A DNA stretch of 64,000 nt, taken from assembly GCF_024832785.1 (NCBI RefSeq), contig NZ_CP116615.1, positions 4,278,001 to 4,342,000 of the forward strand. Reading direction: 5' to 3'. Within the stretch, counting starts at the first letter, position 1; each line of letters opens with the position of its first letter. Of the stretch, positions 1-64,000 are shown in pieces. Under the pieces are notes generated by a model. The model was given only the letters and a program-made list of their open reading frames with translations, made no database searches and was not told the DNA's origin. The translations under genes were made by a program, and so were the position numbers. Source of the DNA: Fontisphaera persica. Its GTDB lineage: Bacteria; Verrucomicrobiota; Verrucomicrobiia; Limisphaerales; Fontisphaeraceae.

Positions 1-985
1 CCAGTTTCTGGGGCAGCACCAGCTCGGGGATTTCGCCGGTGCGCTCCAGGACGTACGTCACCGAGCTGTCATTGGCAATCTGGGCCAGCGCGCGGCCGCG
101 TCCGCGGATTTCATATTGCGGCTTGTTGAAGCGCAGCGAGCGCTCGAAGAGCGGGCGCACAAACTTTTCCTCGCCGATGAGCCGGTCCATGGCATACACG
201 GCGGTCTGGCGGGCGAAGAGCGCCTTTTTAATGGCGGCAGGCGTGCGCTCGGTGGCGAAGACCAGGGTGACGGGGCGCAAGTCGCCGTCATGGACATGGT
301 AATCCATGTTTAGGGGCGCGTGGATGTCGGAATTGCTAATCATGGTGAGTTTCTTTTCCACGGCCCACCGATGGGCTTCGGGATAGTAAGACCGGCCGTT
401 GACCACCTCGATGCCGTGCAACATGCCGCGCTCCAGAAGCTGGGTGTGTTCGGGGTACCAGAGCACGAGGCCGTTGGTGATTTGGGCTTCCCAGCCGGGG
501 TGATTCCAGAAGATGAAGGCGCCCTGGGCATGGGCGGCGGCCACGGCGTCGAGCCAGTTGCTCGTGGCCAGCGGGGTGGAGTTGGTGAGGAAAATGGCGT
601 TCAAATGCCCGGGCGGCATCCGGCGGGTAATCTCCGAGCCGCGGATGACCATCAGCTCCAGGGCCTCCCCGGCGGGTTTGGCAAGGTCATAAGCGCGATT
701 GTGATTGGTGCTCACGTCCGCTTTGTGCGGCTGGTATTCAATGTGGTCGGTGATGGCAATGGCATCCAGACCCTCCCGCCAGGCTTCCTCCGACCGCACG
801 GTGGGCCAGACCAGGCCGTCTGAGAAGACGGTGTGAATGTGAAAATCGCATTTCAGCGTGAGCAAACCCGGCAGGTCGGGCAGGCGAATTTCCGTGCGGG
901 CGCGCGTAACCGGCTCATGGGCATAACCCTGCCCGACGGCGCTTAACAGGGCCATCCCCAGCATAACTACCAGTGAGGATTTCAT
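1..985 (-). CDS. PHP-domain metallohydrolase, exported (3' end cut by window)
   Basis: Read on the minus strand from ATG at 985; the C-terminus lies outside the window. The N-terminus is a signal peptide (MKSSLVVMLGMALLSAVGQGYA). It is followed by CDFHIHTVFSDG, the metal-binding HxH motif that opens PHP-fold phosphoesterases. Further motifs fit the fold: AITDH, RGSEITRR, an Asn-His pair in FWNHPG, and NSDIHAP near residue 220. The family hydrolyses phosphoester or related bonds using two or three metal ions; the substrate cannot be told from sequence. The signal peptide implies periplasmic action, as in CehA/McbA-like exported PHP proteins. The start is supported by a promoter whose -10 element ends 10 nt before the ATG. 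The adjacent gene, malate dehydrogenase, is divergent and functionally unrelated. Confidence 0.85.
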   Translation of the reverse strand, partial: MKSSLVVMLGMALLSAVGQGYAHEPVTRARTEIRLPDLPGLLTLKCDFHIHTVFSDGLVWPTVRSEEAWREGLDAIAITDHIEYQPHKADVSTNHNRAYDLAKPAGEALELMVIRGSEITRRMPPGHLNAIFLTNSTPLATSNWLDAVAAAHAQGAFIFWNHPGWEAQITNGLVLWYPEHTQLLERGMLHGIEVVNGRSYYPEAHRWAVEKKLTMISNSDIHAPLNMDYHVHDGDLRPVTLVFATERTPAAIKKALFARQTAVYAMDRLIGEEKFVRPLFERSLRFNKPQYEIRGRGRALAQIANDSSVTYVLERTGEIPELVLPQKL

Positions 986-995
986 AGGTGCCGAA

Positions 996-1024
996 AAGAT
1001 ACATGGCAGGGTGGGATGTGCCAA
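996..1024 (-). promoter_or_regulatory. sigma70-like promoter of the PHP gene
   Basis: On the minus strand, TTGGCA (1024-1019) is separated by exactly 17 nt from TATCTT (1001-996). The -10 ends 10 nt before the ATG at 985, so the predicted transcript has almost no leader. No Shine-Dalgarno sequence is present. Confidence 0.5.
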
Positions 1025-1185
1025 CTGGATTTGGCGAGACCAGGCTCGGGGCTTTGCGCCATGAGGGGCGTAACCGTTGTTTTGGTCAATCGTTCTCATG
1101 GCAACGAGGCCTTTTGGGCCTGCCATGCGGCGGGCATTCTACCTGTCCCTTGCCGGCCTCCTCTGGGAAATGTTGCCTTTTCAAC

Positions 1186-1214
1186 TTGAGCCGGTCAGTT
1201 CGCCCGCCTACCTT
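1186..1214 (+). promoter_or_regulatory. possible promoter of malate dehydrogenase
   Basis: TTGAGC (1186-1191), a 17-nt spacer and TACCTT (1209-1214) lie 18 nt upstream of the mdh ATG. The -10 match is weak (TANNNT only), so this is tentative. Confidence 0.3.
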
Positions 1215-1232
1215 GGGGGCAGATTATTGCTT

Positions 1233-2225
1233 ATGAATAAACAACCTATTCGCGTGGCTGTGACCGGCGCCGCCGGCCAGATTGGCTATTCTCTGGTTTT
1301 CCGCATTGCTTCGGGGGCTTTGTTTGGGCCGGAGCAGCCGGTAATTCTGCATTTAATTGAAATTGAACCGGCGTTGCCCGCCCTCAATGGCGTGGTGATG
1401 GAGCTGGAAGACTGCGCCTTTCCGTTGCTGAAGGGCGTGGTGCCCACGGCCAGCCTGGAGGAGGGCTTCAAGGGCGTGAACTGGGCCTTGCTGGTGGGCA
1501 GTGTGCCGCGCAAGGCCGGCATGGAGCGCAAGGATTTGCTGGGCATCAACGGCAAAATTTTTGTGGGCCAGGGCCAGGCCTTGCAAAAGCACGCGGCCAG
1601 CGATGTGCGCATCCTGGTGGTGGGCAATCCCTGCAACACCAACTGCCTCATTGCCATGAACAATGCCCCGGAAATTCCCGCCGACCGCTGGTTTGCCATG
1701 ACCAAGCTCGATGAAAACCGGGCCAAGGCCCAACTGGCGAAAAAGGCCAGCGTGGACGTGACGCAGGTGAGCCACATGGCCATTTGGGGTAATCACTCGT
1801 CCACGATGTACCCGGATTATTTCAATGCGCGCATCAGCGGGCGGCCGGTGCCGGAAGTGATTACGCACGTGGCGTGGTTCACGGAGACCTTCATTCCCAC
1901 CGTGCAACAGCGGGGCGCGGCCATCATCAAGGCGCGCGGCCTCTCCAGCGCCGCCAGCGCCGCCAACGCGGCCATTGATACCGTGCGTTGTCTCACCACT
2001 CCCACGCCGGCGGGCGACTGTTTCAGCGTGGCGGTGTGTTCGGATGGGAGTTATGGCATGGAGAAAGGTTTGATTTTCTCCTATCCGATTCGCAGCAACG
2101 GGCAGCGCTGGGAAATCATTCAAGGCCTGCCGCTCAATGAGTTTTCCCGCCAGAAAATTGCGGCCACCGAGCAGGAATTGAAGGAAGAGCGCGCCATGGT
2201 GGCGGAGCTGCTGCCCAAGGGCTGA
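1233..2225 (+). CDS. mdh: malate dehydrogenase
   Basis: A 330-residue NAD-dependent malate dehydrogenase that interconverts malate and oxaloacetate in the TCA cycle, in the cytoplasm. The Rossmann glycine motif TGAAGQIG is at residues 10-17. The catalytic Asp160 and substrate Arg163 are in [11 protein letters not shown], and the catalytic His188 is in WGNHSST. These residues and the length fit the cytosolic/NADP-type MDH subgroup rather than the LDH-like subgroup. The reading frame stays open upstream to 1077, but ATG 1233 begins exactly at the conserved N-terminus ([14 protein letters not shown]), so I chose it. The gene converges with its downstream neighbour: the two stop codons are 1 nt apart. 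Confidence 0.95.
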
Positions 2226-2226
2226 T

Positions 2227-4545
2227 TTATTGATGGGGCGTCAGCGTGATGAGAGCGCCGTTGCGCTGAGCGGCTTGCTCGGCGTGGTCATAAGTCCCAT
2301 AGAACGGCACGTTGGCATCCATCCATAAATAAAGCGCCCGCCGGTCGGCCTCACTGAGGCCGATGTCCCGGTGGTTCTTGTCATCCAAAATGCGGGTCAG
2401 TGGGCTGGCGTCGGCGCCAGCCTGGCCGGGGACGGAGGCAATTTGGGAGATGCTGGCTCCGCCCCATTCATACCAGCGCAGGTATTTTTTCAAGTTCTGG
2501 TACGAGCGGGTGAACGGTCCCTCCGGTTGGTCGGTGAGCGCCAGGGGGCTCTTGCCGGGGCCGGACGAGCCATCATGGCAGCGCACGCAATTGCGCTCCA
2601 GCACGGGCTGCACCAGGCGCGGATAACTAAAAGGCAGGGTGCCCTCCGGCCCGGGTTCCAGCCGGCTGGCGGGACGCCGCGCGGCCAGCAGGGGGCGCAC
2701 GGGCGCCGCCGCGCCGCTGGGTTCATGGCAGCCCACACAGGCGCGGCGTTCACCCGGTTGCACATAGGCCGCGCTGCGCATGGTTTGCACGGCGCGGCCG
2801 GACTCGTCCACGGCCTGAAAATAGAGGGGTTTGCGGGCGGGCACGCGGAAATAGGCCGAGCCGTCGGGTTCCACCGGCACCGTGCCCAGCAGGGCGCGGG
2901 CATTTTCCGCGTTGGCATGGCCAATGCGTGGGTCATTCGCCGTGTGCGAGCCGAATTTGGGCAGCAGTTGAAATACCCTTAGGGCCACCACGCGGCGGCC
3001 TTCAGGGAAGGGCATCAGGCTTTGGCGCACATCGGAGAGGAGAAACTCCCCTTCGTTACCCAGGGCCGGGTCGAGGTTGGAGGCGAGGTGTGGGCGTGCG
3101 GGGGGCGGCGTGAGCAGGTGGGGATACATGCTGGAAATGGCGGGGTCATAATACAACAGCTCCAGCGTGCCGTTGCGGTCAAAGTAGTACAGGCCGGTGC
3201 GTGTATCGCGGCCTTCGCCGGAGCTCATGCCGGGCAGGGGGTCAAAGCTGAAAGAGACCAGCATCGAGTGTTCATTCAGGGGATGGGGGCTGTGAAAATA
3301 ACTTTTGGGCCAGCCGTCCGCCTCCGCATAGCACAGTTCGGGGGTCAGATTTTGCACGCTCTCGAAACGGTCCTCCCCCGTCCGGGCATCGAGCCGGGCG
3401 CGGGCCGGGTCAAAAAGTACCAGGGCGCCCCCCACGTCAGCATGATGGGCGCCCGCGATGAACACCAACTTCTCAGAGCCGGGGATGGCCTTGGGCTGGT
3501 AGCAGGCGTTGATGCGCATGGTGTAATTGCCGAAGAGCGCTGTCACGCCGCTGCCGTCGGGCTGGCACGCCCACAAGCCGTGGAAATTGGCGGCGGAGCG
3601 GTCCACGTAGTCCCAGCGGATATAGACGATGCGCCCATCGTTCAGCACCGAGGGATGCCACTCGGCGGTTTCATGACAGGACAGCAGGCGGATGTTTTTG
3701 CCATCCGCATCCATGCGGTGGAGCGTGTACGAGGCGGTGGGTTCCCACCGGTTGTTGCAGCGGGCGAAACCGCCGCGGCGGGTGGACATGAAGGCCAGGC
3801 CGCCATCGGGCAGGGGGCAGGGGTCAAAGTCATCTTCGCTGCCGTGGGTGAGGCGAACCAGCTCCCCCCCGGCGAGGTCCAGCGCATAAAGATTAAATCC
3901 CCGCCGCTCCGGCCCGTGAAACGGAGTGCGCCCGGGGGCGCGCTCGGCGAAGGCGAAATAGGCGCGCTGGGCATCCAGACTGAGGGCCAGGGTGGTGTAA
4001 TTGCCGGCGGGCAGGCGTCCCTGAATTAAATCCCGTATGGCAAAGGAACGACCGGGATGCTCCAAGACATAAACCCCGCCCCCGGGAGGCACGTTGCCAT
4101 AATCATAAAAGTACGCCATATACTCATGCAGCATCTGGCAGATGAACCGGTTGCGTTTCATGAACAGCACCGGTTTTCCGCGGAGCGCCGGCTGCTCAAA
4201 AATCGCGTCGCGGGTGGCCCAGCGGATTTGGTGATACAAGGCCAGCCGCTGGCCTTCCGGGAGGGTTGGCGCGCGCTGGACTTCCTGAACCCAGGCCTCC
4301 ACGCGGGCCGCCGGCAGATAATGCGCCGCGCGGGCCAGCGCAGCCTGCAGCGCGGCGGGGTCCTCCGGGCGGCGGTTCAAGCGTTTCTCCTGGCGCGCCC
4401 AATCGGTTTCAATGGCCTGCCGGTAGGCCAAATCTAGAGGAGCCTCAGCGGCATAAAGAGAACCGAGACCTGCTCCTCCCGTCCCCAAACACCCCAGCAG
4501 GAGCAAAACCAGACCGCGCCAAGGGGGCTTTTGCATGGGTTCCAT
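2227..4545 (-). CDS. HzsA-related dihaem beta-propeller protein, exported
   Basis: A 772-residue exported protein. The N-terminus is a hydrophobic signal (GLVLLLLGCLG), with LLGC giving a borderline lipobox. The centre has PD40/WD40-like propeller segments such as DFDPCPLPDGGLAFMSTRRGG and EWHPSVLNDGRIVYIRWDY. Two CXXCH haem c motifs follow: CVGCH near residue 603 and CVRCH near residue 653. A C-terminal RALYLWMDANVPFYGTYD segment is typical of the group annotated as HzsA-related, after the hydrazine synthase alpha subunit. Outside anammox bacteria the function of this group is unknown, and hydrazine synthesis should not be assumed; a periplasmic redox or binding role is the inference. A second in-frame ATG at 4536 may be the real start, because the promoter places transcription between the two ATGs. 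Confidence 0.8.
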   Translation of the reverse strand: MEPMQKPPWRGLVLLLLGCLGTGGAGLGSLYAAEAPLDLAYRQAIETDWARQEKRLNRRPEDPAALQAALARAAHYLPAARVEAWVQEVQRAPTLPEGQRLALYHQIRWATRDAIFEQPALRGKPVLFMKRNRFICQMLHEYMAYFYDYGNVPPGGGVYVLEHPGRSFAIRDLIQGRLPAGNYTTLALSLDAQRAYFAFAERAPGRTPFHGPERRGFNLYALDLAGGELVRLTHGSEDDFDPCPLPDGGLAFMSTRRGGFARCNNRWEPTASYTLHRMDADGKNIRLLSCHETAEWHPSVLNDGRIVYIRWDYVDRSAANFHGLWACQPDGSGVTALFGNYTMRINACYQPKAIPGSEKLVFIAGAHHADVGGALVLFDPARARLDARTGEDRFESVQNLTPELCYAEADGWPKSYFHSPHPLNEHSMLVSFSFDPLPGMSSGEGRDTRTGLYYFDRNGTLELLYYDPAISSMYPHLLTPPPARPHLASNLDPALGNEGEFLLSDVRQSLMPFPEGRRVVALRVFQLLPKFGSHTANDPRIGHANAENARALLGTVPVEPDGSAYFRVPARKPLYFQAVDESGRAVQTMRSAAYVQPGERRACVGCHEPSGAAAPVRPLLAARRPASRLEPGPEGTLPFSYPRLVQPVLERNCVRCHDGSSGPGKSPLALTDQPEGPFTRSYQNLKKYLRWYEWGGASISQIASVPGQAGADASPLTRILDDKNHRDIGLSEADRRALYLWMDANVPFYGTYDHAEQAAQRNGALITLTPHQ

Positions 4546-4547
4546 GC

Positions 4548-4576
4548 TAGAAAACCAGGCGGTGTCCGCAAGTCAA
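4548..4576 (-). promoter_or_regulatory. possible promoter of the HzsA-related gene
   Basis: On the minus strand TTGACT (4576-4571) is followed 17 nt later by TTTCTA (4553-4548). The -35 is strong and the -10 weak. Initiation would fall between ATG 4545 and ATG 4536, which favours the second start. Confidence 0.3.
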
Positions 4577-4635
4577 AAGGGGCGGGAAAAAGGGACAGCG
4601 AGCCATCCCGGCGTGGCAAGGTCCAGCGAAACTAT

Positions 4636-4662
4636 TTGGTTTTTCGGGGTTAACAGTATAAA
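4636..4662 (+). promoter_or_regulatory. promoter of hisB
   Basis: TTGGTT (4636-4641), a 15-nt spacer and a near-consensus TATAAA (4657-4662) lie in an AT-rich patch. The -10 ends 9 nt before ATG 4672, which predicts a leader of only about 2-3 nt. There is no Shine-Dalgarno sequence. Confidence 0.45.
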
Positions 4663-4671
4663 TAACTGGCG

Positions 4672-5334
4672 ATGAGCTTACGGCAGGCCCACATCAAACG
4701 GGTTACCCAGGAGACGCGCATCGAGGCGCGCTTGCAGGTGGATGGCACAGGCCGGGCGGATATCCGCACGGGCATCCCTTTCTTTGACCACATGCTGACC
4801 CTCTTTGCCCGGCACGCGGTGGTGGATTTGAAACTGCGCTGCCGGGGCGATTTGGAGGTGGATGCCCACCACACGGTGGAAGATTGCGGCTTGGTTCTGG
4901 GCCAGGCCTTTTTGCAGGCGCTGGGCGACAAGAAGGGCATTCGCCGGTACGGCACGGGCTTTGACCCCCGCAATCCGCTGTGGGGGGAGGCTTACGTGCC
5001 CATGGACGAGTGTCTGGCGCGGTGTGTCATTGATTTCAGCGGGCGGCCCTACCTGGTTTTCCGTGGGGTCAAGGATTTGGATTACAAGAAAGTGACCCGT
5101 CCGGAACGGGAACAGGACATGGCCTGCGCCTTCCGGTTTGGATTGGCGCGGGAGTTTTTTCAGGCCTTTGCCAACGAGGGCCGGTGCAATCTGCATCTGG
5201 AGCTGCTGTACGGGCAGGAGCCGCACCACGTGGTGGAGGCCCTGTTCAAGGCGTTTGCCCGCGCCGTGGACGCTGCCTGCCAGCGGGACCCGCGGATTGC
5301 GGGGCAAATCCCCTCCACCAAGGGCCAATTATGA
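4672..5334 (+). CDS. hisB: imidazoleglycerol-phosphate dehydratase
   Basis: A 220-residue enzyme of histidine biosynthesis that dehydrates imidazoleglycerol phosphate to imidazoleacetol phosphate, in the cytoplasm. The metal-binding signatures are intact: FFDHML at about residues 37-42, DAHHTVEDCGLVLG from residue 64, and EPHHVVEALFKAFARA with His-His at 185-186. It is slightly longer than the usual 195-200 residues. This is the monofunctional dehydratase, without the fused phosphatase of the E. coli protein. No other his gene is in the window, so the pathway is dispersed or lies elsewhere. The ATG is fixed by the adjacent promoter. Confidence 0.95.
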   Translation: MSLRQAHIKRVTQETRIEARLQVDGTGRADIRTGIPFFDHMLTLFARHAVVDLKLRCRGDLEVDAHHTVEDCGLVLGQAFLQALGDKKGIRRYGTGFDPRNPLWGEAYVPMDECLARCVIDFSGRPYLVFRGVKDLDYKKVTRPEREQDMACAFRFGLAREFFQAFANEGRCNLHLELLYGQEPHHVVEALFKAFARAVDAACQRDPRIAGQIPSTKGQL

Positions 5335-5428
5335 GGGAACCTGCGGCGTGGCAACGGGTTGCCGCAAAAAATCCTTGCAAACTCAGGCAGGGCGGCTGAA
5401 TAGAGGGACCACGCTAAACGTCTAACTC

Positions 5429-6031
5429 ATGGCACAGCGCACGGACTATAAGTCGCTCGACGACAACGCCTTGGTCAAACGCGCCAAGAAGGGCGACCGC
5501 GAGGCGTTTGAGGAGCTGGTGGTCCGGCACGGGGAAAAAGTTTATGCCCGGGCTTATAGCATGATGCGCAATGAAGACGAAGCGCTGGATCTTTCTCAGG
5601 AAGCCTGGGTGCGGGGCTGGCAGCGGCTGGGGCAATTCCAGGGGGAATCCAGTTTTGCCACCTGGATTACGCGGATTGTCATCAACCAATGCCTGGACCA
5701 TCTGCGAAAACAAAAACGCCATCGCACCGAAAGCCTTGAAACATTGGATGAAGAAATCGGCGGCGCGGAGCGTCAAATGCCAATAGTGACGCCAAATCCG
5801 ACGGAAGGGTTGGAGCGGGCGGAACTGCGGGCCAAGATTGACCGGGCATTGGACCAGCTTTCCCCCGCCCACCGGGCAGTGTTGGTTTTGCATGAGTTTG
5901 AAGAGCTGGAATATAAAGAAATTGCCAAGCGGGTCGGGTGCTCGATTGGCACGGTAATGTCCCGCCTGTTCTATGCCCGCCGCAAGCTGGCGGCGCTGTT
6001 GGCGGGGCAAAAACTGGATGAGTTGCGATGA
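5429..6031 (+). CDS. ECF-type RNA polymerase sigma factor (RpoE-like)
   Basis: A 200-residue extracytoplasmic-function sigma factor. Region 2 spans about residues 12-100 (ALVKRAKKGDREAFEELV, DEALDLSQEAWVRGWQRL, SFATWITRIVINQCLDHLRK). A short linker follows, then region 4 at about 135-190 (LSPAHRAVLVLHEFEELEYKEIAKRVGCSIGTVMSRL). Region 3 is absent, as expected for this class. Its stop overlaps the start of the next gene in ATGA, so it is translationally coupled to a membrane-anchored anti-sigma factor. The regulon cannot be inferred. Upstream, CGTCTAA (5419-5425) resembles an ECF -10 element, but I found no -35 at suitable spacing, so autoregulation is unproven. Confidence 0.93.
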   Translation: MAQRTDYKSLDDNALVKRAKKGDREAFEELVVRHGEKVYARAYSMMRNEDEALDLSQEAWVRGWQRLGQFQGESSFATWITRIVINQCLDHLRKQKRHRTESLETLDEEIGGAERQMPIVTPNPTEGLERAELRAKIDRALDQLSPAHRAVLVLHEFEELEYKEIAKRVGCSIGTVMSRLFYARRKLAALLAGQKLDELR

Positions 6032-6567
6032 AAGACTATCAGGCCCAATTAAAGGTGCAGGCCTACCTGGACGGCGAGCTTCCGGACACGGAAGCCCGCC
6101 AGGTGGAAGCCTGGCTGGCCCAGGATGCCGAGCTGCGCGGCCTGCTCAGCGAGCTGCGCGCCACGCGGGACGCCCTGCGGGACAACGAGCCGGAGGTCAA
6201 GTTGCCGGTGCCTCATGCCCTCTATTGGAGCGGCATTGAGCGCGCCATCGCCCAGGCCGAGGCCGCCCGGCCGCAACCGCAGCCCACCGCCGCCCAACGC
6301 TGGCTGGCCTGGTTGCAGCGCTATCTGGCGCCGGCCGCCGCCGTCGCCGCGGTGGCCCTGCTGGCCATTGGCGTGGGCCGGTTTCTGGCCGACAACCCGG
6401 CGCGACATTATGTCGAAATCATCAACTACTCAACCGACGTCCATGTGTCTTCTTTTCGCGTGCCTTCCGAAAAGATGTTTGTGGTGTGGTTGAGCCCGAA
6501 TGACTCTCCGGCCTCGGCCCCGGCCCCGGCCGCCGAGGAAATGGATTGGGAGGAATTTTACCAATGA
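6028..6567 (+). CDS. transmembrane anti-sigma factor, without zinc motif
   Basis: A 179-residue protein overlapping the sigma gene by 4 nt. The N-terminal 70 residues are helical, with the pattern of anti-sigma domains (AYLDGELPDTEARQVEAWLAQDAELRGLLSELRATRDAL). A single membrane span (LAPAAAVAAVALLAIGVGRFL) is near residues 98-118, followed by a short extracytoplasmic tail. The whole protein has no cysteine, so the HxxxCxxC site of ZAS-type anti-sigma factors is missing. Inference: it holds the coupled ECF sigma factor at the membrane and releases it on an envelope signal. The tail is short and rich in acidic residues and Pro/Ala (PNDSPASAPAPAAEE). Confidence 0.8.
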   Translation: MKDYQAQLKVQAYLDGELPDTEARQVEAWLAQDAELRGLLSELRATRDALRDNEPEVKLPVPHALYWSGIERAIAQAEAARPQPQPTAAQRWLAWLQRYLAPAAAVAAVALLAIGVGRFLADNPARHYVEIINYSTDVHVSSFRVPSEKMFVVWLSPNDSPASAPAPAAEEMDWEEFYQ

Positions 6568-7037
6568 ACGCGGCGCGGCAGGTTTTGGTACGGCGCGCAT
6601 GGCGCCGTTGGTGCGTGGTTTTCATGTTGGTGGGCAGCCTCCTGGCCGTGCAGGCGGCCGAGTTGAAGCTGGAGATTGTGCTCATCTGGGGGGCCAACGA
6701 GGAAAAATCCCCCGACCCCAAGCACAAACCGCTGACGGGGGAGATGGCCAAGCGGCTGGCCAAGGTGTTCAAGTGGAAGCATTATTTCGAGGTCAGCAAA
6801 ATCAACGAGACCATCCCCAACCGCGGCACGAAAAAAATCCGGGTCAGCCCCAAGTGCGACATCGAAATCACCGAGCTGGAGGGGTCTTCAGTCGAGGTCA
6901 AGCTTTACGGCGAGGGCAAGCTCATCAACAAATCCGTCAAACAGCTTGCCAAGGGCGAGTATTTTGTGCTGGCCGGCGAAGACAAGAACGAGACGGCGTG
7001 GTTCATCATGATTACGCTGCTCGACGAAAAACGCTGA
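6564..7037 (+). CDS. small exported protein of the sigma operon, unknown function
   Basis: A 157-residue protein whose ATG at 6564 overlaps the anti-sigma stop (ATGA), making a three-gene translationally coupled unit. An upstream in-frame ATG at 6546 is less likely because it lacks that coupling. The N-terminus is a basic, hydrophobic export signal (RRAWRRWCVVFMLVGSLLAVQAAE). The mature part (about 125 residues) looks all-beta: LKLEIVLIWG, KIRVSPKCDIEITELEGSSVEVKLYG, EYFVLAGEDKNETAWFIMITLL. I do not recognise a family. Position suggests a periplasmic sensor, or an effector acting with the sigma/anti-sigma pair. Confidence 0.75.
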   Translation: MNAARQVLVRRAWRRWCVVFMLVGSLLAVQAAELKLEIVLIWGANEEKSPDPKHKPLTGEMAKRLAKVFKWKHYFEVSKINETIPNRGTKKIRVSPKCDIEITELEGSSVEVKLYGEGKLINKSVKQLAKGEYFVLAGEDKNETAWFIMITLLDEKR

Positions 7038-7280
7038 CGCGGGAAAGCCGGAGGTGGCGCGGGAGCCGGCCACGCCAGCGGGGGGGCGGTGGTTTGCCGC
7101 AAGTGCGCCGAGGGAAAAGGACGTCCTCATGGTGGGGGAGGGGGAAACTGCAAAAAACCGGACACCTGCCACACGTTCTTCGTGGCCGCCGTTATCATTT
7201 CACCTAACGTCTGGCGCCTGGGCTGCTTTGCGGTGACTTGATTTTGCCCGCCGGGCGGCGAGGGCAGGGGAAATGATTTG

Positions 7281-7308
7281 TTGCCCGCGCGAAATGGGCG
7301 CTTATGCT
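7281..7308 (+). promoter_or_regulatory. possible promoter in the 7038-7332 gap
   Basis: TTGCCC (7281-7286), a 16-nt spacer and TATGCT (7303-7308) lie 24 nt upstream of ATG 7333. A second TATGCT overlaps at 7308-7313. The leader carries a weak GGA. The rest of this 295-nt gap shows no gene or hairpin that I can support. Confidence 0.35.
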
Positions 7309-7332
7309 ATGCTCGCCCCTGGAAAACACAGC

Positions 7333-8469
7333 ATGAAAACCCTTCCTCTTGTCGTTGCCTTGGTGATAGGCGCAAGTGCCTTCTGCGCCGAGGCTGCTCC
7401 GGCCCCGGCTGCCCGGGTGGCTTTGATTGATGTGACGGACCTTTATCATCCGCCGCAGGATGCCGGGGATAACTTCGATTTGATTGCGGCGTACGCCCTG
7501 CCGGAGCTGGATTTGCGGGCGGTGATTCTCGACATCACGGCGGGCTTCCGCAAACCCGTGGCCGATGTGCCCGGCATGCACCCCGACCCTGATGGACCGC
7601 GCGACCCGGGTTTCATCCCGGTGACGCAGCTCAACTTCATCTTCAATCGCGCCGTGCCGTGTGCCGTGGGCCCATTCAGCCGCATGAAATCGCCGGAGGA
7701 CAAAATGCTGGACGCCCCGGCGTTTCAGCAGCAGGGGGTGGAGTTAATCCTGCGCACGTTGCGGGAAAGCGTTGAACCGGTCGAGATTGTGTCTTTTGGT
7801 TCCGCCCGTCCGGTGGCGGTGGCCTACAATCGCGAGCCGGAGTTGATGCTCAAGAAGCTGCGCCGCTTGCACCTGTCCGCCGGCGCTTCCGAACCGGAGT
7901 TGACGGAATGGAATGTGCAATTGGACCCGCAGGCCATGGTGTGCCTGCTGCGTTCGCGGCTGCCCATTGCCCTGTACCCATGTTCCGGGGGAGCCGCGGG
8001 TTACTCCCCACACAATACCTACTGGAAGCTTCCGGATTTGCGGTTTGTGGAGCAAATGCATCCGGCGCTGCGGGCTTACCTGGCTTTTGCGTTTGGGCGC
8101 TCCCACCGGGCGGACTTTTTGCGTGCGGTCGAGACCGAGGCCCCGGCCACCTGGAAACCCGAGCAACTCAACCGGCCGCACCACGTATGGGAGACCGCCG
8201 TGTGGCTGAATGTTGCCCGGCGCAAGCTGGTCCGCCGGGCGGACGGCTCGCACCGGATGGTGCCGGCCGCCGAAGTGCGGCCCGACGACACCGTGCTGCC
8301 GAACGAACTGCGCCCCTGCCGCGTGGAGGTGAAAGAAAACGGTCACTACCGCTTCATGCCCACCACCGAACCGACCAACTTCCTCATCTACGATCGCGGC
8401 GACCCGCAGCGAAATGAAGCGGCCCTGCGCGAGGCGCTGCCGGCATGGTACTTGTCCATCAAACCCTGA
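7333..8469 (+). CDS. exported nucleoside-hydrolase-fold protein
   Basis: A 378-residue protein with a signal peptide (MKTLPLVVALVIGASAFCAEA). After it, VALIDVTDLYHPPQDAGDNFDLIAAYALPELDLRAVILD matches the layout of the N-terminal strand, Asp cluster and helix of inosine-uridine nucleoside hydrolases. A later EIVSFGSARPVAVAYNREPEL resembles the TNLA helix region of that family. The calcium-binding Asp cluster is altered: an insertion splits the canonical DTDxGxDD run, so ordinary ribohydrolase activity is doubtful. The C-terminal 130 residues do not look like standard members. I treat the fold as likely and the activity as unknown. The frame is open upstream to 7273, but ATG 7333 starts the signal peptide. 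Confidence 0.6.
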   Translation: MKTLPLVVALVIGASAFCAEAAPAPAARVALIDVTDLYHPPQDAGDNFDLIAAYALPELDLRAVILDITAGFRKPVADVPGMHPDPDGPRDPGFIPVTQLNFIFNRAVPCAVGPFSRMKSPEDKMLDAPAFQQQGVELILRTLRESVEPVEIVSFGSARPVAVAYNREPELMLKKLRRLHLSAGASEPELTEWNVQLDPQAMVCLLRSRLPIALYPCSGGAAGYSPHNTYWKLPDLRFVEQMHPALRAYLAFAFGRSHRADFLRAVETEAPATWKPEQLNRPHHVWETAVWLNVARRKLVRRADGSHRMVPAAEVRPDDTVLPNELRPCRVEVKENGHYRFMPTTEPTNFLIYDRGDPQRNEAALREALPAWYLSIKP

Positions 8470-8516
8470 ATCACACGCCATCGGCGCCCCTAAGCGCCGG
8501 ACTCAAAGCAATAACC

Positions 8517-8957
8517 GTGTACAAAATCGTCGTTTCCCTCGCCGTGCTAAGTGGAATGCTTGGCGCGCAGCTGCTGGCTCAACCGGCGGTGCGGCCCGTG
8601 TTGCGGCCAGCCTCCTCGCAGCCGCAAGCGCGGGGCGGCGTGGTCTGGCGCATTCCCGGCCTGGACCGGCCGTTTCTGCGCTACTCGGCCAGCCAATCCC
8701 GTGTGGCCAACTGCATCGGCCTGATGAAAGGGGATGGCTGGGAGGGGCTGGCCGATTTGCAGAAGAGCCTGGCGATGCTGCGCGTCAACGGCCGCAGTCA
8801 GTACCGCCTTTATCCGCGCGAATATTTTGAAGTGCTGGACCGCCTGCGCCGCCTCTGGGAGGAGCACGGCCACGCGCCGGACTTTTTTGAAAAGCATTAC
8901 CAGCCCATGGCCCGCGAGGGGACCGCGCCCTTGCTGAAGTCGGGGGGGGGCGAATAA
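8517..8957 (+). CDS. small exported protein, unknown
   Basis: A 146-residue protein. I chose GTG 8517 because it begins a clean signal peptide (MYKIVVSLAVLSGMLGAQLLAQ). The frame is open to an ATG at 8445 that would overlap the upstream gene and put 24 polar residues ahead of the signal. The mature part has a helical centre (NCIGLMKGDGWEGLADLQKSLAMLRVNGRSQYRLYPREYFEVLDRLRRLWEEHG). It ends in a low-complexity GGGE after a run of eight G in the DNA, a place where sequencing error could shift the frame. I recognise no family. It lies 47 nt after the nucleoside-hydrolase-like gene and may be co-transcribed. Confidence 0.6.
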   Translation: MYKIVVSLAVLSGMLGAQLLAQPAVRPVLRPASSQPQARGGVVWRIPGLDRPFLRYSASQSRVANCIGLMKGDGWEGLADLQKSLAMLRVNGRSQYRLYPREYFEVLDRLRRLWEEHGHAPDFFEKHYQPMAREGTAPLLKSGGGE

Positions 8958-9015
8958 TGGACGCAGCCTGCCCGCCACCTTCCGTCATTTACCGGAGCAG
9001 CCTGGCATTTTTGTT

Positions 9016-9044
9016 TTGTCACCCAGCGGGCGTTGGCGCATAAA
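9016..9044 (+). promoter_or_regulatory. promoter of the 646-residue unknown gene
   Basis: TTGTCA (9016-9021), a 17-nt spacer and CATAAA (9039-9044) lie 6 nt before an in-frame GTG at 9051. This decides the start: the longest reading frame begins at TTG 9033, inside the promoter. Confidence 0.5.
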
Positions 9045-9050
9045 TGGAGT

Positions 9051-10991
9051 GTGCCTGGACCCGCCACGACCTTTAGCAACGTGGGCGTAACGACCCGCCT
9101 GCCATCGGGTTACCGCGCGGTGCCGGTGGACCAGGGCGGGGAGCAGGCCGTGGTGCGGTTGTGCGTGCTGGCGCTCCACCCGCCGCAACCGGGACAGGAG
9201 CCCTTCATCCTGCTGCGCTCCACGTTGGAAGCCTTTTATTATCTGGGTTGCCTGGTGGACCGGGCTGGCCGCTGGCTGGAGTGGGTGGAAATCGGCGTGC
9301 AACACCATGACGGCCTCCAAAACACCCCCACGGCCTTCCGGGAAATGCTCACCAATCGCATTTTGGACTCGCGCTGGACGCAACGCTGTAATTTGCTGCG
9401 GGAGCTGCAGCCGGATGAAGTGGTGGTGTGCGGCCATGAATTTGAACCGCCCCCGGCCCTGTTTTATGACGCCGTCAAGGGCTGTCTGGCGCCCTTGCAG
9501 GACAACAGCGGCCTTTGGCAGCTTTGCCGGGACGACCAGCTTTTGCTGCAAGCCGGGCTGCCGGCCTACAGCAGCTCGCTGGCGCGTTATCTCATGGCTC
9601 CCGGGGAGGCGGCTGCCGGCGGTTTTCTGCCCGCCACCAAGAGTTCGATTATTAATGAAAACACGGTCGAGCTGGCCTCCGCTTTTCCGCAGATGGCCGG
9701 CTTGACGCCGTTCAACCCCGCCTGCGGCTTGATGGAGGTGCGGCGGTTTCACCCCCTTGGATATGAGGACTACGTGGATGTGCTCTCCGGGCATCCCTGG
9801 CGTGGTCTGCGGCGGCAGGGCCAGTTGATTGAATTGAATGAATCGTGGCCGGCTGTGGGGGAGCTGGCCGGGGCGCAGCCGTCCTTGTTTCTCGCTGCCA
9901 ACTCCTGGGAGAGCCGGCTGGCCGAGGTCTTTTACCTGAAACTGCACCTGTTTTCCCAGGTGCTGCGCTGGGTGCGCCAAATCACCCGGCGCACGCAGTT
10001 GCCGTTTCTCAATTTAAGCGGGGAAAGTTTCCGGGTGCGTTTCGAGTCGCCGCACGGGGCGCTGCCGCTGGGGTGGTGTGCGCGGTGCAACCTGCTGTTG
10101 CCGGGCCAGTCCATGGCCTTGCGGGCGCGCGATGCCGGCCAGCGTTTCTTCCTGCGTCTGGGCGGCGCGGCCCAAAGCATTTATCTCCCTGCCAAAGTCA
10201 GCCAGCACGTGTCCGGCCTGGGCGAAGTGCGCCTGCGCGGGGTGAGTGTCGAAAACGACAAAACCCTGGTGCGCGGCACGCTTGTGTTGCGGCAGCCGGT
10301 CAATGTGTCGGCCTCGGACATCCTCTGGCTGCGGCTGACGGTGGGGGGCGAGTCTCTGGACCTCTTTGGGCACGTGTTTCCGGAGGAGGCCTTGAGCCGG
10401 CTGGATTTGCCCTTCCGCTCCTGGCCACTGGCGCTGGAGGAGGAAAGCGAGGCGGCCCTGCAAACGGCCGCAGGCCAGTTCACGCTGCCGCCGGTGCCGT
10501 TTGAGATTATTCCCATGCTCAGCGCGCCCGTGGACCTGTACGCCCTGGCGGTGCTGGCCGTGCGCACCTTTTTGACGCCCCGCGAAGTCAATTTCCAGGA
10601 CGCCGTGGACGATGTGCTCAGCCTGGCCCGGGCGCTGGCGGCTCAACATCAGGCCGGGCTGTCCTTGTCCGCCCGGGTGCAACAACTGGTGGCCGAAGGC
10701 GGACACTGGCTCAAGACCTTCGGCCCGCACAATCTGGTGGCGGATGGCTTGTCGCCGGAGCAGGCCCTGACCGCGGTGCCCCCCGCTTTGTGGTGGGAAT
10801 TGCTGGCGCTCATCGTGGAAATGTTTCCGGCCATGGGGCCGGACAGTCTCTGCCAGGATTACGGTTACATGCCGCCCGAAGGTTTGGAAACTGTCTATGA
10901 CGCGCCCCTGCGCCGCCTGGAACCGTTGCTGCTGGCGGCCCGCGCCCGGGTCCTTCCCCTGGCTTCTCCCGTTGCGCCCGAATCCGTATGA
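9051..10991 (+). CDS. uncharacterised 646-residue cytoplasmic protein
   Basis: I recognise no family. There is no signal peptide and no transmembrane segment, so it is probably cytoplasmic. The first 330 residues have mixed alpha/beta character (AVVRLCVLALHPPQPGQ, RSTLEAFYYLGCLVDRAG, NENTVELASAFPQ). The middle has a beta-rich block (FRVRFESPHGALPLGWCARCNLLLPGQ, then IYLPAKVSQHVSGLGEVRLRGV). The last 180 residues are helical (AVDDVLSLARALAAQHQAGLSLSARVQQLV). A CARC pair is the only cysteine cluster. The stop overlaps the next gene (a WbuC-like cupin) in ATGA, so the two products are translationally coupled and probably act together. GTG 9051 is preferred over TTG 9033 from the promoter position. 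Confidence 0.65.
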   Translation: MPGPATTFSNVGVTTRLPSGYRAVPVDQGGEQAVVRLCVLALHPPQPGQEPFILLRSTLEAFYYLGCLVDRAGRWLEWVEIGVQHHDGLQNTPTAFREMLTNRILDSRWTQRCNLLRELQPDEVVVCGHEFEPPPALFYDAVKGCLAPLQDNSGLWQLCRDDQLLLQAGLPAYSSSLARYLMAPGEAAAGGFLPATKSSIINENTVELASAFPQMAGLTPFNPACGLMEVRRFHPLGYEDYVDVLSGHPWRGLRRQGQLIELNESWPAVGELAGAQPSLFLAANSWESRLAEVFYLKLHLFSQVLRWVRQITRRTQLPFLNLSGESFRVRFESPHGALPLGWCARCNLLLPGQSMALRARDAGQRFFLRLGGAAQSIYLPAKVSQHVSGLGEVRLRGVSVENDKTLVRGTLVLRQPVNVSASDILWLRLTVGGESLDLFGHVFPEEALSRLDLPFRSWPLALEEESEAALQTAAGQFTLPPVPFEIIPMLSAPVDLYALAVLAVRTFLTPREVNFQDAVDDVLSLARALAAQHQAGLSLSARVQQLVAEGGHWLKTFGPHNLVADGLSPEQALTAVPPALWWELLALIVEMFPAMGPDSLCQDYGYMPPEGLETVYDAPLRRLEPLLLAARARVLPLASPVAPESV

Positions 10992-11518
10992 GTGTTTCAC
11001 CCGCCCCTCGTTTTCCCGTGGCCCTGCCCCCGCCGGCGGGGCCGGTGACGGTTTTGAATCGTTCATTGCTGGCGGAGGCCATTCAGGCCTCGCGGCAGAG
11101 TCCGCGCCGGCGCATCATCCTGCCCTTGCACAAAGAAAACAGCGCCGCCCTGCAGCGCATGTTCAACGTGGTGCAGCCGCACAGTTATTTGCGGCCGCAT
11201 CGCCATGCCACGCCCCCCAAGGCTGAAAATCTCCTGCTCTGGCAGGGGGCCATGGCGTTCTTTGAATTCAGCGAGCAGGGCGAGGTGCGCCGCTGGTGGG
11301 TCTTGCGTGCCGGCGGGCCGGATTTTGGCGTGGATATCGAGCCGGGCGTGTTTCACACCTTTGTCGCGCTGGAGCCGGACACCATTGTCTTTGAAACCAA
11401 ATCCGGCCCCTACGAGCCAATCCAAGACAAGGATTTTGCAAGTTGGGCGCCGGCGGAGGGCACGCCGGAGGCGGCTGTTTATTTGGATTACCTTTACCGG
11501 CTGGCCGGTGCTTTTTGA
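10988..11518 (+). CDS. WbuC-family cupin metalloprotein
   Basis: A 176-residue single-domain cupin. The family pattern is complete: NxxxxAALQRMFNVVQPHSYLRPHRHATPPKAEN for the first metal-binding motif, EPGVFHTFVALEPDTIVFETKSGPYEP for the second, then DKDFASWAPAEGTPEA, the diagnostic C-terminal signature of WbuC proteins. WbuC genes are best known from O-antigen clusters, but no glycosyltransferase or sugar-nucleotide gene is next to this one. Here it is coupled by a 4-nt overlap to the uncharacterised 646-residue protein. Metal binding by the His residues is family knowledge; the substrate is unknown. Confidence 0.85.
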   Translation: MSVSPAPRFPVALPPPAGPVTVLNRSLLAEAIQASRQSPRRRIILPLHKENSAALQRMFNVVQPHSYLRPHRHATPPKAENLLLWQGAMAFFEFSEQGEVRRWWVLRAGGPDFGVDIEPGVFHTFVALEPDTIVFETKSGPYEPIQDKDFASWAPAEGTPEAAVYLDYLYRLAGAF

Positions 11519-11678
11519 AAACCGGGCCCCAGGTCGGCCGTTTCAAGTTTGCTGGCGGGGAGGAGGCGACTTAAGCAGGCAGCGAAGCGCCGCGGCGCGT
11601 GGTGATGGATGCTTATTCTTGTTCGAGAGGGACGAAAATGGCGGGCTTGGAAGGGGGTGAAATAACTAAAAATACATA

Positions 11679-11709
11679 TTGAAAAATAAAAAATATAAGT
11701 AATCTTAAT
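11679..11709 (+). promoter_or_regulatory. AT-rich upstream region of the giant gene, possible promoter
   Basis: Positions 11660-11730 are strikingly AT-rich against a GC-rich background. TTGAAA (11679-11684) and CTTAAT (11704-11709) are 19 nt apart, and TATAAG lies at 11694-11699. No Shine-Dalgarno precedes ATG 11740. The AT-rich block itself, typical of strong or silenced promoters, is clearer than any single hexamer pair. The rest of the 11519-11739 gap holds nothing I can name. Confidence 0.35.
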
Positions 11710-11739
11710 TCTTGGCCAATTCACAATCACCTTAACCCA

Positions 11740-14700
11740 ATGCACCGCTGCCTCGAGTGCCCGCCCGATGCCGGCGGGCGGAGTCCTGCCGACTCCAGAG
11801 GGATAACGGCATTATTGCTTTTAGCGCTGTTGATGGGAGTGGCAGCCCCGCCGGGACGCCACAACGGGCCGTTGGATAGCGATGGGGATGGTTTGCCTGA
11901 CGCCGATGAAATCAATCTTTATGGCACCAATCCTTATCTGGCCGACACGGATGGGGATGGCGCAAAGGACGGCGATGAGGTAAAGGCATCCACCAATCCC
12001 CTGGATTCGCGCAGCGTCTTCAAACTGGTGGCGCCGCCGCAACGCACGCCCGAGGGGCATTGGCGGCTGACGTGGAACACGGTCAGCAATCAGATTTACC
12101 ATTTGCAACGGGCCTGGGATGACAACCCGGCGGCGACCAATTGGCTGACCATTGCTTCTTTGACGAGCACAGGGGCCACGGCCAGCTATGTAGATACCAT
12201 CAATCTGCCGCGCCGCTTTTACCGGGTCATGCTCAACCCGGTGGCGCAGACCAATTTGATTGGCGCTGGTTCCTACCAATTTCTGCCGCTGGATGCCAAC
12301 CAGCAACCGCTGGAAGGCAGCCAGATTATCATTCAGCCTGACGGCACGATCCCGCCGTTTGAGCTGCGCCTTTTGGGGCTGGTTTCAGGCGGCGCCAATC
12401 ACAGTTTTTACCTCCGCTTTCCCCAGGGCGCGCGGCTGGTCAGCGGGTTAACCCAAACCCTGCAATTCAACACGGTGGTGGCCGCTTTTGGACCGGATTC
12501 GGCTTTCCGTTTGGCGTACCCCCTGGGCGTCACCAATGGGCCGCTGCGCAGCCTGCCCATCGGCGAAGTGGACGTTTCGTTTTTGGTGACGCTGTTTGGC
12601 CTGCCGGAGACCAACGGGCTGGAGGTGGTGTTGTTTGATCGCTTTCCGCTGAGGATTTTGCGCGGTGTGTTTCGGGATGACGGCCTGCACAATGCGGTGG
12701 TGGCGCTGGAGGGATTGCATTTGCCGTTGCCGGGGCTGAGCCTGGCGTATCCGGGATTCAAGTTGGACATGTCGCCCAAGACTGGTTTGCGCCTGGCCGT
12801 CGCCGGCAACTTCAAAGTGCCGGTCAATTCAGGGTACGTGCCGCAGGTGACAGTGCCCGCCAGCCGCCCGCTGTGGCTGCATTTCAAACCGGACGGCAAC
12901 CTGAAGCTGGGAGGGCGCGGCGAGGTGGAATTTCCGCAAGGCCCGAAATTCATGGTGGATTTCACGCTGGATGACCCGCATTACCACCTGGCCATGAGCG
13001 CGGGCAATTTGCACGCCGGGCTGTTGGGTTCGCTGGCCGACGTGCTGCCCGCTGCGCCCGTGGGGCCAGCCACCACGGATGCGGCCACGCTCAATGACGC
13101 CCGCCGGCGGCTGGGATGTTTTCAACAGGCCATTGGCCAGTTCAGCGCAGCGACGGTGGGCGTGGCGCCGCCGGGGGTGGATACGCGGCCGGATGCGCCC
13201 GATGAAGCCTTTGCCACCGGCAGCAGTGTGTTGCGGGCCTGGGGCTTTATGGGCGGATGCGCCCAGAACCTGCCAGCCGCCGGCCTGGCTTCGGCGCTCA
13301 CGCACGCGGCTCAACAAGCGGCGGCCCAGCGGGATTTGCGCAGTGTGGTGGAGCAGCATTGCGCGTTGATGCGCCTCAAGGCCGCCCAAATCATGGGGGG
13401 GTTGCAACTGGGGGTGTCGCAGCAACAGGAACTGGACGCGGCCTTGGCGCAGGCGGCGGCCGCGGTGGCGGCGCGGGCGCGCTCCGCGGAGGCGGTGGCG
13501 TCCCTGGATAACCTGCAGGCGGTCATGCAATGCCTGGTGGAACTGGAGCAGTCCCGCCAGACCGCCGGTTTGCCGGCGGACGTGCAATTGCAGGGGGCCA
13601 TGCAGGAGTTGCTGCAGCGGTTTGCCCTGTTTCACACGGCGCGCCTGGGCGTTTCCAATGGCGTTTTTTCGCCGGTATCCGGGCCCATTCAGGCGCTGAA
13701 TCGTTTTGCCGCGATGGAGGAGCTGCGCCTGTGGGTGAACACCCTGGCACTGGCGCAATCCTTGGGACTGGACGCGCAGCTCACCGCGCCGGTCAATGAG
13801 GCGATGGGCCAGTTGGGCCTCCGCGCTTGGGCGATTCTGGATGCCGCGCTGGCACAAGCGGAGGCGCGCGGAGATTATGCCGCATTCACCGATGCCCTGG
13901 AGGACGCGCTGGAATTTATTGCGCTCCACCAGATGGGCATTTTCCCGGACCACCCCGCGCTGGCGGGTCTGCCCACGGCCAACACGCTCAACAGTTTTCC
14001 GGCGCGCCTGGAAACCGTCTTCATCGCTGACTTGAGCCGCCCGCCATTGGAGCGGAGCCTGGCGAATTTGAAACGCGACATGGTGCGGTTGACCGGGATT
14101 TTGCGGCAATTGCCCCCCGGCTTTAATTATTCGCCGGCGCCCGTGCAACGGGCGCACGAGCGTTTGGAGGCAAAAATTACCCAGAGCTTTAATGTCCTGA
14201 GCTTGTTGTCGCTGGAAGATTTGCAGGTGCTGCTGGAAGCGGGCATCGCGCTGGAAGAATACCGCACACGGTTCAACCTGGCGGCCGCGACGCCATGGGA
14301 GAGTGTACGCCTGCCGGAATTGGTGACGCGCCTGGCCACCAAAGCCACCCAAAGCAATGCATGGCATGCCCTGGACAAGGCCATGGCCACCCTGCTGGCG
14401 GAGTCGGACCGTCTGGCTGCCGTCAGCCAGCCCATCAGCCGCCGGGTCTATTTGCAGCAGGCGGCGGCCGTGGCTGCCGCGGCGCGGACGGTGGCGGTGA
14501 CCTTGTGGCAGCAGGAGAAAACGCGGCGGCAAACCAATCCGCTGATGTATGTGGCGGACTTGTTGCTGCCGGGAGATATTTATGTGGACCGCGTGGCCGG
14601 CTCGGTCCGCTACCACCGGCACGAGAAATATCTGGAGGGCGCGTTCAGTGGGCAGTTGCGCCTGCCCAAATACGATTTGTCACTGACAGTGCAGAACGCT

Positions 14701-17700
14701 TCCATTAACACCAGCGGCGCGTTTGATTTGAACCTGTATGGACAGGTGGGCATTGGCGTGGGCGCCAACGCTCTCGGCACGCTCTCCATTCTGCCGCGCC
14801 GCCCGCTGCGCCTGGCGCTGACGGAAGACCGGCACTTGACCCTGGCCGGCAGCGGGCGGGTGGCCCTCCGCAACGGCATGGCGTTTGAGGCGTTTCTGAC
14901 GCTGGATGATCCCACTTATGAGTTTGGCTTTAGCGCCAGCGGCCTGCGGTTTGACCTGGCCACCAATGTCATGGGGTACATCCCCGTGATAGACCGGCCC
15001 CGGCTGGCACAACTGGGGCCCGATGTGCGGCTGGCGCTCAACCGTTTCCAGGCCAGCTTCAGCGCCACCGCCGAGGGGCTTTCCAGCCTCACCGACCCGC
15101 CGGAGTTTGCGCCCTTGGGCGAGCCGCCGGATTTCAGCGAAAGCGTGTTCACCGTGTCCACTGACCCATTGAATGCGGCGGCCAGCGGCGTATTGCTCGT
15201 GCTGGTGGCGCCCGCGGCGCTGGGTTACGTGGCGGCGGACGCCACGGCCGCGCAAATCCGCGACGCCACCACGCCGGTGGTGCAGGCGCTGGTGCGCGAT
15301 TTGCAGAAGGCCCTGCGCAAAACTGCGCAGGACTGCGAGCAGGCCCGGGCCGAGCTGGCCACCGCCGCGGCCGGTCAGCGCGCCGAGGCCCGCCGCACCC
15401 TCATTCGCAAGGCCCGTGAAGCCGGGGAGACCCTGGTAAAGGTGGCCGAAGCCGGCCAGAAAGCGACCCAGAAACAACAGGCCGGCGCGCTGGGCACGGA
15501 AGGGACCAATCCCGCGCAAACGCCGGAGGCCCAGGCGGCGCGCACGGCGCAACGGCAGGCCATGGAGGCGGCCGCCGCGGAGCCGGTGACCACCGTGGAC
15601 CCGGACACGGAAATCGCGCTGCTTTCCAGCATGGTGGACTACCTGGCCACCGAGCAGGCGGTGGGAGGCGATCCAGGGCAGGTGGATGCGGCCATTCGGA
15701 ATTACATCGGCAACGTGCGGGCAAAAATGCTCGCCGAGCATGGCATGAATGAGCAGGGGGCGGTGACCAATGCCGCAGTGTTTCATCAGCTCACCGACGA
15801 ACAACTCGAAAAACTGCTCGTGGGCACCGCCAAGTTTACGGAAGTTGGGTTAAGTGCCAATGACCCCGTGGCGGTGGAGGTGGTGCAGCAGGTGGCGCGT
15901 TCGGTTTTGGTGCGGCGCATCATGCTCAACAGTGACGCGCTGAAAAAGGCCCGGCAGGCCCGTTACACCACCCCGTTTTCGGGCGGGCAGGATGTGGACG
16001 GCCTGCGCCAGGAGGCCGAGTGGCCCATCCTGACCAAGACCGCCCAATTGTTCATGGATATGCAAAGGTTTGGCGTGGACAATGCCGCCATGCCGGCGGG
16101 CTATGACGGCGCCCCGGGCGCCACCACGGCCGCCGACGAGTTCCCCCGCCTGTTGCAGGGCTTGTCGGACAATTTGGGCAAACGCGCCACCTACCTGACC
16201 CCCGAGTCGCCGCAGGCCGACCGTCATTACCTGCTGGCCGTGCGCCAGCGCGATTTGCAGGAGCGCTTGCGCCAGTTGCGCGCCGCCGAGCAGGCCGCCC
16301 TGCTCAAGCGGGTCAAAACCAATGCCAGCGTGCCACCCGGTGTTTTGGCGGCCTGGCAAAACCATTTGAATACCACCGCGAATCGCATGTTTGACGAGGT
16401 GCGCGCCTGGGCCAATGCCTCGCCGGTGCTGCAATTTCCCTTGAAATCCGCCCTGCGCCTGGGCCGCGAGCTGGCCGGGCTGGGCCGGCTGTTGGAGGAG
16501 ACCGGGCAACCCGCCGGACCGGGTTTGCGCGGACTGGCCCGACAGCAGCAGGGCGGGGCGCCGCCGCAGCTCAATGCCAATCAGGCCCAGTTGGAGGCGT
16601 TTCGCCTGGAAATATTCCCCAAGTACACCGCGCGCGTCACCGCGCTGGCCGACGCCCAAAAGGCCTGGTGGATTTTGATGCGGGTGAACGAGGTGCTGCT
16701 CGACGGCGTGGCGGGCAAGGCCGTGAACGACTTGAGCCTGCTGGAGCAGGCGGGATTTGCCGCCTCCGAGAGCACGCTGGCGCTGGGGGGCGAAGTGCTG
16801 GCGGCTTTGCGACAGAATGTGCGCCTGGTCAACCGGCCCGTGGATTTGTCCCTGCCCGGTGATGTGGTGGTGGAGCGAGTGTCCGGCTCGGTGTATTACC
16901 GGCGCGACACCGGCTACTTGCGCGGGACGTTTGGCGGGCGGCTGGAGTTTCCGGATTTGCAGAATGCGTTTTTCGACATCAGCCATGCGACGCTGGACAA
17001 CCAGTTGAACTTTGCCATTACCGCCGCCACCGCGGGGCCGCTGCCGTTGGCGGGGGCGCGCGTGCGGGCCACGGTGCAGGCCAGCGGCGCGGTGGGACGC
17101 GCCTTGTCGTTCACGGGCACCGGCACCCTCACCCTGACGAATGGCCCGGATTTCAATGTCACGGTGGGCTTCGACACCACCACGCGCACCCTGTCCTTTG
17201 ACACGCTGGCCACGGAGCTGCAGTGGTGGCGGCTCACTGACAAAGTGGTTTTGTTCGATGCTGGTTTTGGCTTCACCCTCCGGCCCAGCGCCCAGTATGG
17301 CCAGTTGCGGGTCATAGGTTCAGCGGGCTTCTTTGCCCGGACCGCGCTGGCCACCCACAAGCCGCCGCATCAGACGAATTTTTATCTGTTTGCGGACCAC
17401 GTCACCGCCAGCGCCACGTTCCAGCCGGGCCAAATCGAGCTGACCTTCAGCAATGGCACCCTGCATTTACCAGAGTTTTTCAGCGCCGGTTTGTGTCCCA
17501 ATGTGCCCGCCCACGCCGGGCCGTCGGTGGCGTTGAATCCGCAAAACCCCATCCGCGTCACCATCCTGCCCGCAGGGGCGGGCGACGAGCCGGAGCTGCG
17601 CTTCACCGGCGAGCTGGACTTTTACAACCTGGGCGTGCGCGTGCCGGAAATGCCCGGCCTGGCGGCGGAGTTGTGCAGCGCGCGGATGCTCTTCAGCAGC

Positions 17701-20700
17701 AGCGAGCTCCCCTGGTTCACCAATCTCAACGGCACGGTGCACATCCCGCTGCCAAGAGGACAGACCTCCCGGGTGGACATCCTCAACGGCGCGTGGCGCG
17801 TGGATGGTTTCCCCAGCGGCAAAATCCGGCTGGCCAATGATGTGACGCTGCTCAACCTGGGCGGCACCGTCGTCAAACTGCTGGGCGCGGGCAGCAACCT
17901 CTGTCCGGACGGCAATGCCTTCACAGTTTTCCCTGCCGCGCCGGGGACGCTGCCGCGCATCCGTCTGGACGGCGCGGTGGAGGTCACCCTGCCGGCCAAT
18001 CTCCTGACCAGCACCACCGGGGATGTGGCGCGCGCCACCGCCTGCGGGGCGTTGGATTGGGACTTGCGGGAGCTGCCGCAGTTGACGCTCGAAACGGTGG
18101 CCTTTGCGGGCACCTTTCATTTGGGCGGCGCCGGCGGATTGGTGTTGACCAATGGCAGCCTGACCCTGCGCAACCTGCATCATTTGTTTGATGACCGCCC
18201 CAACGGGCCTGACCCCTTCTCCATCGAAGTGGGCGGCACGCTCCTGGTGCCCAACGGCCCGGGCTTCGGTTTGCGCGACACCAAGTTTGTTTTCAACCAT
18301 GCCCATCCCCAATTCCCCGGCCTGCCGCAATTCATTCCCGGCACCCTGATTTACGACCAGCACCAGTGGGAGCTGGCCAATCTGATTCCGTTTCAAGTGC
18401 GCCATGCGGAGCTGACCTTCCGCCAGGGCGACCTGCCCCTCGACAGGCTGCTGCGTCCCACCAACCTTATTGTGACCATCAGCGCGCGCCTGGCCATCCC
18501 GCCGGAGGAGCCGGTCTTCAAGGGCGAGGTCAATGATCTCAAGGTGACGTTTGAGGAGGATGGCACCCCCGTCTTTGGCCTGCAATCGGTTTACCTTTCG
18601 CTTGACCCCGGTCTGGTACTTACCCCCATTTCTGATGTGAAAGGGGATATTTTCATCGGCGGGCTGGACCAAAATCCGCCCAATCCGTTTTTTGCCGGCC
18701 GGGTGGGGGGCACCTATCAGACGTACCAGTTGACCATGTTGCTGGCCTTCACCCTCACGGGGCCGGTGGGCTTTTGTATTGACGTCAACTTTGGGGCGAC
18801 AGGCGTCCCGCTGGGGCAAACGGGGTTCCTATGGACCGGCGCCAATGGCGGCTATCATTTCCTCAACGAGTTTGGGGACCCCTGCGAGTTCACCGCCTAC
18901 ATCAACCCGGAGACCGGCCGGCCCAAATCCGCTCCCGCGCCCCATCTGCCGCCCGTGCCCGCCCCCAAGATGAACTGGTCAGCGTTTCGCAGTTTCCTGG
19001 AGCGCGCGCGGCAGCAGGCGGAAATGTTTGCGCAGAGCGTGCCGGGCGGGCGCAACCTTGCCCGCAACGCTTTGCCGCCCGCTGACTCCCCCCCGGCCGT
19101 GATTGGGCCGGTCAATGAGTTTAACATCCCTTGTCCCGATGATTGCCCTCCGCCCACCGTGAACATTCTCTGCATGCCGCATCCGAATCAGGAGAAATTC
19201 CCCGGCAAAGTTGTCCTCAAGTTCAGCAGCATTGATGAGCCGACACTGAACCACGTGTTTGGCATCACCCAGCAGCGCATTCAGGACCTCAAAAACCAAG
19301 GCGTGAACCTGAGCTCCAATCTGGCCAACGCCATCCGCGTCAAGGTGGCGGAGACATTGCCCAGTGCCAATCCTGCCATTGTGGGCGCGGAAGCCGCCCA
19401 GCGGCTCAACCAGTTCCGGGAGGAATCGCTGACTGTGCTGGAACAGAGCTTCCGCGAGGTGCTTGCCGCCGCCATCAATGAACAGCAGGGCGCGGAGCTG
19501 ATTTACACCGTCATCCGCGACGTTGCGGAGGCCGGCCTGCCTTGCCCGGACGTTACCTTCAAAGTCGGCGGCACCTTCAGTTACACCGGCGTTTCCGCCT
19601 TCGCCAATGTCACCGGCGAGGGCATTCTTGGCACCACCGGCTCCGGCGGCGTGGGCGGCAAGCTCAATGTGCTGGGCGTGCCCATGGCGCGCGCCAAGCT
19701 GTTTGTCTCCGCCACCGACGCGCAGGGCCTGCCCAATCCCTCGGTGTGCGGCGACGTCAACGTGTCCCTTGGCCCGCTGGAGCTGGGCACGTTGCGCGCA
19801 CAGTTGCGGTGTGACGGCTGCGTTTCGGAAATGCTGGCCGCCTTTGGCCGTTTTGTGCTCGGCCTCAGCCGCACGACGCTGGACCATCTCCTCAACAAGG
19901 TGGCTCCCCAATATGTGGGCTACGCCGCCTCGGCCCTGCCGGCCCTCTTAAATGACCAGCAAAAAATCGCGCTGCTCGGGGAAATGATTCAGTTGCCGCC
20001 CGACCTCGCCCCGCCCGGCCTCAAGCAGATGTTCATCAACGCCTTGGGGGAGGGCCTGGACCGCCTCAACCCCGAGCTGCGCCTGTGTGGTGAGGCGAAA
20101 CCCAAAATCTTCGGCATCCCGCTCGGTTACAACCTGGGCGGGGTGGCGGCGTATGCCAACAAAACCAACATCATCGCCGTGGGCAGCGGCTCGCCGGCAG
20201 CCATGATGGCCGAGGTGTTGGGGCGTACCGTGGTGGGCTATTTCGCGGCTTACGCGCTGGCGTTTTTCTCCATGTTTTCCAACGAAGAGATGATGTTTGC
20301 CTACAGCGTGAGCTGGCCCAACGCGGGCGACATGCTGCTGGCGGGGCTGGAGGGACGATTCCGCAGCCCCGAGGCGCTGGCGGCCTATCTGGACGAAACC
20401 TTTGATTACGTCACGGAAAACGCAATCTATTCCTTCAGCTACACCCTCAGCCCCATGGGGCTGAAGTCTTTTGACGCTCAGGCTCGCGTGGTCATGCCCA
20501 ACTTCACCGCGCATCCGGCCTATACCGGCACGTGGGTGCGTCCGGAAGACCGCCAGCCGCCGCTGCCCTCACGCCTGGAGCTGCTGCTCTCCGCCTTGAC
20601 CAATCACCTGCCGGGCACGTCCTCGGGCTTGATTGCTGACCCGAACTGGAAAGGACGCGCCGAAGACCTCTTTTTGGCGTTTCCGGAAGGCTCGCCCCAG

Positions 20701-23700
20701 CGCGCCCAGGTCGCCGGGCGCAGTTTTGCGGAGGATTACTTCCCGCACGGCGGCCTTCTGGGCGGCGCCTACTTGGGGGTGCCGCGTGCGCTTTATGACG
20801 CGCCGCCGGAGGAACTGCGCACCGCATTGAACCCCAACGCCCCGCCGCTGGAACGCCTGCTCTCCGCCATTACCTATGTGCAGGAATATATCCTGACCAT
20901 GCAGACGGCGGGCGCCCTGGGCTTTTATCTTCCCGCGCCCAATCCGCCCAGCCTGACCGATACCAACGGCCGGCCGCTCTCCAAACGCGCCCTGCTTGAA
21001 TCCATCAACCGATTTGATTTTCGCGGCATCAACCCGGGGCCGCCGTATGCCGTGGAGCAAGCCTTTGTGACCGGTTATTTGGAGGGCAAACTGCTCGGCG
21101 TGCCGATTGGCCGCGCGCGCCTGGACATCATGCCGCCCGACTTCGACCAGGGACGTCCCGCCTATTTCCGCGCCCTGGCGCAATTGCCGCCCAATCAATG
21201 GCTGAGCGACTTCACCGACGGCGCCATTCTGGAGTTCCAGATGACTCAATGTCCCACCATCAACATCGAACGCAATTTTACGTTGTATTTGGAACGATTA
21301 CAGCGGCAGCTTTCCGAAGCTTCAAGCGAGGCCCAAATGAATGCTGCCGCCCAGCAGTTTCTGGAGGAAATCGCCGCCAACCTGCCCAAGATTAAATTGG
21401 AGGCCACGCTGACCAACTTCCATTTCCCGGCGGCCTGGTCCGCGCTGGTAGAGGCCGACGGCGCTTTCTCCCTGGGCGCGTACTCGCCGCGCTATGAGCC
21501 CAACTACCAGCCGGACAACCACTCGCCGGTGGCCCGGGCGCGGCGCGAGGGCGGCCTGGCGTTTCAAGGCCGGGCGCGCTTTAAGGCCGGGCCGGTCACG
21601 CTGCTGGACATTGCCAATGCCGAGTTTTCCGTGCTGCCCAAGGCCAGCGGCCTGCCGGCGGTGAGCGCGCAATTGAACGCGCCGGTGATGCCCTACGAGC
21701 TGCTGACCTTCCGCAACGTGCAGATTGACTTTGCCACGGACCCGTCGCCACGGTTCAGCGCCGCGGGAGAATTGGAAATCTTCAACCTCGGCAGCTTCCG
21801 CCTGCTGCCCACCAGCGGCCCGCTGCTGGGCGGGCGGATGTCGGTTGCCTTGGCCAACGGCCAGCCCGCGATGAGTGTGTATATCAATCCTGCCCGGTTG
21901 GCGCTGCCCTCGCTGACCGGCGACACGCTGCTGTTGCATGGCGAAACCCGCAACGAACCCTTCACCTTCAGCACCACCGGCCCGTGGAATGCCACAGTCG
22001 AGCTGACCAATGATTTGAACTTGTTGAACATCGTGCGCCTGGGCGCGGGCGGCTTGTTTAGTCCCATGACGCTGTCCGGCCAGGGAGTATCCAGCGCCTC
22101 CTTCTCCGTTTCCTTCGGCCCTTCGGCCTCCGTCACTTTGTTCCCGGGGCGGGGCGGCCTGGAGCGGCAGGTCGTCCTGCAGCCCGGCGTCACTGGCTCG
22201 TTGCAGGTCCGGAGCGACGGCACTTTCCTGTTGACGGCTACGCTGGGCGGGAGCGGCCTGAGTTTCAGCGGGATTTCCGTGCCCGCCGGCGCCTCCTTGC
22301 AAGCCAGCCAAAGCGGGGTGCTGTTCACGTGGAGCGCGGGCGGCGTCAATGGCTCGCTCGGGTTGTCGGCCGATGGCACGCCCACTTTCAACGGCGAGGC
22401 GGAGCTGCCGCCGTTGAATCTGGGCATCTTCCGCCTGACCGGCGCGGACGGCGGCAACTTGCGGGGCGCATTCAATGAGAACGGTTTTGCCGTCAACTCG
22501 GGCGCCAAACTCACCCTGCTGGCGGACTGGCTGCAAAACCAGTCGCTGACCCTGCAAAGTTTCACCGCCAGCAACAATGGCGCGCTGGACATTCACATCA
22601 CCTCTCCGGGACAGTTGTTGCTGTTATCGGACTATCCCTTTGAACTGACCAAGTTCCACTTCCACCGCAACCCCACCAATGGCGGCGACGGTGTGGCCAC
22701 GCTGGCTCTGGAGGGCATCCTGCGCGCGGGAGTCACATTTCCCGGATTGCCCACACTGAATTTCACCGGCACCGTCTCCAGCGCCGGCGAGGTCCACATG
22801 GGCACCTGGGCGCCCTCGGCCCTCTGGTTTAACTTTCCCACCCGCAATTTCAGCAGCTCACTCGACATTTCCGCCGCCCAGCGCCTCGGACGCCTCCGCG
22901 CCTCCTTCAGCCTGGGCGATGGCGCGGGCTTATGGGCCTTGCTGTCCACCAACTGGTTCACCGGCGAATTAAATGCGGACGGGAGCTTTGCCTTTGTGGC
23001 GACGGACGCGGAGGTGAGTCTGAAAGGCTTTGGATTCAAAAACATTCAGTTTCGTTTTACGCGGCAAGGGCCACGGCACGCTCCTCAGGTGCATTTGGAG
23101 GGCGACGTGACTTTGCCGGGATTCGATGGTTTCCGACTGGGGGGCGATTTCCGGAGTGACGGCGGGTGGATGCTTGTATTTTATCCCCCTCCTTTTCCCA
23201 TGCAGCTCATCCCTTATCCTGCTTTCAGGGGTGGTGTTTCGCTGGTCTTCAATCAGAATGGCATGTTTGCCGACGGCATCCTGGAAGTGCCGCCGCTGCC
23301 TCCCGTCAATGTTACCGGCAATATCACCAACAATGGCGGTTTCCGCCTGACCGGCTCCTTGGGCAGTTACTCGCTGCTGGGCTTCACCATGAACGGCGGC
23401 ACGATCGAGCTGGACCGCCCTGCGGGGGGCCAGCCCACCCTGACGCTCAACGGCGGCCAGTTGACGGTGCCAAACCTTGCAGGGACCCATACCGTCAATG
23501 GCGGCTTCACCAATAACGGTACCTTCCGCCTGACCGGCACGGTCAATAGTCCCAGCTTCAACGGCTTGCCCGTGCCGGGTTTGAGTGGCGCAGCAACTCT
23601 GGAGTTCACTCACGAACATTTGTCGCTCACCGGTAATCTGCGGACAGACTCCGGCGTGCTCGCCACCGTGCTGCCGCAAGGCGCCGCGGCGGGGAGCATC

Positions 23701-26538
23701 CGCGTGACGCGGGACGGCGCCTTGCAACTCTCGGCCAACCTTGCCATTCAGCCATTCACCAATAACAATTTCCAAATTATTCCTTATGTCGGGCCGGTGT
23801 TTGATGCGGTGCTCGACAATACCGGCTTGCGACTGGCCGGGGGCGCGCAATTCAAGTTCGGCGACAACTTCGCCACGCCGCTGCCGCTGCCCGCCATCAC
23901 GCTGGATGCCAATGGCAACTTCTCGGTCAGCGTGGGCGCCGCGCCGCCGCTCAACTTCACCTGGCGCGGTTTTGGCATTTCCGATGCCCGCTTCACCCTG
24001 GAACGCGTGGGCCAAACCTTGCGGGTGCCCACTTTCAGCGGCATGATTCAGGTGCCTCACCTCGGCCGGCTGGCCCAGGTCAGCGGCAGTCTCAATAATG
24101 ATGGGACGTTTTTGCTATCCGGAAGTTTCGGGGGCAGTGTGAGTCTGTCGGGGGTCTCGCCGCCGCTGCCCGTTTCGGCGCTCGCCAATGGCTCGCTGAG
24201 TTTCAGCCACAACGGGTTGGTGGTGTCCGGCAACTTGAGCGGCGGCGTGCTGGACCGCTTCCCGCTCAGCGGCTCCGCCAGCGGGACCCTGACCATCACC
24301 CCGGGCAGCGTGACCTTGGGCGGCTCGGTTACCCTGCAGCCGATACAAATCGGCGCCTTCCGCATCGAAAGCGGAGCGGGCGGCGGGCTGATTACCGCCT
24401 CCTGGAGCGCGAATGAACTGCGCTGCCCGTCCAACCTGCGGCTGTTGTTCGACGGGACCACGTTGTTTAACGGGAATCTAGACGGCTTCACGCTGCAGCC
24501 CAATGGCACATTCAACATCAGCGGCGCCTTGCCCACGACGAGTTTGAAGGGCTTCAACCTCAGCGGCGGCACTTATCAGGTGCAGCGCACCGCCACCACC
24601 CTGCGCCTGCTGCTGGACAAGGCCACCCTGAGCATTCCGGGCTTCACCACCGCCTTCAATGTGACCATGGACGGCGCTCTAGAGAGCACCGGCGCCTTCA
24701 GCCTGGTCAATTCCAGTTCCCTCAGCGGCTCCTTCACCCCCGCCAGCACGCTGCCCATCAATTTCAGCGGCGCCAGCGCCGTGCAGTTCGACCAACACTC
24801 CTTGCGCGTGACCGGCACCTTCAGCGGCGGCGCGCTGGGCACCATCAACTCCGGCATCAGCATTACCGGCGAGCTTTGGGTGCAGAACAACGGCGTCATC
24901 ATCCCCTCCGCCACCTTCACCCTGCCTGAACTGATGCTCCCCGACAAAACCAGCGGTTTCCACCTGGCGCCTCCGGACGGCGGCAATTTTCAACTGGTGG
25001 TGGATGCCACCGGCGTGCGCTGGCCGGCCGGGGCGCGGTTGTACTATCGCAATACCCTTCTGGGCCAGTTTGCCTTGCCGGAATTCACCTTGCCACGCAG
25101 CGGCAATTTCTCCATCACCACTCCTGCGGTGGAGGTATCCCTGGATTCCTTTACGCTGACCGGCTCGATAACCCTTGTCCGTACCAACGGCGTAACCACC
25201 CTCTCCATCAATAACGATTCTTTGCTGCGGCTGCCTGGATTGGGAACTTCGGTCAATGTTTTCGGCACGGTGACCAATAACGGCACCTATCGCATTACTT
25301 CCTTGAAAACCGGCTCGCTGTCGCTGCCGGCGTCGTTTCCTGTGGCACAGTTCAACATCGGCTCCGCAGTCACCCTGCAACGCACCGGCGGAGTGACTCG
25401 TTTGTGGGTGGAGGGCGATGTCTCCGGCGGTTGCCTGGGCGGCTCCGGCAACGACGACCTGCGCCCCGTCAACGCCACGGCCACGCTGGATATATCCTCC
25501 AGCGGAACGCTAACCCTCAGCGGCGCGTTAACCATCCAGCCCGTGAGCGTGGGGGTCTTTCAAATCGAAGGCGCCTCGGCGGGCGCCAACGTTGCCCTGC
25601 TGTTCACCAACAACACCTTGCGTGCCACCGGCGCCCGCCTGCGCATGACCGCCGCCAATATCCTGGACCGCACGCTCAACCTGCCGGACTTTACCATTCC
25701 GGCAGATGGGCAATTCGCCATCCCCCTGTCGCCCGGCAATCTGGGCGTGCGCAACTTCCCCTTCACCAACGTCACCTGCCAGTTGGTGCGGCATGCGCCG
25801 GATGGAACCGGGCTGAACGATTTGAGCCTGGGCAACTTTTCCGGCCATCTCGGCCTGGTCAACTTCGGCCAGCGCTTCACCGGCGGCACGCTCTTCTCCT
25901 CCGGCGCGCCAGCCTTTGACTGGGAAGGCAGCCTGACGCTGGCCGGCTTCAACGCGGCGCGTGGCTACCTGCGCCTGCGCAGCTCTGGCTTGAGCGCAGG
26001 CGGCGCGTTCAATCTCACGGCGGCCGGGCGCACCTTCCACGCCGGCCTGTCTTTTGGCGGCAACATATTCACGGACGGGACTTTCAGTCTGACGGGGCGG
26101 GGCGTACTGTCCATCAACAATCTCGAGGTGCTGGAGGCCGATTACACGCTGAACAACAAGGGCATCAGCGGAACGCCGACCCTGCGGTTTGGCGACGCGA
26201 ATAAATTAAGCTGGACCCCGCCCAACTTCACCTTGATTTCTTCCTCCGGCGTGGCTTTTTCCCACAGCCTGAACTGGAGCGAAAACCTGAGCATCCTTGG
26301 CAACGCGAATATAGCCAGTTTAAGCATTTCGGCCTCGCTGTATAACACCAGCGGCAGCGGTGACTTTGAAGTGCGGCTGACGGGCAACATTACTGTGGCG
26401 GGCAATCAGGAGAGTTTTAATCAAATCCTGAATCCCACCCTGGAATTTCGCCGTAATTTTCCGCCGCCTCTCGGCCCTTGCGTGGACTTTGACCTGGCGC
26501 CGCTGCGCGCCAAGGACTGCAACTTGAGTTGGCCGTAA
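11740..26538 (+). CDS. giant secreted multi-repeat protein (4,932 residues)
   Basis: One uninterrupted frame of 14.8 kb. The N-terminus has a signal-like core (ITALLLLALLMGVAA), then two thrombospondin-type-3 calcium loops at residues 46-85 (DSDGDGLPDADE, DTDGDGAKDGDE). A short beta module follows (WRLTWNTVSNQIYHLQR...RRFYRVML), of a kind common in secreted Verrucomicrobiota proteins. Residues 200-1900 alternate beta modules with long Ala-rich helical blocks (about 440-940 and 1140-1700). Two copies of an LPGDxxVxRVxGSVxY module start near residues 942 and 1702. Residues 2400-3150 are mixed; from about 3550 to the end come tandem beta repeats of about 200 residues. There is no cell-wall sorting signal, PEP-CTERM or obvious autotransporter barrel. 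The inferred role is cell-surface adhesion, matrix or polymer binding. The next gene starts 32 nt downstream and encodes a fibre protein, so the two are probably one operon. Confidence 0.85.
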   Translation: MHRCLECPPDAGGRSPADSRGITALLLLALLMGVAAPPGRHNGPLDSDGDGLPDADEINLYGTNPYLADTDGDGAKDGDEVKASTNPLDSRSVFKLVAPPQRTPEGHWRLTWNTVSNQIYHLQRAWDDNPAATNWLTIASLTSTGATASYVDTINLPRRFYRVMLNPVAQTNLIGAGSYQFLPLDANQQPLEGSQIIIQPDGTIPPFELRLLGLVSGGANHSFYLRFPQGARLVSGLTQTLQFNTVVAAFGPDSAFRLAYPLGVTNGPLRSLPIGEVDVSFLVTLFGLPETNGLEVVLFDRFPLRILRGVFRDDGLHNAVVALEGLHLPLPGLSLAYPGFKLDMSPKTGLRLAVAGNFKVPVNSGYVPQVTVPASRPLWLHFKPDGNLKLGGRGEVEFPQGPKFMVDFTLDDPHYHLAMSAGNLHAGLLGSLADVLPAAPVGPATTDAATLNDARRRLGCFQQAIGQFSAATVGVAPPGVDTRPDAPDEAFATGSSVLRAWGFMGGCAQNLPAAGLASALTHAAQQAAAQRDLRSVVEQHCALMRLKAAQIMGGLQLGVSQQQELDAALAQAAAAVAARARSAEAVASLDNLQAVMQCLVELEQSRQTAGLPADVQLQGAMQELLQRFALFHTARLGVSNGVFSPVSGPIQALNRFAAMEELRLWVNTLALAQSLGLDAQLTAPVNEAMGQLGLRAWAILDAALAQAEARGDYAAFTDALEDALEFIALHQMGIFPDHPALAGLPTANTLNSFPARLETVFIADLSRPPLERSLANLKRDMVRLTGILRQLPPGFNYSPAPVQRAHERLEAKITQSFNVLSLLSLEDLQVLLEAGIALEEYRTRFNLAAATPWESVRLPELVTRLATKATQSNAWHALDKAMATLLAESDRLAAVSQPISRRVYLQQAAAVAAAARTVAVTLWQQEKTRRQTNPLMYVADLLLPGDIYVDRVAGSVRYHRHEKYLEGAFSGQLRLPKYDLSLTVQNASINTSGAFDLNLYGQVGIGVGANALGTLSILPRRPLRLALTEDRHLTLAGSGRVALRNGMAFEAFLTLDDPTYEFGFSASGLRFDLATNVMGYIPVIDRPRLAQLGPDVRLALNRFQASFSATAEGLSSLTDPPEFAPLGEPPDFSESVFTVSTDPLNAAASGVLLVLVAPAALGYVAADATAAQIRDATTPVVQALVRDLQKALRKTAQDCEQARAELATAAAGQRAEARRTLIRKAREAGETLVKVAEAGQKATQKQQAGALGTEGTNPAQTPEAQAARTAQRQAMEAAAAEPVTTVDPDTEIALLSSMVDYLATEQAVGGDPGQVDAAIRNYIGNVRAKMLAEHGMNEQGAVTNAAVFHQLTDEQLEKLLVGTAKFTEVGLSANDPVAVEVVQQVARSVLVRRIMLNSDALKKARQARYTTPFSGGQDVDGLRQEAEWPILTKTAQLFMDMQRFGVDNAAMPAGYDGAPGATTAADEFPRLLQGLSDNLGKRATYLTPESPQADRHYLLAVRQRDLQERLRQLRAAEQAALLKRVKTNASVPPGVLAAWQNHLNTTANRMFDEVRAWANASPVLQFPLKSALRLGRELAGLGRLLEETGQPAGPGLRGLARQQQGGAPPQLNANQAQLEAFRLEIFPKYTARVTALADAQKAWWILMRVNEVLLDGVAGKAVNDLSLLEQAGFAASESTLALGGEVLAALRQNVRLVNRPVDLSLPGDVVVERVSGSVYYRRDTGYLRGTFGGRLEFPDLQNAFFDISHATLDNQLNFAITAATAGPLPLAGARVRATVQASGAVGRALSFTGTGTLTLTNGPDFNVTVGFDTTTRTLSFDTLATELQWWRLTDKVVLFDAGFGFTLRPSAQYGQLRVIGSAGFFARTALATHKPPHQTNFYLFADHVTASATFQPGQIELTFSNGTLHLPEFFSAGLCPNVPAHAGPSVALNPQNPIRVTILPAGAGDEPELRFTGELDFYNLGVRVPEMPGLAAELCSARMLFSSSELPWFTNLNGTVHIPLPRGQTSRVDILNGAWRVDGFPSGKIRLANDVTLLNLGGTVVKLLGAGSNLCPDGNAFTVFPAAPGTLPRIRLDGAVEVTLPANLLTSTTGDVARATACGALDWDLRELPQLTLETVAFAGTFHLGGAGGLVLTNGSLTLRNLHHLFDDRPNGPDPFSIEVGGTLLVPNGPGFGLRDTKFVFNHAHPQFPGLPQFIPGTLIYDQHQWELANLIPFQVRHAELTFRQGDLPLDRLLRPTNLIVTISARLAIPPEEPVFKGEVNDLKVTFEEDGTPVFGLQSVYLSLDPGLVLTPISDVKGDIFIGGLDQNPPNPFFAGRVGGTYQTYQLTMLLAFTLTGPVGFCIDVNFGATGVPLGQTGFLWTGANGGYHFLNEFGDPCEFTAYINPETGRPKSAPAPHLPPVPAPKMNWSAFRSFLERARQQAEMFAQSVPGGRNLARNALPPADSPPAVIGPVNEFNIPCPDDCPPPTVNILCMPHPNQEKFPGKVVLKFSSIDEPTLNHVFGITQQRIQDLKNQGVNLSSNLANAIRVKVAETLPSANPAIVGAEAAQRLNQFREESLTVLEQSFREVLAAAINEQQGAELIYTVIRDVAEAGLPCPDVTFKVGGTFSYTGVSAFANVTGEGILGTTGSGGVGGKLNVLGVPMARAKLFVSATDAQGLPNPSVCGDVNVSLGPLELGTLRAQLRCDGCVSEMLAAFGRFVLGLSRTTLDHLLNKVAPQYVGYAASALPALLNDQQKIALLGEMIQLPPDLAPPGLKQMFINALGEGLDRLNPELRLCGEAKPKIFGIPLGYNLGGVAAYANKTNIIAVGSGSPAAMMAEVLGRTVVGYFAAYALAFFSMFSNEEMMFAYSVSWPNAGDMLLAGLEGRFRSPEALAAYLDETFDYVTENAIYSFSYTLSPMGLKSFDAQARVVMPNFTAHPAYTGTWVRPEDRQPPLPSRLELLLSALTNHLPGTSSGLIADPNWKGRAEDLFLAFPEGSPQRAQVAGRSFAEDYFPHGGLLGGAYLGVPRALYDAPPEELRTALNPNAPPLERLLSAITYVQEYILTMQTAGALGFYLPAPNPPSLTDTNGRPLSKRALLESINRFDFRGINPGPPYAVEQAFVTGYLEGKLLGVPIGRARLDIMPPDFDQGRPAYFRALAQLPPNQWLSDFTDGAILEFQMTQCPTINIERNFTLYLERLQRQLSEASSEAQMNAAAQQFLEEIAANLPKIKLEATLTNFHFPAAWSALVEADGAFSLGAYSPRYEPNYQPDNHSPVARARREGGLAFQGRARFKAGPVTLLDIANAEFSVLPKASGLPAVSAQLNAPVMPYELLTFRNVQIDFATDPSPRFSAAGELEIFNLGSFRLLPTSGPLLGGRMSVALANGQPAMSVYINPARLALPSLTGDTLLLHGETRNEPFTFSTTGPWNATVELTNDLNLLNIVRLGAGGLFSPMTLSGQGVSSASFSVSFGPSASVTLFPGRGGLERQVVLQPGVTGSLQVRSDGTFLLTATLGGSGLSFSGISVPAGASLQASQSGVLFTWSAGGVNGSLGLSADGTPTFNGEAELPPLNLGIFRLTGADGGNLRGAFNENGFAVNSGAKLTLLADWLQNQSLTLQSFTASNNGALDIHITSPGQLLLLSDYPFELTKFHFHRNPTNGGDGVATLALEGILRAGVTFPGLPTLNFTGTVSSAGEVHMGTWAPSALWFNFPTRNFSSSLDISAAQRLGRLRASFSLGDGAGLWALLSTNWFTGELNADGSFAFVATDAEVSLKGFGFKNIQFRFTRQGPRHAPQVHLEGDVTLPGFDGFRLGGDFRSDGGWMLVFYPPPFPMQLIPYPAFRGGVSLVFNQNGMFADGILEVPPLPPVNVTGNITNNGGFRLTGSLGSYSLLGFTMNGGTIELDRPAGGQPTLTLNGGQLTVPNLAGTHTVNGGFTNNGTFRLTGTVNSPSFNGLPVPGLSGAATLEFTHEHLSLTGNLRTDSGVLATVLPQGAAAGSIRVTRDGALQLSANLAIQPFTNNNFQIIPYVGPVFDAVLDNTGLRLAGGAQFKFGDNFATPLPLPAITLDANGNFSVSVGAAPPLNFTWRGFGISDARFTLERVGQTLRVPTFSGMIQVPHLGRLAQVSGSLNNDGTFLLSGSFGGSVSLSGVSPPLPVSALANGSLSFSHNGLVVSGNLSGGVLDRFPLSGSASGTLTITPGSVTLGGSVTLQPIQIGAFRIESGAGGGLITASWSANELRCPSNLRLLFDGTTLFNGNLDGFTLQPNGTFNISGALPTTSLKGFNLSGGTYQVQRTATTLRLLLDKATLSIPGFTTAFNVTMDGALESTGAFSLVNSSSLSGSFTPASTLPINFSGASAVQFDQHSLRVTGTFSGGALGTINSGISITGELWVQNNGVIIPSATFTLPELMLPDKTSGFHLAPPDGGNFQLVVDATGVRWPAGARLYYRNTLLGQFALPEFTLPRSGNFSITTPAVEVSLDSFTLTGSITLVRTNGVTTLSINNDSLLRLPGLGTSVNVFGTVTNNGTYRITSLKTGSLSLPASFPVAQFNIGSAVTLQRTGGVTRLWVEGDVSGGCLGGSGNDDLRPVNATATLDISSSGTLTLSGALTIQPVSVGVFQIEGASAGANVALLFTNNTLRATGARLRMTAANILDRTLNLPDFTIPADGQFAIPLSPGNLGVRNFPFTNVTCQLVRHAPDGTGLNDLSLGNFSGHLGLVNFGQRFTGGTLFSSGAPAFDWEGSLTLAGFNAARGYLRLRSSGLSAGGAFNLTAAGRTFHAGLSFGGNIFTDGTFSLTGRGVLSINNLEVLEADYTLNNKGISGTPTLRFGDANKLSWTPPNFTLISSSGVAFSHSLNWSENLSILGNANIASLSISASLYNTSGSGDFEVRLTGNITVAGNQESFNQILNPTLEFRRNFPPPLGPCVDFDLAPLRAKDCNLSWP
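11760..11797 (+). other. two tandem hairpins inside the first codons of the giant gene
   Basis: GCCCGCC (11760-11766) pairs with GGCGGGC (11774-11780) across a 7-nt loop. Immediately after, GGAGTC (11781-11786) pairs with GACTCC (11792-11797) across a 5-nt loop. They begin 20 nt after the ATG. No U-run follows, so this is not an intrinsic terminator. They could slow early translation, or mark an untranslated leader if the true start is further downstream. Confidence 0.5.
14566..17290 (+). repeat. duplicated beta module plus Ala-rich helical block in the giant protein
   Basis: The encoded sequences LPGDIYVDRVAGSVRYHR (from about 14566) and LPGDVVVERVSGSVYYRR (from about 16849) open two homologous beta modules. 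Each continues with a conserved YLxGxFxGxLxxP segment. An Ala-rich helical block precedes each copy (13080-14560 and 15160-16840). The copies are diverged at DNA level, which indicates an old internal duplication of about 2.3 kb. Confidence 0.65.
22400..26200 (+). repeat. tandem ~200-residue beta repeats in the giant protein
   Basis: An anchor motif (xxLQPxxIGxFxIE, then a Gly-rich turn, GxxxxxGARLxxxxxxL, and a LPxFTLPxxGxFxI strand) recurs at about 23740, 24330, 24915 and 25530. An earlier variant is at about 22405 (PPLNLGIFRLTGADGGN). The spacing is 585-615 nt. Between anchors each unit repeats NGGxFTNNGTFRLTGT and SLSFxHNGLxxSGNL-like strands. The repeats are recognisable only as protein. 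Confidence 0.65.
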
Positions 26539-26570
26539 TTTGTCAGCCAAACTGCGCAACCCAAACTCCC

Positions 26571-29500
26571 ATGAAAAACGCCCCATCCTTCCTGGCCGCC
26601 GGCTGGTTGTGTCTCACCCTGGCCTGGCCGGCTCTGGCGCAAACCACCGCCTTCTCCTACCAGGGAAGGCTCATCGAAAACGGCTTCCCCGCCAACGGCC
26701 TGTATGACCTCCGTTTTACGCTGTTTGACGGGCCGACCAATGCCATCCCCCTGACGCCGCCCAGTCAGGCCGCGCCCGTGGCCGTCAGCGGCGGACTGTT
26801 TCAAGTCGTGCTTGATTTTGGGCCGGGGCTGTTCACCGGCCCGGAGCGCTGGCTGGAAGTGGCGGTGCGCCCGTATGGCTCAACGGGCCCTCATGTCACG
26901 CTGGCACCGCGACAATGGATCACCGCCGCACCCTACGCCATGCACGCGCACACCGCTTCCAATTTGTTGGGGCGCGTGAGTGACACCCTCCTGTCCAGCA
27001 ACATTGCCCGGCTCAATGCGCCCGCCACCTTTACGGGAACGCTGACATTTAATCCTTCCGCCGGCCCGCCCTTTGCCGTGGGCAACACCAGCCGGATTGC
27101 CAATCTCAATGCGGACATGCTGGACGGCCTGGACAGCGCGGCCTTCGCGCGCCAAAGCCATCAACATTCTGCGGCGGACCTCACCAGCGGCGTGCTCGTG
27201 GACCAGCGGCTTTCCGGCAATGTGGCCTTGTTGAACCGCGCCCAAACCTTTACCGCCAGCAACAGTTTTCAAGGCGTGCTCACCGCCACGAATCTGACCA
27301 ACCAGATTGCCGGCGCCTTCACCGGCAGCGGCGCGGGCTTGAGCAACCTGCCTGCCGCCCGGCTGACCGGCGTGCTGCCCGAGGCTGCCGTGCCCGCCAG
27401 TGTGGCGCGCCTGGCCTCCAACCAGACCTTCACCGGCGCGCTGACCTTTGACCCGCCCACGGGTCCGCCCTTTGCGGTGACCCGTGCAGACGTGGTGGCC
27501 AATCTCAACGCGGATTTGCTGGATGGATTAAATGCCACGGACTTCTGGCGCGTGGGCGGCAATACCAACGCCGGCAACCCGGCGCTGTTGGGCACGCTGG
27601 ATAACGCGGCCCTTGAGCTGCGCGTGAACAACACGGCAGGCCTGCGGCTGTCCCCCAATCCCACCGGCGCTTCGCTGGCGCTCAATCCCGACAGCAACGT
27701 GATTCCGTCCGGGGTGCCCGGCGCCACCATTGCCGGGGGCAGTTTCAACACGGCAACCAATAATTATGCGTTTATTGGGGCTGGTTCCATGAACAAGGCG
27801 GGGGGAATAGTGGCCGCCATTGCGGGAGGATTTAATAACCAGGCCTCCGGTTATGCCGCTGCCATTCCAGGTGGGGCTGACAATATGGCCGCCGGCACGA
27901 CCAGCCTGGCGGCTGGTTCTGGCGCCCGCGCCTTGCATGACGGCGCCCTGGTCTGGTCTGACCGCAGCAGCGGACTCGCCTTTACTTCCACCGCGCCGCA
28001 TCAGGTGCTTTTCCGCGCCGCGGGCGGTATGGGCATTGGCACCAATGCGCCGCAATCCGCATTGCACGTGGCCGGCACCGTTCAAGCCACTGGCTTGAAA
28101 CTGCCGGCGGGCGCCGCCGCCGGCGCCGTGCTGGTTTCTGATGCGGACGGCGTGGCGGGCTGGCAGCCCCCGGCAGTGCGCGCTCAGACCAACGCCACCA
28201 GCCCCAATCTGATTGGCGGCCATGCGGCCAACTTCGTGGCCAACGGCGTGGTGGGCGCCACCATTGGCGGCGGTGGCAACGCGGTCAATTCCAATCAAGT
28301 CACGGTCTCTTATGGCACCATCGCCGGCGGGCGCGGCAACTCCGTGAGCGGTGCGGACGGCGCCGTTTCTGGCGGTTTGAGCAACGTGGTATCCGGGGGG
28401 GCGGCGGCGGCGGGAGGGGGCTACTTGAATACCGCTTCCGGCCCGTTTTCCACCGTGAGCGGCGGCGAAACCAATCGCGCCACCGCCAGCCATGCCACCG
28501 TGGGCGGCGGCCGCGCCAACCGCGCCTCCGAAGTGGGCGCTACCGTGGGCGGCGGCCATGCCAATCAAGCCAGCGGACCATCCGCCACCATCGCCGGCGG
28601 AACCAATAACGTCGTCTCTCTCACCGGCGGCGCGGTGGGCGGCGGCGCAAGCAACTCCGTGGCGGGCGTTTATGGCACCGTGGCCGGCGGCCTGGCCAAC
28701 TGGGCCAATGGCAGCTTTGCCGCGGTGGGCGGTGGGTGGAGCAATCGGGCCATAAACACGTATGCCACCATCCCCGGCGGCTTCAATAATTCGGCTGAAG
28801 GACTGGCCAGTTTTGCCGCCGGCGCCGGCGCGCGCGCCCTCCATACCACGGCTTTTGTGTGGGCCGACAATTCCACCACCACCACCTTCGCCAGCACGGC
28901 TGACCATCAATTTCTCATCCGCGCCAGTGGCGGCGTGGGCATCGGGGCGGCGCCGGTGGATGCCATGCTCGACGTGGAGGGCAACCTGCGCATCAATGAT
29001 GGTGATTTGTTTCTGCGGGGCGGCAGCGATCGCAATCACGGTTTTGGCTGGTATGGCTCGGGCAAACCTTTCGCCACAATTACCCCCGATGGGCCGGTGG
29101 CTTATGGCTGGTCGGGCGGCGCGTTAGGCACCAAGAGCGGGGGCGAACGCATCGCGCTGGCATGGAACAGCTCCCAGCAAGTGGGCATCGGCACGACTGC
29201 CCCCGGCAACCCCCTGGCCGTGGAAGGCACAGGCACGGCCCTGGGTGGCGTGGCCGGCTTCAATGAAGTGGTGGCCCGCTTCAAACGCACCGGCAGCGGC
29301 CACACGGCGGTGGCGGTGGATGCCCTGGCCGGGCAGGATGCCGTCCTTTATTTCTCCGAAGACGGCGTGGCCAAATGGAATCTGCGGCATGACCGGGACC
29401 CGGACGGTGCCTTCCAGTTGCGTACGCCGGACGGGACCATTCACTGGCACGTGCTCCCGGATGGCCGCATGGGCATGGGCACCACCACCCCCGGCGCCCG

Positions 29501-30584
29501 GCTGGAGCTGTATGGGCCGGATGTCACCCTGCGCCTGCGCAACGCCAATGACGCCGGCGGCGCCTTCGCCATCAACACTTTCTCCAGTCTGCAACTGGGC
29601 ATCTACGCGCCGCCCGGCGCCGCCTTTGGCATCGTGCCCGCCGGCGAGCGGAGGACGTTTTTCGCCATTGCCAACTCCGGCGTGGTCGGCTCCATGCGCG
29701 CCGCCCCCGGCAGCCCGGTCTTTCGCAACATTCTGGATGACGCCAACGGCAGCCTGGTGGTGGACGCCCAGGGATTGAACACCGGCTCGCTGGTGAATGG
29801 CTTGCGCTTGGGGGGCACGGCCAGCGGGGAAGGCATTGTTTCCAAGCGCACCAGCGGCGGCAACCAGTTTGGGCTGGACTTCCTCACCTCCTCGCAACCG
29901 CGCCTGAGCATTGCCGCCAATGGCAACGTCGGCATCGGCACCACCTCGCCCGGCGAGCGCTTCTGGGTGGAATCTCCCAATCAAACGGTGGCCGTAGTCC
30001 GCGGCACCAGCACCGGCGGCACCTGGCTGGGCCTGGAAAACGGCTCCGCCGGCGGCCAGCGCTGGTCCATCATCAGCACCGGCAGCGGCAACGGCGAAGG
30101 CCCGGGCCGCCTCCTCTTCTTCACCAGTCAATCCAGCTCCACCAAATTGCGCCTCGAACCCAACGGCGACCTGGTGGCCGCTGGCACGGTGACGGGCAGC
30201 TCGGACCGCGACCGCAAGGAAAATCTCGAAGCGGTGGAGCCGCTGGAGGTGCTGCGCAAAGTGGCGGGCCTTCGGCTGGCCACCTGGAATTACAAGGATG
30301 ACGAGGCGAAAACACGGCATTTGGGGCCAATGGCCCAGGACTTCTACGCGGCTTTCCAACTCGGCGCCGATGACAAACACATCGCCATGGTGGACGCTGA
30401 TGGCGTGGCGCTGGCGGCCATCCAGGGCCTGAATCAACTGGTGGCGGAGAAGGAGCAAAAAATCAACAATTTGCAGCAGGAAGTCGCCGCCTTGCGCGCC
30501 GCGCTGGCTGCGCAGGAAAAATCCGCCCGCCAGTGGGAAGAACGGTTGCAGGCCCTGGAGCAGCGGCTGAATGCCACGCCTTGA
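26571..30584 (+). CDS. trimeric-fibre-like protein with YadA-like head repeats and S74 self-cleaving chaperone domain
   Basis: A 1,337-residue exported protein; ATG 26571 starts the signal peptide (MKNAPSFLAAGWLCLTLAWPALA). Residues 20-130 form the FSYQGRL...YDLRFTLFDG...APYAMHA module seen at the front of many secreted Verrucomicrobiota fibres. Residues 385-465 and 560-765 are YadA/Hep-Hag-like head repeats (units such as TVGGGRANRAS). Coiled or shaft regions with repeated GxxGIGT motifs follow. From about residue 1208 comes a peptidase S74 intramolecular chaperone domain: SSDRDRKENLEAVEPLEVL carries the Ser and Lys expected for autocleavage, then LGPMAQDFYAAFQLG and a C-terminal coiled coil (NNLQQEVAALRAALAAQEK). 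By family knowledge, S74 domains trimerise phage tail spikes and then cleave themselves off. It probably shares an operon with the giant gene. Confidence 0.88.
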   Translation: MKNAPSFLAAGWLCLTLAWPALAQTTAFSYQGRLIENGFPANGLYDLRFTLFDGPTNAIPLTPPSQAAPVAVSGGLFQVVLDFGPGLFTGPERWLEVAVRPYGSTGPHVTLAPRQWITAAPYAMHAHTASNLLGRVSDTLLSSNIARLNAPATFTGTLTFNPSAGPPFAVGNTSRIANLNADMLDGLDSAAFARQSHQHSAADLTSGVLVDQRLSGNVALLNRAQTFTASNSFQGVLTATNLTNQIAGAFTGSGAGLSNLPAARLTGVLPEAAVPASVARLASNQTFTGALTFDPPTGPPFAVTRADVVANLNADLLDGLNATDFWRVGGNTNAGNPALLGTLDNAALELRVNNTAGLRLSPNPTGASLALNPDSNVIPSGVPGATIAGGSFNTATNNYAFIGAGSMNKAGGIVAAIAGGFNNQASGYAAAIPGGADNMAAGTTSLAAGSGARALHDGALVWSDRSSGLAFTSTAPHQVLFRAAGGMGIGTNAPQSALHVAGTVQATGLKLPAGAAAGAVLVSDADGVAGWQPPAVRAQTNATSPNLIGGHAANFVANGVVGATIGGGGNAVNSNQVTVSYGTIAGGRGNSVSGADGAVSGGLSNVVSGGAAAAGGGYLNTASGPFSTVSGGETNRATASHATVGGGRANRASEVGATVGGGHANQASGPSATIAGGTNNVVSLTGGAVGGGASNSVAGVYGTVAGGLANWANGSFAAVGGGWSNRAINTYATIPGGFNNSAEGLASFAAGAGARALHTTAFVWADNSTTTTFASTADHQFLIRASGGVGIGAAPVDAMLDVEGNLRINDGDLFLRGGSDRNHGFGWYGSGKPFATITPDGPVAYGWSGGALGTKSGGERIALAWNSSQQVGIGTTAPGNPLAVEGTGTALGGVAGFNEVVARFKRTGSGHTAVAVDALAGQDAVLYFSEDGVAKWNLRHDRDPDGAFQLRTPDGTIHWHVLPDGRMGMGTTTPGARLELYGPDVTLRLRNANDAGGAFAINTFSSLQLGIYAPPGAAFGIVPAGERRTFFAIANSGVVGSMRAAPGSPVFRNILDDANGSLVVDAQGLNTGSLVNGLRLGGTASGEGIVSKRTSGGNQFGLDFLTSSQPRLSIAANGNVGIGTTSPGERFWVESPNQTVAVVRGTSTGGTWLGLENGSAGGQRWSIISTGSGNGEGPGRLLFFTSQSSSTKLRLEPNGDLVAAGTVTGSSDRDRKENLEAVEPLEVLRKVAGLRLATWNYKDDEAKTRHLGPMAQDFYAAFQLGADDKHIAMVDADGVALAAIQGLNQLVAEKEQKINNLQQEVAALRAALAAQEKSARQWEERLQALEQRLNATP
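28245..28860 (+). repeat. YadA-like head repeats in the fibre gene
   Basis: About fourteen degenerate units of 13-15 residues with consensus (T/A)(V/I)(A/G)GGxxNxASGxxA. Examples are ATVGGGRANRASEVG, ATVGGGHANQASGPS and ATIAGGTNNVVS. A shorter block of the same type lies at about 27718-27930. Each block ends in a conserved ASFAAGAGARALHTTAFVW-like cap. Confidence 0.75.
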
Positions 30585-30587
30585 GCC

Positions 30588-31385
30588 TTAATCCAGCTTG
30601 CGAATCCGCACGTTTTTAATGGCGCCGGTGGTGGACCAGGCGGCAAAGCCGAACGGGCGCGACTCCTCGATTTCCCCCGGGCGCACATCAATCTTTTTCC
30701 CCTTGGTGTTCACATTGGCCACCTTTTTGTTGTCCACCCACGCCTCAATCTTGTCCGGCGTCACCCGCACGCGGAAGCGATACCACCGGCCATTTTCAAA
30801 CGCGATGAACTGGGTGGTTTCATTCTCCGAGGCGTCCATGCTGTCAATGCTCGAGATGCCCACCACCCCGCCGCCCCATCCGCCGGTGATTAACGTGCAA
30901 TGCGTCTCCCCCACCGGAAAAGTCAAACTGGCAAAGAAATCCGTGCCCGCAACCCGGCACCCTTCCCAGGTCACCTCATAATTCATGCGGGGGATGGGAT
31001 TGGTGTAGTTCACCCCGGTCATGATGCCCTCATGCAGGATGATTTTGCCGTCTTTGACCTCCACTTCTCCGTGTCCGGCAAACGGCGTGATTTTCCAGCC
31101 CTTGAGGCTTTGTCCGTCAAAAATCAATTCGCCTTCCTCCACTTCCTCTTCGGCCGGGGCCGGGGCGTTGGTGGCGCCCGCCACCGCCGGGGTGGGGCAC
31201 GTCCCGCAACCGGCGGCCGCCGCCTGGCCGCTCTTGCAGGGACAAGCGGCGCTCTTGCCGCTCTTGCAGCCGCCGCTGGTGCAAATTAAAACCAGGCTGA
31301 GGCCAAGACCCAGGGTGGGGAGAAAAAAGCGCGCCTTGCCTGCCCGAAATGGAAAACACCATGACATGCGTTTCATGGTGCCCAT
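30588..31385 (-). CDS. DUF1080 (3-keto-disaccharide hydrolase-like) exported protein with Cys-rich linker
   Basis: A 265-residue protein on the minus strand. ATG 31385 is chosen for a good Shine-Dalgarno (GGAGGAAGG about 5 nt upstream). The N-terminus is a signal sequence (ARFFLPTLGLGLSLVLICTSGGC) with a possible lipobox at SGGC. Then comes an unusual linker with seven Cys in about 25 residues (CKSGKSAACPCKSG, then CGTCP) and an acidic EEEVEEGE stretch. Residues 85-265 are a DUF1080 concanavalin-like fold: LIFDGQSLKGWKITPFAGHGEVEVKDGKI, then FENGRWYRFRVRVTPDKIEAWVDNKKVANV. Some members hydrolyse 3-keto-glycosides; others may only bind sugar. It converges with the fibre gene, with 3 nt between the stops. 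Confidence 0.82.
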   Translation of the reverse strand: MGTMKRMSWCFPFRAGKARFFLPTLGLGLSLVLICTSGGCKSGKSAACPCKSGQAAAAGCGTCPTPAVAGATNAPAPAEEEVEEGELIFDGQSLKGWKITPFAGHGEVEVKDGKIILHEGIMTGVNYTNPIPRMNYEVTWEGCRVAGTDFFASLTFPVGETHCTLITGGWGGGVVGISSIDSMDASENETTQFIAFENGRWYRFRVRVTPDKIEAWVDNKKVANVNTKGKKIDVRPGEIEESRPFGFAAWSTTGAIKNVRIRKLD

Positions 31386-31555
31386 CTTACCTTCCTCCCC
31401 GGCCAAGACCAAGCGCAAATGCAGTCGGGGCGCTGGCAGTTTTGGCGCCAGCCCGTCCCCTTTTCCCGGCGGCCCCAAAGCCCCCCGCTTTCTCCCCGCA
31501 GGCCGCGTGAGGGAGGGCCGCCCTTGAAGCGGCTGCCCGGGACACTTGGCAAACC

Positions 31556-31595
31556 GTAACATTTACGTAACAAATTAGACAAATTATCGTAACAT
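31556..31595 (+). promoter_or_regulatory. Pho-box-like array of four direct repeats
   Basis: Four 7-nt units begin at 31556, 31567, 31578 and 31589: GTAACAT, GTAACAA, GACAAAT, GTAACAT. They are separated by 4-nt spacers (TTAC, ATTA, TATC), an exact 11-nt period. PhoB-type response regulators bind 7-nt direct repeats with 4-nt AT-rich spacers, and the genes downstream encode phosphate uptake. The array ends 21 nt before the start codon and overlaps the promoter region, so either activation or repression is possible. Confidence 0.7.
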
Positions 31596-31602
31596 TAGTT
31601 TC

Positions 31603-31608
31603 TTAAAT
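31603..31608 (+). promoter_or_regulatory. -10 element of the phosphate operon
   Basis: TTAAAT lies 7 nt after the last Pho-box-like unit and ends 8 nt before ATG 31617. There is no recognisable -35 at 17 nt; the repeats occupy that place, as at PhoB-activated promoters. There is no Shine-Dalgarno, so the mRNA is predicted to be leaderless. Confidence 0.4.
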
Positions 31609-31616
31609 CTACAGCC

Positions 31617-32246
31617 ATGATTTCGATACAAAAACTTTTGGGCAAAGATGATGTTTTCTACAATTTGCTCGAAGCCAGCGCACAGGAAGGCCTGCACAGC
31701 GCCCAGGTGTTGACCCGCCTTCTGCGGCAGCCGCAACAGCCCACCCACTTGCAGGAATTCTCGGAATTTCGCCGCAACGATAAAAAAATCACCAAGGAAA
31801 TCGAGGAGAGGCTGGTCAAGACATTTGTCACAGCTTTGGAACGGGAAGATATCGAATCGTTGTCAAGCGCGCTGTATAAAATCCCCAAGACCATCGAAAA
31901 ATTTGCGGAACGTTATCTGCAAATCCAGGCGCTGGTGAAAGACCATGACTTCACCCCCATGGCCCGGCTGGTGGAGCGGGCGGCCACTCTGGTGGGGGAA
32001 ATGGTCAAGGCCTTGCGCCGCCATGCGCCGCTGGAGGAAATGAAGGATTTGAATGGCCGGTTGCAGGAGGTGGAGGGGGAGGCGGACAAATACCTGCTGG
32101 AGGTGTTCAAGGACTTGTACGGGGGCAAGTATGAGCCGTTGCAGGTGCTGGCCTTGAAAGAGCTGCATGAGCTGCTGGAAAAAACGGTGGACCGCTGCCG
32201 CGATGCGGGCAACACCGTCACCTACATTGTGTTGAAACATTCTTGA
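31617..32246 (+). CDS. DUF47 / PhoU-like phosphate transport regulator
   Basis: A 209-residue, all-helical cytoplasmic protein of the DUF47 (PhoU-like, Pit accessory) family. Typical segments are KDDVFYNLLEASAQEGLHSAQVL at the N-terminus, DKKITKEIEERLVKTFVTALEREDIESLSSALYKIPKTIEKFAERY in the middle, and ELLEKTVDRCRDAGNTVTYIVLKHS at the end. The acidic clusters that bind metal in PhoU proteins are present (REDIESL, DRCRDAGN). DUF47 genes very often precede pit; in Sinorhizobium meliloti this pair (orfA-pit) is under PhoB control. It starts 21 nt after the Pho-box-like array and is followed 71 nt later by the Pit gene. Confidence 0.93.
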   Translation: MISIQKLLGKDDVFYNLLEASAQEGLHSAQVLTRLLRQPQQPTHLQEFSEFRRNDKKITKEIEERLVKTFVTALEREDIESLSSALYKIPKTIEKFAERYLQIQALVKDHDFTPMARLVERAATLVGEMVKALRRHAPLEEMKDLNGRLQEVEGEADKYLLEVFKDLYGGKYEPLQVLALKELHELLEKTVDRCRDAGNTVTYIVLKHS

Positions 32247-32317
32247 ACCGCCTCCGGGCGATGGCGGGCCGGCCGGAGAGAACCCGGCGGCCCGCGGGAA
32301 ACAAATTGGGGTAACGC

Positions 32318-34051
32318 ATGGAACTGGTCATTGTGGTCATTCTGGTGGCGTTGATTTTCGAGTACATCAACGGATTTCACGACACCGCCAACTCCATTGC
32401 CACGGTGGTTTCCACCAAGGTGCTCACGCCGCGCCAGGCGGTGATTATGGCCGCCCTGGCCAACCTGGGCGGGGCGATGCTCGGCACGGCCGTGGCCAAG
32501 ACCATTTCCTCCGGCTTGATTGACAGCAAGGTGGTGACCGTCACCTCCGAGATGCTGGTTTGCGCCCTCCTGGGCGGGATTACCTGGAATCTGATTACCT
32601 GGTGGTTTGGCATGCCCTCCAGCTCCAGTCATGCGCTGATTGGCGGGTTGTGCGGCGCCGCCCTGGCCGGCGCCAAAGGCAACTGGCAGGCCATTATCTG
32701 GTCGCAGCCCAACCCCAGTGACTGGCTCAAGAGCGGCGGACTTTTGTACAAGGTGGTCATTCCCATGTTCAGCTCCCCCCTGGGCGGTTTTGTGCTGGGC
32801 TTCCTCATTATGGGCCTCCTTTATCTCCTGGTCACGCTGTTGCGGCTGACGCCGCGCATTGTCAATCTCACCTTCGGCAAGGCCCAAATCCTGAGCGCCG
32901 CCGCCATGGGGGTTATGCACGGCACCAATGACGCCCAGAAAACCATGGGCATCATTGCCCTGGCGCTCATGGCCGCCACCACCGCCGGCACTTTTGACCA
33001 ACTGCCCCGCTATTTGAACTGGCTGTATTATCCCACCACCACCCCCGTGGTGTACGAGGCCTTCAATCAACTGGGTGAAATGGCCCGCGACGGCCAGGGC
33101 CTGCCGCAAAACCTGCCTCACGCCGCCAGCGACTTCAAACATGCCGCCGAGAAAAACAACGCCAACGCCCAATATAATCTGGCGTTGCTTTACCTGGAGG
33201 GCCGCGGGGTCGAGGTCAACTACCGCCTGGCGGCCGAATGGCTCGAGCGCGCCGCCAAAAACCAGCATCGCCAGGCCCGGGAAAAACTGGCCGAGCTTTA
33301 TCAAAAAGGCATGGGAGTCCCCAAAGACGAAGCCCGGGCGGCGGCGTTGCTGGAAAATCTACCTCCCCCCTCCCCACCGTTCACCATTCCCCGGCGCAAA
33401 CTGGACGGCCAGCCCGCCGTGGAGGCCGAGGCCCTGGCCTGGCTCCAGGCACGGGTGGCCCGCAACAATGCCGAGGCCCAGTCCGTGCTGGCCGCGTGGT
33501 ACTGGCATGGGGTTGGGGGACTGCCCCAGGACCGCGCCCAGGCGGTGCGCTTGTGGCAGCAGAGTGCGCAACGCAATCATCCCGAAGCCCTCTACTGCCT
33601 GGGCGTGCTCCATCGGCACGGCGTGGAGTTGCCGCAGGATTTGCCGCAGGCAGTCCGCTATTTTCATCGGGCGGCGAAAATGGAGGGCATCAAGCTCTGG
33701 ATTAAAGTCGTTTGCGCCATCACCATGGCGGCCGGCACCGCCGCCGGCGGCTGGCGCATCATCAAAACGCTCGGCCATAAAATGGTGAAGCTGCAGCCCA
33801 TCAACGGCTTTGCCGCGGAAACCAGCTCGGCCACCATGATTTTTCTGGCCACCACTTTGGGCATTCCCGTCTCCACCACCCACAACATCTCCGCGGCCAT
33901 CATGGGCGTGGGTTGCGCCCGGCGCTTCAACGCCTTGCGCTGGACCGTGGTGGAGCGCATGGTCTGGGCATGGGTCCTGACCATTCCCATTTCCGGCGGC
34001 CTGGGATATTTGCTGTGCCGCCTGGGCCAGTGGGCCGGATGGATTCAGTAA
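32318..34051 (+). CDS. pit: Pit-family phosphate transporter with Sel1-repeat insertion
   Basis: A 577-residue inner-membrane protein. Residues 1-225 are the first PHO4 half (FEYINGFHDTANSIATVVSTKVL with the GFHDTANS signature; MPSSSSHALIGGL; MGVMHGTNDAQKTMGIIALAL). Residues 458-577 are the second half (LWIKVVCAITMAAGTAAGGWRIIKTLGHKM; GFAAETSSATMIFLATTLGIPVSTTH). Ordinary short Pit proteins (about 330 residues) join these halves by a short loop. Here about 210 residues are inserted, holding at least five Sel1-like repeats: about 247-282, 283-318, 319-349, 386-422 and 423-457, with units such as AQYNLALLYLEGRGVEVNYRLAAEWLERAAKN. Both transport signatures are intact, so proton- or sodium-driven phosphate uptake is expected. 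The insert would face the cytoplasm by Pit topology. GGGG near -9 is a weak ribosome site. Confidence 0.92.
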   Translation: MELVIVVILVALIFEYINGFHDTANSIATVVSTKVLTPRQAVIMAALANLGGAMLGTAVAKTISSGLIDSKVVTVTSEMLVCALLGGITWNLITWWFGMPSSSSHALIGGLCGAALAGAKGNWQAIIWSQPNPSDWLKSGGLLYKVVIPMFSSPLGGFVLGFLIMGLLYLLVTLLRLTPRIVNLTFGKAQILSAAAMGVMHGTNDAQKTMGIIALALMAATTAGTFDQLPRYLNWLYYPTTTPVVYEAFNQLGEMARDGQGLPQNLPHAASDFKHAAEKNNANAQYNLALLYLEGRGVEVNYRLAAEWLERAAKNQHRQAREKLAELYQKGMGVPKDEARAAALLENLPPPSPPFTIPRRKLDGQPAVEAEALAWLQARVARNNAEAQSVLAAWYWHGVGGLPQDRAQAVRLWQQSAQRNHPEALYCLGVLHRHGVELPQDLPQAVRYFHRAAKMEGIKLWIKVVCAITMAAGTAAGGWRIIKTLGHKMVKLQPINGFAAETSSATMIFLATTLGIPVSTTHNISAAIMGVGCARRFNALRWTVVERMVWAWVLTIPISGGLGYLLCRLGQWAGWIQ

Positions 34052-34148
34052 CACCGCGGCAGCCCAAACTCCCTGCTGCCAGGCAGCCCCCAAGAAAAAT
34101 CTGAGCTGCCAGGGACCAACAAGCATTCCCTGCCCCCGTCTCTCTCTG

Positions 34149-34177
34149 CCCGTCGCCGGTTGGACGGGATTTTTTTT
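34149..34177 (+). terminator. intrinsic terminator after the phosphate operon
   Basis: CCCGTC (34149-34154), an 8-nt loop and GACGGG (34163-34168) form a 6-bp GC-rich stem. It is followed by A and eight T (34169-34177). It lies 98 nt after the Pit stop codon, on the same strand. Confidence 0.8.
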
Positions 34178-34199
34178 GACCGCTTTTTGCCCTTCCCAT

Positions 34200-34228
34200 T
34201 TGCTCCGCGGGCGGGCGCGGATTATCTT
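34200..34228 (+). promoter_or_regulatory. possible promoter of the FIST gene
   Basis: TTGCTC (34200-34205), a 17-nt spacer and TATCTT (34223-34228) end 5 nt before GTG 34234. It fits the close -10/start arrangement seen elsewhere in the window; the -35 is weak. Confidence 0.35.
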
Positions 34229-34233
34229 CCTGC

Positions 34234-35421
34234 GTGCGAAATGAGTATTCCATTTCGGCCTACTTTCCGGGGCGATATGAAGAGCTGCGGCTTGCCGCGT
34301 GGGCGCAGGAGCTGCGGCAGCAGTTGAGCCGTCCGCCCACGCTGGGGCTGGTTTTTTTGAGTCCCGATTGGGCCGAGCATGCCGGTGAAGCGCTGGAACT
34401 GATTCAAGTGCATGCGCGGGTGCCCTTGCTGGCCGGCTGCAGCGGCATGGGGTTGATTGCCGGCTCCCGGGAATACGAGGACACCCCCGGCGCGGTGCTG
34501 GGCTTGTATCATTTGCCGGGCGCGACGGTGCGCGGCTTTCACCTGACCCAATCCCAGGTGCTGGAGGCCGACAACCGGCAATACTGGTATGCTGAGACCG
34601 GCATTGGCCGCGAACAAACCAACGGCTGGCTGGCTTTTGCGGACCCCTACACGTTGGATTCTGAAACCTGGCTCAAGCAATGGAATGAGGCCTATCCCGG
34701 CCTGCCGGTGGTGGGCGGCCTGGCCAGCGGAGTGCCCTCCCTGCGCAGCACGCAGGTGTACTTGAATAACCAGGCTTTCGATGACGGCGCGGTGGTGGTG
34801 TCCCTGGGTGGTGAAGTCAAGCTGGGCGCCGTAATCTCGCAGGGGTGCACCCCCATCGGCGAGCCTTGGACCATCACCCAAAGTGAACGCAATTTCATCC
34901 GCCAAATTGGCAACCGCCCGGCTTACAAAGTGTTGTTGGACACGTTTCACGCCCTGGATTTGGAGGAGCAAAAGAAGGCCCGCGGCAATTTGTTCATCGG
35001 CCTGGCCATGAGCGAGTATGTCGAGCAATTTCATCGGGGCGACTTCCTGATTCGCAATCTGCTCGGAGGCGATCCCAATTCCGGCGCGCTGGCGGTGGGG
35101 GCCTGGCCCCGCACCGGGCAGACCATCCAGTTTCAGCGCCGCGACGCCGAGGCGGCCACCGAGGACATGATTGCCCTCCTCACCCGCGCCCGGGAGATGT
35201 GGCAGGGGCACACCCTATATGGCGGGTGTTTGTTTGCCTGCAATGGCCGGGGAGTGGGCTTGTTTGGCGCGCCCGACCATGACGCCAATCTTGTGCAGCA
35301 ACACCTCGGGCCGCTGGGAGTGTCCGGCTTTTTCTGCAACGGTGAGATTGGCCCGGTGGGGCCGCGCAATTACCTCCACGGTTACACCGCCGCGGTGGGG
35401 GTTTTCATGAATCTCATTTAA
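34234..35421 (+). CDS. FIST-domain sensory protein
   Basis: A 395-residue cytoplasmic protein with FIST N (about residues 30-215) and FIST C (about 225-375) domains. The signatures visible are TLGLVFLSPDWAEHAGEALELI, PLLAGCSGMGLIAG, LPVVGGLASGVPS, DDGAVVVSLGG, the GYTAAVG end, and CLFACNGRGVGLFGAPDHDANLV. FIST proteins are thought to sense small ligands, perhaps amino acids, and are often fused or linked to signalling domains. Here it is a stand-alone protein with no chemotaxis, GGDEF or kinase gene beside it. The start is GTG 34234; no Shine-Dalgarno is present. The upstream terminator isolates it from the phosphate operon. Confidence 0.9.
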   Translation: MRNEYSISAYFPGRYEELRLAAWAQELRQQLSRPPTLGLVFLSPDWAEHAGEALELIQVHARVPLLAGCSGMGLIAGSREYEDTPGAVLGLYHLPGATVRGFHLTQSQVLEADNRQYWYAETGIGREQTNGWLAFADPYTLDSETWLKQWNEAYPGLPVVGGLASGVPSLRSTQVYLNNQAFDDGAVVVSLGGEVKLGAVISQGCTPIGEPWTITQSERNFIRQIGNRPAYKVLLDTFHALDLEEQKKARGNLFIGLAMSEYVEQFHRGDFLIRNLLGGDPNSGALAVGAWPRTGQTIQFQRRDAEAATEDMIALLTRAREMWQGHTLYGGCLFACNGRGVGLFGAPDHDANLVQQHLGPLGVSGFFCNGEIGPVGPRNYLHGYTAAVGVFMNLI

Positions 35422-35460
35422 TCGCCCGGCGCGCCTTTTTCGCGCATGAATTAAATAAAC

Positions 35461-35487
35461 TTCTCAGCTTTCACGTCGAATTAGACT
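35461..35487 (+). promoter_or_regulatory. weak candidate promoter of the DUF5916 gene
   Basis: TTCTCA (35461-35466), a 15-nt spacer and TAGACT (35482-35487) end 5 nt before ATG 35493. Both hexamers are poor matches. Confidence 0.25.
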
Positions 35488-35492
35488 ACATC

Positions 35493-37745
35493 ATGGCAGG
35501 CAGGGCTTCCGTACGGGCACGGGAGCGCCATGAGTCGGACGTGCAAGCAACCCAGGCATGGCATTACCTTGTGGGCGCGGGGCGGCTGTGGTTGGCCGCC
35601 GCCGCCGCTTTTTGTGGCCTGCTCCACGGCCAGGCGGCCGAGGAAACCTTGAACCCTCCCCTGACCCCTCCTCCGGCCCTCTGGCCCGTGACGTTCACCG
35701 AAACGGCGCCAGTTCTGGACGGGCGCCTGGACGATGCCTGTTGGGCCAAGGCTCCCGCGTTCACCAATTTTACCCAGGTCCTGCCGGTGGAAGGCGCGGC
35801 GCCGTCGGAGGCCACGGAGGTGCGCCTGCTTTTCACGCGGGATTATTTATACCTCGGAGTGCGCTGCTTTGACCGGCAACCGCACGCGATTCTGGCCAGA
35901 CAAATGCAGCACGATGCCAACCTCCGCAGCGATGATTATTTCATGGTGGCCCTCGATACCTTCAACCGCCAGCGTGAGGGCTATTATTTCATGGTCAACC
36001 CCGCCGGCGTGCGGGTCGAAGGTTTGATTGAAAACTTCAGCGTGGCCAACAAATCCTGGGACACCCTCTGGCACGCCCATGCGCGCCGCGATGCGCAGGG
36101 ATGGACGGCGGAAATGGCTATTCCCTTTCGCAGCCTGGGGTTTGACCCCCAGACCAACGCCTGGGGCTGCAACTTTGAACGCTGCATTCGCCGCAACCAG
36201 GAGCTGCTCCGCTGGACGGCCGTAAGCCCCGCCAAAGCCATGACCACCCTGGCGGATTTTGGCCAGATTCATGGCCTGCATCAGTTGCGCCAGGGGCGCG
36301 GGCTGGAGCTGCGGCCCTTTGCCGGCGGCAAATTCCGCGATGACCGCCTCAATCAGCGGCAACAATGGGAGTTCCGGCCAGGGCTGGATGTGACCTATCA
36401 AATCACCCCCATGCTCAAGTTACAGGGCACCTTGAACACCGACTTTGCCGAGGCCGAAGTGGACGAGCGGGTGGTGAATCTGACCCGGTTTCCCCTCTTC
36501 TTCCCCGAAAAGCGGGACTTTTTTCTGCAGGACGCCTCCGTGTGGCGCTTTGGCGGACTGACCTATTCGCCGCTGCCCTATTATTCCCGCCGCATCGGGC
36601 TGGCCGAAGACGGCACGCCGGTGGACATTATGGGGGGCGCCCGGCTCACCGGGCGGTTGAATGGCGCCACGCTGGGGCTGCTCAATGTCCAGCAGGAGGC
36701 CTACCGCGACGTCCCTTCCAAAAACCTCACCGTCGCCCGTTTTTCGCATCAGGTCTTCGAGGAGTCCAATGTGGGGGTGATGCTCACCCATGGCGATCCC
36801 CGCCGGCGCGGAGACAACACCGTGGTGGGAGCCGACTTCAATTACCTGAACAGCCGGCTCGCCGACAACCGGCAGCTCCTGGGGCACGCTTTCTGGTTGA
36901 TGAGTGATTCGGAAGCCAGAGGCGGGCGCGGCCTGGCCTGGGGCTTCAAGCTGGACTTTCCCAATGAGCCGCTGGAGGCCGAGGCCATTTTCCGGCAGGT
37001 GGACGCGCGTTTTGATCCGGCGCTGGGGTTTGTTTCCCGGCGGGACATCCGCCAGTACATCCTGGGCGCGCGCTACCTCTGGCGCCTGAACACCCGCCTG
37101 CTGCGCTCGGTGTCCTTGGGGCTGCGCCCCACCTGGGCCACCGATACCAGCAGGCGGCTCATCGAGGAGGATTATGATTTGCCTTACCTCTCCTTGACCA
37201 CGCCGGCGGGCGACTCCTGGTACGTGGAATACTCCTTAAACCGCGATGTCGTGGATGCCCCCTTTGAAATGTGGCCGGGCGTCTGGATTCCGGCCGATGA
37301 TTATGGCTGGGGCGGATTTCGCACGTTCATCCGCACCAGCGAAGCGCGGCCGCTGAGCGTCTTTTTGAACTTTCGGCACGGCGATTATTACCACGGCACC
37401 CGGCAGGATTACCTGAGTGAACTCACCTGGCGCCCCTCCAGCCACTGGTTGTGGGGACTCAATTACCAACTGCGCCGTGTCCGTTTGCCCAGCGGGGATT
37501 TTGACGCCCGCCTGGTTGGCCTGCGGCTGAATCTCACCTTCACGCCCAACCTCTCCTGGAACAACCTGGTGCAATACGAGAACCAAACCCGCTCCGCGGG
37601 CTGGAACAGCCGGTTGCGCTGGACCTTCCGCCCCGGCAGCGATGCGTACCTGGTTTTCAACCAGGGCATGGCCCTGGACGAGTGGCGGCTCAGCCGCCAG
37701 TGGAGCGAGCTTTCCTGCAAAGTGGTGGTGACCCTCCGTTTCTAG
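35493..37745 (+). CDS. DUF5916 outer-membrane protein with CBM9-like domain
   Basis: A 750-residue protein. A CBM9-like carbohydrate-binding beta sandwich lies at about residues 65-260 (APVLDGRLDDACWAKAPAFTNFTQVLP, RLLFTRDYLYLGVRCFD, GWTAEMAIPFRSLGF). It is followed by a DUF5916 C-terminal region rich in alternating beta strands that end in an aromatic residue (VTLRF), as expected of an outer-membrane barrel. TLNTDFAEAEVDERVVNLTRFPLFFPEKRDFFLQDA is the hallmark segment of the family. The annotated start gives an unusually long polar stretch before the signal peptide (LWLAAAAAFCGLLHGQAAEE). A GTG at 35570 would give a normal one and may be the true start. Substrate and export role are unknown. 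Confidence 0.85.
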   Translation: MAGRASVRARERHESDVQATQAWHYLVGAGRLWLAAAAAFCGLLHGQAAEETLNPPLTPPPALWPVTFTETAPVLDGRLDDACWAKAPAFTNFTQVLPVEGAAPSEATEVRLLFTRDYLYLGVRCFDRQPHAILARQMQHDANLRSDDYFMVALDTFNRQREGYYFMVNPAGVRVEGLIENFSVANKSWDTLWHAHARRDAQGWTAEMAIPFRSLGFDPQTNAWGCNFERCIRRNQELLRWTAVSPAKAMTTLADFGQIHGLHQLRQGRGLELRPFAGGKFRDDRLNQRQQWEFRPGLDVTYQITPMLKLQGTLNTDFAEAEVDERVVNLTRFPLFFPEKRDFFLQDASVWRFGGLTYSPLPYYSRRIGLAEDGTPVDIMGGARLTGRLNGATLGLLNVQQEAYRDVPSKNLTVARFSHQVFEESNVGVMLTHGDPRRRGDNTVVGADFNYLNSRLADNRQLLGHAFWLMSDSEARGGRGLAWGFKLDFPNEPLEAEAIFRQVDARFDPALGFVSRRDIRQYILGARYLWRLNTRLLRSVSLGLRPTWATDTSRRLIEEDYDLPYLSLTTPAGDSWYVEYSLNRDVVDAPFEMWPGVWIPADDYGWGGFRTFIRTSEARPLSVFLNFRHGDYYHGTRQDYLSELTWRPSSHWLWGLNYQLRRVRLPSGDFDARLVGLRLNLTFTPNLSWNNLVQYENQTRSAGWNSRLRWTFRPGSDAYLVFNQGMALDEWRLSRQWSELSCKVVVTLRF

Positions 37746-37793
37746 ACTTAATTGCTCTCCCGCCGCCCCCCTTGATGCGGCTGCACTCGAAGG

Positions 37794-37821
37794 TTGTCAC
37801 GCTTCCCGTGGCGGTTACAAT
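37794..37821 (+). promoter_or_regulatory. promoter of nnr
   Basis: TTGTCA (37794-37799), a 16-nt spacer and TACAAT (37816-37821) each match the sigma70 consensus at 5 of 6 positions. The -10 ends 6 nt before ATG 37828, so transcription should start at or next to the ATG. Confidence 0.6.
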
Positions 37822-37827
37822 CGCCTC

Positions 37828-39255
37828 ATGCCAGTGCCCGTCATTTCCATTGCCCAGATGCGGGAGTGGGAAAATCAGAGCTGGGCGGCCGGACGCTCCG
37901 AGGCCGAGGTCATTCATCAGGCCGGCGCCGCTCTGGCCCGCGAACTCCAGTGTTGGTGGAAGCCGCATGAGCCCTTGCTCATCCTTGCCGGGCGCGGCCA
38001 CAACGGGGACGACGCCCGGGCGGCGGCGGAATGTTTCCCTCCCGAAAAAGTCACCCTGCTGAATGTCCACGACCCCGCCGAGGCATTATCCGGGTTCAAG
38101 GCGGCTCGGCAACGGCACGCAAAAACCCCGGGCTGGATTGTGGATGGATTGTTTGGCATTGGCCTCAATCGTCCCCTGGGCGATGCCTGGCGCACGCTGG
38201 TGGAGGAAATCAATGCCTCCGGCTGGCCCGTGGCAGCGGTGGATGTGCCCAGCGGCCTGGATGCAGACACCGGCCAACCCCTCGGCGCCGCGGTGCGGGC
38301 CACCTTGACAGTGACTTTTGGCGCGCCCAAATGGGGGCTGTTGCAGCCCACGGCGGCGGAATACACAGGCCGCCTGCAGGTGGCGCCGGAAATTGGCCTG
38401 GTGCCATGCCCCTTTGCCGGCAAGGTGCAATGGACGTTGGCCGAGGATTTCGCCGGCTTTCCCCCGCTCCGACCCATCCATGGGCACAAGGGAAGTTTCG
38501 GCCATTTGGGCATTGTTGCGGGTAGCCCGGGTTACCACGGGGCCGCGGTCCTGGCGGCCTTGGGTGCGCAAAAGGCCCAACCCGGACTCATCACCGTGGC
38601 CACCATGGAAGGCACATATCTGCCCATTGCTGCACAATTACGCTCGCCCATGGTCACGGTGTGGACACCGCATACCTTTGAACAAAAACCGTGCAACGCC
38701 TGGCTGATGGGGCCGGGGCTGGCCGGTGCGCTGGAGCATCGCGACCTCAAGGAGGCGTTGCAGGCCCTCTGGCGCGACTTTCCCGGCCCCGTGGTGGCCG
38801 ATGCCAGCGCCCTCGACATGCTGGCTCCCGGTCCTTCGGCCGGTTTGCGTGTCCTCACGCCGCACCCGGGGGAGGCGGCGCGATTGTTGAAATGCCCGGT
38901 GGCCGAAGTTTTGCGGGACCGCTGCGCGGCGGCACAAGCCTTGGAAGAACTCTTTCCCGGTGCCTGCATCGTGCTCAAGGGATGGCTCACGCTGGTGCAT
39001 GAACGTAAAAGCGGGACGTTCCTCAATCCCACCGGCAATCCGCATCTGGCGCAGGGCGGGTCAGGGGACTTGTTGGCGGGCTACCTGGCCGGCTGGCTGG
39101 CGCAACCGTTGGCCGCCTCCCAGGCGTTGACCGCCATTCGTTATGCGGTGTGGGAACACGGCGCCGCGGCCGACCGCCTGCAACGCCGGGGGGCCGCATG
39201 GACCATGGACAACCTGGCGGCGGAGTTGGGGGCCGGAAAGTCCGTCACTCCTTAG
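37828..39255 (+). CDS. nnr: bifunctional NAD(P)H-hydrate epimerase / ADP-dependent NAD(P)H-hydrate dehydratase
   Basis: A 475-residue metabolite-repair enzyme. It interconverts the epimers of damaged hydrated NAD(P)H and dehydrates the S form at the expense of ADP. The YjeF N-terminal epimerase domain spans about 1-205 (ISIAQMREWENQSW, VDGLFGIGLNRPL, AVDVPSGLDADTG). The ribokinase-like YjeF C-terminal domain spans about 215-475 (GHKGSFGHLGIVAGS, GPGLAG, LTPHPGEAARLL, GGSGDLLAGYLAG with the catalytic Asp). The epimerase loop reads GRGHNGDDA where most members have GxGNNGGDG, so the phosphate-binding loop is altered; I expect activity but note the change. It converges with infA, 15 nt away. Confidence 0.93.
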   Translation: MPVPVISIAQMREWENQSWAAGRSEAEVIHQAGAALARELQCWWKPHEPLLILAGRGHNGDDARAAAECFPPEKVTLLNVHDPAEALSGFKAARQRHAKTPGWIVDGLFGIGLNRPLGDAWRTLVEEINASGWPVAAVDVPSGLDADTGQPLGAAVRATLTVTFGAPKWGLLQPTAAEYTGRLQVAPEIGLVPCPFAGKVQWTLAEDFAGFPPLRPIHGHKGSFGHLGIVAGSPGYHGAAVLAALGAQKAQPGLITVATMEGTYLPIAAQLRSPMVTVWTPHTFEQKPCNAWLMGPGLAGALEHRDLKEALQALWRDFPGPVVADASALDMLAPGPSAGLRVLTPHPGEAARLLKCPVAEVLRDRCAAAQALEELFPGACIVLKGWLTLVHERKSGTFLNPTGNPHLAQGGSGDLLAGYLAGWLAQPLAASQALTAIRYAVWEHGAAADRLQRRGAAWTMDNLAAELGAGKSVTP

Positions 39256-39270
39256 TGGCCGGGCAGCCGC

Positions 39271-39492
39271 CTATTGGTTGATGCGGTAGGTGATGCGCGC
39301 CTTGCCCAAATCGTAGGGGGACATCTGCACCCGCACCTTGTCGCCCACGCTGATGCGGATGAAATTTTTGCGCATCTTGCCCGAAATATGCGCCAGCACC
39401 TCATGCCCGGTGGGCAGCGCCACACGAAACATCGTTCCCGGGAGCACTTGCGTCACCCGGCCATCAAATTCAATCGGTTCTTCTTTGGACAC
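39271..39492 (-). CDS. infA: translation initiation factor IF-1
   Basis: A 73-residue OB-fold protein that binds the ribosomal A site during initiation. The core is fully typical: [68 protein letters not shown] chose GTG 39492 (VSKEEPIEF), which matches the normal length. The frame continues upstream to an ATG at 39651, but that 53-residue extension has no family similarity. No Shine-Dalgarno or convincing promoter is visible. The gene stands alone, not beside ribosomal protein or secY genes. Confidence 0.95.
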
Positions 39493-39625
39493 GTTGTTGG
39501 CTCTAATCCGCTTTTTGGCGGCGCCGGCCTTTGTCGGCACCGCACCCTTATCAGGGTGCCTAATCTGTCTGCCTGCCCAATAATTGCAAGCACTTTTTGG
39601 GCCATGCCAGGGACCGGAATAGCCA

Positions 39626-39654
39626 TTGCCAACGGACGGCCCAAGTGTCATTCT
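39626..39654 (+). promoter_or_regulatory. promoter of the EF-hand gene
   Basis: TTGCCA (39626-39631), a 17-nt spacer and CATTCT (39649-39654). A GAGG ribosome site follows at 39661, 4 nt before ATG 39669, making this one of the few start codons here with a clear Shine-Dalgarno. Confidence 0.4.
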
Positions 39655-39668
39655 TTCATCGAGGCAAG

Positions 39669-40247
39669 ATGCTCATGAGAAACTCCTGGTTCAGGCGGTG
39701 GGGTCTGGGCGGGCTGGCGGGCGCCGTGCTCCTGGCAGCGACAGGGGATTTGGCCGCGGCCAGCGCCCCCAAGGCCGAGCCGAAAGCCAAAAACCGTGCG
39801 CCGGAAGGCGACCGCACCGTGGTGGTGGACGGCGTCAAATACGCCGTGCCCGCCCATCCGCAGGAAGGCAGCGCCAACGCGCTGTTGCTTAAAAAATTTG
39901 ATTTGAATGGCGACGGCAAGATTGACGAGGCCGAGATTGCCGCGGCGCAGGCCGCCGCCACCAACCGGCTGCAGACCCTGCCCAAAGCCGGGGATGACCG
40001 GCGCTTGACCGCCAAAGATTTGTACGAAGGCGGCGACCCCGCGCGGCGCCGCGCCACCAGCAAAATTGGCTCCGATGATTTGCTGCGCCAATATGACAAG
40101 AATGGTGACGGCCAGTTGGACGCCGCCGAGTTTCAGAAGCTTAAGGACGATTTGAGCAAGGGCGGCAGCCATCGCGAGCTGCGCCCCGATGCCCCGCCGC
40201 CGCCTCCGGCCAAACCACAGCCGGTGGTCAAACCCGCTATTCGTTAA
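39669..40247 (+). CDS. exported EF-hand protein
   Basis: A 192-residue protein with an export signal ([26 protein letters not shown]). Two canonical EF-hand calcium loops follow: [12 protein letters not shown] starting at residue 78 and [12 protein letters not shown] starting at residue 143. The tail is Pro/Lys-rich ([14 protein letters not shown]). ATG 39669 follows GAGG closely; ATG 39675 is an alternative with better spacing. Such small calcium-binding proteins are common in the periplasm or surface of Verrucomicrobiota and Planctomycetota; the role is unknown. It lies 26 nt before cysE on the same strand and may be co-transcribed. Confidence 0.85.
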
Positions 40248-40273
40248 CCCGCGCCTGATTCTTCGCCACTACC

Positions 40274-41188
40274 GTGACCAACACTGTGACTCGACTGGCC
40301 GACCAATTACTGGCCTCCTATCAGCAACAAGGCGGCATCAACCACGTGGACGGCAAGAATCTGCCCTCCCAAAACGCCGTGGTGGCCATTACGGCGGATT
40401 TGATGCGCCTGTTATTCCCCGGTTTTTTTGATGAAAAACCCCTGCATTCCTCGGAATTGCAGTGGGAAACCACCGTGCTGGTGCACAAGGTGCTGGTGCG
40501 GCTGGAGGAGGAAATTTACAAGAGCCTCGAATACAAGCCCCCCGAAGGCGCGCGCAAGAAGGAGCTGCGCCCCTTGGCGCGGCAATACGCGGAGGAGCTG
40601 CTGGCGGGCATCCCGTGCCTGCGGGAAATTTTGCAGACGGATGTCGAGGCGGCCTATAACGGCGACCCTGCCGCCCTGAGCCGGGAAGAGGTGATTGTGG
40701 CGTATCCGTTTGTGGAGGCCATTGCCGTGCATCGCCTGGCCCATGAGCTGTACCGCCGGCACATTGCCTTGATTCCGCGCATCATGTCGGAATGGGCCCA
40801 CAGCCGCACGGGCATGGACATTCATCCGGGAGCCACCATCGGCTCGCATTTCTTCGTGGACCACTGCACCGGCACGGTGATTGGCGAGACCAGCGTCCTC
40901 GGCAATCACGTCAAGTTATACCAGGGCGTCGCCTTGATTGCGCGCTCGCTCTCCGGCGGCCAGCAGTTGCGCGGCGTGAAGCGCCATCCCACGCTCGAGG
41001 ACCGCGTCACCGTCTATGCCGGTGCCACCATCATGGGCGGGGATACCGTGGTGGGGGAGGGCAGCACCATCGGGGCCAATGTCTTCCTCAGCCACAGCGT
41101 GCCGCCGCGCTCGTTGGTGGTGATGGAAGACGTGAAGATTAAGGTCCTCAACAAGGAAGCCCGCAAGGCGGTGGACTTTCAAATCTGA
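40274..41188 (+). CDS. cysE: serine O-acetyltransferase
   Basis: A 304-residue enzyme that acetylates serine with acetyl-CoA to give O-acetylserine, the precursor of cysteine. The N-terminal helical domain (to about 180) includes the DPAALSREEVIVAYPFVEAIAVHRLAHELY region. The C-terminal left-handed beta-helix has hexapeptide repeats with the catalytic segments HSRTGMDIHPGATIGSHFFVDHCTGTVIGET and GVKRHPTLEDRVTVYAGATIMGG. It belongs to the longer SAT type (about 300 residues, Bacteroides- or plant-like), not the 270-residue E. coli type. The start is GTG 40274, without a Shine-Dalgarno. No cysK is present nearby. Confidence 0.93.
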   Translation: MTNTVTRLADQLLASYQQQGGINHVDGKNLPSQNAVVAITADLMRLLFPGFFDEKPLHSSELQWETTVLVHKVLVRLEEEIYKSLEYKPPEGARKKELRPLARQYAEELLAGIPCLREILQTDVEAAYNGDPAALSREEVIVAYPFVEAIAVHRLAHELYRRHIALIPRIMSEWAHSRTGMDIHPGATIGSHFFVDHCTGTVIGETSVLGNHVKLYQGVALIARSLSGGQQLRGVKRHPTLEDRVTVYAGATIMGGDTVVGEGSTIGANVFLSHSVPPRSLVVMEDVKIKVLNKEARKAVDFQI

Positions 41189-41213
41189 CCCGGCGCTTCT
41201 CCCCCCCCCTCAC

Positions 41214-41242
41214 TGGACACGCCCCCCGCCACCCGCTACTTT
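41214..41242 (+). promoter_or_regulatory. promoter of the HTH-MBL gene
   Basis: TGGACA (41214-41219), a 17-nt spacer and TACTTT (41237-41242). The -10 ends 6 nt before ATG 41249, the same geometry as nnr and hemL. Confidence 0.45.
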
Positions 41243-41248
41243 ACCCGC

Positions 41249-42070
41249 ATGAGTTTGGAAGACCATGTGGGTGATGTCATCCGCAAAGCGCGGGAAATGG
41301 CCAACGTCAGCGCTGCCACTGCGGCCCAGGCGCTGGGAATCAGCCTGGACGAGCTGCAAACCTTGGAAGCTCAGGGCAATTGTGGCAGGCCGCTGGACTT
41401 TGCCATGCTGGGCAAATTGCTGACCCTGGACGCGGGCCGGTTGGCGCGGCTGGCGGCCGGCTGGCATCCGGCCCAGCCGGATTTGAGCCAGTGGCGGCAG
41501 CTCCGGCAAATCACCTCCGGCCGCGGTTTTTCCGTGCATTGCTACCTGGTGTGGGATGAGGCCACCCGGGATGCCGCTTTGTTTGACACCGGTTATGATG
41601 CCGGGGCGGTGTTTCAAATCGTAGAGTCCGAGGGGCTGGAATTGCGCCACCTCTTCATTACTCATTCCCACGCCGACCACGTGGCGGTGCTGGATGACAT
41701 TCGGCGGCGATTCCCGCGCGCGCAACTACACACCAGCGCGCCCGATGCCCTGCCGCAACATCGCAACCGCCCCCAGGATTGCATTCACGTGGGCAACCTG
41801 CGCGTCACCCACCGTCCCACTCCCGGCCACGCCCCCGACGGCGTGACCTACATTGTGGGCAACTGGCCCGAGGACGCCCCCTTTGTGGCCATGGTGGGCG
41901 ACGCCATTTTCGCCGGCAGCATGGGCCGCGCCGGCGCCCACGGCGACCTCGCCAAGAGCAAGGTGCGCGAGCAAATCCTCTCCCTGCCCCCCGACACCTT
42001 GTTGTGCCCCGGCCACGGGCCGCTGACCACCGTGGCGGAGGAAAAGGCCAACAATCCCTTCTTTGCCTGA
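41249..42070 (+). CDS. HTH-domain / metallo-beta-lactamase-fold hydrolase fusion
   Basis: A 273-residue protein. Residues 1-75 form a helix-turn-helix of the XRE kind (VIRKAREMANVSAATAAQALGISLDELQTLEAQG). Residues 80-273 are a glyoxalase-II-like metallo-beta-lactamase: FITHSHADHVAVL carries the zinc motif HxHxDH, then PTPGHAPDGVTYIVG, VGDAIFAGSMGRA and LCPGHGPLTTVAEEK supply the remaining ligands. Glyoxalase II hydrolyses S-lactoylglutathione; other members act on persulfides or thioesters. An N-terminal HTH is uncommon in this family and could serve DNA binding or merely dimerisation. The gene ends 64 nt before the TIGR03790 gene. Confidence 0.88.
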   Translation: MSLEDHVGDVIRKAREMANVSAATAAQALGISLDELQTLEAQGNCGRPLDFAMLGKLLTLDAGRLARLAAGWHPAQPDLSQWRQLRQITSGRGFSVHCYLVWDEATRDAALFDTGYDAGAVFQIVESEGLELRHLFITHSHADHVAVLDDIRRRFPRAQLHTSAPDALPQHRNRPQDCIHVGNLRVTHRPTPGHAPDGVTYIVGNWPEDAPFVAMVGDAIFAGSMGRAGAHGDLAKSKVREQILSLPPDTLLCPGHGPLTTVAEEKANNPFFA

Positions 42071-42134
42071 GGGCCGCGGGCTTGATTTTCGCCGCCATTG
42101 TGGGTTAATCGCCGCCAGCGCCAACGGCGTTTGC

Positions 42135-43739
42135 ATGATTTATAATTCAATTATCTCTTTCTGGCTGATGGCGGTGGCCCTGGGCGTGTTCTCCCTCCCC
42201 GCTGTCCCCGCCACCCCCAACGAGGCCGCCTCGGTGGTGGTGGTGTACAATCGGGATTTGCCTGATTCTCGGCGCGTGGCCGAGTATTACGCCACCCGCC
42301 GCGGCGTGCCACCGGATTATCTCCTTGGATTGTCCCTCCCCAAAACCGAAACCATGAGCCGCGCTGAGTATGACCAGCAATTGCGCGCGCCCCTCCTGCG
42401 CTGGCTGACGGAAAACCGCCATTGGAAATATGCCGACCCCCAAGCTCCCGCCGGCCTGCCCGTGCAGGCCAGCATCCGTTTTGCCGTGCTCTGTTATGGC
42501 GTGCCGTTGAAAATCCGGCCGGAACCCGCCCTGAAAGAGCCGGCGGCGGCGGCATTGCCCCCGGCGCTTCAACGCAACGAGGCGGCGGTGGATTCCGAGC
42601 TGGCCTGCCTGCCGGGCAGCGTGACCAATTACTTGATTGCCGGCGCGCTGCCCAATCCCTTTCATGGCGCCACCAACGTGGCCCGGTTGCACCCCACCAA
42701 CGGCCTGTTGCTGGTGACGCGCCTGGATGGCCCCTCGGCGGAAATCGCGCGCGGGCTGGTGGACCAAGCCCTGGCCGCGGAGACCAACGGCCTGTGGGGC
42801 CGCGCCTACCTGGACTTGCGACAAACCACCGACACCAATTACGCGCTGGGCGACCGCTGGCTGGCCACCACCGCGCAAATGCTCTGGCGCATGGGCTATT
42901 GGACGGAAGTGGACACCAACGCCGCCACCTTCAGCGCAGGTTATCCCATGAGTCACATCGCCTTCTACGCCGGCTGGTATGACGAGCATGTTTCCGGGCC
43001 GTTCACCTTGCCGGAAGTGGAGTTCATGCCGGGAGCCTTTGTGTACCATCTGCATTCCTTCAGCGCCGCTTCCGTGCGCAACCCCCTGCAGCACTGGGCG
43101 GGGCCGCTCCTGGCCAAGGGCGCGGCGGCCACCATTGGCTTTACGGATGAGCCTTATTTGGCCGGGACGCTCGATGTGCCCACCTTCACCGCCAACTGGC
43201 TGGGCGTGGGCGCCACTTTCGCCGAGGCCGCCTACGCCGCGCAGGGCAATCTCTCCTGGCAAACCACCGTCATTGGCGACCCACTTTATCGCCCGGCCGC
43301 GCGCCGGCCGGAGGAGCGGCATGCCGACCTTGCCGCCCGGAACAGCTCCCTCATCGAGTGGTCCCATGCCAAGGTGGTGGTGCTCAATCTGGCCACCGGC
43401 CTGAGCCCCCTGGAAATCATGCGGTACCTGGAAAACCTGACCAACACCGCCAGCAGCGCAGTGCTCACCGAGATGCTGGCGGATTTGTACTGGCAGAACC
43501 GCAAATTACTGGACGGTCTTTACACCACCGAAAGCGCCCTGCAACGGGGGCCTTCCCCGCAGCAAAAGGTGCGCCTCTATTTGAAGACCGCCGAGCGGCT
43601 CCAATTCCTGCAGCGGTATCCCCAGCGCCTGGCCTGTCTGGAAGCCCTGGTCAAGGAGTTTCCCGACCACCCGCGCACAGCGGAAGTGAAGAAAGAAATG
43701 GCGGAGTTGAAAGCCAAACTCGCCAAACCCTCTCCCTAA
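42135..43739 (+). CDS. TIGR03790 family exported protein
   Basis: A 534-residue protein. ATG 42135 starts a signal peptide (MIYNSIISFWLMAVALGVFSLPAVPA); the frame is open upstream to 42063 but overlaps the previous gene. The body carries the TIGR03790 pattern: SVVVVYNRDLPDSRRVAEYYATRRGVPPDYLLGLSLPKTETMSRAEYDQQL, then a peptidase-like alpha/beta region (GAFVYHLHSFSA, AATIGFTDEPYL, GNLSWQTTVIGDPLYRP). Residues about 440-534 are helical and TPR-like (FLQRYPQRLACLEALVKEFPDHPRTAEVKKEM). The family is uncharacterised, and the fold may resemble caspase/gingipain-type hydrolases. Periplasmic or secreted location is inferred from the signal peptide. Confidence 0.85.
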   Translation: MIYNSIISFWLMAVALGVFSLPAVPATPNEAASVVVVYNRDLPDSRRVAEYYATRRGVPPDYLLGLSLPKTETMSRAEYDQQLRAPLLRWLTENRHWKYADPQAPAGLPVQASIRFAVLCYGVPLKIRPEPALKEPAAAALPPALQRNEAAVDSELACLPGSVTNYLIAGALPNPFHGATNVARLHPTNGLLLVTRLDGPSAEIARGLVDQALAAETNGLWGRAYLDLRQTTDTNYALGDRWLATTAQMLWRMGYWTEVDTNAATFSAGYPMSHIAFYAGWYDEHVSGPFTLPEVEFMPGAFVYHLHSFSAASVRNPLQHWAGPLLAKGAAATIGFTDEPYLAGTLDVPTFTANWLGVGATFAEAAYAAQGNLSWQTTVIGDPLYRPAARRPEERHADLAARNSSLIEWSHAKVVVLNLATGLSPLEIMRYLENLTNTASSAVLTEMLADLYWQNRKLLDGLYTTESALQRGPSPQQKVRLYLKTAERLQFLQRYPQRLACLEALVKEFPDHPRTAEVKKEMAELKAKLAKPSP

Positions 43740-43831
43740 AGGCTCGGCCTGGGCAGTGGGTGGCGATTTGGCGTCACCTTGCTTGCAAGGGCTTAAAGCT
43801 GTCGGTGCTGTCGGCGTAACCGCTCCCGACC

Positions 43832-45748
43832 TTAAATCAGGCCTTTCTTTTTCAGCATCGCCTCCATCGCCTTGTCCATCATCAAGTCGGCCAGGGGGCG
43901 GGTGGCTTCGTCCAAAGCAGCGTTGGCGGCCTTGAGTTTGGCGGGGTCGCCGGTTTTGGTGCGGGGGTCTTCCTGCGCCAGCACGGCTTCCACGTCGGCC
44001 ATCGCCTGCTCAATTTTCTGGCGGTACTCGGCGCTCAATTCCTGGCCGCACTCGGCCAGGCCCTTGCGGGTGGCGGTCAGGGTTTCGCCGGCGCGCAGCT
44101 TGGCTTCAATCCATTGCCGGGCGCGCAAATCATCAAAGGCGTGCTCGATGGATTCCTCCACCATCTTCTGCACCTCGGCATCGTTGACGTCCACCACCGA
44201 TTTAATATCCACCACTTTTTGCCGGCCGGTTTTAATGTCACGGGCCAGCACGTGCAGGATGCCGTTGGCGTCAATTTCAAACTGCACGCCCACCCGCGGC
44301 ACGCCTTTGGGCGCCGGCTCAAACTCAATTTCAAACCGGCCCAGACTCCAGTTGTCCTTCGCGCGCTCGCGCTCGCCCTGCAACACGTGAATGAGCATCG
44401 AACGCTGGTTGTCCACCGCGGTGGTGAACATTTCCCCGGCCTTGATGGGGATGGTGCTGTTGCGCGGGATGATGACATTCATCAGGCCGCCAAACGTTTC
44501 AATGCCCAGCGAAAGCGGCGTGACATCCAGCAACAGCACGTTTTGGAAGCCCCCGCTCAAAATCTCCGCCTGAATCGCCGCGCCCAGCGCCACGGCTTCA
44601 TCCGGGTTTTGCGAGGTGTTGAGCTGCGGGCCTTTTTTGGGGGCCGGCTCCTCGCTCAGCGGCAGGTTGCCGCGGGCTTCGGCAAATTCCGTGTCCACGC
44701 ATCCAAACCACTCGGCCACCAGCCGCCGCACCAGCGGCATGCGCGTCTGTCCGCCCACCAGTATTACCTGGTCCAAATCCGCCGGCTCCACCCGTGCATC
44801 CGCCAGCGAGCGCAGACAATGCGCGCGGGTCCGCTCGATGATGTCGCGGGTCAACCGCTCCAGCTCCTCCCGCGTGAGGCGGTAGCTGTAACTGAAATGC
44901 GGCGTCAAAAACGGCAGGGCAATTTCCACCTCCGTTTCCGTGCTGAGCTGGATTTTCGCTTTTTCCGCGGCCTCCCGCAGGCGCGACATCATGGAGAGGT
45001 CCGCCGTGGCCTCCGGCCCGCCGGCGGCGCGGATGCGCTCCACCAGAAAATCCACCAGCCGCCGGTCCAGGTCATCGCCGCCCAGCCGGGTGTTGCCATT
45101 GGTGGCCAGCACCTGGAAAACCCCCTGGTTCAGCTCGAGTATGGACAAATCGAAAGTGCCCCCGCCCAGGTCATAAACCGCAATGCGCGATTTTTCCTTC
45201 AGGCGGTTCAATCCGTACGCCAGCGCCGCCGCCGTGGGTTCATTGACAATGCGCTCCACCGTCAAGCCCGCCAGCTCGCCCGCCCGCTTGGTGGCGTTGC
45301 GCTGGGCGTCATTAAAATACGCCGGCACGGTGATGACGGCGCGCGTCACCGGCTCGCCCAGGGCGCGTTCCGCGTCGCGCTTCAATTTCTTGAGGATTTC
45401 GGCCGAAATCTCCTCCGGCGTGTAGGTGCGCCCGTGAATGTCAATCTGCACCGGCCCGCCGCCCTCGCCGCGCACGGGATACGTCACCAGCATTTCTTCC
45501 CGCGGAATTTCCGCGCCGCGGCGGCCCATGAACCGTTTGATGGAATACACCGTTTCCCGCGGTTTGAGCACGCGCACGCGATGCGCGGGATGCCCCACCA
45601 GCGGCTCCGCCTCCGGCCCCGGAAAATGCACCACCGAAGGCGTCAACCGGTTGCCTTCCGCATCGGCAATCACATACGGGATGCCCGCCTCCACCACCGC
45701 CACCAGGGAGTTGGTTGTGCCCAAATCAATCCCAACAATTTTGCTCAT
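43832..45748 (-). CDS. Hsp70-family chaperone (DnaK/HscA-like)
   Basis: A 638-residue ATP-dependent chaperone. The nucleotide-binding domain is complete: IVGIDLGTTNSLVAVVE, AVITVPAYFNDAQRNATKRAGELAGL, IVNEPTAAALAYG, AVYDLGGGTFDLSIL and ILVGGQTRMPLVRRLV. An extra stretch of about 20 residues (ARGNLPLSEEPAPKKGPQL) precedes NPDEAVALGAAIQ. The substrate-binding domain starts at LLLDVTPLSLGIETFGG. The C-terminus (MDKAMEAMLKKKGLI) lacks the glycine-rich, acidic tail of the main DnaK. No grpE, dnaJ or isc genes are adjacent, so I regard it as a secondary Hsp70, possibly HscA-like. Confidence 0.92.
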   Translation of the reverse strand: MSKIVGIDLGTTNSLVAVVEAGIPYVIADAEGNRLTPSVVHFPGPEAEPLVGHPAHRVRVLKPRETVYSIKRFMGRRGAEIPREEMLVTYPVRGEGGGPVQIDIHGRTYTPEEISAEILKKLKRDAERALGEPVTRAVITVPAYFNDAQRNATKRAGELAGLTVERIVNEPTAAALAYGLNRLKEKSRIAVYDLGGGTFDLSILELNQGVFQVLATNGNTRLGGDDLDRRLVDFLVERIRAAGGPEATADLSMMSRLREAAEKAKIQLSTETEVEIALPFLTPHFSYSYRLTREELERLTRDIIERTRAHCLRSLADARVEPADLDQVILVGGQTRMPLVRRLVAEWFGCVDTEFAEARGNLPLSEEPAPKKGPQLNTSQNPDEAVALGAAIQAEILSGGFQNVLLLDVTPLSLGIETFGGLMNVIIPRNSTIPIKAGEMFTTAVDNQRSMLIHVLQGERERAKDNWSLGRFEIEFEPAPKGVPRVGVQFEIDANGILHVLARDIKTGRQKVVDIKSVVDVNDAEVQKMVEESIEHAFDDLRARQWIEAKLRAGETLTATRKGLAECGQELSAEYRQKIEQAMADVEAVLAQEDPRTKTGDPAKLKAANAALDEATRPLADLMMDKAMEAMLKKKGLI

Positions 45749-45774
45749 AAAGCGAAACGACCACCGTCAAGCTG

Positions 45775-45802
45775 AGCATAGCACTGCTTGTCCGAACAGC
45801 AA
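45775..45802 (-). promoter_or_regulatory. possible promoter of the Hsp70 gene
   Basis: On the minus strand TTGCTG (45802-45797) and TATGCT (45780-45775) are 16 nt apart, leaving a 26-nt gap to ATG 45748 with no Shine-Dalgarno. No CIRCE inverted repeat is visible. Confidence 0.35.
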
Positions 45803-45878
45803 GCGAAGCCCGGCCCGGCCTTGCCCCACTTCCGGCGCCGGCCCCGGCCTGCCACGGGCCGGAGCACCGGCTGAAAGC

Positions 45879-47168
45879 TTACTTCCACCCCTGCATCACC
45901 GCCCGGGCAGCCGACACCGTGCGCTCGATGTCCTGCTCGGTGTGCGCGGTGGAAATAAAACCGGCCTCAAAAGGCGACGGCGCCAGATAAATGCCCGCCT
46001 CCAACATCCCGTGGAAAAAGCGCTTGAACCGCTCACGGTCGCTGCGCAGGGCATCGCCCAGGTGATGCACCGGCTCGCCGGTGAAATAAAGGCAGAACAT
46101 GGAGCCGCAGCGGTTGAATTGCGCCGGCACCCCCGCCCGGGCAACCGCCTCCTTGAGACCATCCTCCAGTTGCTGGCCCAGCGCTTCAAGCCGCGCATAA
46201 GCGGAGCCATCTTCCAATAATTCCAGCGCCGCCAGGCCCGCCGCCATGGCCAGCGGGTTGCCGCTCAACGTCCCCGCCTGATACACCGGCCCCAACGGCG
46301 CCAGGCAATCCATGATTTCCGCCCGCCCCCCAAACGCCCCCACCGGCAGGCCGCCGCCGATGATTTTGCCAAAGCAGGTCAGGTCCGGCTGGATGCCAAA
46401 CCGCTCCTGCGCCCCCCCAAACGCCAGGCGAAAGCCGGTCATCACTTCATCGAAAATCAACAGCGCCCCGTTTTCCCGCGTGATTTTCCGCAAAAACTCC
46501 AGATAACCCGGCCGCGGCAGGTACAGGCCGGCGTTGCCGGGCACCGGCTCCAGAATGATGCCCGCGATTTGTCCGGCATTGGCCGCAAAGGCGGCGCGCA
46601 CGGCCTCCTCATCATTGAAGGGCAGCACGATGGTGTGCTGGGTGAAAGCCGCCGGCACGCCGGCGCTGTCGGGATGCCCAAACGTCAGCGCGCCGGAGCC
46701 GGCCTTGACCAGCAGCGAGTCGGCGTGGCCGTGATAACAGCCATCAAACTTGATGATTTTATCGCGTCTCGTGAAACCGCGCGCCAGCCGGATGGCCGAC
46801 ATGCACGCCTCGGTGCCGCTGTTGCAGAAGCGGATTTTCTCAACGCTGGGAATGCGCTCAATGATGCACCGCGCCAGCGCCACCTCGCGCGGGTTGGGGA
46901 TGCCGAAACTGGTGCCGTCATCCGCCGCGCTTTTGATGGCGGCCACAATGGCCGGATGCGCATGGCCGTGAATGGCCGGCCCCCACGTGCACACATAATC
47001 AAGGTACTCGTTGCCGTCCACATCCCACACCCGCGCCCCCGCTGCGCGTTGCACAAAAAAAGGCTTGCCTCCCACCGCGCGAAAGGCCCGCACCGGTGAA
47101 TTCACGCCGCCCGGCAGATAACGCAACGCTTCGTCGAACAGGGCATCTGATTTGATTCGCGACATCAT
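45879..47168 (-). CDS. hemL: glutamate-1-semialdehyde 2,1-aminomutase
   Basis: A 429-residue PLP enzyme of the C5 pathway of tetrapyrrole synthesis, converting glutamate-1-semialdehyde to 5-aminolevulinate. The family sequence is clear: YLPGGVNSPVRAFRAVGG, CTWGPAIHGHAHPAIV, FCNSGTEACMSAIRLARGFT, KFDGCYHGHADSLLVKAGSGALT, LIFDEVMTGFRLAFGG, then CFGKIIGGGLPVGAFGGR, which carries the PLP-binding lysine. The length is normal. Two adjacent ATGs (47168, 47165) are possible starts, and the promoter favours the first. No other hem gene is nearby. Confidence 0.96.
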   Translation of the reverse strand: MMSRIKSDALFDEALRYLPGGVNSPVRAFRAVGGKPFFVQRAAGARVWDVDGNEYLDYVCTWGPAIHGHAHPAIVAAIKSAADDGTSFGIPNPREVALARCIIERIPSVEKIRFCNSGTEACMSAIRLARGFTRRDKIIKFDGCYHGHADSLLVKAGSGALTFGHPDSAGVPAAFTQHTIVLPFNDEEAVRAAFAANAGQIAGIILEPVPGNAGLYLPRPGYLEFLRKITRENGALLIFDEVMTGFRLAFGGAQERFGIQPDLTCFGKIIGGGLPVGAFGGRAEIMDCLAPLGPVYQAGTLSGNPLAMAAGLAALELLEDGSAYARLEALGQQLEDGLKEAVARAGVPAQFNRCGSMFCLYFTGEPVHHLGDALRSDRERFKRFFHGMLEAGIYLAPSPFEAGFISTAHTEQDIERTVSAARAVMQGWK

Positions 47169-47174
47169 ACGGCA

Positions 47175-47203
47175 AAAGTAAAGTGCGGGCGCAGGTCAGG
47201 CAA
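47175..47203 (-). promoter_or_regulatory. promoter of hemL
   Basis: On the minus strand TTGCCT (47203-47198), a 17-nt spacer and TACTTT (47180-47175) lie upstream. The -10 ends 6 nt before ATG 47168, and there is no Shine-Dalgarno. Confidence 0.45.
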
Positions 47204-47362
47204 TGAGGATTGTGGGGCTTGGCCAGGGGACCGGGTCCCGGCATTCAGGCTTCTGGGTGAGGAAACCAATGGCAATGCCCTGCCCGGCAGGCAGGCGGCC
47301 GCGGTCGCAATAACGCAAACCCGCAGCGTTGCTTCCCGGGATTGGGGCGGAATAGTTTATGT

Positions 47363-47390
47363 TTTACAACGCTGCAACCGGTCGCATAAT
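47363..47390 (+). promoter_or_regulatory. promoter of the Gfo/Idh/MocA gene
   Basis: TTTACA (47363-47368), a 16-nt spacer and CATAAT (47385-47390) each match consensus at 5 of 6 positions. The -10 ends 8 nt before ATG 47399, predicting a leaderless or 1-2 nt leader transcript. Confidence 0.6.
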
Positions 47391-47398
47391 CCCTCGCC

Positions 47399-48715
47399 AT
47401 GAAATCTGTTTCCCCAAGATTTTCGCGGCGCAATTTTTTGCAGCGCCAACTGGCTTGGGCCGGCGCGTGTCTGGCCGCTCCCCTGTGGGTGCCCGCGCCG
47501 GTGCTCGGCCGCGGCGGCGCCCTGCCGCCCAGCGAGCGGGTGGCGATGGGCTTCATTGGTGTGGGCGGCCAGGGGGCCGGTCATTTGCTGGGCGGCGCCT
47601 GGACCTATCTGGCCGGGGGCTACACCGCCCGCAAGGATGTCCAGGTGCTCGCCGTCTGCGATGTATGGCGCGACCGCCGCGAGCGCGCGCGCGACCGCGT
47701 CAATCAACATTATCAGCAGGTGTATGGCCAGGCCGGCTACCGGCCGTGCGAGGCGTACACGGATTTTCGCCACGTGCTGGACCGCGCCGATATTGACGCC
47801 GTGCTCATCGCCTCGCCGGCGCACTGGCATGCGGTGATGTCCGTCATGGCGGCGCAGGCGGGCAAGGATATTTACTGTGAAAAACCCACCGCCTGCACCA
47901 TCCGCGAAAGCCAGGCCGTGCTGCGCGCCGTCCGCCGGTACGGGCGCGTGTACCAGGCGGGCACGCAACAGCGCAGTGAATACAACGGCTATTTCCGCCG
48001 GGCCTGTGAGTACGTCCGCAGCGGGCGGCTGGGACAGCTCAAGGAAATCTACGCCTACCGCGATGGCGGCGCGATTGCCTGGGGCGCGAAATTTGGCCCC
48101 GCCAAACCCGTGCCCGAAACCTTGGACTGGGACTTGTACCTCGGGCCGGCACCGTGGGTGCCTTACGACGGCAACACCGGCGCCCACCGCTACGACATTG
48201 GCGAGCTGAACTGGGGCCAGCATCATTATGACATCGTCCAATGGGCCGCCGGCATGGATGACTCCGGGCCGGTTGCCTTGTTCATGGAGGAAGGGCGCAC
48301 CTCCTATCGCTACGCCAACGGGGTGGTCGTTCACGGGCGGCCTTATCCCGGGGAGCCCGTAGGGCATGACGGCGGTTGTTGTTTTGTGGGCGCCCACGGG
48401 CGATTGGCGGTGGACCGCGGCAATCTGGTCAGTTACCCGGAGGACATCATCCGCGAGCCGCTGCGCCCCAACGAGGTGCATCTCTACTTCAGCGACAGCC
48501 ACTCCGGCAATTTTTTGGAGTGCGTCAAATCCCGCAAAAAAACCATCTGCGATGCCGACATCGCCCACCGCGCCGCCAGCGCGCTGCTGCTGGGGGGCAT
48601 TGAAAAAATATTGCAACGCCCCCTGCAATGGGACCCCGTGGCCGAGCAATTTGTGGGCGATGAGGAAGCCAACCGCCTCCTGTCCATTGCCCAACGCCCG
48701 CCATGGCAAGTCTGA
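47399..48715 (+). CDS. Tat-exported Gfo/Idh/MocA-family oxidoreductase
   Basis: A 438-residue protein. It starts with a twin-arginine signal (SRRNFLQRQLAWAGACLAAPLWVPAP), so it is exported folded with its cofactor. The Rossmann NAD(P) motif follows (VAMGFIGVGGQGAGHLL), then the family motif CEKPTACTIRESQAVLRAVRRYGRVYQAGTQQR, in which EKP supplies the catalytic-site lysine. A C-terminal alpha/beta substrate domain completes it (ELNWGQHHYDIVQWAAGMDDSGP). Such exported paralogues are numerous in Verrucomicrobiota and Planctomycetota and are presumed to act on sugars or sugar derivatives. It begins a same-strand run: the HEAT-repeat gene starts 41 nt after its stop. Confidence 0.92.
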   Translation: MKSVSPRFSRRNFLQRQLAWAGACLAAPLWVPAPVLGRGGALPPSERVAMGFIGVGGQGAGHLLGGAWTYLAGGYTARKDVQVLAVCDVWRDRRERARDRVNQHYQQVYGQAGYRPCEAYTDFRHVLDRADIDAVLIASPAHWHAVMSVMAAQAGKDIYCEKPTACTIRESQAVLRAVRRYGRVYQAGTQQRSEYNGYFRRACEYVRSGRLGQLKEIYAYRDGGAIAWGAKFGPAKPVPETLDWDLYLGPAPWVPYDGNTGAHRYDIGELNWGQHHYDIVQWAAGMDDSGPVALFMEEGRTSYRYANGVVVHGRPYPGEPVGHDGGCCFVGAHGRLAVDRGNLVSYPEDIIREPLRPNEVHLYFSDSHSGNFLECVKSRKKTICDADIAHRAASALLLGGIEKILQRPLQWDPVAEQFVGDEEANRLLSIAQRPPWQV

Positions 48716-48756
48716 ATGTTTTCCTTTCCCGACCAAAGATTCCACCCCTTGCTTGC

Positions 48757-51174
48757 ATGAACACCACCTGCTGCTCCCTGGTCATCCTCCTGGCCGCGCT
48801 GGCCTGGCCGTTGGCGTCCGCGCCAGCCGCCTCTACGCCCTCCGAATCGGAACTCATCGCCGTGTTGCAAAGCCCGGCGCCGCCCGAGCAAAAAGACGCC
48901 GCCTGCGCCCGGTTAAAACGCATCGGCACCGCCGCCGCCGTCCCCGCCCTGGCGCGTCTGCTGACCGACCCGGAACTCTCGCACTCGGCGCGCTATGCGC
49001 TGGAATCTCTCCCTTGCCCGGAGGCCACGGCAGCCCTCCTCGCGGCCTTGGCGGACGCCCAGCGCGCGCAAAAGGCCGGCATTCTCCAATCCCTGGGCGA
49101 GCGTCCGGACATGCCGGTCGCCCCGGTGGCCCGCCACCTTAACGACAGCCACCCGGACATCATCATTGCCGCCGCCATTGCCCTGGGCAAACGCGGTGGC
49201 GCAGAGGCCATCACGCATTTGCAACCCTGGCTCGACAAAACCTCCGGCCCCATCCGCACCGCCATCGTGGATGCCTTGTTGCGCGCGGCCGAAAACTTGC
49301 AGGGCGGACCCCACGCCGCCGCGGGCCTCAAAGTCTATGAGCGTTTGACCGCCCCCCAGGAATCCCCCGCCGTGCGCCAGGCTGCCTGGTGCGGCCTCCT
49401 CCGGGCGGACAAAAAACGCCGCTTGTCCCTGATGCGTGAAGGTCTGTTGGGCACGGATGCCATCCAGCAACGCGCGGTCCTGCAGGTGGCCGCCGAATGG
49501 AACACTCCCGCAGTGGCGCAGGAATTGGGCCGGCTCTTGCCCAAACTCCCGCCGCCCGTGCAGGCGTCGGTCATCGAAATTTTGCGCGCCACCGAAGCGC
49601 GCAGTGCCGTGCGTGCCGTGGTGGAGGCCCTGCGAAGCCCCGAGAGCTACGTCCGCATCGCCGCCGTGAACGCCCTGGCCGAATTGGGCCAGGCCGCCCA
49701 CGCGCCGTCTTTGTTGCAAGCGGCGCTGTCCCAGGACGCCCAGGAGCAGAAGGCCGCCCGGCGCGCGCTGGCCCGCCTGCGCGACCCCCTGGCCCCGACG
49801 CTCTTGAAGTTGCTGCCCACCGCCGCGCCGGCGATGCAAGCGGAAATCATCCAGACCCTGGCCGTGCGTCAGGAGACAGAGGCAGTGCCCCAGCTCTTGC
49901 AACTCGCCCGCACCGGCCCGGACAACGTGCGCACCCCGGCCCTGCGGGCGGTGGGCCAACTGGCCAAACCAGCCCAGCTTGCTGCGCTGGTTCAGGCGTT
50001 GCAACAGGCCCCCGATGACGCTCAGCGCCGCGCCGCCCAGGAAGCCCTGCTCGAAGCCTGCCGCCGCTTGCAGGCGCGCCCGGATTTTTCGCCCGAGCCG
50101 CTGGTGGCCGGCCTGCAGGGCGAGGCGGCGGCCCGCGCGGCCTTGTATCCCGTTCTGGCGCAGCTCCGGCATGAGCGCGTGCGGGCGGCCCTGTTGGCCG
50201 GACGGCAGGACGCCGATGCCCAGGCCCGCCAGGCGGCCCTGCGCGCCTTGTGCGACTCGGTGGACCCCGGTGTCCTGCCCGCCCTCCTCGAGCTGGCGCG
50301 TTCCTCCCCGGAAAACACCCTCCGCGTCCTGGCCGTGCGCGGCGCAGCGCGTCTGGTTCACGAGGAAGCCGGCAACCTGGGCACAACGGAACGCGCCGCC
50401 CTCCTGCGTGACCTGCTCGGGCTGGCTTCGCGCGTGGAGGAAAAACGGATGATTCTGGGCCGGCTCGCCGCAGCGCCCACTGTGGAATCCTTGGCCCTCG
50501 CCGCCAGTATGACCGCCGATCCCGCCTTGCAAAATGAAGCGGCTCAGGCCGTGTCAGCGCTGGCGGAGAGCCTCGCCGGGGCGCATCCGGCCGAGTGCAC
50601 CCGCGCGCTGCAAACAGCCCTGAAGCAGGTGAGTGAGCCAGCCCGCCAGAAAGATTTGCAGGCACGCCTCCAGCACATCGAGGCCCTGGCGGATTACCTC
50701 ACCGTCTGGCAGATGGCCGGCCCCTACCAGCAAGCCGGCAAATCCTATCAGGAATTGTTTGACCTCGTTTTCCCGCCGGAAACGGCCACGGCCGAAGTGA
50801 AATGGAAACCGTTGCCCGCCGGAACAGACCCCAAACGCCCCTTTGTCCTCGATGTGCTCAAGGCCTTGGGCGGCGAACAACGCGTGGCCTATTTGCGCAC
50901 CCGTGTTTATTCCGAAACCGAACAACCCGCGCGCCTTGAATTTGGCAGCGACGACGGCGTCAAAATCTGGTTGAACGGCCGCCAGGTGGCGGCCCTGAAC
51001 GTGGCGCGCCCGCTCACCCCGGGGTCGGATAAGACCGACGTGGTTTTGCAGCCAGGCTGGAATACGTTGTTGGTCAAATTGACCCAAAATAATTTAGGCT
51101 GGGAATTTTGCGCCCGCTTCCTCAAACCCGACGGCACCCGCCTTGCCGGCCTGAAATATCAGTTGCCCGAATAA
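48757..51174 (+). CDS. exported HEAT-repeat protein with C-terminal beta-sandwich
   Basis: An 805-residue protein. ATG 48757 opens a signal peptide (CCSLVILLAALAWPLASAPAAS). Residues 30-640 are HEAT/PBS-lyase-like helical repeats, for example AAVPALARLLTDPELSHSARYALESLP, and AVVEALRSPESYVRIAAVNALAELGQ. The last 160 residues switch to beta structure: WQMAGPYQQAGKSYQELFD, then RLEFGSDDGVKIWLNGRQVAALNVARPLTPGSDKTDVVLQPGWNTLLVKLTQN. That is a PA14/galactose-binding-like sandwich often found beside haem-binding or sugar-active proteins in this phylum. The protein is probably a periplasmic scaffold or binding protein. There is no CXXCH motif. The kinase gene starts 56 nt downstream. Confidence 0.85.
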   Translation: MNTTCCSLVILLAALAWPLASAPAASTPSESELIAVLQSPAPPEQKDAACARLKRIGTAAAVPALARLLTDPELSHSARYALESLPCPEATAALLAALADAQRAQKAGILQSLGERPDMPVAPVARHLNDSHPDIIIAAAIALGKRGGAEAITHLQPWLDKTSGPIRTAIVDALLRAAENLQGGPHAAAGLKVYERLTAPQESPAVRQAAWCGLLRADKKRRLSLMREGLLGTDAIQQRAVLQVAAEWNTPAVAQELGRLLPKLPPPVQASVIEILRATEARSAVRAVVEALRSPESYVRIAAVNALAELGQAAHAPSLLQAALSQDAQEQKAARRALARLRDPLAPTLLKLLPTAAPAMQAEIIQTLAVRQETEAVPQLLQLARTGPDNVRTPALRAVGQLAKPAQLAALVQALQQAPDDAQRRAAQEALLEACRRLQARPDFSPEPLVAGLQGEAAARAALYPVLAQLRHERVRAALLAGRQDADAQARQAALRALCDSVDPGVLPALLELARSSPENTLRVLAVRGAARLVHEEAGNLGTTERAALLRDLLGLASRVEEKRMILGRLAAAPTVESLALAASMTADPALQNEAAQAVSALAESLAGAHPAECTRALQTALKQVSEPARQKDLQARLQHIEALADYLTVWQMAGPYQQAGKSYQELFDLVFPPETATAEVKWKPLPAGTDPKRPFVLDVLKALGGEQRVAYLRTRVYSETEQPARLEFGSDDGVKIWLNGRQVAALNVARPLTPGSDKTDVVLQPGWNTLLVKLTQNNLGWEFCARFLKPDGTRLAGLKYQLPE

Positions 51175-51230
51175 TTGCCCATCGCCCGGCGCTCTGGCGG
51201 CGCGGCCGGACGGCGGCAGTTGGCTGAGAT

Positions 51231-54200
51231 ATGGACAAGACCCTCCGCATTTGTCCAGTTTGTGGCGCGCCTTTGCCTGACGACGCCCCGCCGGGGCTGT
51301 GCCCCCATTGCCGCCAGCCTCCTGCCAGCGACCCCTCTGCGGGAGCGGCGCGACCACGGGCCGGTGAAGTCTTCGGTGGCTACCGCATCCGCCGCCTGCT
51401 GGGCCGAGGGGGGATGGGAGAAGTCTTTGAGGCCGAGCAACTGGACACCGGCCGGCTGGTGGCGCTGAAGGTCATGGGCCATACCTTCGGCTCGGAAGAG
51501 GACCGCAAGCGCTTCCTGCGCGAGGCCCGCCTGGCGGCCTCCATCAACCATCCGCATGTCGTTTATGTGCATGGCGGAGCCGAAGTTCAACAAACTCCCG
51601 TCATTGCCATGGAGCTGGCCCGCGGGGGCACGCTCAGCGACCGCCTCCGCCAGTCGGGGCCGCTGCCGGTGACGGAGGCGGTGGAGGCGATGTTGCAAGT
51701 GATTGCCGGTCTGGAAGCCGCCCATGCCGCCGGCGTGTTGCATCGGGATATCAAACCGTCCAATTGCTTTGTCAGCGCCGATGGCGCAATCAAAATCGGC
51801 GATTTTGGCCTGGCCGTGAACACCCTGGCCCGCGGCGATTCCCTGCTTACGGCCACCGGCACCTGGCTGGGCACCCCGGCTTACGCCTCTCCGGAACAAT
51901 TGCGCGGCGAAGAGCTGACTGTGGCCTCGGATATTTATTCCGTGGGGGCCACCCTCTATCACTTGCTTACGGCGCGGCTGCCCTTTGCAAGCTCGGACAT
52001 GGTCAGGCTCATCACCGAGGTCCTGGACAAACCGCCGCCGCCACCCAACAGCCTGCGGCCGGATTTGCCCGAAGCCTTGTCCCGCATCATCCTCCGCTGT
52101 CTGGCCAAGGAACCCAAAGCCCGGTTTGCCTCCTACGGCGAGCTCCGCGATGCTTTGCTTCCCTTCACCCGCGCCGAAACGGAACCCGCGCGGCCCGCTC
52201 CTCGGGCTGTGGCGGGCTTGGTGGATTCCCTCATCGCCTCGCTGCCGGCGATGCTGTCCCATTTATATTGGGGGCAATCCCCGCAAGACACCCTCCTGAT
52301 GGAGCGCACCTGGACCGCCGCGCTGATGTGGCTGCCGCTCTTTTTATGGGGCTTTGGGTATTGGGTAATTTGCGAAGGCCACTGGGGCGCGGGTCTGGGC
52401 AAGGCGTTGCTGGGCCTGCGGGTGGTCAATCAGCGCGGGGACGTCCCCGGCCTGCCGCGGGCCGCCGCCCGGACCTTGTTGTTTTTATCGCCGGAACTGC
52501 TGCCCGCCCTGGTGGCCCTGCTGTTTTTGGGCGCGGACGAATACCGCATCATGCGCCAGCATGACTGGCTGGGATGGAGTGACACCCTCGGCGCCGGCTT
52601 GTTTCTCCTGTTGTATGCCACCCTCTGGAAACGCTTCGGCTACGTGGCCCTTTTGGACCGCTTCAGCGGCACGCGCGTCATCGTGCGTCCCAAAACCCAG
52701 CGCCGCCCCGCCTTGCGGCCGGCTGAGTGCCTGAACCCCGCGCCGCCGCCCTCCAGCCCCGCGCCTTTGCCCGCGTTTGGCTATTTTCGGACGCTCGCCT
52801 GCTTGTGGCAGAACGAGGCCGCAGGCGAGGCATTATACCTCGCCGAGGACACCGTCCTGCGCCGGCAGGTCTGGGTGCATGTGCGTCCCGACACCGCCCC
52901 CGCCGTCTCCCTGGCCCGCCGCGAGCTGGCGCGGCCCGGCCGTTTGCGCTGGTTGTGCGGCGGCACTCTTCCCTGCGGTCTATGGGATGCCTACGACGCG
53001 GTGGCCGGGGCGGCCTTGACGGATTTGGGCCGCCGCCCGCGCGCCTGGGCGGAAGTGCGTTTTTGGCTGCTGGACATGGCCGTCGAATTGGATGCGTGCC
53101 TCAAAGAACTGGAATTGCCGCCCCCGCTCGCGTTGAACCGCCTTTGGATTTCCCGCGCTGGCACCGCCGTATGGCTGGAATTTCCTGCCCCCGCGGCAGC
53201 GCCGGTGGAACCAGCCGATGCGGTGGTGTGGCCCCTGGACAGTCCCCACGCCGCCCAAAAATTTCTCGATGCCATGGTGCGGCGCGTGCTGGAACCGCGT
53301 CATCTGCCCATGCCTCCGCCATCAGGCAAAGGGGTGCGGGCGCCTGCGCCCTTGCATGCGCGGGGTTTCCTGGACAGCCTGGCGCGTGCGGCGTTTGACC
53401 GCATGGAATTTGTGCTGGGCAACCTCCGCTCCCTGACCGGCCGGGATGCAGTGGTCAGCCGCGTGCGGCGCGGGCTTTCCATCTTTTTGGTGCCGGCGGC
53501 AATCGTGCTCTTGAGCGGCATCATCCTGGTGGCCAGCAGCCTGGAATACTTCCGCTGGCAGCAAGCCTGGCGGGCCGAATATGGCAACCTGCCTTCCCTC
53601 CGCGGAGCCGTGACCATGTACCGCGTGGCCCAGCAGGCGGGGGATTTCCCCCTGCCCAATCCTCCGGACGAAGCGCTGGCGCGGGCATTTATTGTGGGGC
53701 ATTATGCCTCCCTGATTAACAATGCCGCTTTTTGGGAAAACCGCCCGCTCGCCAGCGCGTTCACCGAGCAAGACCGCCAACTGTTAAAAGAAGTCGTCAA
53801 CCGCCAGCCCCCTCCCGAGGCCGCCCTGGTGGAGCGCGCCAAAAAAGAACTGTCCGGCACGGTGGCCATGTTTGACCGCGCCACCCTCCTGACCAGCGGG
53901 CTGGCCGCGGCCGGCTTCCTGATACTTGCCCCGCTGCTCTGGGGCGTGCTGGAGCTGGTTTCTGCTCTCCTGGCCGGCAAGGCCCGGATTGTGGACCTCG
54001 CCGGCATGGCCGTGGTGAACAACCAGGGCGACCGCGCCAGCCGCTGGCGGCTGTTATGGCGCTGGGTGGTGGTGTGGTTTCCCCTGATTTTGATGTCGAG
54101 TCTGTGCCTCGTGTTTTTCTTCACCGTCCAGGAGGCGTTGCGCCAACCGCAAACCCTCGGACTGGTCCAATCCCTGCCCCTCCTCGTCCAACTGCTGTTG

Positions 54201-54314
54201 CTGGGGCTGGCCGGCGCAGCGCTGCTGGCTTTGGCCGCCGCCATTTATGGCGTCTGGCGTCCCGAGCGCGGCTTGCAGGACCGCCTGGCCGGCACCTGGA
54301 TTGTCCTCAAGTGA
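51231..54314 (+). CDS. Ser/Thr protein kinase with zinc ribbon, pseudokinase and two RDD membrane domains
   Basis: A 1,027-residue membrane protein. Residues 8-27 form a zinc ribbon (Cys8, Cys11, Cys24, Cys27). Residues 49-305 are an active-looking kinase: G-loop LGRGGMGEVFEA, Lys80 in VALKVM, HRDIKPSN at 171, DFG at 191, and GTPAYASPEQ. Residues 325-490 are an RDD membrane domain (GAGLGKALLGLRVVNQRGD). Residues 515-695 resemble a second, degenerate kinase domain: EALYLAEDTVLRRQVWVHVRP for the N-lobe, no HRD, and WLEFPAP where DFG is expected. After another hydrophobic span (IFLVPAAIVLLSGIILVAS) comes a second RDD-like membrane region ending GLQDRLAGTWIV. Inference: a membrane signalling kinase whose pseudokinase regulates activity. 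Confidence 0.88.
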   Translation: MDKTLRICPVCGAPLPDDAPPGLCPHCRQPPASDPSAGAARPRAGEVFGGYRIRRLLGRGGMGEVFEAEQLDTGRLVALKVMGHTFGSEEDRKRFLREARLAASINHPHVVYVHGGAEVQQTPVIAMELARGGTLSDRLRQSGPLPVTEAVEAMLQVIAGLEAAHAAGVLHRDIKPSNCFVSADGAIKIGDFGLAVNTLARGDSLLTATGTWLGTPAYASPEQLRGEELTVASDIYSVGATLYHLLTARLPFASSDMVRLITEVLDKPPPPPNSLRPDLPEALSRIILRCLAKEPKARFASYGELRDALLPFTRAETEPARPAPRAVAGLVDSLIASLPAMLSHLYWGQSPQDTLLMERTWTAALMWLPLFLWGFGYWVICEGHWGAGLGKALLGLRVVNQRGDVPGLPRAAARTLLFLSPELLPALVALLFLGADEYRIMRQHDWLGWSDTLGAGLFLLLYATLWKRFGYVALLDRFSGTRVIVRPKTQRRPALRPAECLNPAPPPSSPAPLPAFGYFRTLACLWQNEAAGEALYLAEDTVLRRQVWVHVRPDTAPAVSLARRELARPGRLRWLCGGTLPCGLWDAYDAVAGAALTDLGRRPRAWAEVRFWLLDMAVELDACLKELELPPPLALNRLWISRAGTAVWLEFPAPAAAPVEPADAVVWPLDSPHAAQKFLDAMVRRVLEPRHLPMPPPSGKGVRAPAPLHARGFLDSLARAAFDRMEFVLGNLRSLTGRDAVVSRVRRGLSIFLVPAAIVLLSGIILVASSLEYFRWQQAWRAEYGNLPSLRGAVTMYRVAQQAGDFPLPNPPDEALARAFIVGHYASLINNAAFWENRPLASAFTEQDRQLLKEVVNRQPPPEAALVERAKKELSGTVAMFDRATLLTSGLAAAGFLILAPLLWGVLELVSALLAGKARIVDLAGMAVVNNQGDRASRWRLLWRWVVVWFPLILMSSLCLVFFFTVQEALRQPQTLGLVQSLPLLVQLLLLGLAGAALLALAAAIYGVWRPERGLQDRLAGTWIVLK

Positions 54315-54387
54315 GCGCATCGGTCGGTTTTACTCCTTCACTGGTGGCGGTTGGCTGGGTCATTGCCCCGGTCCTCGTTTCAGCGGC

Positions 54388-54405
54388 CACCTGGTCCCCC
54401 AGGTG
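54388..54405 (+). other. perfect hairpin upstream of the glycoside hydrolase gene
   Basis: CACCTGG (54388-54394) pairs with CCAGGTG (54399-54405) across a 4-nt loop. There is no T-run, so it is not an intrinsic terminator. It lies 23 nt upstream of the -35 and could be an operator. Confidence 0.4.
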
Positions 54406-54427
54406 AAGAGGTCCTTGGATTTCGGCC

Positions 54428-54456
54428 TTGACCAGCTCCGGCTGCTCCAGTTTGCT
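54428..54456 (+). promoter_or_regulatory. promoter of the glycoside hydrolase gene
   Basis: TTGACC (54428-54433), a 17-nt spacer and TTTGCT (54451-54456). The -10 ends 7 nt before ATG 54464. This places transcription at the ATG and rules out the longer frame that begins at TTG 54428. Confidence 0.45.
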
Positions 54457-54463
54457 GCCGTTC

Positions 54464-57307
54464 ATGAAAGTCATGACCCATTATTTCTTGAGCGCCCTGT
54501 TATTCGCCAGCGTCCTGGCAGGTTCCGCAAGCGCAGCCGCCCCTGCCGCGCCAACGCCATTCATCGCTCTGGCGGACGGCCAGGGAGGCATCAGCATCAG
54601 TCGCCAAGGGCAGGATTTCATGCGCTTGGGATTGGCGGCCTGGGGGCCAAACTGGGCTTGGACGGGCCTCAAGGGAGGCACAAAGGCGGAAAACCGCGTC
54701 GCTTCCGGCATGTTTTCCTGTGCCATCGGCCCTGCCACGCTGTCGCTTAAACTGGCAGCGCAGCAAACCGGGCCGGATACCTTGCAGGTGAATTATTCCC
54801 TCAGTGCGGACAAGGATGCTGATTTGACCCTCTTCATTGCCGAGGTGGCGCCCGCCGCCGGCATCTTCAAGGGCGGGCAACTGGTGGCGGAAATGTCCGG
54901 CAAAAGCCGCACTCTATCCCTGCCGCTGCCCTTGGGGCCGGTGGGCGAAGCTGTCAGCGTCCTCCGCTTTCGCTCGCCAGCCGGCATGGAAGCCGTCCTG
55001 CGCCTGGAGCCGCCCATAGATGTGGATGCGGATGGCGCCGCCCGCATCGTGCTGGCCAGAAAGCGGCTGGCAGCCGGGGGCGGCCGGGACTTGAAGCTCA
55101 CGCTCACCCTGCCTGCCGCCATTACCTGGTATGCCAGTCCGGCGGAAATCCCCGACCTGGACAACATGGCCGCCTGGTATCCGTGGCGCGGCACGGGTGC
55201 GGGCGCGGATTCCGTGCTCGACATGAGCGGGTGGCTGGACAAACCGGCGGGGAAGCACGGCCGCATAGTGCGGCAGGGCCATCAACTCCTCTATCAAAAT
55301 CAGCCCATCAAACTCTGGGGCCTCAACTTGTGTTATGCCACTTGCGCTCCGGAAAAGCCGCTGGCCGAAAAACGCGCCGCGCTCTATGCCCGTTACGGCA
55401 TCAACAGCGTGCGCCTGCACAAATTCGCCGATGGCCCCGGCTGGGCTGGCATTCAGGCCGAGGACAGCGCGGCGGAGTATGACCCGGCCGGCCTGGACCG
55501 CATGGATTATCAAATCGCCAAATTCAAGGAGGCCGGCATATTTGTCAAACTTAGCGCCCACTTTGGCACGGTCAGCATGGGAGCCGCGGACCGCCGGGAT
55601 GTGCCCTACCTGGACGAATTCGGGCAGCCGCAAGGCCGTGGCGGGCGGGTCCGGGCGCCCCACAGCGCGTTTTTTTACTCACCCGAGCTGCAGCGCCTGC
55701 AGATTCGCCAGATGGTCAATCTGCTTAAACACACCAACACCTACACCGGACTCACCTACGCCAAAGACCCGGCGATGTGGGCCGTCGAAATCATCAATGA
55801 GCAAAGCATCTTCTTTTACACCTCCATGCAGCCGCTCCAAAAAAGCGCCACCCTGCGCCGGCAGGTGGGGGAAAGGTTTTCTGACTGGCTCCGCAAAAAA
55901 TACGGCACCCACGCCGGCCTTCTCAAGGCCTGGGGCGAGAAAGCCCTCGATGGTTTCCAAAATGAAGGCTTCCCCGCCGGTGAACACCTGGACCAGCGCA
56001 ACATCCTCCCGCTGGGCAATCCGTGGTATTGGGACCCGGCGCAGTTGAACGGCAGCCAGGCGTTTCGTCGCCAGCGGCTGCTGGACACCCTCCAATTTTT
56101 ATACGAATTACAATGCGAGGCGTATGACCGGTATGTGGCCGCCGTGCGCGCTGCGGGTTACGACGGTGAAATCCTCGGCAGCAACTGGCAGGCCGGCCGC
56201 GCCTTCAGCCATTACGCCAATTTGCATGCGGATTACCGCGTGGGCCTCATTGACCGGCACAACTACTTCGGCGGCGGGCAGGGCCGCTCCTTTCGCTCCG
56301 GCTCCATGCTCGCGCGCGCCGGTTCCGGCATGTTGAGCAGCGGTCTGCAGCAGGTGGCCGACCGCCCCTTCATGCTCTCCGAGTGGATTCATGTTTTCCC
56401 GAATGAATGGGGTGTGGAAGGCCCGGCCATTATCGGCGCCTACGGCATGGGCCTGCAGGGCTGGGATACTTCCTACATGTTTCAAAACGGCGACCAGGGC
56501 ACCTTCAGCCGCCAGTTGGGCGGTAGTGAATGGGACGTGGTGGCGCCGCAAATCCTGGGCGTATTCCCGGCCGTGGCAAGGCAGGTGTTGCGCGGGGATG
56601 TGCAGGAGGCTCCCCCGCAGGCCGTCCGCCACGTCCACATGCCCTCCCTATTCCAAGGCAAGCTCGGTTTTGAAGATTCCGTGGCTCAGGGGTATGACGA
56701 CAAGGAGCTGGACAGCGCCCAGGTGCCCGCTCGCGCGCTGGCCGTCACACGCTGTGTGGTGGACTTCACCTCCGCCTGGCGCGAGACCCCCCCCTTTGAT
56801 TTGAAACCTTACATCCAGGGCGATGTCCTGGTGTCGGCCACACGGCAATTGCGCTGGAAAGAAGGCCAGACTCCCACCAGCGGATATTTCACACTGGATA
56901 CCCCCGCCACCAAGGCCGTGGTGGGTTTCGCCGAAGGCCAGCCGGCGCGGCTCGGGGAATTGACCCTGACGCCCCGCTCCAGGTTTGCCGCGCTCTACGT
57001 CACCGCCGTGGAGCGCCAGGCCACACTGGCCAACGCCCGGCGGGTGTTGGTGGTGGCGCTGGCCCGCGCGCGCAACACCGGCATGAAAATCGGCCCGGCC
57101 GGCAACGAACTCTTAAACAAGGGCACGGCCCCCATTCTCATGGAACCGGTGCGGGCGGAGATTCAATGGACGGGGCGGCCGATTCAACGCGTGCACGTGC
57201 TCAATCACGACGGCCAGCGCACGGGCAAAATGCTGCCGGTGCAGGCTGGGCGTTTCGTGCTTAACGGTGAAACCGAGCAAACGCCCTACTACGAAATCGA
57301 ATTCTAA
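54464..57307 (+). CDS. secreted clan-A glycoside hydrolase (cellulase-like)
   Basis: A 947-residue exported enzyme with a signal peptide (MTHYFLSALLFASVLAGSASA). Residues 30-230 are an N-terminal beta domain. A TIM barrel follows, from about residue 265 (GHQLLYQNQPIKLWGLNLCYA) to about 720. The retaining clan GH-A residues are visible: Glu446 in AVEIINEQS, the Asn-Glu acid/base, and Glu640 in MLSEWIHV, the nucleophile. LYARYGINSVRLHKFADG is the typical early barrel segment. The last 230 residues form beta modules. It is much longer than a simple GH5 enzyme. The exact GH family and substrate cannot be assigned, and a plant or algal polysaccharide is a guess. Confidence 0.82.
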   Translation: MKVMTHYFLSALLFASVLAGSASAAAPAAPTPFIALADGQGGISISRQGQDFMRLGLAAWGPNWAWTGLKGGTKAENRVASGMFSCAIGPATLSLKLAAQQTGPDTLQVNYSLSADKDADLTLFIAEVAPAAGIFKGGQLVAEMSGKSRTLSLPLPLGPVGEAVSVLRFRSPAGMEAVLRLEPPIDVDADGAARIVLARKRLAAGGGRDLKLTLTLPAAITWYASPAEIPDLDNMAAWYPWRGTGAGADSVLDMSGWLDKPAGKHGRIVRQGHQLLYQNQPIKLWGLNLCYATCAPEKPLAEKRAALYARYGINSVRLHKFADGPGWAGIQAEDSAAEYDPAGLDRMDYQIAKFKEAGIFVKLSAHFGTVSMGAADRRDVPYLDEFGQPQGRGGRVRAPHSAFFYSPELQRLQIRQMVNLLKHTNTYTGLTYAKDPAMWAVEIINEQSIFFYTSMQPLQKSATLRRQVGERFSDWLRKKYGTHAGLLKAWGEKALDGFQNEGFPAGEHLDQRNILPLGNPWYWDPAQLNGSQAFRRQRLLDTLQFLYELQCEAYDRYVAAVRAAGYDGEILGSNWQAGRAFSHYANLHADYRVGLIDRHNYFGGGQGRSFRSGSMLARAGSGMLSSGLQQVADRPFMLSEWIHVFPNEWGVEGPAIIGAYGMGLQGWDTSYMFQNGDQGTFSRQLGGSEWDVVAPQILGVFPAVARQVLRGDVQEAPPQAVRHVHMPSLFQGKLGFEDSVAQGYDDKELDSAQVPARALAVTRCVVDFTSAWRETPPFDLKPYIQGDVLVSATRQLRWKEGQTPTSGYFTLDTPATKAVVGFAEGQPARLGELTLTPRSRFAALYVTAVERQATLANARRVLVVALARARNTGMKIGPAGNELLNKGTAPILMEPVRAEIQWTGRPIQRVHVLNHDGQRTGKMLPVQAGRFVLNGETEQTPYYEIEF

Positions 57308-57468
57308 GGGCGCGGAAGCTTACTCCTGCCCGGGGTGTGCAGGGGTCAGGGGAACGCCATTCCGGCTCCAGCGGCATGAGCCAGCATCAGAGCGAGGCTC
57401 CTGCCACCAGGCCATCAGGCATGGCCTGCTGCTTGCTGCTGGGCGGAGGGGGCGGTCCACCGCGAGGA

Positions 57469-59376
57469 TTAATCCGTGTCCTCCACCGTGCCATGCGGAA
57501 TCAGCCGCTCGTAATCCTCCACCGTGCCGTTGTCCAGCACGCATTGAATGATTTGCCGGCCCAGCGGATGCAGGTCGGGCTCCAGGAATTCGCGGCATTG
57601 CTTTTGGAAAAAGTCCCGCAGAATGGCGGCGCCTTTGTCGTAGGCTTCGGGGCCCACCTCAATTTGTTTTTCGACGCGCAGGAAAATGGCGGCGATGCTT
57701 TGACCTTCCAACACCAGCGAGGTAAGGGCATAGCCCGCCAGCGGACAGCGGGCGGGACGAATCTGGTCCTTGCTGAACCGGAAATGGCCGCGGCGGGCCA
57801 GGTATTCCCGGGCAATCCATTGGGGCATGAAGCCCACCTGCCAGACGCCAATGTGTTGATTGGGCACCAGAATATAGCGGACCTTGGGAGTGGAGAGAAT
57901 CTGCCCCAGCAACAAGTTGGCCTGGTCCACCCGGCGGCCGGTGGCAAACGGCCAGTAGGAGCCCACCCCTTCGCTGCTCATGCCTTCTTGCGCCACAATG
58001 CTGGGATTGGCATGACCACGCGGGGCCACCAGCCGCCACACCCACGCCAGCGCGGGCGGGAGGATGTGAAACAGACCGAAGATGCCGTAGGTGGGATTCT
58101 CCTGCGTGCAGGGTGGAGTGCGCACCCCAAAACTGCGAACGTCCACCGTCACCGGCCCGTTCACGATGCCGGGCACGATGGAACGCGGCAGGATGACGCG
58201 CGGATTGGGGCAGGGCACGCCCGGCGCGTCCTGAATGTGCTCCCAAATCAGGGCGGTGGAACGGGGCACGGCGTCCACATTCAAAAAGAGCAGGGGAAGC
58301 GGCGGATGAATGGTCAGTTCTTCCAGGTGCGGGTCCACCCCGTAATGGGTGATGTGATTAATCCGCACAAACCACGCCTGCTCGGCATCCATCAACGCCA
58401 GTTTGTCCTTGTTGCGCTCGTGGCGGAGGCTCGGATGGCACAAGGCCATGTCATCGGTGACCGGCCGCAATTCGCAGGCGCGCGGCAGCACCAACCGGCG
58501 GTCTTCGCCCGTGATAATGTTCCGGCCCAGCAACAAAGTGCCATCACGCTGGCGGTGAACGTGCTCCAGCATTTCGCTCTTGCCGCCGCCGCTGGCGCCC
58601 TCGTGCATGATGGTGATTTTGTTGTCGTAGGGAGTGATGACCTGCACCGTCGAGCAATGCGCGGCCACCCAGCCCTCCTGCTCGCCCAGCGCCAGCAACA
58701 TGCCATAGACGCCCTTTTTGGCGCTGGGGCCCGGATACAGGTTGTAGCTGAACATCTCATGCAGATGCTCCAGCCGGTTGTGCACCACCACCTGCCGGCC
58801 TTCAAAGTGCGTGTGCCGGAAGGGCGGGGCCACGTAAATCACCGCTCGCGGCGCAAAGGGTCGGCCCAGCTTCGACACATCCAGAATGCCCTGCAGCAAT
58901 GCCAGGCCCAGCGCAAAAAAACCGGCGTTGGCCGGCGCCACCGCCACGGCATCCACGCCTTTGCCCTCGGTTCCGGCCACAAAGGCGAACACCGCCAGTT
59001 TTTGTTTTTTCAACCACTCAAAGGTTTCCTGGCGCAGGCCGGCGAAGTCGCATCCGAAGCGCTCGCGAAAAGTGGGTTTGTTGGTGGGTTTGTTGTCTCC
59101 AATGACCATGCAATCAGGGTCCCGGCGGCGCATGTAAGGTTCCGGGTAATTGGCGCTGATGCCATTGCGCACGCGGCAAACCGTGGCTTCCACCACGCGC
59201 CCCTTGCCGGGCACATCGTACGCCACTTCATGCCAGTCCTGGCCCTGCGGCGGCGCCGCCAACTCCACCAGCTCCTCCACGGAACTGGCGACCACATATC
59301 CCGGACACTGCGACAAAATCTCCGCCAGCTCCGGTGGCATGGCGAACGGTAGGGAGGTTGGCTGGGCAGTGCTCAT
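57469..59376 (-). CDS. P-loop protein, PEPCK/HPr-kinase-like, consistent with DUF4914
   Basis: A 635-residue cytoplasmic protein. Near residue 255, MHEGASGGGKSEMLEHV is a Walker A P-loop of the GxxGxGKS type used by PEP carboxykinase and HPr kinase. PVTDDMALCHPSLR, about 50 residues on, could be the metal-binding kinase-2 motif. Other conserved-looking segments are RGHANPSIVAQEGMSSEGVGSYWPFATGRR and YILVPNQHIGVWQVGFMPQWIAREYL. From memory, the length and motifs fit the uncharacterised DUF4914 family; I could not search. The reaction is unknown, but nucleotide phosphate transfer is plausible. The gene starts 18 nt after a kinase-like gene, so the two are probably one operon. Reading rightwards, the 57308-57468 gap holds nothing I can support. 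Confidence 0.7.
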   Translation of the reverse strand: MSTAQPTSLPFAMPPELAEILSQCPGYVVASSVEELVELAAPPQGQDWHEVAYDVPGKGRVVEATVCRVRNGISANYPEPYMRRRDPDCMVIGDNKPTNKPTFRERFGCDFAGLRQETFEWLKKQKLAVFAFVAGTEGKGVDAVAVAPANAGFFALGLALLQGILDVSKLGRPFAPRAVIYVAPPFRHTHFEGRQVVVHNRLEHLHEMFSYNLYPGPSAKKGVYGMLLALGEQEGWVAAHCSTVQVITPYDNKITIMHEGASGGGKSEMLEHVHRQRDGTLLLGRNIITGEDRRLVLPRACELRPVTDDMALCHPSLRHERNKDKLALMDAEQAWFVRINHITHYGVDPHLEELTIHPPLPLLFLNVDAVPRSTALIWEHIQDAPGVPCPNPRVILPRSIVPGIVNGPVTVDVRSFGVRTPPCTQENPTYGIFGLFHILPPALAWVWRLVAPRGHANPSIVAQEGMSSEGVGSYWPFATGRRVDQANLLLGQILSTPKVRYILVPNQHIGVWQVGFMPQWIAREYLARRGHFRFSKDQIRPARCPLAGYALTSLVLEGQSIAAIFLRVEKQIEVGPEAYDKGAAILRDFFQKQCREFLEPDLHPLGRQIIQCVLDNGTVEDYERLIPHGTVEDTD

Positions 59377-59394
59377 GTCAGTCTATTTCATGGA

Positions 59395-60282
59395 TCATGG
59401 ATCTCGCGGGGCGTGGGGCGCGCCGCCTGGCGCGCAGTTTTGCCCACGGGTTCCCCGTTGGTTATCGAGAGGGGCCGGCGCGTTCCCTGAGGCCGCCGGC
59501 TGCAACAACTCGTAATCCACCAGCGCATACACCGGGCGGCCCCTGCGATCCCGCAACACCTGCCCGTTGTGGCGCCCGCGCAATATGCAGTGCGCCGGCT
59601 TAATGTCAAGCATCCGGAAGCCGCACTGTCGCAATTCTTCGGTGGCCAGCTCCATGATTTCGCGGAAGAATTGCAGCCGCTGCTGGTCCGGCCAGTTCAG
59701 GGCTTCGGTCATCTGTTCCGCATCCTGCCCCCGAATCCAACTATACAACAATAAATACTGGCGGCCGGTATCCAGGGGGGCCTCCGGATGCCGTTGCAGC
59801 ACGGCGGCGATTTTATCCTCCGTCCGCCCAAGCTGCCACGGCTCGAATCGTTGCGGCGGCGAATAGATGCCCAGGGGCCGCTTGGTGATGACCCGGCGGC
59901 CGTCCCCGGCCGGACGCGCCGCCCGCAACGCCAGCACATGCGCCACCTCCTCGAAGGGGCTGTTGAAGTCAGCATTGGGATAGGCGCACAGGACATCAGT
60001 GTCCAGTGGCACGCGCGTGCCAAACCGGTTATAGCGGACCACAATGAAATGGGATTTGCCCGCCACCGGCCGGGTGGCCACGCGGCAAATGGTGCTGGTG
60101 CCCAGCAACCGCTGCCGATGACTCAGAAACCAATCAGGGGCAAACCAGTTTGCCGGCTCCAAGTGCACGGCCAGCGGGCGGCCCAGCTCGGTCAAAAATA
60201 GCTCCCCGCCGTCTGGCAGGGTGCGCCACTCATAGCGCACTCCCAGCACTTCAAGGCTTCGGTTGGAGGCTAAGTTCATCAA
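59395..60282 (-). CDS. atypical kinase-like protein
   Basis: A 295-residue soluble protein whose layout follows the protein-kinase fold, although I know no named family. LLGTSTICRVATRPVAGKSHFIVVRYNRFGT resembles a glycine-rich strand pair followed by a basic strand. FEEVAHVLALRAA could be the C-helix glutamate. YLLLYSWIRGQDAEQMTEAL fits the hinge. LDIKPAHCILRG corresponds to the catalytic loop (DxKPxN, with His-Cys replacing the Asn neighbourhood), and ALVDYELLQP to DFG (here DYE). It lies 21 nt after the CoA-binding gene and 18 nt before the P-loop gene, all co-directional. Inference: it phosphorylates or regulates the P-loop partner, or is a small-molecule kinase. The fold call is by eye. 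Confidence 0.55.
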   Translation of the reverse strand: MMNLASNRSLEVLGVRYEWRTLPDGGELFLTELGRPLAVHLEPANWFAPDWFLSHRQRLLGTSTICRVATRPVAGKSHFIVVRYNRFGTRVPLDTDVLCAYPNADFNSPFEEVAHVLALRAARPAGDGRRVITKRPLGIYSPPQRFEPWQLGRTEDKIAAVLQRHPEAPLDTGRQYLLLYSWIRGQDAEQMTEALNWPDQQRLQFFREIMELATEELRQCGFRMLDIKPAHCILRGRHNGQVLRDRRGRPVYALVDYELLQPAASGNAPAPLDNQRGTRGQNCAPGGAPHAPRDP

Positions 60283-60303
60283 AGGTGCAGCCGCGCCTGT
60301 CGC

Positions 60304-60672
60304 CTACATGGTTTCGGGGGAAAGCCCCACAGCCAATATGCTGCAGGCCTGAATTACATTGAGTCTCAACCGGGCGGCTTCAGCCAGGACTTCCTCCGAC
60401 TCCGTGCCCGGATTCAACCATAATTCGTCGCAACCCTTGGCGGCAATCTCGGGCAGTAATTTAAGCAAAACCAGGGGGGGCACGTAAACCGAAACAATGT
60501 CCGGCCGCACAGGCACTTCGCGGATGCTCGGATAAGCGCGCAACCCCTCGATGGTGGACTCGTGCGGATTCACGGGATAAACCGTGTAGCCCTGCTGCTG
60601 GTAGGCGCGCACGGCTTTATTACCGTACTTGCTGCGGTTGTTCGACGCCCCAATGACTGCAACGCTTTTCAT
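60304..60672 (-). CDS. CoA-binding domain protein (YccU-like)
   Basis: A 122-residue single-domain Rossmann protein of the CoA-binding type. Family features are VAVIGASNNRSKYGNKAVRAYQQQGYTVYPVNPHE at the N-terminus, RPDIVSVYVPPLVLLKLLPEIAAKGCDELWLNPGTES in the middle, and a C-terminal VIQACSILAVGL where family members often have the Cys in VxxxCxM. The domain corresponds to the CoA-binding part of succinyl-CoA synthetase; stand-alone versions have no firm function. GGGAGG abuts the ATG too closely to be a good ribosome site. It is the first gene of a probable operon with the kinase-like and P-loop genes. Confidence 0.88.
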   Translation of the reverse strand: MKSVAVIGASNNRSKYGNKAVRAYQQQGYTVYPVNPHESTIEGLRAYPSIREVPVRPDIVSVYVPPLVLLKLLPEIAAKGCDELWLNPGTESEEVLAEAARLRLNVIQACSILAVGLSPETM

Positions 60673-60678
60673 CCTCCC

Positions 60679-60707
60679 AATAAAGCCTCAATCCTCTCCC
60701 CGCGCAA
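60679..60707 (-). promoter_or_regulatory. promoter of the CoA-binding/kinase-like/P-loop operon
   Basis: On the minus strand TTGCGC (60707-60702), a 17-nt spacer and TTTATT (60684-60679) lie upstream. The -10 ends 6 nt before ATG 60672. Confidence 0.4.
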
Positions 60708-60781
60708 ACCGGCCGCCCGCCCAAGCATGCTCCGCCGGCTCCGAGAGGAGGACGGAGCGGGACGGATGAGCCGTCGGTGCC

Positions 60782-61966
<1,185 letters not shown>

Positions 61967-62070
61967 CTAAAGGCAAAGGAAATGCGCGGCCACCAGGGGC
62001 CTTCCATTTTTCCGGCCCGGGGTGGCTGCCCCGTAAAGCCAGACCGGCCAACCGTTGCATCGGCAAAGGC

Positions 62071-63093
62071 TTAGTCCACCACCCGCAGCCGGAAAAATTG
62101 GGCCCGCACGGCAGGGGAGGAAGGCCAGGGCAGCTCGAAATGGGCATGGGTGAGGACGGGCGATGATTCCACCGTGGTCCATGCGCCTGTGGGCGTGGGA
62201 GCAGTTTCCAGGAGGCAAAATTGGTTGGTGGCCATCCAACGCAGCCGCCAGTGGTCGAGTTCACGATGAATTTCCAGGCGCGGCGCGTGCCCGGGGGGTG
62301 GCGCGAAGGCAAGATTCACCCACTCAGGATGGTCCACGAAGGGATTGCGGTTGTGCTGGTAAAGCTGGTCAATGAGATTGTTGCGGCGGCGCTCGGCGTC
62401 ATCGGGCGGGTCGGCATGGTGCCATGCCAACAAAGTCCGCAGCCGGCCCATGTATGAGGCGCCGGTGACGATGTGATTGGTTTCGTCCGTCAGACGCAAC
62501 GCCGGCTCGCCCAGGGTGTCGCCGGTGTAGCGTATGGCCATGTAGAACAAGGAACGCGCAATATCCCCGCGCACGGCGGGCGGCGCGGCCCAGGAGTTGG
62601 TATCGCTGGAGCATTGGGGCGCTTCAAAATGGGCGGGCTGGCGGTAATCCGGCTCATTGGGGTCGCTTTCATCATAGTACTTGTTGCTGCGCAGGCCGTT
62701 CACGGTCGCGTCATCGGGGTGGAGATGGTGAAGGTCACTGTAGGCCGGCTCGGCGCTGAACAGCCCCAGGCTGTTGGGCCAGCGATGCTCCCGATTCCAG
62801 CCGGTGGCCGTGCCGAAGGTGGCAATGGGTTGATAACGCTGGGCGTAGGTGAGCCAGAGCAGATTCGTATCCTGCGGATGCTGCCACAACACGGCCAGGG
62901 CGGCGCGGGTATCAGTGCGGGTGCTGCTGGTATAGGGGAGGGCGGTATGGCCGCGCACGATTTGATGCAAGGCTTCACGCAGCGGGCGCCCGGCTTTGCC
63001 CAGGGCCGGGGCGTAATAATCCGGGGCGGGCTGGGCGCTGACGTGCCATGCCAGCCAGAAAAGGCAGGGAGCCACGCTCCACCAGGGGCGCAT
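62071..63093 (-). CDS. secreted endonuclease I-family nuclease
   Basis: A 340-residue exported nuclease. ATG 63093 begins a signal peptide (MRPWWSVAPCLFWLAWHVSAQ) and is supported by the promoter; an ATG at 63129 gives 12 extra residues. The His-Me finger core is clear: WNREHRWPNSLGLF, SDLHHLHPDDATVNGLRSNKYYDE, and VRGDIARSLFYMAIRY. By family knowledge this cleaves DNA or RNA non-specifically with one metal ion, usually to recycle nucleic acid or degrade matrix DNA. The last 85 residues (LEIHRELDHWRLRWMATNQFCLLETAP...FFRLRVVD) form a small beta module like that near the N-terminus of the giant protein. Confidence 0.9.
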   Translation of the reverse strand: MRPWWSVAPCLFWLAWHVSAQPAPDYYAPALGKAGRPLREALHQIVRGHTALPYTSSTRTDTRAALAVLWQHPQDTNLLWLTYAQRYQPIATFGTATGWNREHRWPNSLGLFSAEPAYSDLHHLHPDDATVNGLRSNKYYDESDPNEPDYRQPAHFEAPQCSSDTNSWAAPPAVRGDIARSLFYMAIRYTGDTLGEPALRLTDETNHIVTGASYMGRLRTLLAWHHADPPDDAERRRNNLIDQLYQHNRNPFVDHPEWVNLAFAPPPGHAPRLEIHRELDHWRLRWMATNQFCLLETAPTPTGAWTTVESSPVLTHAHFELPWPSSPAVRAQFFRLRVVD

Positions 63094-63101
63094 GGCGCCC
63101 C

Positions 63102-63130
63102 AGCATAAACGGCGGACGGCGGAAAGCAAA
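63102..63130 (-). promoter_or_regulatory. promoter of the endonuclease gene
   Basis: On the minus strand TTTGCT (63130-63125), a 17-nt spacer and TATGCT (63107-63102) lie upstream. The -10 ends 8 nt before ATG 63093, which supports that start over ATG 63129, a codon that lies within the -35. Confidence 0.4.
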
Positions 63131-63173
63131 GGTTTGGTTTGTCTTGGCCGGGATTTTCGGGCACAACTGGGCC

Positions 63174-64000
63174 ATGCGATTCATCCGCCGCGAATGGGCC
63201 TGGCTGTTGGGATTGATGGTGGCCGTCTTTTTGGTGTGGGGTCTGCATTACGACCGGCTAACCCCGGAAAATTGGAAGGTCTCTCCCTCATACGGCACCG
63301 ATTCCCTCTCCATGATGGCGTTAATCAAAGCGGCCAGCGAGGGGGATTTCGTGCCGTTTTTGCCCAAAACCATGAGCCGGTTGGGCGCACCGGACCAGGC
63401 CGCCTGGGACGATTATCCGCTCATGGAGGAGCTGTTCGTTTTTGTGCTGGGCATCTTTGCGCGGTGGTTTGGCCTGACGGCAGCGGCCAATTTCGGAGTT
63501 CTGCTGGGCCACCTCACCTCGGCCCTGGCCTTTTTCATCGTCTGCCGTTACCTGCGATATCACCGGGTTTTATCCATGGCGGCGGCCATTTTGTTTTCCT
63601 TTATTTACTATCACCTGTGGCGGAGTTTGCCGCACCTGGTGGTGGCGCTTTCTTACACCATTCCGCTCACACTTCTGAGCACCTGGTTGCTGGCGGGCAG
63701 CCGACGCCTGCGGTGGGGCGGAAAACCTTTCTGGTTTTGTGTGATTTCTGCTCTGCTCATCGGCCAGAGCAATCCCTATAACCTGAATCTATATTTTCAA
63801 CTAACCCTGCTGGGGCTGGCCGCGCATTGGATAACCCGCCGCCGCAAGCTCAATTTGAAAATCGGTGGCTTCTGCCTGGCACTGGCGGCCGCCATGTTTT
63901 TTGCCTGCAACCTCGACACCTTTCTTTACCAGTGGCAGCACGGCAAAAACACCGAGGGCTTCTTCCGCGCCTATTTCCAGTGCGAGCTGTACGGCCTGAA
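63174..64000 (+). CDS. polytopic membrane protein, GT-C-like (3' end cut by window)
   Basis: The first 275 residues of a membrane protein that runs past the window end. ATG 63174 is divergent from the endonuclease, with an 80-nt gap. After a short basic N-terminus come hydrophobic spans (EWAWLLGLMVAVFLVWGL; FGLTAAANFGVLLGHLTSALAFFIV; VLSMAAAILFSFIYYHLW; PLTLLSTWLLAG; FWFCVISALLIGQ; FCLALAAAMFFACNL). The first periplasmic loop is about 65 residues (DRLTPENWKVSPSYGTDSLSMMALIKAASEGDF) and has an acidic TDSL/DYP pattern reminiscent of GT-C glycosyltransferases and YfhO-type proteins. Family assignment is a guess; the membrane topology is clear. Confidence 0.7.
   Translation, partial: MRFIRREWAWLLGLMVAVFLVWGLHYDRLTPENWKVSPSYGTDSLSMMALIKAASEGDFVPFLPKTMSRLGAPDQAAWDDYPLMEELFVFVLGIFARWFGLTAAANFGVLLGHLTSALAFFIVCRYLRYHRVLSMAAAILFSFIYYHLWRSLPHLVVALSYTIPLTLLSTWLLAGSRRLRWGGKPFWFCVISALLIGQSNPYNLNLYFQLTLLGLAAHWITRRRKLNLKIGGFCLALAAAMFFACNLDTFLYQWQHGKNTEGFFRAYFQCELYGL

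Follow-up and report, generated by a model that had tools for sequence, protein, structure and literature searches.

A Pit-family phosphate transporter of Fontisphaera persica with a Sel1 solenoid in loop L7, a loop that probably faces the periplasm

We analysed a window of 64,000 nucleotides of the Fontisphaera persica genome, in which one gene encodes a phosphate transporter of the Pit family that carries a long insert of Sel1 repeats. By computation, the protein combines a Pit fold with a Sel1 fold located in loop L7, the loop after the C-terminal PiT signature, and its insert is homologous to inserts in Pits from other families of the same order. The carrier transporters do not form one clade. 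We see an even chance that the protein is a Pit symporter in which a Sel1 solenoid enlarges the periplasmic loop L7 and docks a periplasmic protein at the side of phosphate uptake. The features of the locus are collected in Table 1.

Table 1. Features of the Sel1-Pit locus, with positions in the window and residues of the 577-aa protein
Feature	Position	Strand	Basis
3-keto-disaccharide hydrolase domain gene	30588-31562		
DUF47/PhoU_div gene (Pit accessory protein), 209 aa, upstream of Pit	31617..32246	+	Pfam PF01865, 1.7e-10
Pit/PHO4 phosphate transporter with Sel1 insert, 577 aa	32318..34051	+	Pfam, AF2, fold search
N-terminal transporter part, residues 1-226, ending just past the C-terminal PiT signature helix	32318..32995	+	Pfam PHO4; AF2 helices 2-222
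N-terminal PiT signature GFHDTANS, residues 19-26	32372..32395	+	sequence; largely invariant in 44-row alignment
C-terminal PiT signature HGTNDAQKTMG, residues 201-211, upstream of insert	32918..32950	+	sequence; PMC3126765
Sel1 solenoid insert in loop L7, residues ~241-456, probably periplasmic	33038..33685	+	Pfam Sel1; AF2; Foldseek/VIA; topology
Proline-rich linker inside insert, residues 347-368	33356..33421	+	insert alignment; full-length profile match
C-terminal transporter part, residue 458 to stop, with GGWRIIKT and STTH motifs	33689..34051	+	Pfam PHO4; AF2
FIST protein gene, downstream of Pit	34234-35421		
DUF5916/CBM9 gene	35493-37745		

The transporter frame begins with ATG and is open throughout, and Pfam PHO4 (PF01384) matches residues 18-562 at 1.6e-98 and 330.3 bits (cutoff 33.7), covering columns 1-349 of the 350 in the profile. 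Both PiT signatures are present with their transport-critical residues, and the STTH motif follows at residues 519-522. In an alignment of 44 rows, H201, G202 and N204-G211 of the C-terminal signature are invariant, as are the motif residues D22, N25, S102-H105, H201, N204, D205 and S519-T521. The solved structure of Thermotoga maritima PiT (PDB 6L85) has the same transporter fold and aligns with residues 1-574 at Z 41.9; the 331 aligned residues, which leave out the insert, have an rmsd of 2.1 (VIA-align 2). That protein has a short L7 without a solenoid, and an extra segment of its own lies between its halves, before the signature. NCBIfam PitA (NF033774) gives 135.7 bits, far under its curated cutoff of 800, so the protein falls outside PitA as that model defines it. 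The protein is apparently a functional Pit-family phosphate symporter, and the DUF47 neighbour, together with a phoU context in one other carrier genome (G041), bears on transport activity circumstantially. The first-pass annotation had described both PHO4 halves with intact signatures and no frameshift, which is what we find; a frameshift or two fused genes can be ruled out, as both transporter parts lie in one frame and the fold is intact.

The host has a second Pit of 418 aa with an ordinary L7 and its own DUF47 gene (L188:2655-3908, minus strand, G000:C1). It carries about 45-60 extra residues between helices 4 and 5, in a loop that probably faces outward.

For the insert, Pfam Sel1 (PF08238) reports four stretches on the whole protein at 2.4e-29 and 101.2 bits against a cutoff of 30.7, and 108.8 bits when the loop is searched alone with short flanks. 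On one common measure, the loop at the insert site is 248 aa long here and 33-40 aa in 107 ordinary relatives, while counted from the end of the signature it is 265 aa here, against about 50-57 in ordinary relatives on a nearly identical measure. An AlphaFold2 model of the whole chain, with the 44-row alignment as input, has a mean pLDDT of 93.8 and a pTM of 0.90. It contains 11 helices between residues 243 and 453, namely five helix pairs and one lone helix, and the predicted solenoid would hold five or six Sel1-like repeats. Residues 245-456 of the model match Sel1 proteins over a range of Z 14-18, with Z 18.1 to 8SXQ and 15.5 to HcpC (VIA-align 2), as expected of a helix-pair solenoid. The first-pass annotation had proposed that Sel1-like repeats replace the usual short loop and had suggested a Pfam Sel1 search of the insert; the profile scores, the helix pairs and the structural matches all bear it out. 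ExoR and HcpC share the repeat family and fold of the insert, but they are free secreted proteins, whereas the solenoid described here is a loop of a transporter. A second Sel1-Pit, from another family, also yields a confident AlphaFold2 model (pLDDT 90.2, pTM 0.83).

The host genome, of 4.73 Mb, is assembled as one contig, and the frame recurs with the same architecture in a congeneric genome. Because the second species of the genus shares the architecture, the insert is not a product of assembly, and the single host contig and the presence of the insert in other families likewise rule out a chimera. Between the two congeners the insert diverges faster than the transporter: 75% of its residues are identical, as against about 95% of those in the transporter halves. 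Its dN/dS of about 0.11-0.15 is looser than that of the transporter, and the insert is under purifying selection between the congeners.

Among 320 genomes from the order, a Sel1-type Pit was found in 8, which span five families. The carriers are F. persica and its congener (G000 and G001), three members of one family (G290, G230 and G277 of f7), and single genomes of three others (G175 of f62, G041 of f40 and G112 of f51), with two of the eight Sel1-Pits cut by contig ends. Pfam Sel1 scores above its cutoff in G175, G290, G230, G041 and G112. The G277 fragment gives weak TPR matches only, yet its insert shares 56-67% identity with the inserts of G290 and G230. PHO4 itself occurs in 214 of 293 sampled genomes, mostly in frames about 370 aa long. 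No Sel1-Pit turned up among 384 genomes of the class beyond the order, nor, with a strict E cutoff, among 388 genomes of the phylum, 246 genomes from the phylum of a Planctomycetaceae genome, or 229 genomes from the class of a Lysobacter genome. One MAG contig titled Akkermansia muciniphila (L067, CAMCWI010000007.1) contains a Sel1-Pit and is also a contig of G175, a member of the window's order; its label looks wrong. A further locus, L077, bears the same Akkermansia muciniphila label, and its Pit groups with members of the order.

We found no description of a Sel1-bearing Pit in the open-access full-text literature, a weak negative given that subscription literature mostly falls outside that scope. 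This is in line with the first-pass annotation, which knew of no described Pit of this kind. A long L7 as such is already known in Escherichia coli PitA.

When the inserts are stripped from the host transporters, the latter do not group by insert. A tree of 115 rows requires the Sel1 label to change four times, and well-supported branches force three of these changes; in a careful tree of 54 rows a single clade of Sel1 hosts is rejected by 168.6 log units (p-AU 0.0013). The transporter halves of the G175 Sel1-Pit are nearest to those of an ordinary Pit (L176, in G186), with 86% identity in the N half and 89% in the C half. The inserts of different families, for their part, align with the same layout and with the proline-rich linker in the same place. 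A profile built from six inserts of other families matches the window insert in one piece over 220 columns at 136.7 bits. Against free Sel1 proteins encoded in the same genomes it scores no higher than 69.5 bits, and the matches are fragments that span about 110 columns or less. To judge from their sequences, then, the inserts of different families are homologous. Separate insertions from the hosts' own Sel1 proteins are disfavoured by the difference between the one-piece and the piecemeal scores, and the rejection of a single host clade disfavours the idea that the insert arose once and was then simply inherited vertically or passed on with the whole gene. Either a cassette has moved between Pit genes, or the insert is ancestral and has been lost many times by replacement.

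Sel1 repeats are one of several domains found in this loop. In several families of the class, Pits bearing HGLADAQKTM as their signature have a helical L7 insert of a different, unrelated kind, about 125 residues long and without a domain match above cutoff. Their signature stands in place of HG(T/S)NDAQKTM, with an A for an N that is otherwise invariant, in L146-L154, L156, L165 and L023, which are members of the class and the order. The Pits of G013 and G686 have further L7 inserts without Sel1. That of G686, a genome of the same phylum, is a 564-aa Pit of the HGLAD type (L223) with an L7 insert of about 200 aa; neither Pfam nor the Sel1 cassette profile matches this insert, and despite its similar span we do not count it as a ninth Sel1-Pit. 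A 67-residue version of L7 also recurs. The length of L7 thus changes in discrete steps, and the transporter is constant. A broader and more tentative possibility, to which we give somewhat less than an even chance, is that L7 of Verrucomicrobiota Pits is an exchangeable periplasmic module slot. Recombination in the conserved flanks would have brought one ancestral Sel1 cassette, and independently of it other helical domains, into otherwise ordinary Pits or out of them, so that each transporter has a lineage-specific periplasmic domain for docking or gating. Elsewhere among the sampled genomes, three contigs (G036:C67, G053:C17 and G177:C308) hold single frames of 724-757 aa with two complete PHO4 matches in tandem, which suggests fused duplicated Pits.

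The insert separates the helix of the C-terminal signature from the conserved helix that follows it, and begins about 30 residues past the signature (from about residue 226-241). In the numbering of Bottger and Pedersen, the loop after the C-terminal signature is L7, and L6, the large loop of PiT proteins on the cytoplasmic side, comes before that signature (PMC3126765). Topology models of PiT proteins disagree on the termini. L7 of human PiT1 and PiT2 is highly likely to be extracellular, because stretches of it swapped into a fungal PiT confer retrovirus receptor function (PMC3126765). Human PiT1 and PiT2 (SLC20A1/A2) resemble the window protein in having a large extra loop, but theirs is intracellular and precedes the C-terminal signature, whereas the insert studied here follows it, where these proteins have the extracellular loop that retroviruses exploit. 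PiT2 can transport without its intracellular loop (L6; "loop7" in PMC5736545), to which MAP1B binds (PMC5736545). E. coli PitA (NP_417950.1) is a PiT member whose unusually long L7 (PMC3126765) is enlarged at the same position, with 172 residues from HGAND to GW counted from the signature start, although its inserted stretch is shorter than that of the window protein.

Charge distribution agrees with this placement. Across 131 aligned Pits, in which K/R and D/E were counted per ten residues of each segment, the loops at 30-40, 170-190, 479-495 and 534-545 carry 1.6-2.4 K/R per ten and almost no D/E, and the remaining segments, including both flanks of the insert, carry 0-0.9 K/R per ten. Positively charged loops are cytoplasmic under the positive-inside rule, and these counts would therefore put the four positive loops in the cytoplasm, both termini outside, and the insert in the periplasm. 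The Sel1 insert thus very probably faces the periplasm and not the cytoplasm, a placement carried over to this organism from homology and charge distribution. By its position after the signature and by these charges, the protein is of the enlarged extracellular L7 type seen in E. coli PitA, and not of the eukaryotic type with a large intracellular L6 domain.

The first-pass annotation had argued from Pit topology that the insert is cytoplasmic and could bind the DUF47 protein or another regulator, and neither part of this agrees with our results. The encoded DUF47 protein, which starts with MISIQKLLG and has no evident signal peptide, is a neighbour here, and a DUF47 gene adjoins or lies near all eight Sel1-Pits, which speaks for this reading. 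DUF47 is, however, also immediately upstream in 144 of 162 ordinary Pit frames that lack an insert and have enough flank, a count in which the loci are partly redundant, and its adjacency is therefore no evidence for what the insert binds. Ordinary Verrucomicrobiota Pits with DUF47 (L176 in G186, L184 in G026) share the family and signatures with the window protein, usually with DUF47 adjacent, but their L7 has just 33-40 residues and no Sel1 repeats. DUF47 is thus a general companion of Pits, probably situated across the membrane from the insert. Furthermore, S. aureus PitA showed no two-hybrid interaction with the proteins tested, a result whose negatives the authors treat with caution (PMC11705898). 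With the topology added, we reject a cytoplasmic platform for DUF47 and regard the whole reading as very improbable.

In the docking reading, which we prefer, the solenoid would lie at the periplasmic surface of the inner membrane, where phosphate is taken in, and would bind a periplasmic protein there, by analogy with ExoR, a periplasmic protein of six Sel1 repeats that binds the periplasmic domain of the sensor kinase ExoS (PMC4550343). Candidate partners would be a second transporter, a phosphatase, a protein linked to a porin or the periplasmic domain of a sensor, and such docking may tie uptake to phosphate supply or sensing. Both the docking and its purpose are things that we infer. Cytoplasmic control via DUF47, if any, would stay as in ordinary Pits. 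The hydrolase-domain, FIST and DUF5916/CBM9 genes beside the Pit and DUF47 pair suggest no candidate partner. Further upstream lies a repeat-rich frame of 1351 aa (26529-30584, plus strand) with a C-terminal Peptidase_S74 domain (endosialidase chaperone), as in self-cleaving fibre-like proteins. In G041, two DUF47 genes lie downstream of the Sel1-Pit and a divergent gene lies upstream, with more frames that are pst-like. The divergent gene (L187:2062-3213, minus strand), which stands beside pst-like frames, encodes a fusion of PhoU with a low-molecular-weight phosphotyrosine phosphatase (PF01895 at 9.1e-37, PF01451 at 1.6e-10).

It is also conceivable, if rather unlikely, that the solenoid needs no partner protein and forms an intramolecular cap or funnel over the outer vestibule that tunes phosphate access or affinity. 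The insert is set between two transport helices, and the whole-chain pTM of the model suggests a defined placement in preference to a floppy tether. Unrelated helical domains occupy the same spot in other Verrucomicrobiota Pits, and with the long L7 of E. coli PitA it is possible that bulk in this loop aids transport generally. Sel1 solenoids, however, are best known as protein-binding surfaces. Unlikely, and slightly more so, is a tolerated passenger, that is, a Sel1 segment that landed in a permissive loop and is kept folded but dispensable. The patchy distribution of Sel1-Pits among the genomes of the order would fit such a passenger, as would the fast divergence of the insert relative to the transporter and the ordinary sister of the G175 protein, which lacks the insert while its transporter halves are so similar. 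On the other hand, purifying selection acts on the insert, its architecture has been kept in five families, and a profile built without the window's genus still matches it at full length.

The usual view of Pit transporters is of bare permeases, regulated through their expression or through accessory proteins in the cytoplasm. A solenoid for binding proteins on the periplasmic side, at the uptake face, suggests another point of control or coupling, and the neglected long L7 of E. coli PitA gains interest as a result. Homologous inserts in unrelated hosts, set against unrelated inserts in the same loop, provide a natural set for understanding the roles of L7 domains.
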